Assembly: GCA_016188065.1 (NCBI GenBank)
Contig: JACPIN010000006.1
Location: 1-38,792 of the forward strand
Source of the DNA: Candidatus Woesearchaeota archaeon
GTDB taxonomy: Archaea > Nanobdellota > Nanobdellia > SCGC-AAA011-G17 > ARS1403
Length of the DNA: 38,792 nucleotides
Direction: 5' to 3'
Below are positions 1 through 38,792 of the stretch, in pieces. Made by a program: the position numbers and the translations under genes. The notes under the pieces were generated by a model. It saw nothing but the letters and a program-made list of their open reading frames with translations. It did no database searches and had not been told where the DNA came from. The first letter of the stretch is position 1. Every line of letters starts with the position of its first letter.

Positions 1-139
1 CCTTTTCTAAATTATTTCCTGAAGCTATAACCTTTTTGTTTTCAATTGCAATCCATTGATCTCTATATTTTTTTAGAAATTCTGTATTGTGATTTTCTCC
101 CCATTTCAAATCTTCCCAAAATTCCTTATTTGCCTTCAT
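1..139 (-). CDS. DUF5678-like small protein (3' end cut by window edge)
   Basis: Minus-strand frame MKANKEFWEDLKWGENHNTEFLKKYRDQWIAIENKKVIASGNNLEK, open to the window edge. Confidence 0.5.
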   Translation of the reverse strand, partial: MKANKEFWEDLKWGENHNTEFLKKYRDQWIAIENKKVIASGNNLEK

Positions 140-248
140 AGATATATTTAAATAGCCCTAATATATTAAATTTTCTACAATGAACAGAGTTGATTGTCTT
201 CATAAAGAGTAATTCTGATTTTTATAGCTGTAGCTCTGTGAAAAGTTT

Positions 249-258
249 TTTATATATT
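249..258 (+). promoter_or_regulatory. Putative archaeal TATA box for tRNA-His
   Basis: TTTATATATT about 25 nt upstream of the tRNA 5' end. Confidence 0.45.
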
Positions 259-278
259 CAGCAGTTAGATGGAAGTAT

Positions 279-351
279 GATGGGTATAGTGAAAGGGTTA
301 TCACAGGGGCCTGTGGAGCCTCAGATCCGAGTTCAAGTCTCGGTACCCATC
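279..351 (+). tRNA. tRNA-His (GTG)
   Basis: Cloverleaf folded by hand: acceptor GATGGGTA/TACCCATC including encoded G-1:C73; D stem GTGA/TCAC; anticodon loop CTGTGGA in stem GGGGC/GCCTC; T arm CCGAG-TTCAAGT-CTCGG; no encoded CCA. Confidence 0.93.
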
Positions 352-368
352 CTTCAAAGAGGTAAAAA

Positions 369-1700
369 ATGAAGCTTCAAAATCCTAGAGGGATGAGGGA
401 TCTTAGTCCTGAAGAGAGCATTTTCAGAAATCAAATCATTGGAGTAATCAAAACGGCTTTTGAGAATTATGGCTTTTCTCCTCTTGGAACCCCGTTAATA
501 GAAAGATTCGAGATTTTATCTGCAAAATATGCTGGCGGAGAGGAGATATTAAAAGAAACCTTCAAATTAAAAGACCAGGGAAAAAGGCAGCTTGGATTGA
601 GATATGATCTGACTGTGCCTTTGGCAAGATATATCGGAATGAACCAGCAGATAAAACTTCCGTTTAAGAGGTATCAGATCGGAACAGTTTATAGAGATGG
701 TCCGATAAAATTAGGAAGGGCAAGAGAATTCATACAATGCGATGCAGATATAATTGGAAGCGCTTCTGTATTAGCTGATGCTGAATTACTCATCTTAGCC
801 GCAAGAATTTTTGAAAGACTAGGCTTGAAAGTCAAGATAAAACTGAACTCCAGGAAAATACTAGATGCAATCATGGAAGCACTGGATATCCCTGAAAAAG
901 ACAAGATAGAATTCATTCTCTCTCTTGACAAGCTCGATAAAATAGGGGCTAATGGTGTCAGGGAAGATTTGAAGAAAAAAGGGATCAAGGAATATGATGA
1001 AATCAAGCCACTTTTATCGACGATAAAAACAAACTCACCAGATGAACTAAAAAAGAATGTAAGTAAATTATTTGCCAAAAATAATAAGAAATTTGAAAAC
1101 ACAGAATATGAAAAAGGCTTTGTGGACATATGCGAGATATTAAGCTATTTGAAAGGCATTGGGATTAAAAACATTGAGTTCAGTGGGGCATTGGCAAGAG
1201 GGTTGACTTATTATACAGGGGCTGTTTTTGAAGTTTTCTTAAAAAATTCTGAAGTAAAAAGCTCTGTTGCCGGCGGCGGGAGATATGATGAGATGATTGG
1301 AAAATTTTTAGAAGGAAAAAATTACTATCCTGCTACTGGAATTTCTTTTGGACTGGAGCCCATAATTAAGGCTCTGAAAATTGATAAAAAAGAAGCTAAG
1401 AAAACAGTAACTCAAGTCTACATTATTCCAATTAATGCATTAAAAGAATCTTTAGATATTGCTGAAAAACTAAGAAAAGAAAACCTTAATGTTGATATTG
1501 CTTTTGACAAAAAAGGCGTTAGCAAAGGGTTGGATTATGCCAACTCGCTATCCATACCTTACGTGATAATAATCGGCGAAGATGAACTGAAGAAAAATAA
1601 AATAAAATTGAAGGATATGAAAACTGGGAAAGAAAGATTATTAAATTCAAATGATATTGTTAAAATTGTTGAAAATGAAAAAAAATCAAAAGATATTTAA
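369..1700 (+). CDS. hisS: Histidyl-tRNA synthetase
   Basis: Class II aaRS motifs: GMRDLSPEE, YRDGPIKLGRAREFIQCDADIIG, AGGGRYDEMIGKF. Confidence 0.95.
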   Translation: MKLQNPRGMRDLSPEESIFRNQIIGVIKTAFENYGFSPLGTPLIERFEILSAKYAGGEEILKETFKLKDQGKRQLGLRYDLTVPLARYIGMNQQIKLPFKRYQIGTVYRDGPIKLGRAREFIQCDADIIGSASVLADAELLILAARIFERLGLKVKIKLNSRKILDAIMEALDIPEKDKIEFILSLDKLDKIGANGVREDLKKKGIKEYDEIKPLLSTIKTNSPDELKKNVSKLFAKNNKKFENTEYEKGFVDICEILSYLKGIGIKNIEFSGALARGLTYYTGAVFEVFLKNSEVKSSVAGGGRYDEMIGKFLEGKNYYPATGISFGLEPIIKALKIDKKEAKKTVTQVYIIPINALKESLDIAEKLRKENLNVDIAFDKKGVSKGLDYANSLSIPYVIIIGEDELKKNKIKLKDMKTGKERLLNSNDIVKIVENEKKSKDI

Positions 1701-1785
1701 TAGAATTTTGAAGATAATAGCCTATGTTATGGCTGGAATAGTTTTTTTAATAATGCTTTATGGAATAATTACAGCAATAAGATGA
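1675..1785 (+). CDS. Small single-TM protein (36 aa)
   Basis: MKKNQKIFNRILKIIAYVMAGIVFLIMLYGIITAIR; overlaps hisS end and next ORF; below ORF-track cutoff. Confidence 0.35.
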   Translation: MKKNQKIFNRILKIIAYVMAGIVFLIMLYGIITAIR

Positions 1786-1952
1786 ATAATTTGGAGATTC
1801 TTTCTCAAATTGTTAACTGGATGGTATTAGCTTTTATATTTACAAGAGTAATTGGAACAGGATGTTTTAGCAGATTTGAATGGCTATTGACCTTCATATC
1901 TGTAATGTTTGCTTATTTTATTAAATTTGTAAGTACAAAAATTGAAAATTAA
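1782..1952 (+). CDS. Small membrane protein (56 aa)
   Basis: MNNLEILSQIVNWMVLAFIFTRVIGTGCFSRFEWLLTFISVMFAYFIKFVSTKIEN; ATGA overlap with previous ORF. Confidence 0.4.
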   Translation: MNNLEILSQIVNWMVLAFIFTRVIGTGCFSRFEWLLTFISVMFAYFIKFVSTKIEN

Positions 1953-1976
1953 AATAAAAATGTTTGATAGTTTATC

Positions 1977-2306
1977 ATGGAAAACAAATCCTCATTTAGG
2001 TTGGTATTTGGAGAATCTCCGATAATTAAAGTTATAGACTTCTTTTTGGACAATAGGGAATTTGACTACAGCTTAACAGATATATCAAAAAATGCAGGCA
2101 TAGGGTGGAGTACTTTGCACCTTTTCTGGAAAAAGTTAGTTATAATGGAAGTTGTTGTGAAAACTAGAAAAATAGGAAGAGCCGAGTTGTACAAGCTAAA
2201 TATAAATGGTTCTTTGGTGAAAAAATTGATTGATCTGGATAGAGATATTTCAAAAAGATTTATTGAAAAAGAATTAACAAAGCAAAAGCTAAAGATTGTT
2301 GCATAA
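1977..2306 (+). CDS. Winged-helix DNA-binding protein
   Basis: FSLTDISKNAGIGWSTLHLFWKKLVIMEVVVKTRKIG-type wHTH pattern. Confidence 0.65.
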   Translation: MENKSSFRLVFGESPIIKVIDFFLDNREFDYSLTDISKNAGIGWSTLHLFWKKLVIMEVVVKTRKIGRAELYKLNINGSLVKKLIDLDRDISKRFIEKELTKQKLKIVA

Positions 2307-2339
2307 GGAATAATAAATTTTTAAAAAATTAAAATAAAA

Positions 2340-2618
2340 CTATTCCAGTTCTATCTCAATTCCCCCAAATTTTGGAACTATTAATTTGTTATATATCCCG
2401 GCTCCCACGTATCCAGATAAATATCCAGCTACCCCATAGGCTATAGGCGCCAAGATTATTGACAAAATTCCAAAGCCTACAAAAGATGTTCCAAGGACTG
2501 ATCCTCCTATGCTGCTGAATACTGTCAAAAGCACTCCAGTAACCAATCCGTAAAAAACCCCGAATATGCCAAACAAATTTGCCAATGATTTTTCGCTTAC
2601 TCTAGTTATAGTTTTCAT
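2340..2618 (-). CDS. Hypothetical membrane protein
   Basis: Two hydrophobic Gly-rich segments; 4-nt overlap with the upstream gene. Confidence 0.6.
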   Translation of the reverse strand: MKTITRVSEKSLANLFGIFGVFYGLVTGVLLTVFSSIGGSVLGTSFVGFGILSIILAPIAYGVAGYLSGYVGAGIYNKLIVPKFGGIEIELE

Positions 2619-3343
2619 TTAATCACCCCATTATTATTTATTTTTATCTCAATGTCTCCAAAATGCTCATCCTGAAGCATATCTATCCTTCTTTGATGAT
2701 CAAGGTGCAGCAGTGGAACAAAAGTAGCTATCTTATCCTCCCTCCTGCTGCTTTTCACGAGCATATCAAATGTTAGTTTTTTTTCTGTTTTGAATATGCC
2801 AATGATCTTGCTGTAAATCTGGTCTATAATATCATTTATGTTTGTTTTTTTCTCGGGAGGAATAACTATCGGAACATCTAGTGCATATTCTCTCCTAACC
2901 GTCCTGTTCTGGTCTACTCTGAGTGCTTTCTGCAGAGCTGAAATCAAGTCTTGGAGGGAGACTTTTCTTCTTCTTGGCTGAGGCATTTTTGGAATCACTA
3001 CTATCTTGTTTTCTTCCAATGCCTCTATAGAATTCTGATCAAGGCCTTCTGGAATGAACTCTTCATCTGGGGGGTTTATTATAGATTCAAATCTTGCTAT
3101 GTCCTCTTCAACTAATTTTTGTGACTTCATTTTCAAAAGAATTGCAGAAGCCAGAATTACCTTTCCGGAAACAGCAAAATTCATTTCCTGCAGCTTCTTA
3201 ACAGCTTCAATGTATTTTCTCGCTAACAGAGAAATGTCAATGTCCCAAGGATTCATCTCTTCTGTCTTTACCAGATCATAAAGAATTGTCTGCCAAGTTA
3301 TCTCATCTTCTTTCAAAAGCAACTCGAAGATTCTATCCTGCAT
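2615..3343 (-). CDS. scpA: Segregation and condensation protein A
   Basis: MQDRIFELLLKEDEITWQTILYDLVKTEEMNPWDIDISLLARKYIEAVKKLQEMNF...ILLKMKSQ; start moved from 3421 to the internal Met. Confidence 0.88.
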   Translation of the reverse strand: MQDRIFELLLKEDEITWQTILYDLVKTEEMNPWDIDISLLARKYIEAVKKLQEMNFAVSGKVILASAILLKMKSQKLVEEDIARFESIINPPDEEFIPEGLDQNSIEALEENKIVVIPKMPQPRRRKVSLQDLISALQKALRVDQNRTVRREYALDVPIVIPPEKKTNINDIIDQIYSKIIGIFKTEKKLTFDMLVKSSRREDKIATFVPLLHLDHQRRIDMLQDEHFGDIEIKINNNGVIK

Positions 3344-3581
3344 CCCAAAAATAAAGAGCATTTTATATATAAAACAATTGTTTTTACTGGCTGTGACAAC
3401 CCCCAAATATAAGCTACCCAAGGCTAAATATTGTAATCATTCTAAAGTGGTATTAAACCGAAAGCTTTATATACTAGTTGCAATTCGCTATATTATATCA
3501 CCTCTTTTTCCCGGGATTCGGGCTTCGGCCTGGATTCTGGGTTTGGATAATTCAAGAACAAGATTCTTATTATTTATATCT

Positions 3582-3764
3582 TCATTTAGGCTTCATCTCA
3601 ACATACTTGCATCTTCCGCAAAAATACCTGTCTTTATGGTTTGCTAAGAAATATCCCTGGCCGCATTTCGGGCAGCATTTTTCTCTCTTTAAAATCCCTC
3701 CTTCAACTTTGTACTTCTTCCAGACAGTACTAGGCTTTCTGTTCTTTACTTTCTTCTTTGCCAT
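3582..3764 (-). CDS. rps27ae: 30S ribosomal protein S27ae
   Basis: CPKCGQGYFLANHKDRYFCGRC zinc ribbon. Confidence 0.9.
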   Translation of the reverse strand: MAKKKVKNRKPSTVWKKYKVEGGILKREKCCPKCGQGYFLANHKDRYFCGRCKYVEMKPK

Positions 3765-4029
3765 CTTTCTTTGCCTTTTTATTTTTCTTAATCAGTTTCT
3801 CAAAATCCTCTTTTGATTCATACACCTCGGCAATGACTTTTGTCCTTGTTGAGCCAAAATGATTGATCACTTTCTGAAGGTTTATTAGATTCTCGTCAGC
3901 TTTCAGTTCCTCCGCAATCAATTTTTTAATCTCCTCTTTTTTCGGCGTTGATTTTCTTGCATGGTCTATCTCAAACACAATCTCTTTTCTCTTCAGCAGC
4001 GGCAGATAAGTTTCATTGATTTTTTTCAT
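3730..4029 (-). CDS. rps24e: 30S ribosomal protein S24e
   Basis: NPLLKRKEIVFEID-like N-terminus, FGSTRTKVIAEVYES motif, operon position. Confidence 0.88.
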   Translation of the reverse strand: MKKINETYLPLLKRKEIVFEIDHARKSTPKKEEIKKLIAEELKADENLINLQKVINHFGSTRTKVIAEVYESKEDFEKLIKKNKKAKKDGKEESKEQKA

Positions 4030-4211
4030 CTTACTTTGATTGCATATTCTCCTGAGCTTTTGATCTCAAGTTTTTTTGCTATCTCGCTTTTGTTTGCATC
4101 TGTAATAAATAATCGTCCCTGGAAATTCTCAGTGAGATCAGAACCATTGCAGACAGTACAGCTGCTTCCCTTCACTAAAATCTTACAGCTCTTGCAGTAT
4201 TTCTTTTTCAT
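4026..4211 (-). CDS. spt4: RNA polymerase subunit E'' / Spt4
   Basis: KYCKSCKILVKGSSCTVCNGSDLTENFQGRLFI. Confidence 0.88.
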   Translation of the reverse strand: MKKKYCKSCKILVKGSSCTVCNGSDLTENFQGRLFITDANKSEIAKKLEIKSSGEYAIKVR

Positions 4212-4468
4212 TTTCCAAATGTATAAATCATTTCTCTTCTTAATCTTAATAATTGCTCTTTTTGTTCTGGTGTTAGTTCTTTAGGATCTGTATCCCTGTC
4301 TCTACATAAGAACCTCATATAATTTTCTATTGCAGATAAACTTTTATCATAATATATCCTATCTCCATTTGCATCATGTCTCATTCTTAATGTTTGCCCC
4401 AATACAATAAACTCATCTACTGCTATAGTCCTAATTCCGTCTCCATATCCCCACCAGTGATCTTTCAT
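4208..4468 (-). CDS. Hypothetical protein between rpoE'' and rpoE'
   Basis: 86-aa ORF with 4-nt overlaps on both sides. Confidence 0.6.
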   Translation of the reverse strand: MKDHWWGYGDGIRTIAVDEFIVLGQTLRMRHDANGDRIYYDKSLSAIENYMRFLCRDRDTDPKELTPEQKEQLLRLRREMIYTFGK

Positions 4469-5034
4469 TTCTTCTTATCCTCTTGCTGCTTTGATTTCTC
4501 TTTTTCTTCTTTCATCCAGACAACTGCTCCAAGTGCAGGCTGCCTCATCGTCAATCCAATTCTGGGGTTGTTAATCTCCTTGTAGCTCACTGCAATAACT
4601 CTTGCTCTGCATCTCTCTCCAGACTTAAGTACTCTCTTTGTCTCCTTGCCTGTCAGCACACCTGTTTTTGAGACGCTGACAAAATCATCCATTGTTTGGG
4701 ATAAATGAATCATGCCGTCGATAGCACCCATGTTGAAAAAGACTCCAAAGTCAGTTATCTCAGTTACATCCCCAAGAACAAGCTCGTGTATTTCTGGCTT
4801 AAATACTAATAATGTAAAAACTGTCCTGTAATAAGCTGCCCCGTCTCCAGGAATTATGACCCCTTCACCAATGTTTTTAATATCCGAAACAGCTATGGCA
4901 ATCCCCAAATCCTTCGAAATAAAGTTTTCAAATCTCTGGTTTAATCCTTTGAGTATAATCGACTTCAAATCAGCCTCGCTGAAATTCTTAGGAGGCACCC
5001 TTACATGGTCTTCTAATTCTAGTTCATAATACAT
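4465..5034 (-). CDS. rpoE: RNA polymerase subunit E' (Rpo7)
   Basis: MYYELELEDHVRVPPKNF plus S1 domain VLGDVTEITDFGVFFNMGAIDGMIHLSQ. Confidence 0.92.
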   Translation of the reverse strand: MYYELELEDHVRVPPKNFSEADLKSIILKGLNQRFENFISKDLGIAIAVSDIKNIGEGVIIPGDGAAYYRTVFTLLVFKPEIHELVLGDVTEITDFGVFFNMGAIDGMIHLSQTMDDFVSVSKTGVLTGKETKRVLKSGERCRARVIAVSYKEINNPRIGLTMRQPALGAVVWMKEEKEKSKQQEDKKK

Positions 5035-5069
5035 CTCTTACTGCTCCCTCAGAAATATTTTCCTGTTAA

Positions 5070-5417
5070 TCATCGTATCTCTTCTATGAATTTTTTTTGC
5101 CTTATCACAAAAATTTTTTTCCCTTTTAGTTTATTTTTTAATTCCCTGTCTGCCGTCGCAATTGCATATCCTTTAAAACTGATTAATAAAGAGTCAACAT
5201 CATCTTGATTTTCAGTTTTTATTATCTTGATCTGCTTTTGTCTCAAAATCTGCAGTGCAAGTTTAGCATGCTTGGCTTTTTTTTGCTTTATAAGTTTTTC
5301 TAACTCCCTCACTACAGCATCAAGTGTATAAATCCGGTGCTCTTTCAGCTGCTCACAGTAATCAATGTGAAACTTTGCGCAGTTGATAAGAAAATTTGTA
5401 TCCAGAATAATTCTCAT
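5070..5417 (-). CDS. Fcf1-like PIN-domain protein
   Basis: ILDTNFLINCAKF, DAVVRELE, ATADRELKNKLK PIN motifs; archaeal position next to rpoE'. Confidence 0.82.
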   Translation of the reverse strand: MRIILDTNFLINCAKFHIDYCEQLKEHRIYTLDAVVRELEKLIKQKKAKHAKLALQILRQKQIKIIKTENQDDVDSLLISFKGYAIATADRELKNKLKGKKIFVIRQKKFIEEIR

Positions 5418-5580
5418 CTATCAAAAAATCTGCTCTCATTATTTATAAACTTTGCTATTATTTTTTTCTAGAATATGTTTATACAGCCTGTAGTAGCCAA
5501 ATTTAAGGGTTTTACAGGGGAAAGGCTTTTAAATGAAAATTCGCTTTTTAAGTAAATAAACATGGGTTTTATAACATAAA

Positions 5581-8408
<2,828 letters not shown>

Positions 8409-8410
8409 AA

Positions 8411-8962
8411 ATGAAAGAATACACTATATCTGAACTTAGGACCCTGGTAGATAATAGCTTTAATTATTTAAGAAAATATTTTGATCAGAATGTCGGTCGT
8501 CATAATCTTGTTATAGTAAGGGGGGATTTGGAGGATAATATATTAGCTAATTTTAATGTCTACACTAATAGAAAAGTCTATGTAGATATAATAAAGATAG
8601 ATGAAAACAAACTGATTAAAAAACTTAGAAATGGCAAAGTTGAAAATAACCTTGAAATTAAATTCTCTACAGCCTTAGATGAAATAATCGGAGAGGAGAT
8701 AGGATCTATTTTATTTTATGTAAACCATGATCTGGATAAAAAACTAGGACTTGCGCAAGAAGTCGCTGGATATTACAGTGGAATGATATATGCAAACAGA
8801 AATAATCAAGAGCCTTTATTCTTAAGACCATATAGAAATGAAGAAAGTTATGGGCGTGCAAGAAAACTCTATACAAAATTCAAAGATGCTAAATTAGCAG
8901 AGCTGGCTTTGATAAAAAACTTGGATGATTTTAATAATTTATTTAGCAGACTTGAAGTGTGA
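8411..8962 (+). CDS. Hypothetical protein between gyrB and gyrA
   Basis: ~183-aa ORF following gyrB directly; no family recognised; start set to the internal ATG. Confidence 0.75.
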   Translation: MKEYTISELRTLVDNSFNYLRKYFDQNVGRHNLVIVRGDLEDNILANFNVYTNRKVYVDIIKIDENKLIKKLRNGKVENNLEIKFSTALDEIIGEEIGSILFYVNHDLDKKLGLAQEVAGYYSGMIYANRNNQEPLFLRPYRNEESYGRARKLYTKFKDAKLAELALIKNLDDFNNLFSRLEV

Positions 8963-8966
8963 GAAA

Positions 8967-9377
8967 ATGGCAGAAGAAAAAATAAAAAGGATTTTGTATT
9001 TAGATCATAATTTTTATATGCGTGAAAGATATGAAAATAAAGAGTATAAGGAAGTAATTGGAGATATTGAAATTTACGGGGCGTGTAATGTAGAAAAAGC
9101 TAAAGAAATATTCAGGGAATTTTATCCCTTTGATTTAATAGGCATCCATCTTTCAACAAGTTGCGCATTTTTCTTTGCTACGTATGTGAGAGAAAGATAT
9201 AGAGAGATACCAATAATTGTATTGAGCGGTGTTGCAAGCTATGCTAAAAAAACTCTTGATGATATAGAATTTCCTTATGATCAAATCTTAAATATCCCTT
9301 TTGAACCTCCAGAAGATACAGCTAAATCTCTTGTAAATATATTGCACAATATTAACAGAAAACAGGAAATGATCTAA
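8967..9377 (+). CDS. Receiver-like (CheY-fold) protein lacking the canonical phospho-Asp
   Basis: RILYLDHN, FDLIGIHLS, IPIIVLSGVA, ILNIPFEP match alternating receiver beta strands; phospho-Asp position appears to be His. Confidence 0.55.
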   Translation: MAEEKIKRILYLDHNFYMRERYENKEYKEVIGDIEIYGACNVEKAKEIFREFYPFDLIGIHLSTSCAFFFATYVRERYREIPIIVLSGVASYAKKTLDDIEFPYDQILNIPFEPPEDTAKSLVNILHNINRKQEMI

Positions 9378-9378
9378 A

Positions 9379-11790
9379 ATGCCAGAGCAAATTAAAATTC
9401 AATTGATTGAGAATGAGATGAAGAAGAGTTACATAGACTATGCTATGTCTGTGATAACTGCAAGGGCACTGCCTGATGTCAGAGATGGATTGAAGCCTGT
9501 GCATAGGAGAATTTTATATGCAATGTACAAGTCAAAGCTCTCTCACGACAAGCCTTTCAGAAAATCTGCTTTTATCGTTGGTAGAATCTTAGGGAGTTTC
9601 CATCCACATGGCGATGCGGCTGTTTATGATTCTTTAGTCAGATTAGCTCAGAACTTTTCTATGAGGTATCCACTTGTTGAGGGCCACGGTAATTTTGGAA
9701 GCATTGATGGATTCCCTGCAGCTGCTATGAGGTATACAGAATGCAGGCTTGCTAAATTGTCTGATGAGATGCTGAAACACATCGATGAGGAAACTGTAAA
9801 ATTTGTCCCTAACTACGACGGCAGCACGAAAGAGCCAGTTGTCCTTCCTTCTTTATTTCCAAGCCTTCTGGTTAATGGAAGCACCGGAATTGCAGTTGGA
9901 ATGGCTACGAATATTCCTCCGCACAATCTAAAAGAAAGTGTTAATGCAGTGATTGCAATGATCGACAATTCTGAAGTTTCAGTTCAAGAGCTGATGAAGC
10001 ATCTGCCAGGGCCAGATTTTCCTACTGGAGGGATAATTGCAGGAACTTCTGGGATAAAAGATGCTTATGAAACTGGAAGAGGGAGAATTGTTGTGCTGGC
10101 AAAAGCCGATGTTGAGGAAAGCAAAAACAAAACTAGCATAATTATCTCTGAAATTCCATATATGGTAAATAAGTCCATGCTAATCGAAGAGATTGCCAAC
10201 TTGATTAGAAATAAAAGGGTTGAAGGCATTGCTGATCTAAGAGATGAAAGCGACAGGAAGGGGATGAGGATAGTTGTTGAGATTAAACAAGGATTCTCTC
10301 CTGAGGTTATCTTAAACCAGCTGCAGAAATATTCCCAGTTGAGAAGTACTTTTGGTGTAATAATGATTGCTCTCGTCGATAATGAGCCTAAAACATTAAA
10401 TTTGAAGGAGCTAATTCAGCTGTATATAAAGCACAGAAAAGAAATTACAGTGAAAAGGCTTGAGTATGAATTGGAAAAAAGCAGGCAGCGCGCACACATA
10501 CTACTTGGCTTGAAAGTTGCATTAAAACACATTGATGCCGTTATTTCAACAATTAAAGGCTCAAAAGATCCTGCTGTTGCCAAACAACTATTAATTGAAA
10601 GATTCAAGCTTAGCGAGAAACAAAGCGAAGCTATTCTTGAAATGAGGCTAAGCAGGCTCACTTCCTTGGAAACAGTAAAAATTATCGAGGAGCATGACAT
10701 ATTAGTTAACAGAATAAATGAGCTCAGAGAGATTTTGGGATCTGATGTGAAAATATTCAAGATAATTAAAGAGGAGTTAGTTGTTATAAGGGATGGATAT
10801 GGAGACGGGAGAAGAACAAGAATTGAAGGCGAGTATAAAGCATTGGAAAAAGAGGATTTGATTGAAGAAGAGAACGTTGTCGTAACTGTCACCCACTCAG
10901 GCTACATTAAGAAAATTTCCCTTGATACTTACAAGAGCCAGGCACGTGGAGGAAAGGGAAGGATTGGGGCTGAAACTAAAGAGGAAGACTTTGTTGAGAA
11001 TCTATTTGTAACTTCAACTCATAATTACATACTTTATTTTACAAATCTCGGGAGATTATACTGGCTCAAGGCTTATGAAGTTCCGACCGCAAACAGGTAC
11101 AGCACTGGAAAGGCAATTATAAATTTGCTGAACCTTAAAGATAAAGAGAAGATTAGCACTATGATGCCAATCAAGGATTTTGAAAAAGGATATTTAGTAA
11201 TGATAACTAAAAAAGGACTGATCAAGAAAACTCCTCTTCATTATTTTTCGAATCCAAGATCTTCAGGAATAAACTGCGTGAATCTAAGAGAAGGCGACGA
11301 GCTTGTCAATGTTCTTGCTACCGACGGCAATAGGAAAATAATAATTGCTACAAAGAAAGGAATGGCAGTTAAGTTCGATGAGATAAATGTCAGGCCCATG
11401 GGAAGAAATGCTTCTGGAGTAAGAGCTGTCAGATTAAAGGGAGGAGATGAAGTTGTTTCCATGGACTTTGCAGAGGATAATTTAGCTCTGCTGACTGCAT
11501 GTAGAAATGGATTTGGAAAAAAGAGTAAGATTGAAGATTACAGATTGATAAGAAGAGGCGGAAGTGGAGTGATAAATATCAAGAACCTTGGAAGAAATGG
11601 AGACGTCATCGGAGCTCTAGCTGTAAATGAAGAGGATGATGTTATTTTCATAACTGAAAAAGGAATTGTAATGAGGACAAAAGTCAGCAATATTTCAACT
11701 ATTGGCAGGAATACTTCTGGAGTGAGATTGATAAAATTAAATACAGGGGATAGATTGAAGAGCATTGCAAAGGTTGCTAGTGAGGAATAA
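9379..11790 (+). CDS. gyrA: DNA gyrase subunit A
   Basis: SYIDYAMSVITARALPDVRDGLKPVHRRILYAM, FHPHGDAAVYDSLVRLAQ, AAMRYTECRL; GyrA C-terminal repeats. Confidence 0.97.
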   Translation: MPEQIKIQLIENEMKKSYIDYAMSVITARALPDVRDGLKPVHRRILYAMYKSKLSHDKPFRKSAFIVGRILGSFHPHGDAAVYDSLVRLAQNFSMRYPLVEGHGNFGSIDGFPAAAMRYTECRLAKLSDEMLKHIDEETVKFVPNYDGSTKEPVVLPSLFPSLLVNGSTGIAVGMATNIPPHNLKESVNAVIAMIDNSEVSVQELMKHLPGPDFPTGGIIAGTSGIKDAYETGRGRIVVLAKADVEESKNKTSIIISEIPYMVNKSMLIEEIANLIRNKRVEGIADLRDESDRKGMRIVVEIKQGFSPEVILNQLQKYSQLRSTFGVIMIALVDNEPKTLNLKELIQLYIKHRKEITVKRLEYELEKSRQRAHILLGLKVALKHIDAVISTIKGSKDPAVAKQLLIERFKLSEKQSEAILEMRLSRLTSLETVKIIEEHDILVNRINELREILGSDVKIFKIIKEELVVIRDGYGDGRRTRIEGEYKALEKEDLIEEENVVVTVTHSGYIKKISLDTYKSQARGGKGRIGAETKEEDFVENLFVTSTHNYILYFTNLGRLYWLKAYEVPTANRYSTGKAIINLLNLKDKEKISTMMPIKDFEKGYLVMITKKGLIKKTPLHYFSNPRSSGINCVNLREGDELVNVLATDGNRKIIIATKKGMAVKFDEINVRPMGRNASGVRAVRLKGGDEVVSMDFAEDNLALLTACRNGFGKKSKIEDYRLIRRGGSGVINIKNLGRNGDVIGALAVNEEDDVIFITEKGIVMRTKVSNISTIGRNTSGVRLIKLNTGDRLKSIAKVASEE

Positions 11791-12054
11791 TTATGATCTT
11801 AATATTTTAAATAAGTCTTTTGAAAGTTTAACATATTTTTCTTTTTTCCCTGCTATATTCTTATCAAAAAATTCTATAAAAGTTTTATGGATTAAATCTA
11901 AAGATTCATCAAAATCATTTACCTTATCTGATTTTTTATAAATTTCTTCTATCTCTGGGTCGTATTCATCAAAAGCATTAATTATCAGGTATAAACCAAT
12001 CGGATCATGTTTATTTAAAATCACTCTCATAGAATTTAACAATTGTTTTTCCAT
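11791..12054 (-). CDS. DUF1871-like protein
   Basis: NKHDPIGLYLIINAFDEYDPEIEEI pattern. Confidence 0.45.
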   Translation of the reverse strand: MEKQLLNSMRVILNKHDPIGLYLIINAFDEYDPEIEEIYKKSDKVNDFDESLDLIHKTFIEFFDKNIAGKKEKYVKLSKDLFKILRS

Positions 12055-12076
12055 AATTAATTTTATAAAACTAATA

Positions 12077-12280
12077 TTAGGAACTTATATTAACTTCGAC
12101 AGGCAGAGGAACATTTATCTCTTTTTGTTTTATTCTTTTTCTGAAACTAAAAACAGCAAAGCCTTTTACTTTTTTGGTTTTTTCATCTATCCTCTCAAAC
12201 ACCCCATCGTTAATTTCTTCATAATATGAAGGCGTTGGATTGCCTATTTGTATTTCTAAAAAATCCCCTTTCCTCATCAT
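12077..12280 (-). CDS. DUF2283-like protein
   Basis: FLEIQIGNPTPSYYEEINDGVFERIDEKTKKVKGFAVFSF pattern. Confidence 0.5.
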   Translation of the reverse strand: MMRKGDFLEIQIGNPTPSYYEEINDGVFERIDEKTKKVKGFAVFSFRKRIKQKEINVPLPVEVNISS

Positions 12281-12354
12281 AATGTATTTTTAGATTATCT
12301 TTCATTTTCATTAACTAACACCAGCTTTATATATTTTTATAGTTTTCTTGTTTC

Positions 12355-12564
12355 ATGAATATTGTTTACTCCGATCATGCTGAGAAAAGAGTCAGGCAAA
12401 GAGGAATTGCTAAGTGGGAAGTTGAACATATTCTTGAGTTTCCATTTTATGTTAAAAAATCATTCGGCGGACGAAAAGAAGCCGTTGGAGAGATTAAGGG
12501 GAGAACAATTAAAGTAGAATTCTTTGAAGAGGAAAACTATATAAAGATTATTACTGTTATGTAA
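12355..12564 (+). CDS. DUF4258 protein (possible toxin partner)
   Basis: YSDHAEKRVRQRGIAKWEVEHILEFP. Confidence 0.7.
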   Translation: MNIVYSDHAEKRVRQRGIAKWEVEHILEFPFYVKKSFGGRKEAVGEIKGRTIKVEFFEEENYIKIITVM

Positions 12565-12567
12565 ATC

Positions 12568-12777
12568 ATGAAATTAGAATATGATAAAGAAGTGGATGCT
12601 GCATATATCTACATTAAGTATCCAATAAAGGAAAGGGAAGCTGAAAAAACTATTGAATTGAATGAGGATCTTATTGTAGACTTTGATAAGAATGGAAAGT
12701 TGATTGGAATCGAAGTTCTTAATGCAAGTAAAGTAATAGGTAAAGAAGTGTTGAAAGGAGAGAAAATTGCTGCTTAA
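12568..12777 (+). CDS. DUF2283 protein (possible antitoxin partner)
   Basis: MKLEYDKEVDAAYIYIKYP...DLIVDFDKNGKLIGIEVLNASK. Confidence 0.7.
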   Translation: MKLEYDKEVDAAYIYIKYPIKEREAEKTIELNEDLIVDFDKNGKLIGIEVLNASKVIGKEVLKGEKIAA

Positions 12778-12778
12778 T

Positions 12779-13378
12779 TTATTCAGCTAATTTCCTTTTC
12801 TTCTCTAGCCATTTTGGTGTTTTAATGAAAGTTATACTCTCCCACGAATCTATCTCATCTTCAGTAACATTGAAACATTTCTGATACGCATTTTCTACAG
12901 ATCCATGTAACGCATCTCCAAATTTAAACCCAATCTTATTGATAATTTTCTTTAAAGCCAATTCATCCTTGCTTTCAATTTCAACAAAACTTGGAATCCA
13001 AGGCCAAGTGTCTATTGTAATCTCATTTCCATCCAGACTCCATTTCTCTCTTTTAGTCTCTTGGTAAGATTTTTGTTTAAGACCAATATCAACTAAAAAC
13101 TCGCAAGCCGTGTTAAAATCACTAACATCAATTGTTACCTCTTTAGTTCCATGCAAAGTCCTGTCATTTAACTGCTTATAACTCATAGTTATTTTCTTGC
13201 TTTCATCTCTAACCCTTATCCATCCACCAATTTTTCTTAATCTATCATCAGAATAATCAAAAGTTTTCCTTTTCATAAAAACCTCAGGATGGACTAATTT
13301 TGCATTCAAAGATTTTAATTTACTTCTAAATTTTTTAATATCAACATCCAAGAACTTAGCCTCGACTTCAGATTCCAT
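12779..13378 (-). CDS. CYTH-domain protein (class IV adenylate cyclase / ThTPase-like)
   Basis: N-terminal EVEAKF, KTFDYSD..LRKIGGWIRVRDE, EIESKDE. Confidence 0.75.
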   Translation of the reverse strand: MESEVEAKFLDVDIKKFRSKLKSLNAKLVHPEVFMKRKTFDYSDDRLRKIGGWIRVRDESKKITMSYKQLNDRTLHGTKEVTIDVSDFNTACEFLVDIGLKQKSYQETKREKWSLDGNEITIDTWPWIPSFVEIESKDELALKKIINKIGFKFGDALHGSVENAYQKCFNVTEDEIDSWESITFIKTPKWLEKKRKLAE

Positions 13379-13380
13379 AA

Positions 13381-14607
13381 TTATTCAACCAATTCTCCAA
13401 TACCTATCAAGTGCCATCTTGCACCAACCCTTCTTGAAATAGCAAACCTGTCACTTTTAGATGCAACAACTGGAAGCCTTAAGTTAAGTGAGATAAGGTG
13501 TTTTGAAGTGTCTACTACTTGTCCAAGAGTTACTGCAGAATTAACATTTATCATCAGCAATTCACCATGAGTTATCGGGATAACTTCGACTTCTTCTTTA
13601 ACGCCAACAACCCTCTTGATCAACTTAGGTTTCAACCTAAGCCTGCGATGGACCTTTGGCAGTTTTCCAGGTAGCCCTGCTAAGTTCCCTGCAAGGTTAT
13701 CAGATTTGACAAATGCAGGATCTAGCTCTGTTAGAATTCCCAGGCTTCCGCCAGGTGCTATTTCTTTAAACTGCTCACTGCCAGACATGATAGCCGCTAT
13801 CTTTGTTCTTACGGGTTTGTAATCGCTCTTCTCATCTAGCTTTATCCCGGGCACTATTTCTATTTCTTCTCCTATTTTCAGCTTGCCCTGCTTTAATGCC
13901 CCTCCTAAAATCCCTCCTTTTAATGTTTCAGGCACTGCACCTGGCTTGTTTATATCGAATGATCTTGCTATCAGCATAATCGGTTCTTTTTCAAGATCCC
14001 TTTTTGGAGTCTTGAAAGTTTTCTGTATTGTTTCTATTAAAAAATCTATGTTCACATTATGCTGGGCTGAAACAGGAACTATCGGAGCTTTTTCTGCAAT
14101 CGTTCCTTTAACAAAGTCTTTTATCTGCTTGTAATTTTTCACAGCATCCTCTTTTTCAACTAAGTCAATTTTATTTTGAACAATGATTATATCGCTTATC
14201 CCAATTAATTCCAAAGCCATGAGGTGCTCCCTTGTTTGTGGCTGGGGGCAATGCTCATTTGCAGAAACCAGAAGCAGTGCAGCATCCATTATTGCAGCTC
14301 CTGAAAGCATCGTCGCCATAAGAGTTTCATGCCCTGGAGCATCTATGAAGGAAACTTTTCTAAGAACTTCATATTTTTTATTTTCTTTTTTTGCTTGCAA
14401 TTCTGTAGAGTAGCCGTCTTTTGTCTTTACAAAAACAGAGTCCGCATACCCTAATCTTATAGTGATTCCTCTTTTAATCTCTTCAGAATGAGTGTCTGGA
14501 AACTTTCCTGTTAGAGCCTGAACTAAAGTAGATTTTCCATGGTCAACATGGCCGATCATCCCTATCGATATTTCTGGCTGCAAATGTTCTTTATGTTCTG
14601 GCATCAA
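13381..14607 (-). CDS. eif2g: Translation initiation factor aIF2 gamma
   Basis: GMIGHVDHGKSTLVQALTG, GITIRLGYAD, DAPGHETLMATMLSGAAIMD, NKIDLV. Confidence 0.95.
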   Translation of the reverse strand: MMPEHKEHLQPEISIGMIGHVDHGKSTLVQALTGKFPDTHSEEIKRGITIRLGYADSVFVKTKDGYSTELQAKKENKKYEVLRKVSFIDAPGHETLMATMLSGAAIMDAALLLVSANEHCPQPQTREHLMALELIGISDIIIVQNKIDLVEKEDAVKNYKQIKDFVKGTIAEKAPIVPVSAQHNVNIDFLIETIQKTFKTPKRDLEKEPIMLIARSFDINKPGAVPETLKGGILGGALKQGKLKIGEEIEIVPGIKLDEKSDYKPVRTKIAAIMSGSEQFKEIAPGGSLGILTELDPAFVKSDNLAGNLAGLPGKLPKVHRRLRLKPKLIKRVVGVKEEVEVIPITHGELLMINVNSAVTLGQVVDTSKHLISLNLRLPVVASKSDRFAISRRVGARWHLIGIGELVE

Positions 14608-14630
14608 TTTATCTAATAGAAAAATCGTTT

Positions 14631-14966
14631 TTAAAACTTCTGCTTTCCAGTTATTATCAAATGCCCCTCTTTATCCTTGTTAAACTCAATCTCCTGCAGA
14701 TTATTGATCAGGATATCATGCCCTGCAAGCAAGTAATCAACTTCCAAATCTTTTAAAATTAATTTGTGAATTCCATTCTTGAAATCGTATCTCTTCTTGG
14801 GGACTTTATTCGTCTTATGTGGGTCATTGATGTCAAATAAGCTGATGAAGACCGGCCTATCCATGCCATCGTAATCAGAATCCTTTTTCGACTTTCCGAT
14901 TATTGCACTTTTAGCCTTGAGTTTCAATTTTATCAACCTCTTCTTTTTTTCCAAAAGTTTCCTCAA
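14631..14966 (-). CDS. Hypothetical protein between rps6e and eif2g
   Basis: 111-aa ORF overlapping rps6e 3' end; exact start uncertain. Confidence 0.5.
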   Translation of the reverse strand: MRKLLEKKKRLIKLKLKAKSAIIGKSKKDSDYDGMDRPVFISLFDINDPHKTNKVPKKRYDFKNGIHKLILKDLEVDYLLAGHDILINNLQEIEFNKDKEGHLIITGKQKF

Positions 14967-15315
14967 GAGATTTCTTTCCAGCTTTTACTACAGCCAGATT
15001 TAACTGTGAAGTTTTCTGATACACAGTGTTTCCAGCAACAGTTTTCCTTACAAAATTCCCTTTGTATTTTGCATTTATACCAATGCCTTTTCTTGCATAT
15101 ATCTTTTTCTTTCCAGCTAGATTTATTTCAGCCCGCATTGGAAAGCCTGCATCGTTGCTGCCGCCAGTTATTTTTAATTCATATCCGGATAATCCGGCCA
15201 ATTCACCCTTTATCATTTCTCCTAATTTTTTTCCAGCAAACTCGGAATTATCTTCAATTTTTTTAGAATACGATTTCCCATTTTTATCCCCGATAACTAA
15301 ATTTATTGCTTGCAT
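14911..15315 (-). CDS. rps6e: 30S ribosomal protein S6e
   Basis: MQAINLVIGDKNGKSY, GYELKITGGSNDAGFPMR, ARKGIGINAKYKGNFVRKTVAGNTV. Confidence 0.92.
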   Translation of the reverse strand: MQAINLVIGDKNGKSYSKKIEDNSEFAGKKLGEMIKGELAGLSGYELKITGGSNDAGFPMRAEINLAGKKKIYARKGIGINAKYKGNFVRKTVAGNTVYQKTSQLNLAVVKAGKKSLEETFGKKEEVDKIETQG

Positions 15316-15335
15316 ATTTCTCGAATAATTTAATT

Positions 15336-17054
15336 TCAAACCCCCCACAAAGGATCTTTCCTTCTTTTTATTATTGAAATCTCCTTTAAAAGCTGGATTT
15401 CTGAAGGGTTTAAATAGTTTTTCATTTCTTTTATTTTCCTGAAATCTTCCTCAGGAATATCCGTAAGCAAGGCTGAATTCTCAAACACCTGCCTCCCGAT
15501 TGTAATTCCCGGCAAGGATACTGCTGCCTGCTTTCCCTGCTCAACTTTCTGCACATTCTTGCCTTCAACTTGTATGCTCTTTATTCTAGTTAATGCCCTT
15601 CCATTTTCATCCATTAAAGGGCAGTCTGCAGTAATAGATCCAGCCAAGACTTCAATACCAGCGATTGCAGGATTGCTCTGCCTGAAAACAGTTCCAGGCA
15701 ATACAAGAATCTTCCCTGGTCTGATAATATTCTTTAGCTTCTCCTGCTCAGCTTTTTTAACTTCATTATCTTTCCACTGCTTATAATCCTCTATTATCTT
15801 GTAAATTACATCATGATTTATTATCTTCACGCTATTGCTCTCAACTGACTTTACATTGAATGCAAGTATTGTTTTGTAAAGCGGGTCTTCTTCAGCGCTC
15901 GCTTCTGCTATGTCTGATTTGTTTATATTTCCCAAAGATGCTTTTTTAATGGGGATTTTATTTTCTCTCAATAAGGATGTTAAAGCCTCCAAGCTTCCAA
16001 GTGAATCTGCTTTTATAATAACCCCTTCATCATCGGTCCCAATTAATACTTCTTCAACTTCTTTTTGTATTTCTTTTTTTATTCTTTCCTCGCTGTTTTT
16101 ATCTGCAACTTCAAACGGCATGCCTGCAAAAATTTCTTCAGCATCTTTTGGTATGATTTTTACTGTGCATGCTGCTTCAACTTCATCAACTACAACCAGC
16201 TTCTTATTCTTTATCGACTGCTCCAGCAGATTTCTAACCCTTGTTGTTATCGGCTTTTCCAGTCCAGCAATTATTATCTCATCATTGATTCTTATCTTCC
16301 CGTCATAAATGATGGCATCAATAGTTTTCCCAAACCCCTTTTCTTCCTTTATTTCAAGGACAACCCCCTTTGCAGGCTTATTGACATCAATGATTAATTT
16401 GATTTCCATGAATCTTTGGGCAAGCCCTGTTAATACCAGCAGTAATTCAGGAATTCCAAGTTTGAGTTTTGCAGACGTGGGAATTATCGCTATTTTCTTG
16501 GTATAGTCATCAACCCTGTCAAATCTTTCAGAGTCAAATCCATATCCTGCTAATTTCCCGACAACGCTATATATTTTCTTGTCTATTTCATTCCTAATGT
16601 TTTCAGGTTGTGAATTTATTGTTTCCAGCAAACTTTTGTTTTTATAATTAAAGCCATGAATAAGGTCTATCTTGTTGGCAGCAATTACAAATGGAGTTTT
16701 ATTATGCTTCAATATCTCTATGCACTCTACTGTCTGCGGTTTTACTCCCTCATTAACATCAATAACAAGGACTGCGATGTCAGCTAAAGACCCACCTCTT
16801 TTTCTCAAGTTCGTGAAAGAAGCATGCCCAGGAGTGTCGATTATCAGCAGCCCAGGGATCTTGATTTTGTGTTTGTAGTTTCCAATTATCTCCTCTATTA
16901 ATGAGAAAGGGACATTGATGGCATTTATGCACTGAGTTATCCTGCCAGCCTCTCTTTCAACTATGCTCAAGCCGGTTATAGTTTCCACTATCTGCGACTT
17001 TCCATGGTCAACATGCCCTATTATGCTGCAAACTATGCTCCTAAGTTGTGTCAT
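15336..17054 (-). CDS. infB: Translation initiation factor IF-2 (aIF5B)
   Basis: SIIGHVDHGKSQIVETITG, DTPGHASFTNLRKRGGSLADIAVLVIDV, NKIDL. Confidence 0.95.
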   Translation of the reverse strand: MTQLRSIVCSIIGHVDHGKSQIVETITGLSIVEREAGRITQCINAINVPFSLIEEIIGNYKHKIKIPGLLIIDTPGHASFTNLRKRGGSLADIAVLVIDVNEGVKPQTVECIEILKHNKTPFVIAANKIDLIHGFNYKNKSLLETINSQPENIRNEIDKKIYSVVGKLAGYGFDSERFDRVDDYTKKIAIIPTSAKLKLGIPELLLVLTGLAQRFMEIKLIIDVNKPAKGVVLEIKEEKGFGKTIDAIIYDGKIRINDEIIIAGLEKPITTRVRNLLEQSIKNKKLVVVDEVEAACTVKIIPKDAEEIFAGMPFEVADKNSEERIKKEIQKEVEEVLIGTDDEGVIIKADSLGSLEALTSLLRENKIPIKKASLGNINKSDIAEASAEEDPLYKTILAFNVKSVESNSVKIINHDVIYKIIEDYKQWKDNEVKKAEQEKLKNIIRPGKILVLPGTVFRQSNPAIAGIEVLAGSITADCPLMDENGRALTRIKSIQVEGKNVQKVEQGKQAAVSLPGITIGRQVFENSALLTDIPEEDFRKIKEMKNYLNPSEIQLLKEISIIKRRKDPLWGV

Positions 17055-17128
17055 ATAGTAGTAACCAGAAATTTGATTTTTAAGGGTTTTGGTGAATTTA
17101 ATTTTAACCGCTTCGCTCAGCTTCGCGC

Positions 17129-17199
17129 ATGGACACCTGCGGTTTCCATCTGCCTTCCCCTCACACTTTCTTTTTAGGAAAAAGAAATCGTGTCCAAAG
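17129..17199 (+). repeat. Hairpin repeat element copy 1
   Basis: ATGGACACC...GGTTTCCATCTGCCTTCC, then 9-bp stem TTTCTTTTT(agg)AAAAAGAAA inside TGGACAC...GTGTCCA. Confidence 0.7.
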
Positions 17200-17247
17200 A
17201 AAAAAACAAGGGAATATATTTTTATAACTTTCTCTTCTTTAAGTTGT

Positions 17248-17952
17248 ATGCACAGAAGGAAATTCTTAGCATCCTTAGCATCCTTAGCAGCATCAGTAAC
17301 AGTAGACTTAGAAGCCCAACAGCATCCGTCAATTATATTCCATTTCGAATCAGTCCCGCAAGGTGTATATCCTATGACAATAAAAGATAGGAAAAAGATA
17401 GAGGATTTGGTCTTGGAAGCAGCATTACAGTTTAATTCCAGACAATATGTTCCTCAACCAGTGAATTTAATTTCGTCTGATTACAGGACGGAGATATATT
17501 TTTCAGAGAATCAAAGACGGGGCTCATTTTATCCTTTCGCTAGATCATGTACTATTAATCTTGATTCAAGTATTTTACCTTTCGATGGGCATCTGCTATC
17601 TGTGGCTTTCCATGAGTTTTCTCACGAGTACGATGTACTTTGCGGGGAATTTGAGAATCAAATACAAGAAAATGAGCGATGCAGAAGCAGAAATCAAGAA
17701 GTCAAAAACGATGAGATTGATGAGAATAGATTGCGAAAATTAATGCATCAAGGTTTACTCATAAAGCGAGAAATATTAAGAAGTGAAGTTTCAGCATACA
17801 CCAGGAACCTTGCATATCTTCCTTCGCTCAAAACAAGGAAGTGGAGCCCACAACATACATTGGAATATCATCAAGAAAATCTGCAGTCCTATCTCAAAGC
17901 AAACAGTAGAGAATTATATTTTCTGGAGCAAACCATTTCATCTTCAAGATAA
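17248..17952 (+). CDS. Exported putative zinc metallopeptidase-like protein
   Basis: MHRRKFLASLASLAASVTVDLEAQ twin-Arg-like signal; SVAFHEFSHEYD HExxH motif; start moved from 17089 to the internal Met. Confidence 0.55.
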   Translation: MHRRKFLASLASLAASVTVDLEAQQHPSIIFHFESVPQGVYPMTIKDRKKIEDLVLEAALQFNSRQYVPQPVNLISSDYRTEIYFSENQRRGSFYPFARSCTINLDSSILPFDGHLLSVAFHEFSHEYDVLCGEFENQIQENERCRSRNQEVKNDEIDENRLRKLMHQGLLIKREILRSEVSAYTRNLAYLPSLKTRKWSPQHTLEYHQENLQSYLKANSRELYFLEQTISSSR

Positions 17953-17972
17953 TAAAAACTTGAAAACCTTAA

Positions 17973-18464
17973 TTACCTGCAGTGCCTTTCAAAAACATTT
18001 TCATACTCAAAAAGCTCAGAATCAGAGAACCAAAGTTTGATTTCATTTTTCGCATCATCTTTGTTTCCAGATGCATGGATTAAATTCTTGACATGCCTTT
18101 TATTTTTGTTTGCATAGTCTTTGCTGATATGGGCATAATCTCCGCGGATAGTTCCAGGAGGAGCTTCGTTTGGATAAGTATCTCCGGTAATTTTTCTCAC
18201 ATTTTCAACCGCATTTACCCCTTCTAAAACCATTGCAACCACCGGGCCTTCTTTCAGATAATCTACAATCCTGTCTCTTATTTCCTTTCCATATTTTTCC
18301 TCAATGCTTTTAGGATAGTGTTTTCTCGCAAAGTTATCATCAGTCCAAAACATCTTCATCCCTATTATCTTGAAGCCCGCTTTCTCAAATCTTGCTGTAA
18401 TCTCTCCAATTAATCCGCGCTCAACACCATCAGGCTTTATCAAGATTAAAGTTCGTTCTATCAC
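17973..18464 (-). CDS. ndk: Nucleoside diphosphate kinase
   Basis: IERTLILIKPDGVERGLIGEI, VVAMVLEGVNAVENVRKITGDT, GTIRGDYA; GTG start. Confidence 0.95.
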   Translation of the reverse strand: MIERTLILIKPDGVERGLIGEITARFEKAGFKIIGMKMFWTDDNFARKHYPKSIEEKYGKEIRDRIVDYLKEGPVVAMVLEGVNAVENVRKITGDTYPNEAPPGTIRGDYAHISKDYANKNKRHVKNLIHASGNKDDAKNEIKLWFSDSELFEYENVFERHCR

Positions 18465-18625
18465 TTTCTGTCACGCGTCCACTTCAGTTTCTCTGGCTTC
18501 CTGTGCAATTTAAAAATATGTTTCTCGCATTTATGTTTGTCGAAATAAAATATTCTGCCGTCATCTCTCACAAATATCTTTCCAGTTCCAGATTTAATTT
18601 GTTTTTTACAGAATGAGCATTTCAT
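18461..18625 (-). CDS. rpl24e: 50S ribosomal protein L24e
   Basis: 54-aa frame MKCSFCKKQIKSGTGKIFVRDDGRIFYFDKHKCEKHIFKLHRKPEKLKWTRDRK, below ORF-track cutoff. Confidence 0.92.
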   Translation of the reverse strand: MKCSFCKKQIKSGTGKIFVRDDGRIFYFDKHKCEKHIFKLHRKPEKLKWTRDRK

Positions 18626-18631
18626 TTTTAA

Positions 18632-18976
18632 TCAGCCGCCCCTTTTGATCTGTATCAGCTTTCTAGCTTCAATTTCTGTCTCTCTCAGCATTAAGATATC
18701 ATTTATTCTCACAGGCCCTTTGACATTCCTTCTTATCACTTTGCCTTGATCTTCTCCGACAAGGATTTTGCATCTCACTTGAGTAACTTCTCCCCTAGAG
18801 CCAGTCCTTCCAACTATTTCTTCAACCTTTGCAGGAAACGCATGAGAAAATGTTACTTGCCCGGATTCTGTCTTTACCGACTTTTGCTCAGTGCCCAATC
18901 CTATAATGCCTTTCTTCTCTCTCCTCTTTTCTTTTCTCTCTGCCTTCTTTTCCCTTTTGCTTTCTTTCCTAGCCAT
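18632..18976 (-). CDS. rps28e: 30S ribosomal protein S28e with Lys-rich N-terminal extension
   Basis: [55 protein letters not shown]. Confidence 0.92.
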
Positions 18977-19006
18977 TTCTAATCTACTCTAATCTCTTAT
19001 AATTTA

Positions 19007-19387
19007 TTATTTGCTTTTGTCCTTAACAGGCTCTTTGCCTAACGCAGAAGCTATTTCCTGAATTGTTTTTTTAGAATCGCCTTCTGTAATAATCGCAACT
19101 GAAGCACAGCCTAGCTGCAAGCCGGCAGCAGCCCCAAGCTCTTCCTTTGTATTAACAGGAATGCATAGGATATTCTTTTCATCGCATAGTGGAGGAAGAT
19201 GCATTATTACCTCTTCAGGCTGGGTGTCCTGGGCTATTACAACTAATTTTGCAACACCTCTTTCAACGCATTTAGTAACCTCATTCGTCCCTTTCTTTAT
19301 CTTTCCAGTTGATCTTGCTATCTCTATCGCTTCTAGAGCTTTGTCAGAAATTCCCTTTGTGATTTCATAATTAAATTTTAAAGCCAT
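19007..19387 (-). CDS. rpl7ae: 50S ribosomal protein L7Ae
   Basis: GTNEVTKCVERGVAKLVVIAQDTQPEEVIMHLPPLCDEKNI. Confidence 0.94.
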   Translation of the reverse strand: MALKFNYEITKGISDKALEAIEIARSTGKIKKGTNEVTKCVERGVAKLVVIAQDTQPEEVIMHLPPLCDEKNILCIPVNTKEELGAAAGLQLGCASVAIITEGDSKKTIQEIASALGKEPVKDKSK

Positions 19388-19472
19388 ATAACCTCGTACC
19401 TCCCGGTTTCATTGGTTAACTTGAAAAGAAAATTTTGCCTTTATAAAGTTTTAGTTTTTGCCGAAGAAAAAC

Positions 19473-19545
19473 ATGGACACCAAGGTTTCCATCTGCCTTC
19501 CTTCTCTTACTTTTTCTTTCAAAAAGAAAAATCAAGTCCAAAAAG
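19473..19545 (+). repeat. Hairpin repeat element copy 2
   Basis: ATGGACACCaaGGTTTCCATCTGCCTTCC with stem TTTTTCTTT(caa)AAAGAAAAA inside TGGAC...GTCCA; homologous to 17129-17199. Confidence 0.7.
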
Positions 19546-19558
19546 GAATACAATAGCC

Positions 19559-19792
19559 TCAGTTATTTCTTTTTTTAGTTTCCAAGGTCAATATCAAATC
19601 AGACAAGTGTTGCAGCTCTATCTGCAGTTTATTCTGGTCTTCAAATTTGTTATTCCTGTCCATTGCAATATCTGTAAATTTTGGGATGTTTTTTATAAGC
19701 GAAGAATCCAATGGTAGTTTGCAGATATAATTATCACCGAAATGAAAGCTGACTCCAATTTTATTTGTTTTTTTAAGTTTCGGAAGCTTCAT
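19559..19792 (-). CDS. Hypothetical protein
   Basis: 77-aa ORF. Confidence 0.45.
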   Translation of the reverse strand: MKLPKLKKTNKIGVSFHFGDNYICKLPLDSSLIKNIPKFTDIAMDRNNKFEDQNKLQIELQHLSDLILTLETKKRNN

Positions 19793-19796
19793 CTTA

Positions 19797-19910
19797 TTAT
19801 TTGTCTTTCCTCTTCATAGGAAGCCTTGAGAGGATATCAGAAGTTAGCTCTTTTATTTTTTCCTTCAAGAAAAACTTGTCCAGCGTTTGCTGCTCCTTTT
19901 CTTTTCCCAT
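19797..19910 (-). CDS. Small charged hypothetical protein (37 aa)
   Basis: MGKEKEQQTLDKFFLKEKIKELTSDILSRLPMKRKDK, immediately upstream of the 19559-19792 ORF. Confidence 0.35.
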   Translation of the reverse strand: MGKEKEQQTLDKFFLKEKIKELTSDILSRLPMKRKDK

Positions 19911-20029
19911 CTAAACCCCCAAAAAGTTTTTGGACGTCATTACTTATATAGCTTGTGATTAATTTAAGATGCAATTTAGATTTTATAATTCACTAATTCT
20001 TAAATATCAATTTATTTGCTTATTTTGCG

Positions 20030-20413
20030 ATGAGAAGGGATGCTATACTTGATTCTTTAGGGATTTTTGGAAGTACTGTAACTGCTTTATCCTTTATAGA
20101 AAAACCATTTTTCCAGCGTAATAAAATCGTCCTTCTTGTTTTAGGAATCATAACCCTGGGAGTTTATTTTAAATTGTATATAGAAGAAAAAGCCATTTCC
20201 AGAATTAGAACTACTGAGAAAAAATTAAATAGTATGGAAGATGTTATAAACAACAGGATGAGTAGCCAAGATGTAGAAATTTCAAAAATAAAGGGATGGA
20301 TTGAAGCAATCAATTTCTTTAAAGGGAAAAAAGGAGCTATTGATCCGATAACTCTTATTATTATTTTGGTTATTGTAATTGTAATTATATTGGCGTTGCA
20401 AGGAAAACTTTGA
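20030..20413 (+). CDS. Hypothetical membrane protein
   Basis: TM near N-terminus, coiled middle, C-terminal PITLIIILVIVIVIILALQ. Confidence 0.6.
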   Translation: MRRDAILDSLGIFGSTVTALSFIEKPFFQRNKIVLLVLGIITLGVYFKLYIEEKAISRIRTTEKKLNSMEDVINNRMSSQDVEISKIKGWIEAINFFKGKKGAIDPITLIIILVIVIVIILALQGKL

Positions 20414-20476
20414 ATGAATGCAGGCACAATTGTAGAGAAAAAAACAAACTTAAAACAGGAAGAAACTAGAAATTAT

Positions 20477-20510
20477 CTATGAGTAAGATAAAATACTAAT
20501 TTATTTTTCT
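20477..20510 (+). repeat. 34-bp direct repeat, copy A (displaced gltX 3' end)
   Basis: CTATGAGTAAGATAAAATACTAATTTATTTTTCT, identical to 21603-21636. Confidence 0.95.
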
Positions 20511-20529
20511 TTATCTTTATACTTAAGAA

Positions 20530-21198
20530 TTAAATGTTTCCAGATTTATTATTTTTATCAGTTATATAAAAACATAACTTTTTCAATTCTTCATCATTAA
20601 CTTTAGCCATATTAAAAAAGAAATCACATTCCTTTTCCATGTCAGAAGCTAGACTTCCTGGGTGTGCAACCAAAACAATTTTCTTGCCTTGATTTTTAAC
20701 CAGCTTTATAGATTCTAAAAGGTCTACATCTCCTGAGCATACAATTGCAACATCGAAATTATTCCTGTAAGCATGATGGACTAAATCAACTGCTAGCTGT
20801 ACATCTGTACCTTTTTGAAATAACCGTAGTTCTTTAGCGGAAAATTGTAAGGGTTTAAGTTTTAATTCTACAAAAGGGAGCTTTATAAACCTAGAAAAAC
20901 AACAATCCTGAATAGATTTTTCTTTTCTAACTTTAGAAAGAAACTTTTCTATTTTGTTTTTATCATAATCTCCTGATCTTGCGATTTTATTTTTTATTTT
21001 TTTAGTAATTTCCTTTGTATATTCGCCAGAGTACATGTAAGTTCTTATCAATCTTGGATTATACCTCTCCCAGTTTCTAAGCTCATTTATCTTTTTAAAT
21101 AAAAAGTCTGGAACTTTTGCAAAATCTGGATATGCATCTGTCTTTGAAAGAAAATAATTTTTGAAATTATCATAATCTACAAAAAACATAAATTTCAT
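20530..21198 (-). CDS. NYN (DUF88/LabA-like) domain protein
   Basis: MKFMFFVDYDNFKNYF, KGTDVQLAVDLV, DVAIVCSGDVDLLESIKLVKNQGKKIVLVA; start moved to the internal Met. Confidence 0.8.
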   Translation of the reverse strand: MKFMFFVDYDNFKNYFLSKTDAYPDFAKVPDFLFKKINELRNWERYNPRLIRTYMYSGEYTKEITKKIKNKIARSGDYDKNKIEKFLSKVRKEKSIQDCCFSRFIKLPFVELKLKPLQFSAKELRLFQKGTDVQLAVDLVHHAYRNNFDVAIVCSGDVDLLESIKLVKNQGKKIVLVAHPGSLASDMEKECDFFFNMAKVNDEELKKLCFYITDKNNKSGNI

Positions 21199-21353
21199 AT
21201 TATAAATAGGGGGTTTACGGGAATCCATAGCTCAACAATCTTCTTTAAAGAAAATTTAGGCTAGGCTTCCACCCCCTTTACCATGTAAGGCTTATATTAA
21301 AATTTATAATATATAAAGTATTGTAATGATTATTGAGTAAAAAGGTTCTTTAT

Positions 21354-21566
21354 CTAATCCACCACATCTAATCCACGAACAATGATATATTTATATTCAG
21401 AATATGGGTAATTATTTTCTTCTCTTAAAAATTCATTCCATGCGTTGTATCTTCTTACGACATCTCCACTTTCTCTTTCAATTATTGTTGTTTTTGTTGG
21501 ATATAAAATAGCGTCTAATCCGATTTTTCCAATTAATTTAAGTGTATTTGTAACTGTCATTTGCAC
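21354..21566 (-). CDS. Hypothetical protein (70 aa)
   Basis: ORF between the two gltX-end repeats. Confidence 0.4.
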   Translation of the reverse strand: MQMTVTNTLKLIGKIGLDAILYPTKTTIIERESGDVVRRYNAWNEFLREENNYPYSEYKYIIVRGLDVVD

Positions 21567-21598
21567 ATTATCCAGTATTAAAAATGGTATTTTTAAAT

Positions 21599-23209
21599 CT
21601 ACCTATGAGTAAGATAAAATACTAATTTATTTTTCTCTTTTTTATCTAATTTACAGAATGCGAATCTTTCAAACTGAATCATCTCATTAACTCTAACTTC
21701 TTTCAAGAGCGGCTCACCAAAACCTTTTTTGACAGAGGCATCAGGCATCACAACTTCCACTTTAGCTAAGTCTTTTGCAACAGGAAGCCAATGTATCATC
21801 TTCGCATCTATTCTAGGATCCAATTCTTCAGAAATAAATTCCAAATTTTTAAAATTGAATAAATGCATAAATCTGTATATTCTGTCTTTTTCTAAATTAT
21901 CTTGGACGTAAAAGTCATCTCCAGTTTTGATTACCCTCACTCCCTTTTCAGGGTGCTCAGGATGAAGCGGAGCATGAGAGCTAATTCCTGGAGAATTCTT
22001 TATCTTTATTTTCTTAGGATTTTCAATAAAGAAGTAGCGATTCGCAATTGGGTCTAGCAATCTTTTATTTTTAGCAATAATATCATCCCATGTTATTGTT
22101 GATTCTGCTTTTGAAATTCCGGTTGATAAAACAAAGTCATAAATAGCCTGAGGCAAAAATCCCCTTCTTCTTAATGCTACTATCGTCGTCAATCTTGGAT
22201 CGTCCCATCCAAGAAACTCTTTATTTTTTATTTTCTCTCTGATTATCCTTCCAGAACTCTCAACTCCTTCCAGATTCAATCTTCCAAATTCATACGTTTT
22301 TGTTTGCTGTAAGTTCAAGAGTTTTTGAATATACTTTTGAAGCTCTGCTCTCAGCTCAAACTCCTTGCTTCTTAATCTGTATGTTATCTTGAAATGCCCA
22401 TCCATCACCGCATTCTGAAAATCATAATTAGGCCAGAGATGATACTTTGATCCTTGCCTTGCATGCCTGCTATTCACGAATCTGAACAGAGTAGGGTCCC
22501 TCATCGTCGTATTCTTATGCTTCATACTCCCTTTTAATCTCAAAATTCCTTTTTTACTTTTAAGAAAATCATTCCAAAAAACTTTATTTTTTCTGCATTC
22601 ACATTCAATGCCTTTCAGCCTGCTATCGCTTATCTTCTCTTTGCTGCAATAACATGCATAAGATTTTTCTTTTTCCAGTAGTTTTCTCGCATAGCGGTAG
22701 AACAATTCCATATTATCAGATGCATACTGAAGTTTATCCCACTTAATTCCAAGCCAGCTGAAATTATCCAGCATAATCTCGTAGTACTCCTTCTTTACTA
22801 ACTCTGGGTTTGTATCTTCAAAGCGCAGATAGAATTCCCCTTCATGCTTTTTCGCTAATTCATAATTTAGTATTAGTGCTTTGGCATGCCCTAGATGAGG
22901 ATATTTTTCCGGACCAGGCGGGAATGCAGTTCTTATTTTTCCTTTAACTTTTAGAATGCTGAATAAATCCCTTTCTTTTTTCTTTTGTTTTTTGAATGTA
23001 AACGCCTGTAACTGTGTTTCCTGCTCTGAAACGGATAGTTGATTTACCTTCTTTATTACATCATTAATTTTTTTCGACAGCTCTTTTATTTTATTTTTCA
23101 AGCTGGGATTCTCCTGAAGAACTTTTCCTATTACGGCTCCAGGATTTGCTTTTCCTTTGTAATTTACTGCATTCTGCAGCGCATACTTAAGAATTAACTC
23201 TTCATCCAT
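21599..23209 (-). CDS. gltX: Glutamyl-tRNA synthetase (archaeal GluRS/GlnRS type)
   Basis: RTAFPPGPEKYPHLGHAKALILNYELA, FYLRFEDTNPELVKKEYYE; start moved to MDEELILKYALQN. Confidence 0.94.
   Translation of the reverse strand: MDEELILKYALQNAVNYKGKANPGAVIGKVLQENPSLKNKIKELSKKINDVIKKVNQLSVSEQETQLQAFTFKKQKKKERDLFSILKVKGKIRTAFPPGPEKYPHLGHAKALILNYELAKKHEGEFYLRFEDTNPELVKKEYYEIMLDNFSWLGIKWDKLQYASDNMELFYRYARKLLEKEKSYACYCSKEKISDSRLKGIECECRKNKVFWNDFLKSKKGILRLKGSMKHKNTTMRDPTLFRFVNSRHARQGSKYHLWPNYDFQNAVMDGHFKITYRLRSKEFELRAELQKYIQKLLNLQQTKTYEFGRLNLEGVESSGRIIREKIKNKEFLGWDDPRLTTIVALRRRGFLPQAIYDFVLSTGISKAESTITWDDIIAKNKRLLDPIANRYFFIENPKKIKIKNSPGISSHAPLHPEHPEKGVRVIKTGDDFYVQDNLEKDRIYRFMHLFNFKNLEFISEELDPRIDAKMIHWLPVAKDLAKVEVVMPDASVKKGFGEPLLKEVRVNEMIQFERFAFCKLDKKEKNKLVFYLTHR
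21603..21636 (+). repeat. 34-bp direct repeat, copy B (inside gltX 3' end)
   Basis: Identical to 20477-20510; on minus strand encodes NKLVFYLTHR. Confidence 0.95.
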
Positions 23210-23289
23210 AATATAAAATAAACATTTGAGATATATAAATTTAGCCAATCTAGATAGATTTTAAAGTTTATTTATCTGATGCGTTATGT

Positions 23290-23763
23290 ATGTTGAAAGC
23301 AAGATTCCTGCTTCCTAACCATAAGCCTCCAGGAAGGATGTACGTTAATTTGCTAGGATTAGAGCGCGTATTCGGCAATGGAAAAGGCATTGAAAAAGCC
23401 CTTGATAATGCAATTGACTATGGAACAAGTACACTAGCCTATAACAAGAGGGGATTAAGCGATTTTGATTTCTTCATAGGGATAATAAGCTCTGATACCG
23501 TAAAGATGGAAAGGGTTTTTACCTTATTCGCCTATTATGATGTTTATAAGCAGCACACCGCTCCAAAGATTGGGAGGCAATTTTTCAGAGGCAGATACCT
23601 GCTTAGTGAAAAGATTGAACACCTTGACGAAGACACAATCACTTTGTTATACAAGGAAAATGAGTTCAGGAAAACAACTGAAAGCCTTGAAGACTATATG
23701 AACAGATACCCGCATCTTGGAAAACTGGAGCCAAAGAGGGGCTTTGGAGAGCTTTTAGTTTAA
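23290..23763 (+). CDS. Hypothetical protein
   Basis: 157-aa ORF with plausible start. Confidence 0.6.
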   Translation: MLKARFLLPNHKPPGRMYVNLLGLERVFGNGKGIEKALDNAIDYGTSTLAYNKRGLSDFDFFIGIISSDTVKMERVFTLFAYYDVYKQHTAPKIGRQFFRGRYLLSEKIEHLDEDTITLLYKENEFRKTTESLEDYMNRYPHLGKLEPKRGFGELLV

Positions 23764-23800
23764 CAGAAAATAATTTAAACCGGTTTTCTATATAAAAAAT

Positions 23801-24169
23801 ATGGTAACATTTAATTATCTTGATATTGAATCAAATATTAAGGATAGATTTTTCGATGTTAGAGATCATTTGATGGAGCATGGAATATCTTTGATATTTG
23901 ACAGAGTAGTTACTGAAGATGGTCATCTTTACATTTATTTAGAAAAAATTAGCACAGGTAGGAGCATTGCTTATTCTGAGATTGCAGAATTGTCCGAATA
24001 TTTAGAGCGCACATATGAAGAAATGGAAGCAGAAATCGCACATCTTCCTGATAGCATAAGAAATGAGATTAGAAAGCAGGATTATTCCCCTGTTAATGTC
24101 GCTGTTGCAAGACAGTATTTATTAAATACAAAAAGAGAAACTGAAAGAAGAATAGAGATTGTTGCATAG
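23801..24169 (+). CDS. Hypothetical protein
   Basis: 122-aa ORF. Confidence 0.6.
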   Translation: MVTFNYLDIESNIKDRFFDVRDHLMEHGISLIFDRVVTEDGHLYIYLEKISTGRSIAYSEIAELSEYLERTYEEMEAEIAHLPDSIRNEIRKQDYSPVNVAVARQYLLNTKRETERRIEIVA

Positions 24170-24187
24170 AAAAGATTAAAAACCTGT

Positions 24188-24553
24188 ATGATTTATATGT
24201 GCCATATGGATGATAAAATGTTAAAATATCTGGAAGATGAATCTAATTTCTTGCTAACTGAAAGCCAAAGAGAATCTATAAAAGATTTAGAAAAAATCTT
24301 TGGTAAAATGTATATGGAAACAGCACACCATTCCTTTGCTTTTAGAAGATTAAAATATGCAGTTACAGACGAAGATAAAAGAAAATATCAGTTTTATAAT
24401 TTAGTTACTCTTTTACAGCATAGATACTTTGAACGAGTTGATGAAGAAATTGAAGAGGATATAAGACTGCACGGGCATCATCCAAGTGAAGAAATATTTC
24501 GTTCATCTATACCCGAAGATTTTCTTAGAAAGTATCTGGATAAAACTCAATGA
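24188..24553 (+). CDS. Hypothetical protein
   Basis: 121-aa ORF. Confidence 0.55.
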   Translation: MIYMCHMDDKMLKYLEDESNFLLTESQRESIKDLEKIFGKMYMETAHHSFAFRRLKYAVTDEDKRKYQFYNLVTLLQHRYFERVDEEIEEDIRLHGHHPSEEIFRSSIPEDFLRKYLDKTQ

Positions 24554-24666
24554 GTTAAAAATTGTCAAATAGAGATAAACATGCTAAAAATAAATGAGGT
24601 GGCTTTTGATTTTAAATTAAAATCCAAAATGAAAAATAATTTATATTAGTGGCTCTTGATATTACT

Positions 24667-25419
24667 ATGGTTAATTATATCGGCTATACTTTAATCAGCG
24701 TTCTCATTGTCAGCTTAATCTCTCTTGTTGGAATTTTAACTTTATCTTTGAAAGCAAATACGCTCAAAAAATTATTAATATATTTTGTTAGTTTCTCTGC
24801 AGGAGCTTTATTGGGAGATGTTTTCATCCATTTACTGCCGGAAATCATTGAAGAAAATGGCTTTGGATTCAATATCTCAGCATATATTTTATTTGGAATT
24901 CTATTTTCTTTTTTAATTGAAAAAGTAATCCAATGGAGGCACTGCCATCACCCTACAACTAAAGAGCACCAGCATCCTTTTGCAATCATGAATCTTGTAG
25001 GAGACTTTCTGCATAATTTCATAGACGGATTGATTATAGGCGAAAGCTATTTAGCTTCCATTCCAGTTGGTATTGCAACCACAATCGCAGTCATATTGCA
25101 TGAAATCCCGCAAGAGATAGGAGATTTTGGAATCTTGCTTCATGGTGGCTTTTCCAAGGGCAAGGCTTTATTCTTTAATTTTGTAACAGCATTGAGTGCT
25201 ATTTTAGGTGAAGTTATCTCTCTTGTTTTGGCTGCCCGTGTTGAAAATTCCTTATTATTCCTAATCCCGTTTGCTGCTGGAAACTTTATCTACATCGCAG
25301 GGGCAGATTTAATTCCCGAATTGCACAAATACGAGTTTACGACTAAAAATTCAATTCTGCAGCTAATTACTATTATATTAGGAGTAATGGTCATGATGGC
25401 TTTGTTATTGCTGGAATAA
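24667..25419 (+). CDS. ZIP-family metal transporter
   Basis: HNFIDGLIIGESYLASIPVGIATTIAVILHEIPQEIGDFGILLHGGFS signature; ATG chosen over upstream GTG. Confidence 0.9.
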   Translation: MVNYIGYTLISVLIVSLISLVGILTLSLKANTLKKLLIYFVSFSAGALLGDVFIHLLPEIIEENGFGFNISAYILFGILFSFLIEKVIQWRHCHHPTTKEHQHPFAIMNLVGDFLHNFIDGLIIGESYLASIPVGIATTIAVILHEIPQEIGDFGILLHGGFSKGKALFFNFVTALSAILGEVISLVLAARVENSLLFLIPFAAGNFIYIAGADLIPELHKYEFTTKNSILQLITIILGVMVMMALLLLE

Positions 25420-25431
25420 ATAAATTAAAAA

Positions 25432-25791
25432 TCATTCATGCCTGATAGCTATATGAAAATAATCACATACAAAATCAATGTCGCAATAAGAGCAGTAATA
25501 CACCTCTTCCACTATTTCATTGTCTTTTCCTATCATAAAAACTGACTTGAGTCCGCAGCCACGGCTTCCAGAATGCAGGTACTCAGCCCCTTCAACTGTT
25601 GGAACCAGTTCTCTTAATTTAGATTCAAGAAGGTTTATCCCTTCATCCAATTTGCTAATCTCATTAATGATATTCTCCCTTTGAGACTTGTACTCTTTCA
25701 TCTTTAAAGCATATTCCTTCCTTTTCTCAGAAGTCAAAGCAGTAATCCCCAATATGGCAATCCTCTCTTCAATATAAGACCTTGTATACAT
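25432..25791 (-). CDS. Hypothetical protein with C-terminal CxxC
   Basis: Coiled coil then VYYCSYCDIDFVCDYFHIAIRHE. Confidence 0.55.
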   Translation of the reverse strand: MYTRSYIEERIAILGITALTSEKRKEYALKMKEYKSQRENIINEISKLDEGINLLESKLRELVPTVEGAEYLHSGSRGCGLKSVFMIGKDNEIVEEVYYCSYCDIDFVCDYFHIAIRHE

Positions 25792-25842
25792 ACATTGATT
25801 TTAGATAGGATTATTTATAAGGTTAATCAGCTCCTAGGAAGG

Positions 25843-26253
25843 TTACTGTATCCCCAAGTAGAAATCCAGAGATATCATCCCTGCTCCGACAAGTATAAGC
25901 AGAAAAGTAGAAGCCAGCGCCATATAATTAACCTCCCATCCATCTACAAAATTTAGCCTCTTTACAATCTTCCTGTGATATATGCCAAGAACCATAACTA
26001 TTGTAATCATAGAAGCAAAAAGCCTCGTTCCTATTCCAAAAAGGACAAATAATCCGCCGTAGAATTCCGTTATTATCAGTATCCAAGTCCATATTATTCC
26101 TGGCTTGTAGCCAATAAGGTTTAGCCATTTAGCCATTGCTTCCTTATCCTTTAATTTATTATAGCCATGAGCCATGAAAAAAGTTCCTAAGAAAAACCTT
26201 ACAACCAAAAGACCTACATCCATCATTGGCATGTTAATTTTTAATTTTTTCAT
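25843..26253 (-). CDS. DoxX family membrane protein
   Basis: VRFFLGTFFMAHGYNKL, TEFYGGLFVLFGIGTRL. Confidence 0.85.
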   Translation of the reverse strand: MKKLKINMPMMDVGLLVVRFFLGTFFMAHGYNKLKDKEAMAKWLNLIGYKPGIIWTWILIITEFYGGLFVLFGIGTRLFASMITIVMVLGIYHRKIVKRLNFVDGWEVNYMALASTFLLILVGAGMISLDFYLGIQ

Positions 26254-26267
26254 GCTTAAATACTTTT

Positions 26268-26657
26268 TTATATATATTTGTAACTTAAAAATAATAATAA
26301 AATATTAATTAAATAAATAGAAGTGCAGACCAAGCAAAAAGTTCTCAACTTTACATATGATAGATAAGCAAGATAAATCGAGCCCGGCACAGATAAGATT
26401 GAAATTAAAAAAACAAAATCAAAAAATTTTAGCTGGAGCAAAATAAAAATCATCAGATAAAAAAACATTCCATAAAATGAATTTGATCTCCCAAGCAGCT
26501 TTCCGTATTTGCTTAAGAATGCTTTGTTACAGGAAATATTTTTATTAAAGCTGTAAACAGGCTTGTAATTTTTATCCGCTAACTTCTTTTCAACATGATA
26601 AGCATAGAGTGAAAGCAGGAAACCCATAGCCGCAATAATCTCAATCAGCATAAGCAT
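26268..26657 (-). CDS. VKOR-family protein
   Basis: NISCNKAFLSKYGKLLG...SFYGMFFY...TFCLVCTSIYLIN. Confidence 0.82.
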   Translation of the reverse strand: MLMLIEIIAAMGFLLSLYAYHVEKKLADKNYKPVYSFNKNISCNKAFLSKYGKLLGRSNSFYGMFFYLMIFILLQLKFFDFVFLISILSVPGSIYLAYLSYVKLRTFCLVCTSIYLINILLLFLSYKYI

Positions 26658-26696
26658 TCCAAATATTTTTATATACTTAAAATTTTCCTAACCCAG

Positions 26697-27419
26697 ATGA
26701 TTACAAAAAATGTAGATAAAAAAAGAGGCCATGTCCATAATCCTTCCGGAAGATACATCAAAAGCTTTGTCTATGGAGGGCTTGACGGCATTATAACCAC
26801 TTTCGCTGTCGTTGCAGGCGTTGCAGGAGCATCTCTTAGCGCAAGTATAGTTTTGATTTTAGGTTTTGCAAACTTAATTGCTGACGGCATTTCCATGGCA
26901 TTTGGCGATTATCTATCCACAAAAGCAGAGGGAGAATATGGAAGCGCAGAAAGAAGAAGAGAAGAGAAAGTTACACAATACCCAAAAGTAGAAAAGAAAT
27001 CAATCATCAATATTTTCTTTAAGCAGGGGTTCAGCAAGAATGACGCCGAGAAAATTTCTAGCATAGTATGCAAAAATAAGAAAGCATGTGTTGATTTAAT
27101 GCTCGCATATGAATTAGGAATCGCGAAAAAGAAGCAGGATCCATTTAGAAATGCGCTGATTACATTTAGCTCTTTTGTCTTGTTTGGATTTATCCCGCTG
27201 ATTGCTTATGTTTTCTCGAAAGCAGTTTTTATATTTCGGCAGGATACTTTCGTGGTAGCATCGATATTCACCGTGTTGACATTATTTATTTTAGGCGCTG
27301 TAAAATGCAAAGTAACTGGGATGAACTGGTTGAAATCAGGCCTTGAAATGCTGTTTGTCGGTGGATTTGCTGCAGCTGCTGCTTATTTCATAGGGTATTT
27401 AATCTCAAATCTGGTATAG
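26697..27419 (+). CDS. VIT1/CCC1-family metal transporter
   Basis: SFVYGGLDGIITTFAVVAGVAGASLS, LIADGISMAFGDYLSTKAEGEY. Confidence 0.92.
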   Translation: MITKNVDKKRGHVHNPSGRYIKSFVYGGLDGIITTFAVVAGVAGASLSASIVLILGFANLIADGISMAFGDYLSTKAEGEYGSAERRREEKVTQYPKVEKKSIINIFFKQGFSKNDAEKISSIVCKNKKACVDLMLAYELGIAKKKQDPFRNALITFSSFVLFGFIPLIAYVFSKAVFIFRQDTFVVASIFTVLTLFILGAVKCKVTGMNWLKSGLEMLFVGGFAAAAAYFIGYLISNLV

Positions 27420-27455
27420 AAAGTATTAAAAATTATACCGGCTATATCAGGTAAA

Positions 27456-27923
27456 ATGTTAAAAATAAATGATAAAGCCCCTGATTTTTCTTTAAAAGAT
27501 AAAGATGGAAGAATCACTTCACTAAATAAAGTAGATTCTAAATTTTTAGTTCTTTATTTCTACCCTAAAGATGACACTTCTGGGTGCACAGTAGAGGCCA
27601 AAGAATTCACATCAAATTTAAATAAGTTTGAAAAGATTAATGTTAAAGTCATGGGCATCTCTGGAGGCGATGAAACTACAAAGAAGAAATTTTGTGATAA
27701 GTACAATTTGAAAGTATTATTACTAAGCGATCCCGATTTCTCCGTTTGCAAAAAATACTGTGTCTACGGTGAGAAGAGCTTTATGGGAAGAAAGTTTCTT
27801 GGCATAAAACGGACTACTTTTATATTAGATAAAGATAAAACGATTAAAAAAGTATTTGAAAATGTTAAGCCAGAAGGTCATAGCGAAGAGGTCTTGGAAT
27901 TCTTGAAGAATGAAGCAGGTTAA
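27456..27923 (+). CDS. Peroxiredoxin (Bcp type)
   Basis: APDFSLKDKDG, YFYPKDDTSGCTVEAKEF. Confidence 0.93.
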   Translation: MLKINDKAPDFSLKDKDGRITSLNKVDSKFLVLYFYPKDDTSGCTVEAKEFTSNLNKFEKINVKVMGISGGDETTKKKFCDKYNLKVLLLSDPDFSVCKKYCVYGEKSFMGRKFLGIKRTTFILDKDKTIKKVFENVKPEGHSEEVLEFLKNEAG

Positions 27924-28566
27924 TCTTTCAGCCATTTATAAAATTCTAAAAGAAGAGATTAAAAAGTACAAGGTTCCAGTTGCAGACTTAATAGAAATCC
28001 AAACAAAAGATCCTTTCAAGGTTTTAATTGCTACAATCTTATCTGCAAGGACAAAAGATGAAACCACTGCAAAAGTCTGTGAAAGATTATTTTCTAAAAT
28101 TAAAAGTGCTAATGATTTAGAAATACTGCCAGTTAAACAAATTGAAAAACTAATCTATCCTGTCGGGTTCTATAAAACTAAGGCTAAGCACTTAAAAAGA
28201 TTACCAATAGTTTTGAAAGAGGAATTCAACAAAAATATTCCAGACAAAATTGAAGACTTATTAAAGCTGCCAGGAGTTGGGAGAAAAACTGCAAACTTAG
28301 TCAGGGCAGTTGCTTTTAAGAAACCTGCTCTAGCTATAGATGTGCACTGCCATCGTATTTTTAATAGATTGGGATATATTAAAACAAAAAATCCTCATGA
28401 GACCGAAATGGTTTTAAGAAAAAAGTTACCCAAAAGATACTGGGAAAAGATTAACAGCCTATTTGTCGCATTCGGCCAGAATACTTGCAGGCCTATAAGC
28501 CCTTGGTGCAGCAGATGCCCGATAATTAGCAATTGCAATCAAGTTAGGATTGGGAAAAAAAGATAA
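27910..28566 (+). CDS. nth: Endonuclease III
   Basis: LSARTKDETT, LPGVGRKTANLV, IDVHCHRIFNRLG, C-terminal FeS CysX6CysX2CysX5Cys. Confidence 0.94.
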   Translation: MKQVNLSAIYKILKEEIKKYKVPVADLIEIQTKDPFKVLIATILSARTKDETTAKVCERLFSKIKSANDLEILPVKQIEKLIYPVGFYKTKAKHLKRLPIVLKEEFNKNIPDKIEDLLKLPGVGRKTANLVRAVAFKKPALAIDVHCHRIFNRLGYIKTKNPHETEMVLRKKLPKRYWEKINSLFVAFGQNTCRPISPWCSRCPIISNCNQVRIGKKR

Positions 28567-28613
28567 AACATTTCAGCAGAATGTTTAAATATTGTCCCAT
28601 AAAACTTAATTAA

Positions 28614-29213
28614 ATGGATTTGCACAGAAGCTATAGAGAAAAAAAAGCAGAGATTATTAAAAGATTAAAAGGATTTAAGCTGCTCAGCGAAGAAGATTTA
28701 TTTTACGAATTATGTTTTTGTTTGTTAACCCCGCAGTCAAGCGCTAAAAGAGCTGACTGGTGCATTCAAGAGCTTAAAAAAAGAAATTTCAAAAAAAATA
28801 AGTTTGATCCTGCTCCAATTTTAAAGCAAAAAATCAGATTTCATAACAACAAAGGAAAATACCTTCTTGAAATGATGGAAAAATATAATGAGTTAAAAAG
28901 AGAATTGGACAGGATAAATGACATTAAGGAAAAAAGAGGGTTTTTAGTTAATAGTGTTAAAGGTCTTGGGTTAAAAGAAGCTGCTCATTATCTGCGCAAT
29001 ACAGGGCATGAAAATTTAGCTATATTAGACAGGCATATCTTGAAGAATTTAGTTAAAGCCAATGTAATAAAAGAATTGCCTAAAACTTTGACCAAGAAAA
29101 AATATTTTGAAATTGAAGAGAAATTCAGGAAGTTTTCAGAGAAAATAAAAATTCCAATGGATCACTTAGATTTGCTTTTCTGGAGCATGGAAACTGGAGA
29201 AATTTTCAAATAG
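28614..29213 (+). CDS. ogg: N-glycosylase/DNA lyase (archaeal Ogg type)
   Basis: CLLTPQSSAKRADWCIQEL, GLGLKEAAHYLRNTGHENLAILDRHILKNL. Confidence 0.9.
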   Translation: MDLHRSYREKKAEIIKRLKGFKLLSEEDLFYELCFCLLTPQSSAKRADWCIQELKKRNFKKNKFDPAPILKQKIRFHNNKGKYLLEMMEKYNELKRELDRINDIKEKRGFLVNSVKGLGLKEAAHYLRNTGHENLAILDRHILKNLVKANVIKELPKTLTKKKYFEIEEKFRKFSEKIKIPMDHLDLLFWSMETGEIFK

Positions 29214-29727
29214 CCTTCTTATACACTAAGATAATTATTAAAATGAATGCTGTCAAAGCCATCATTGGAATTGTGATGTAACCCAATTCAAAAGAGTATA
29301 CCACATTGCAAGGAACTTCTGAGTTTGCGCCGCATGTTGTTGTGAATTGGAATACCTGAACTGAGTAATGGTATGCTGCTATCAAAGCCCCAATAACTGC
29401 CAGTGGAATTATATAATGCTTTATCCTCAAATCTTTTTTCTTTAACGCTATTCCAAATATTATTGGAAGGGGATACATAAATATTCTCTGGAACCAGCAT
29501 AGTTTACATGGTGTATATCCGAGAATTTCAGAGTAAAATAGGCTTCCTAAGGTTGCTGTAAGTGAAATTATGAAAGCTAGCAATAAATGGTTTTTTCTCA
29601 AAGAGAGTTTTAAATCTTCCACTAGTGGAATTTTTATTACAAAACTTATCAGCACTAAAGCAATAAATACATCGCTTAGTAATGTTAAAAATACAAGAAT
29701 TCCCGGCACTATTGAGGTAATTGGCAT
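29206..29727 (-). CDS. DsbB/BdbC-like disulfide bond formation protein
   Basis: GYTPCKLCWFQRIFMYPLPIIFG and TTCGANSEVPC. Confidence 0.85.
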   Translation of the reverse strand: MPITSIVPGILVFLTLLSDVFIALVLISFVIKIPLVEDLKLSLRKNHLLLAFIISLTATLGSLFYSEILGYTPCKLCWFQRIFMYPLPIIFGIALKKKDLRIKHYIIPLAVIGALIAAYHYSVQVFQFTTTCGANSEVPCNVVYSFELGYITIPMMALTAFILIIILVYKKAI

Positions 29728-30077
29728 CCTGTTAATTCGGCTAGTCTATTAAACTGCTGCACCCCTTCATATTTTATGTTCCCAATTATCCAAGATGGAT
29801 ATCCAGTAATTCCTGCCTGCTGGCATGCAAGTGTCTGAGGTCCTCCCAATGGGCCGCATTCAACATAGTTTACATACTGCATTGAATTTCCAAACATATT
29901 TTTCTGGGTTGTACAATGGACACATTGAAAAGAGCCATAGAAAATTGCCCCTTTTTCTGTAATGCATTTTGCAAAATCATCATACTTGCCAGCTTCTACC
30001 TCGCTGTTTCTTGTAAAAAAGAAAGCAGCTGTTATTATAATAACTGCTACCGTAATTGTCATTGTAGATTTCTTCAT
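29709..30077 (-). CDS. Exported thioredoxin-fold protein
   Basis: N-terminal TM; FYGSFQCVHCTTQKNMFG (CxxC); GITGYPSWII cis-Pro loop. Confidence 0.8.
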   Translation of the reverse strand: MKKSTMTITVAVIIITAAFFFTRNSEVEAGKYDDFAKCITEKGAIFYGSFQCVHCTTQKNMFGNSMQYVNYVECGPLGGPQTLACQQAGITGYPSWIIGNIKYEGVQQFNRLAELTGCQLPQ

Positions 30078-30111
30078 GATAAATAACCGGTTAAAATAAT
30101 GATATTTAAGC

Positions 30112-31122
30112 TTATTCCCTAGAGCTTACATAAATCATGTTATTTTTTAAGGAGAAGTCAGCATTTAAGAATTGTTTGATCAGCCAGATATTTGTTTCTG
30201 CGTGCTTGGTTAATTCTGGAATTTTTATTGCACTTGTTCCTTTAGCAAGTGCAAGATATGGCAAAATCTGGTCTGTCATAAATTCATCCATGCAAGCTCC
30301 AGAGTTTATTTGTTTTAATAACCCTAAAGCTGCTTCATGTCCGACTTGCTCCGCAGTCTTTCCTATCTCTCCAAGAGCATCAAATCCTAGAATTGTATCG
30401 TCAAATTCTGCTGTTAATAACATTCCAGATCCGGGGCATATTGATGGAACATACCTATTGCAGGTTTTTAAATTAAAATTTTCCAGAGATTTCTGCGCAG
30501 TTTGTGATTGCCTCTCTGCAACCTGTCTTTTTTTAAGAAAATCTGAAGCAAATGAAAAACATGAGATTGATTTCAGCTCTCCGCATTCTGTTGTTTGTAA
30601 AGGTCTAAGATTAGTTTTTCTTGTCCTAACTTTAATCTCCGCTCCTCCTTTAGGAAAAAATCCATTTTTAACGACTTCAATACTGACATGATAATCCATT
30701 TTTTCAAGCAAGGGCAATAATACTTTCTTAATATAAATCAAGCTCGGCGCTTTCAAGTTAAATGTTCCACCACCTTTTATATGAATATTCAAATTATGAT
30801 GCGTACATGCTATTAATAATGACTGTAAAACTAAGGCAGTGGAGCCAGCTGTAGAAATATTAATTTCTAAATTTGTATTTGTTATTTTTCTTGGAATAAA
30901 TGATAACTCTGCCGAGTATAATCTATCTCCCTCAACTTTCGCATTGCATAATCCTGCTGCTGCCCTTACAGTCTGCAAATGCTGCTCTTTTAATCCCGGC
31001 TCTTTTCTACCTTTTCTTATATCTACAATCGTAAACGGCTTTTGCGTGATTAGAGAGAGTGCAAGAGCTGTCCTTATTATCTGCCCCCCGCCTTCTAAAT
31101 AGTCCCCTTTTATCTCAAGCAT
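30112..31122 (-). CDS. rtcA: RNA 3'-terminal phosphate cyclase
   Basis: IKGDYLEGGGQIIRTALALSLIT, GLKEQHLQTVRAAAGLCNA. Confidence 0.94.
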   Translation of the reverse strand: MLEIKGDYLEGGGQIIRTALALSLITQKPFTIVDIRKGRKEPGLKEQHLQTVRAAAGLCNAKVEGDRLYSAELSFIPRKITNTNLEINISTAGSTALVLQSLLIACTHHNLNIHIKGGGTFNLKAPSLIYIKKVLLPLLEKMDYHVSIEVVKNGFFPKGGAEIKVRTRKTNLRPLQTTECGELKSISCFSFASDFLKKRQVAERQSQTAQKSLENFNLKTCNRYVPSICPGSGMLLTAEFDDTILGFDALGEIGKTAEQVGHEAALGLLKQINSGACMDEFMTDQILPYLALAKGTSAIKIPELTKHAETNIWLIKQFLNADFSLKNNMIYVSSRE

Positions 31123-31166
31123 ACCCAGCAAAAAGGTTTTTAAGTATTTAAGTTTTCTTTTATTCC

Positions 31167-32039
31167 ATGTTTAAAGTAATCAGCTTTTACAAGTATGTTG
31201 AGTTGGAAAATCCTAGGTATTGGATGCATAAATTTAGATGGATATGCAACGAATTGAACTTGCTTGGGAGAGTCTTAGTCGCTGAAGAAGGAGTTAATGG
31301 GGCTATTTGTGGCGAAACAGAAAACATCAAGGAATTTAAAAGGAAAATTAGGGATAATGAAACTTTTTCTGATTTGACTTTTAGAGAAATGAATAGCAAA
31401 GAACAAGCTTATCATAAATTGGCTGTTAAAGTCAGGGACGAGATCGTAGCTTTCGGCGAAAATGTTGATTTAAATAAAACAGGCAAGCATGTTGAGCCAG
31501 AAGAATTAAAGATTATGCTGGATAATAAAGAAAAAATCATTCTCTTAGATGCAAGGGGCGAGCATGAACACAAGATTGGAAGATTTAAAAATGCAGTCAC
31601 GATGCCAATTGAGAGCTTCCGGAATTTTCCTAAAACTGCAGGGATTTTAGAGCCTTATAAAAATGAGAAAATTGTGATGTATTGCACTGGCGGGATCAGA
31701 TGCGAGAAGTCAAGCGCGTTTTTGAAGCAAAAAGGTTTCAAAAAAGTTCATCAGCTGAAAGGGGGGATAATTGATTTCATTAATAAATTTCCAAACACTT
31801 ATTTTGAAGGAAGCTGCTTTGTTTTCGATGACAGATTAACAACAATAAGTGAAACTCCAATAGCTATTTGTGAGCATTGCGGAAATAGAAGTGATAAATA
31901 CATTAACTGCCATAATTTGGACTGCGACAGGTTATTTGTGTGCTGTGATGAATGTGAAAGTAAAAATAATTACTGCTGCAGTATTAAATGTAAAGATGTC
32001 GGGAGACACAGAAAGAAAATTGCTGTTGTTGCAAGATAA
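31167..32039 (+). CDS. trhO: Rhodanese-domain tRNA uridine hydroxylase-like protein
   Basis: LGRVLVAEEGVNGAICG, LLDARGEHEHKIGRFKNA, MYCTGGIRCEKSSAFLKQKGF. Confidence 0.9.
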   Translation: MFKVISFYKYVELENPRYWMHKFRWICNELNLLGRVLVAEEGVNGAICGETENIKEFKRKIRDNETFSDLTFREMNSKEQAYHKLAVKVRDEIVAFGENVDLNKTGKHVEPEELKIMLDNKEKIILLDARGEHEHKIGRFKNAVTMPIESFRNFPKTAGILEPYKNEKIVMYCTGGIRCEKSSAFLKQKGFKKVHQLKGGIIDFINKFPNTYFEGSCFVFDDRLTTISETPIAICEHCGNRSDKYINCHNLDCDRLFVCCDECESKNNYCCSIKCKDVGRHRKKIAVVAR

Positions 32040-32063
32040 GTAGCAGGAAAACAAAATATTTTT

Positions 32064-32450
32064 CTAACTAACTTGATTTTCCTTTTCAGGCTTCCTCGCC
32101 CATTTTGAAACTAGTGCCATTGTTACTACTGCAAATATTGTAACGACAGATGCAGTTATGAGCTCAGAAAGATAAGGGTATTTCTGAACTAAATGCGGCT
32201 TGAGTATGTTGTCAATAATTTTTACTATAAAGTCTTTCCATGTTAACCCTATTACAAAAGATAATGCTGCTATAATTGCTGTTGAGGAATGCTCTCTGAA
32301 TTGAGATTGTAAAAACATTGTTTTTTCTTTTGCATGCCTCTTTGTCTTATCTAAAATATTTTCTAAAAGCTCTTTTTCTTCTTCTAAGCCCTTGCTAATT
32401 TCATTTTCTAATCTCTTATCAGTTTTTTCTGCTTGTTTTTTAACTGCCAT
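32064..32450 (-). CDS. DUF5654-like membrane protein
   Basis: IIAALSFVIGLTWKDFI and C-terminal TM. Confidence 0.6.
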   Translation of the reverse strand: MAVKKQAEKTDKRLENEISKGLEEEKELLENILDKTKRHAKEKTMFLQSQFREHSSTAIIAALSFVIGLTWKDFIVKIIDNILKPHLVQKYPYLSELITASVVTIFAVVTMALVSKWARKPEKENQVS

Positions 32451-32523
32451 TATTTTAATTTAATCCCATTGATTTATAATATTTTTGGAAAACTTTAGAC
32501 CTTGCACTGTTAATTGTTTTCAT

Positions 32524-32652
32524 GATTGCACATAATCGCTGTTATATTCCTTTTCAGAGAAAAGTTCGAGCATGGCGAGAAAGTCGTCGTGTCTATCGTT
32601 TCGTTATGGGGGCTCCCGTCGCTTTTTTGCTTCTTTTTTTCCAAAAAAGAAG
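32524..32652 (+). repeat. Junction element D
   Basis: GATTGnnnnTAATCGCTGTTA shared with junction C; 10-bp stem CTTCTTTTTT(tcc)AAAAAAGAAG at the 3' side. Confidence 0.55.
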
Positions 32653-32696
32653 GGTTAATAATAGTGACTCACTGGACAAGTACTAGCACAAGTTTT

Positions 32697-32724
32697 ATAA
32701 ATATGTATAAATAAGCATATTTAT
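32697..32724. promoter_or_regulatory. Putative operator of the R-M operon overlapping a TATA box
   Basis: Perfect 9-bp inverted repeat ATAAATATG...CATATTTAT, 10-bp spacer TATAAATAAG, 10 bp before RHH start codon. Confidence 0.6.
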
Positions 32725-32733
32725 GGGTTTAAA

Positions 32734-32889
32734 ATGAGTAATGGTAAGAGAACAATCACTTTAAGCGTGGATAGTAAAACTTATGAAGATTATAAAAACA
32801 TTTGTGATAAGAAAGGATGGATTTTATCAAAGCAATTTGAGAATTTTATATTTGAAGAAATCAAAAAAGAAGGTAAGAAGAATGACTGA
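32734..32889 (+). CDS. Ribbon-helix-helix-like regulator (51 aa)
   Basis: MSNGKRTITLSVDSKTYEDYKNICDKKGWILSKQFENFIFEEIKKEGKKND; below ORF-track cutoff; overlaps next gene. Confidence 0.7.
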   Translation: MSNGKRTITLSVDSKTYEDYKNICDKKGWILSKQFENFIFEEIKKEGKKND

Positions 32890-33778
32890 TAAATCATTAT
32901 GGACTAAAGAGCAGGAAATTGATTTCTTTATGAAATCTTTGCAAATAGCAGCTCCTGAAAAATTATTTTACAGGACTAATGATAAAAAGTATTATGCTTA
33001 TTGGCCAAAGACCTATGCTGATGCCAAAAGCACTCTTCAAAGCAGAAATGCCTTCATTGGTGCATATACTGAAAAATGGTCACAAAAACTTCTAAAGGAT
33101 ATTGCTAAAGATTTAAAGGCATTTGCTGTTAGAAAGATGATATGTGAAGAATTAGAATTAACTAATAGCTCACCAGCAGACGTTGCAATATGTAAAACTG
33201 ATTCTGTCGTACAAAAACCAACAGATATTCTAGCAATTTTTGAAGTTAAAATGTCTATAGTTTGGAATTGGGAATTGCTAAAGAATAATTCTAAATATGA
33301 GTTAAAAAGTTTGGGAGATTATCGAACACATCAAGGTAATCCTGGGTTATTAAGATCAGATAGTATGTTAAAAGCTATCGGAAAAAGTATAAGCGTTAGA
33401 ATAGCATCTCTCCATTCTGCAAAAATTCCAATTATTGTTTTGGGTAATACTCCTATTTCAAAAAGTTATCATGCAAAAATTGACAATCTTAAGAGTTACG
33501 GAATAATTCAAGGATTTTGGTCATTAAATCCTGCACCGCTAGATAATAATGGCGAGAGCCTCAAAGCCACAAAAAGAAATGGCTTCTTAAGGTTAGACAC
33601 ATACTCTGATTTCAAAAGTGCTACATTAAACCTTCTAAAAGAAGACATGAGATTCTTTGGAGGTATGAAGCCAAAGAATGAATTAGGGAAATTTATAGAA
33701 ATTGCAAATAAGGAAGATTCCTATGAGAAAAAAGCTGAGAAATTCCTGAACCTATTAGGGGAATCAAATGGCAAATAA
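32882..33778 (+). CDS. Putative type II restriction endonuclease (PD-(D/E)xK-like)
   Basis: PTDILAIFEVK motif; overlaps the downstream methyltransferase gene; start moved from 32783 to MTDKSLW. Confidence 0.72.
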   Translation: MTDKSLWTKEQEIDFFMKSLQIAAPEKLFYRTNDKKYYAYWPKTYADAKSTLQSRNAFIGAYTEKWSQKLLKDIAKDLKAFAVRKMICEELELTNSSPADVAICKTDSVVQKPTDILAIFEVKMSIVWNWELLKNNSKYELKSLGDYRTHQGNPGLLRSDSMLKAIGKSISVRIASLHSAKIPIIVLGNTPISKSYHAKIDNLKSYGIIQGFWSLNPAPLDNNGESLKATKRNGFLRLDTYSDFKSATLNLLKEDMRFFGGMKPKNELGKFIEIANKEDSYEKKAEKFLNLLGESNGK

Positions 33779-34691
33779 AACAAAAGGTACAGAAACGAGT
33801 AAATTCGGTTCTCCTGGTAGAATGAATCACGATTCCTCCAAATTTTATGGTGGTCGTTTATATGAAGGTTTGCCTACTGAAAAAGAAAATGTGGCATTCA
33901 TTGAAAATAAGGTAGAAGATAAAAACATAAACAAACTGTTCTGCAAATCAAGCGAAAAGATGAGTGAACTGCCAGATAATAGCGTTCATTTAATGGTAAC
34001 TTCACCGCCATATAATGTAGGTAAAGAATATGATGAGGATATGTCATTAAATGAATATAGGGAATTTCTTAAAAGAATCTGGAAAGAAGTGCATCGTGTT
34101 CTTGTGCCCGGCGGAAGAGCCTGCATCAATGTAGCAAATTTAGGAAGAAAACCATATATCCCATTGCATTCTTTTATAATAGAAGATATGCAAAAAATAG
34201 GATTTTTAATGAGGGGGGAGATTATTTGGAATAAGGCGTCATCAGCAAGCCCATCTACCGCATGGGGAAGTTGGCTATCTGCAAAGAATCCTGTTTTAAG
34301 GGACATTCACGAATATATCTTAATATTCTCAAAAGAAGCATTTTCAAGAGCGAATCATGATGACCAACCAGTAACTATAACCAGAGATGAATTTTTAGAA
34401 TTGACTAAAAGTGTTTGGACTTTTGGAGCAGAATCAGCAAGGAAAATTGGACATCCTGCTCCATTCCCTATTGAACTTCCATCAAGATGCATAAAACTTT
34501 ATACTTTTGAGAATGACATTGTACTTGACCCATTTGTGGGAAGCGGTAGTGCCGCAATTGCCTCTTTAATGACTAACCGCAGATTTGTTGGTTATGATAT
34601 TGACAAAAATTACATCAAAATTGCGCAAAAACGTATTAATGAAATTCGTGAAAAGAAAAAACAAAAAAAAATAAATGAAGTTTTGAATTAA
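33768..34691 (+). CDS. DNA methyltransferase (TSPPY, motif IV before motif I)
   Basis: LMVTSPPYNVGKEYDED then DPFVGSGSAAIASL; beta-class order. Confidence 0.92.
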   Translation: MANKTKGTETSKFGSPGRMNHDSSKFYGGRLYEGLPTEKENVAFIENKVEDKNINKLFCKSSEKMSELPDNSVHLMVTSPPYNVGKEYDEDMSLNEYREFLKRIWKEVHRVLVPGGRACINVANLGRKPYIPLHSFIIEDMQKIGFLMRGEIIWNKASSASPSTAWGSWLSAKNPVLRDIHEYILIFSKEAFSRANHDDQPVTITRDEFLELTKSVWTFGAESARKIGHPAPFPIELPSRCIKLYTFENDIVLDPFVGSGSAAIASLMTNRRFVGYDIDKNYIKIAQKRINEIREKKKQKKINEVLN

Positions 34692-34704
34692 ACTGTGTAG
34701 CAAG

Positions 34705-35187
34705 ATGAACAAGAAAGGCTATGCTCAAATTGTTATTCCAGCATCTGTAGTTTCATTATTAGTTTGGTTTTTCGTTATTGGACCTGCTTTAGAAGATGTG
34801 GGTAATTCTATAATCGAGGAACTTGGCCAAGATAGTATATGTCCGGAAGAGTTCACTACAACTCAATACAAGGTTTGCTTCAATGCAAATGGTGACGTAA
34901 TTGCAGATGGTCATTTTAATGAAGTTGTAACAATATCGGTAGATGGAACAACTGATTCCTGTCATATAAACACTGGAAACTATGACTTTCAATTTACTGG
35001 TTGTAGATTAGACAAATTTAATCAATTAGAAGCTTATAGTTTGATCTTGATAAATAGTAAAGGCAAAATATCTTTAAGTGGAAAAGAAATTATAAAAAGA
35101 ATTGGTTTAGGTCAACAAATTGTAAAAATAAAACCCAAACACCTAACCTGGATTCGAAGAATTTTACCGTTTATTAAATTCGCATAA
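34705..35187 (+). CDS. Hypothetical membrane-anchored protein
   Basis: MNKKGYAQIVIPASVVSLLVWFFVIGP N-terminal hydrophobic segment; 13 nt after methyltransferase. Confidence 0.6.
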   Translation: MNKKGYAQIVIPASVVSLLVWFFVIGPALEDVGNSIIEELGQDSICPEEFTTTQYKVCFNANGDVIADGHFNEVVTISVDGTTDSCHINTGNYDFQFTGCRLDKFNQLEAYSLILINSKGKISLSGKEIIKRIGLGQQIVKIKPKHLTWIRRILPFIKFA

Positions 35188-35269
35188 AAATTATTATGTA
35201 ATTTTTGGTCCATATTTCCTGTCAGAATGTATCAAAGGCGGCAACCACTTAGTAATAAATTGACACGAC

Positions 35270-35397
35270 GATTGAAACTAATCGCTGTTTCTCGACCCGA
35301 ACGGAATTTTTAGTCCCGCAGGACATAAAAATGGAGTGAGAGCGCAGCGTGGCACGGAGCGAAGCGGAGTGAGTCGAGAAAAGAGCGTTCATAATAA
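35270..35397 (+). repeat. Junction element C
   Basis: CGATTGAAACTAATCGCTGTT; stem TTTCTCGAC (35288-35296)/GTCGAGAAA (35373-35381); GAGAGCGCAGCGTG identical to element A. Confidence 0.75.
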
Positions 35398-35411
35398 AAG
35401 GGGCAAAACTT

Positions 35412-35956
35412 TTACTCCAATGCATAATCCCAGCCAGGTTGCCATGCTTTTGTTTTTCGCCAGTCATCTGCAAAAGCCTGTTCCCAAGTTTTATTTTTCA
35501 ATAATACATCTAATGCTAATTGTGGGGCTTTGTGCGCACAATGGCAACCGACTTTCCATCATAATTTTTCTTCAAAAAACCAAGAAAATCACTTATTCTC
35601 ATTTTAACATCTTCATAACTCTCGCCATCAGGAAATCTCCTCGTCACATATTCCTCTTGAAGGGGTTCAACAATTTCAGAGGGCTGTGCATTATATTTTC
35701 CATAATTACACTCCCGCAAACGTTTATCTGGAATAATTTTGACTTTATCTTTGAAAGTTAATTCAGCCGAATGCACAGCCCGTTTTAAGTCGGAGCAGAA
35801 AACTACATCAAAATGCTTGTTTTTAATTTTGTCCCACAATTCAACAGATTGTTGAACCCCTAACTCCGACAGGTCAACATCAAACCAACCAGAGGAGATT
35901 TCCTGTTCGTTATCAGTTGTAGTTCCATGAACAAAATAAGTGATTTTCGTTACCAT
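35412..35956 (-). pseudogene. Histidine phosphatase family gene, apparent 1-nt frameshift near the 3' end
   Basis: MVTKITYFVHGTTTDNEQEISSGW...GKSVAIV; other frame continues AHKAPQLALDVLLKNKTWEQAFADDWRKTKAWQPGWDYALE*. Confidence 0.75.
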
Positions 35957-36023
35957 ATTACTATTGAAAAATTATGATGATTTAAAAGTTTTGCCCCTTC
36001 AAATTTCAAAATAGCTCTTTTCT

Positions 36024-36120
36024 CGATTTCGTTTAATCGCTGTTAAGTTCTCCGACGACCAACGGGAGGAGAGCGCAGCGTGACCGAGCGACCGCAGGGA
36101 GCGAAGGAGTCGCTGGAGTC
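36024..36120 (+). repeat. Junction element A
   Basis: 57-bp gap-free alignment to element B (42/57 identical by hand count); stem CTCCGACGAC (36050-36059)/GTCGCTGGAG (36109-36118). Confidence 0.78.
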
Positions 36121-36158
36121 CGTGAATTACAACATCAAGAAAAGTGGGGCGCATATCC

Positions 36159-37322
36159 TCAATCATTATTGTGTTTTTTAAATAAATTCCAATAGATTAG
36201 AACGACAGAGATCATTAATAGTTCACCTAATAATAACGCTTTTACTGGGCCAATTTTGTCAGCAATAAGACCAATTATGAAGGCGAATATTGCAAAAAAT
36301 AGACTTCCGGCGAGAGCATTAAGGGAACCCATTGTTGCTCTTTGTTTGTCAGTAAATTCTTTATGAAGTAAAGTACGGCTGGCGGTGTTACCAACTCCAA
36401 AGAAGAATGAATTAATTGAAAGCATTACTGGTGAAACTATGTTTGGAAATCCTATAAAAATGAGGCCGTTTAATCTACCTATTATGTGTTGGGAGAAAAG
36501 GGTTTTGAGGGCTTTAAATTTTTCAATTACTTTTCCTGCAAAATGGTAGCCTAAAAAGGCAAATACATGGTCTAACGCACGTGCAATTCCTAATGCCCAC
36601 GTTGGCCAAAGTAATTGGATGAAGGCTGGCTTAAATTGGTGGTTTGTTTCTCCAATGCCGTGGTCTAAAATTGATGCAAGGCTTAATTTTCTAAGTTTAA
36701 GATTATCAACAAATGCTCTCCATGATTCTTTTAAATGATTAAGGATGTTTTCTGAAATTTCTTTTGTATGAATTTTTGGCTCAACAAACCAGAATGAAAT
36801 AAAGAGACAGATTAATTGAGGAACTATTGAAATTGCCATGACCAATTGAAGTGAGTAGCCAGCAATAAAACCACCAATTAATGAAGATATTCCTAAGCCA
36901 GCCTGAAACATTGAACTTAATTTTCCAAGAGTATCTGAAAATTTACTGATTCTTTTTTGTTGATTTAATGTGTCATAAACTAATGCGTCATTGTTGCCAC
37001 TGAAAAAAGAACTTGCTAAGCCCTCAAAAACTGCGCCAAGTGCAAGTATTATGAATGAGTTAGCAGCAGCATATGATGATATCGCCAGTACGCTGGCCAA
37101 TGAGCCAAGAATTATTGTCTTCTTTCTCCCAACACGATCGGATAAAACACCAGTTGGAACTTCAAAGATTGTACTTGCAATTGAAGCAATAGAAAAAACC
37201 GCCAGCCCAAGAGCGTATGAGCCAGTTACTTGTGCAAAATAAATAATTGCAATTGGACCATAGAGCCGGAAGTCTAAGAAAAAGTTGTGCCATCGTAATA
37301 GATTGATATTTCTTCCAATCAT
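36159..37322 (-). CDS. MFS transporter
   Basis: EVPTGVLSDRVGRKKTIILGS plus many TM segments. Confidence 0.88.
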   Translation of the reverse strand: MIGRNINLLRWHNFFLDFRLYGPIAIIYFAQVTGSYALGLAVFSIASIASTIFEVPTGVLSDRVGRKKTIILGSLASVLAISSYAAANSFIILALGAVFEGLASSFFSGNNDALVYDTLNQQKRISKFSDTLGKLSSMFQAGLGISSLIGGFIAGYSLQLVMAISIVPQLICLFISFWFVEPKIHTKEISENILNHLKESWRAFVDNLKLRKLSLASILDHGIGETNHQFKPAFIQLLWPTWALGIARALDHVFAFLGYHFAGKVIEKFKALKTLFSQHIIGRLNGLIFIGFPNIVSPVMLSINSFFFGVGNTASRTLLHKEFTDKQRATMGSLNALAGSLFFAIFAFIIGLIADKIGPVKALLLGELLMISVVLIYWNLFKKHNND

Positions 37323-37429
37323 ACTTTAAATTAAATCTCTGTCGTTCTTAAATGTATCCAATGCGCCCCACTTTAATCCAGTAAAAAATAAAGAAAGAGC
37401 GAATGCGATTCCTCATTCACGGACGGAAG

Positions 37430-37510
37430 CGATTGAATATAACCCCTGTTAAATGCCCCGACGACTGAAAGGAGGAGAGTGCAACGAGGTGCGAAGCAAG
37501 TTGGCGGGAG
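37430..37510 (+). repeat. Junction element B
   Basis: CGATTGAATATAACCCCTGTTAAATGCCCCGACGACTGAAAGGAGGAGAGTGCAACG, homologous to A; stem CCGACGAC/GTTGGCGG. Confidence 0.75.
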
Positions 37511-37540
37511 TAAAATAAAGAAAATAGGGCTGGCGAACGT

Positions 37541-37975
37541 TTATATTCCACAACAACCATAAACTGAAACATGACCATCACTAGTCATTTTCAAAGTAAA
37601 TCCTGAACAAGTGAAAGGATTATATTTAAGCACATAAATTGTTTTGATACCGGTATTTTTTGTTTTGACTTCACTTAATACTTTGTTCCAATTAACTTCA
37701 CTTTGAGGTGAATCTCTAAAATTGTCAAACTTTACCCACTTGTTCCCATATTGGTCTAGAAGTTTTCCTTCAGAACTCTTAAAGAAATTAACAAAATCTT
37801 CTTTGGAGTTTATAGTAACCTCAAATTTATATCTATCTTCAGGTCCACAATTTGGTGAAGTTCCTTTAGGCGGTGCGCCAAATGGGTCTAATGAATATCT
37901 TAAAATATTATAACCAAAACCAATAACAGCGATTATTGAAACTATAATTATTGCATAAAATAATTTTTTGTTCAT
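37541..37975 (-). CDS. Hypothetical exported/membrane-anchored protein
   Basis: N-terminal TM MNKKLFYAIIIVSIIAVIGFGYNIL; 144 aa. Confidence 0.65.
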   Translation of the reverse strand: MNKKLFYAIIIVSIIAVIGFGYNILRYSLDPFGAPPKGTSPNCGPEDRYKFEVTINSKEDFVNFFKSSEGKLLDQYGNKWVKFDNFRDSPQSEVNWNKVLSEVKTKNTGIKTIYVLKYNPFTCSGFTLKMTSDGHVSVYGCCGI

Positions 37976-38054
37976 ATTAAATCAATAAATGTTCTTTTAT
38001 ATAAATATTGTTATTATTAAATCAATAAATGTTCTTTTATATAAATATTGTTAT
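37975..38054. repeat. Perfect 2 x 40-bp tandem repeat
   Basis: TATTAAATCAATAAATGTTCTTTTATATAAATATTGTTAT twice; contains TATA-like TTTATATAAA. Confidence 0.93.
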
Positions 38055-38260
38055 AACTTTAAATCGATTTGAAGTGAGCCAGCCCCTTAATTATAAATTC
38101 TCCCGCCAATTGCATTTAATTGGTGTTAAGTGAGTTTTCTGGAAGAAAACCAATCCTGAAAGGATTGAGTTGCGGGGAAAATTGCTGTTATTGGAAAAAA
38201 GGCAGAACCGACATTCATAAATATCAGTTCCGCTTTCCTTCAATTGTAGGTTAAAGGAAA

Positions 38261-38551
38261 ATGAGCGACAATATTTCTAAATGGTATGAGAGACAAAGGA
38301 AACAAGCTCATCGTAGCAGAGCCATGAGATTTATTATATTCTCATTAACCATTTGTGGTATTTTGGCGGGAATAATCTGGATAGCATTTTGGGATTTTCG
38401 AGTAATAGTCTATCCTCTTGCCATAATTCTTGGAGTTTTTTTAATTGTTTGTCTATTAGTTCTTCTATATGGCTCTTTGAAGAGAAGAATTTATCTAATC
38501 CTGGAAAAAATTGGAAAATGGATTTCAGATGTATTAGGACTCGATGAGTAA
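38261..38551 (+). CDS. Small two-TM hypothetical protein
   Basis: RFIIFSLTICGILAGIIWIAF and VYPLAIILGVFLIVCLLVLLYG. Confidence 0.6.
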   Translation: MSDNISKWYERQRKQAHRSRAMRFIIFSLTICGILAGIIWIAFWDFRVIVYPLAIILGVFLIVCLLVLLYGSLKRRIYLILEKIGKWISDVLGLDE

Positions 38552-38657
38552 TTGGTATAGAGTTAAATCCAATTACTCTTAATAAAACATCTGAAGATTT
38601 TAAAGGTTCTGCCTTCTTTAGTTTATCTTCAATTTTCCGAGCAATTTCACTTAACAG

Positions 38658-38704
38658 ACTTTTAGCGAAGTTCGAAGAATTTGGGCTTTAAAACCGCTAA
38701 AAGT
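38658..38704. repeat. Hairpin-forming inverted repeat
   Basis: ACTTTTAGCG ... CGCTAAAAGT perfect 10-bp arms, 27-nt loop. Confidence 0.8.
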
Positions 38705-38792
38705 TTAGTTTTCAGACAATGACTCTACAAATTTGTATTCATTTGATAGTTAGAGGTTAATTATTTATATTTATATTAACTAAATAAGTTTA

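What the first reader, a model, noticed from the sequence alone, without database searches (positions are those of the whole stretch)
35374..38656. Four consecutive genes each bracketed by their own private inverted repeat
Each gene has inverted flanking blocks not shared with its neighbours. Histidine phosphatase: outer TCGAGAAAAGAGC (35374-35386)/GCTCTTTTCTCGA (36014-36026), inner AAGGGGCAAAACTTTTA (35398-35414)/reverse complement (35983-35999). MFS: AAAGTGGGGCGCAT (36141-36154)/(37361-37374) and AGAACGACAGAGAT (36199-36212, inside the gene 3' end)/(37335-37348). 144-aa gene: TTGGCGGGAG (37501-37510)/CTCCCGCCAA (38100-38109) and GGGCTGGC (37527-37534)/(38078-38085). 96-aa gene: TGTTAAGTGA (38124-38133)/TCACTTAACA (38647-38656), GGAAAATTG (38176-38184)/(38630-38638), AAGGCAGAACC (38199-38209)/(38605-38615). 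Transposon families share one TIR; here every unit has its own. If such a unit circularised, its two arms would join into one long hairpin around the junction core, so a cassette system using folded single-stranded sites is a plausible inference.
Basis: partly seen in the sequence, partly recalled or inferred. Interest (0 to 1): 0.88.

Follow-up and report, generated by a model that had tools for sequence, protein, structure and literature searches.

The report
Archaeal gene cassettes with private hairpin ends
Small-genome archaea carry rows of swappable genes, each held between its own matching pair of DNA ends and a shared recombination site, in an apparently undescribed integron-like system that has carried at least one whole gene between distant archaeal lineages.

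Summary
In detail: all named repeats are exact, and those four units beat shuffles (p 0.001-0.002).

Every unit lies between copies of ATTGNRYNTAA-TCGCTG-TTA, which resembles the archaeal XerA dif site, mostly followed by a conserved module that covaries almost without G-T pairs.

The layout recurs widely. A model of the module hits 118 of 279 genomes of the phylum. Across 87 units, the two private arms match in 57%, against 5% for arms of different units; in about half of the matching units the right arm ends exactly 7 nt before the site's TAA.

The window's histidine-phosphatase unit is 90-93% identical in three genomes of other families, although gyrA is under 72%. Identity stops exactly at TAA^, in unrelated flanks. 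Non-cassette copies of the gene lack the repeats.

Arrays often sit beside a Xer-type recombinase, always with one polarity; tested ones fail the integron-integrase model, and most sites fail the attC consensus.

Best reading: a cassette system between Xer/dif modules and integrons, a new variant. Mobility and one cassette edge are strongly supported; the recombinase's role and single-strand folding are inferred.

The parts
32525..32552 (+). Site 1, simple dif-like site ATTGCACATAA-TCGCTG-TTATATTCCTT
   Evidence: Direct reading; consensus
32536..35281 (+). Unit 1: restriction-like gene 32783-33778 (+; no family hit), type II DNA methylase 33768-34691 (+), 160-aa ORF 34705-35187 (+). Arms CGTCGTGTC 32585-32593 / 35262-35270
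   Evidence: arms p=0.1
35271..35298 (+). Site 2, ATTGAAACTAA-TCGCTG-TTTCTCGACCC
35282..35374 (+). Centre and structured module with box GCGCAGCG; about 98% and 92% identical in G030 and G082 in front of other cargo
35282..36036 (+). Unit 2: histidine-phosphatase cassette (gene on minus strand, ORF 35516-35956, frameshifted). Arms 35374-35386 / 36014-36026 and 35398-35414 / 35983-35999
   Evidence: 90-93% identical in G296, G168, G098; identity ends at 36036; arms p=0.001
36026..36053 (+). Site 3, ATTTCGTTTAA-TCGCTG-TTAAGTTCTCC, followed by a module with GCGCAGCG
36037..37442 (+). Unit 3: MFS transporter cassette (gene 36159-37322, minus). Arms 36110-36127 / 37415-37432, 36141-36154 / 37361-37374, 36199-36212 / 37335-37348
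37432..37459 (+). Site 4, ATTGAATATAA-CCCCTG-TTAAATGCCCC, followed by a module with GTGCAACG
37443..38119 (+). Unit 4: 144-aa gene cassette (gene 37541-37975, minus). Arms 37501-37510 / 38100-38109 and 37527-37534 / 38078-38085
   Evidence: p=0.002
38109..38136 (+). Site 5, divergent: ATTGCATTTAA-TTGGTG-TTAAGTGAGTT; no standard box detected after it
38120..38654 (+). Unit 5: 96-aa membrane-protein-like gene cassette (38261-38551, plus). Arms 38124-38133 / 38647-38656, 38176-38184 / 38630-38638, 38199-38209 / 38605-38615
   Evidence: p=0.001
38644..38704 (+). Site 6: half-site ATTTCACTTAA followed by a divergent hairpin (ACTTTTAGCG...CGCTAAAAGT, with AAGT and ATTTGG); the contig ends 88 nt further on
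   Evidence: DNA fold z=-2.0; same layout as the full sites

Best explanation
This is an array of mobile gene cassettes in a DPANN-type archaeon. In window orientation each cassette runs TCGCTG-TTA - structured module - AGT - left private arm - gene - right private arm - half-site ending TAA, and neighbours join at TAA^TCGCTG^TTA. I propose that a Xer-type tyrosine recombinase encoded at the end of such arrays exchanges cassettes at the borders of the 6-bp centre, as XerA does at dif. I further propose that one partner is single-stranded and folded: the module and, at many sites, an 80-130-nt hairpin fold, and the private arms pair so that the gene is looped out and the two ends of the cassette lie side by side. 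Shown: layout, pairing within units, the right-hand edge, transfer between lineages. Supported by position only: the recombinase. Inferred: the single-strand step and the purpose of the arms.
For: Arms match within 57% of 87 units against 5% for mismatched arms, 77% for units ending in a recognised hairpin, with the right arm ending exactly 7 nt before TAAC in 24 of 50. Module: 95.8% of cells paired, 100 two-sided against 4 one-sided changes. Hairpin stems vary by Watson-Crick pairs, 13 G-T in 888 cells. Histidine-phosphatase unit 90-93% identical in three other families, absent from the same-genus genome, gyrA 66-71% in parts; identity stops at TAA^ with unrelated flanks in all three; starts of similarity pile up at TAA. 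Non-cassette homologs of the gene lack the arms. Fifteen recombinase genes have sites 5' of them on the same strand; seven tested are XerA-like. Left half-site and centre resemble P. abyssi dif.
Against: No circle, excision or strand exchange was observed. The recombinase has not been tested, array recombinases are not one clade, and related genes occur without a detected site. The right half of the site is weak compared with dif. 43% of units show no strong arms, partly because sites are missed or decayed. No compensatory change between homologous arms could be shown. Few G-T pairs favour DNA folding but do not prove it.
Confidence: 0.72

Rival explanations
1. Canonical integron cassettes (CALIN or archaeal integron): IntI recombines attC sites; the private arms are incidental.
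For: Cassette arrays, folded hairpins ending in TAAC/GTTA with a bulge, recombinase at one end facing away from the array in the matching orientation. Integrons with attC sites like those of bacteria have been reported in archaea, including Nanoarchaeota (PMC9668308).
Against: Seven array recombinases score below the integron-integrase cut-off (178-238 against 265), in two stretches, and the one aligned to IntI4 lacks the IntI-specific stretch. R'' box in 23 of 79 hairpins, R' in 60 of 214 sites, three extra R pairs in 10 of 79. Canonical cassettes carry no gene-flanking private repeats.
Confidence: 0.1
2. dif modules like the pdif modules of Acinetobacter: the Xer system swaps modules at duplex dif sites; the folds and arms are by-products or regulators.
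For: dif-like half-site and 6-bp centre, Xer-family enzyme, cassette edge at the border of the centre. P. abyssi XerA cuts at the borders of a 6-nt spacer (PMC3646895).
Against: Does not explain the covarying module, the hairpins or the arms ending at a fixed distance from the half-site; the right half-site is degenerate.
Confidence: 0.14
3. The arms and modules act in RNA, pairing the two ends of each transcript for stability or termination, and the recombination site is separate.
For: Arms flank single genes, and in the window they lie in or near the untranslated ends.
Against: Genes point both ways relative to the site (50 against 34); module and hairpin stems almost lack G-U; G-T is 21 of 109 mismatches in arms, about the chance share; no Rfam family.
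Confidence: 0.03
4. Chance repeats in AT-rich intergenic DNA.
For: Single 8-10-nt pairs are individually unremarkable; unit 1 is p=0.1.
Against: Shuffles, mismatched pairs, control genes and the cross-genome survey.
Confidence: 0.01

Closest known systems
Integron with attC cassettes (bacterial; archaeal cases in PMC9668308)
   Same: Single-gene cassettes in arrays, folded recombination site with TAAC/GTTA feet and a bulge, tyrosine recombinase at one end with integron-like polarity.
   Different: Recombinases tested lack the IntI-specific insert; R boxes mostly fail; the folded parts lie between genes but cassette-specific arms flank each gene; an extra covarying module.
Xer/dif modules (pdif modules of Acinetobacter plasmids, PMC6449649) and archaeal XerA/dif (PMC2958812)
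   Same: dif-like half-site, 6-bp centre, Xer-family enzyme, exchange of short gene modules.
   Different: pdif modules have no folded module, hairpin or private arms that I know of; here a recombinase gene often lies at the array end and most sites have only one good half-site.
IS200/IS605 and REP elements
   Same: Subterminal hairpins recognised through structure (general knowledge).
   Different: The enzyme linked by position is a tyrosine recombinase of Xer type; an HUH/Y1 transposase was not searched for.

Membership tests
Integron | IntI with the IntI-specific insert around patch III | tested here: not met
   Seven array-adjacent proteins: TIGR02249 178-238 bits, cut-off 265, two stretches; gap against IntI4 2a3v in the one aligned
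Integron | attC R'' RYYYAAC and R' GTTRRRY, complementary over 7 bp | tested here: not met
   23/79, 60/214; full complement in 10/79
Integron | Array of cassettes with folded sites next to a recombinase gene | tested here: met
   not for the window itself, whose contig ends first
Integron | Recombination of the folded bottom strand of attC with attI | not testable with these tools
   Needs an assay
Xer/dif module | Two 11-bp Xer half-sites around a 6-bp centre | tested here: inconclusive
   Left half and centre resemble P. abyssi dif; right half weak
Xer/dif module | Xer-family recombinase | tested here: met
   Six of seven pass NF040815 XerA_Arch, one at 207 of 220 bits; role assigned by position only
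Xer/dif module | Exchange edge at the border of the centre | tested here: met
   Right edge TAA^ in three other genomes; pile-up of starts at TAA
Known RNA family | Match to an Rfam 15 family at gathering score | tested here: not met
   Window: only tRNA-His; no hit in 13 site-bearing loci

The most novel reading that the evidence does not exclude
A phylum-wide archaeal recombination system in which a whole gene is the loop of an attC-like single-stranded hairpin: cassette-specific arms pair across the gene and bring together two dif-like ends, worked by a Xer recombinase without the IntI insert. It would be a form between Xer/dif and integrons, and the arms would be a signature of how a chromosomal gene becomes a cassette.
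Probability: 0.4. Interest if true: 0.93.

Novelty: new variant of a known kind. Interest (0 to 1): 0.86.

Why it matters
How integrons arose from Xer recombinases, and how an ordinary gene becomes a cassette, are open questions. Here Xer-type recombinases, dif-like sites and folded hairpin sites occur together, and the same gene is found with cassette ends (arms present) and without them (arms absent), so both questions become testable. If confirmed it is also a common route of gene exchange in small DPANN genomes: 45% of the good-quality genomes sampled in the phylum carry at least one type-A site, a lower bound because other site types are missed.

Tried and rejected
Rfam: no family. Canonical integron: fails two defining tests. 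One clade of array recombinases: not supported. The recombinase on G000:C3 as this array's enzyme: no site was detected on that contig. Plasmid search for the histidine-phosphatase cassette: no match. Viral contigs: few pattern hits; the one read (L125) looks like chance, two others (L251, L252) were not examined. Pattern hits in Bartonella and Peribacillus lie in sequence without the module's structure and were set aside as chance. Fuzzy AT-rich matches TATTTTTTGTTA (L159) and TTATCATTGTTA (L042) were treated as false sites. Compensatory change between homologous arms could not be tested: the four related copies are too alike. Literature: no paper found in the held open-access library describes this motif or such arrays in DPANN; preprints and most subscription papers were not searchable.

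Full report
1. Observation. The window is the whole contig C18 of an 881-kb archaeal genome. A fifth unit, carrying a DNA methylase and a restriction-like partner, has only a 9-bp pair (p=0.1). Each left flank's best partner is its own right flank.

2. A shared site. Between units lies TAATCGCTGTTA or a variant. In 41 genomes (own and relatives) the exact 12-mer has 23 hits against 3 for the reversed control. Real sites are followed by a module with the box GTGCAACG or GCGCAGCG. Some records outside DPANN may be binning errors, but a 1.92-Mb contig of a Methanoperedenaceae archaeon holds two sites. In 40 genomes a broader pattern gives about 50 hits against 0 for its reversed control. A covariance model of the type-A module hits 118 of 279 genomes of the phylum, 99 of 220 good-quality ones. 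It was built from type-A modules and gave no hit in the window's own genome, so this is a lower bound.

3. Anatomy. In window orientation a full site is: right arm of the previous gene - ATTGNRYN-TAA - CATCGCGATTAAGAG..AAGT-hairpin-ATTTGG..CTCTTAA - TCGCTG - TTA - module - AGT - left arm of the next gene. In simple sites, such as sites 1-5 of the window, the inner hairpin is missing and TAA joins the 6-bp centre directly. The module pairs in 95.8% of cells, with 100 cells changed on both sides and 4 on one side; sliding the partner by one column drops pairing to 68% or less. Hairpin stems show several Watson-Crick pair types at most positions, a conserved 2-3-nt bulge (TC, TAT, TT) and 13 G-T among 888 cells. 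Those hairpins were chosen for at least 9 of 12 matches, so the percentage paired is biased; the variety of pairs is not. The rarity of G-T argues for folded DNA rather than RNA but does not prove it.

4. Private arms are general. In 87 units from many genomes, left and right arms of the same unit match (score 11 or more) in 57%, arms of different units in 5%. For units ending in a recognised hairpin it is 77%. Among the 50 units with matched arms, the right arm ends exactly 7 nt before TAAC in 24 (an earlier set of 69 units agrees). Inside full sites the small hairpin has the same frame, AGT-X..X'-ATT, with a short loop. The gene cassette can thus be read as the same element with a gene in the loop; this is inference.

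5. Movement. The histidine-phosphatase unit 35282-36036 is 93% identical in G296, 90% in G168 and 90% in G098, all of other families, and was not found in G001 of the same genus. gyrA is 66-71% identical over parts to those three genomes and 76% over its length to G001. The right end of identity is TAA^ (36036) in all three, followed by flanks unrelated to each other and to the window. Across all loci, similarity blocks that run into a site start mostly at the TAA or at the 11-bp left half-site. The module of this unit is 98% and 92% identical in two further genomes in front of other cargo, so modules and cargo also recombine. Homologs of the same phosphatase at 66-76% identity outside cassettes show no such arms above background, apart from scattered AT-rich matches: the arms belong to the cassette form, not to the gene.

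6. Recombinase. In arrays such as G001:C12, G045:C4, G043:C43, G235:C1, G285:C18, G285:C31 and archaeon GW2011_AR20 (CP010426.1, G037), a tyrosine recombinase of about 270-310 aa lies downstream of the last site on the same strand. Fifteen such genes were found; the two opposing hits are AT-rich pattern matches that I regard as false. Regions were partly fetched because a recombinase was close, so adjacency is biased, polarity is not. Read from the other strand this is the integron layout. Of seven array-adjacent proteins tested, six pass the XerA_Arch model and one is at 207 of 220 bits; all score below the integron-integrase cut-off, and the one aligned to IntI4 lacks its insert. They are not one clade. 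The window contig ends before its own recombinase would be expected.

7. Mechanism. The left half-site and centre resemble P. abyssi dif, ATTGGATATAA-TCGGCC-TTATATCTAAA (PMC2958812), and XerA cuts at the borders of that spacer (PMC3646895). The mapped cassette edge TAA^ is one such border. I therefore propose Xer-type exchange at the centre with a folded single-stranded partner, as in integrons, which would explain the covarying module, the hairpin and the complementary arms. Layout, right edge and transfer are shown; the enzyme is assigned by position; the folded strand and the purpose of the arms are inferred.

8. Membership. It works like an integron but fails two tested definitions of one (IntI insert; attC R boxes), and differs from dif modules by its folded module, private arms and array-end recombinase. 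I file it as a new variant of a known kind. No description was found in the open literature available here.

Noticed in passing
window 35516-35956 (-): The histidine-phosphatase ORF is 146 aa here but 181 aa in the close copies in G296, G168 and G098; the reading frame changes near the C-terminus, so this copy is frameshifted or the assembly has an error.
   Followed up: partly
window 37968-38047: A 40-bp tandem duplication (95%) just upstream of and overlapping the start of the 144-aa gene.
   Followed up: no
window 5581-6531 (+): A 316-aa ORF just upstream of gyrB with a GSILGDGYV motif that looks like a LAGLIDADG homing endonuclease; not searched.
   Followed up: no
window 17089-17952 (+): A 287-aa ORF with a peptidase-like HEFSHEYD motif among translation genes; not searched.
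   Followed up: no
L221, L222 and L158 (G296, G278, G043): Closely similar array recombinases in three genomes, two of them of known and different families, so the recombinase itself seems to move between lineages.
   Followed up: partly
window 30112-32450 and L043 5200-9584 (G001): The arrays of the window and of the same-genus genome G001 lie in the same neighbourhood (DUF5654 gene and an rtcA-like gene) but on different sides of the DUF5654 gene and with different cassettes.
   Followed up: partly
L238 (G030): A module and site appear as a short tandem duplication without a gene between the copies.
   Followed up: no
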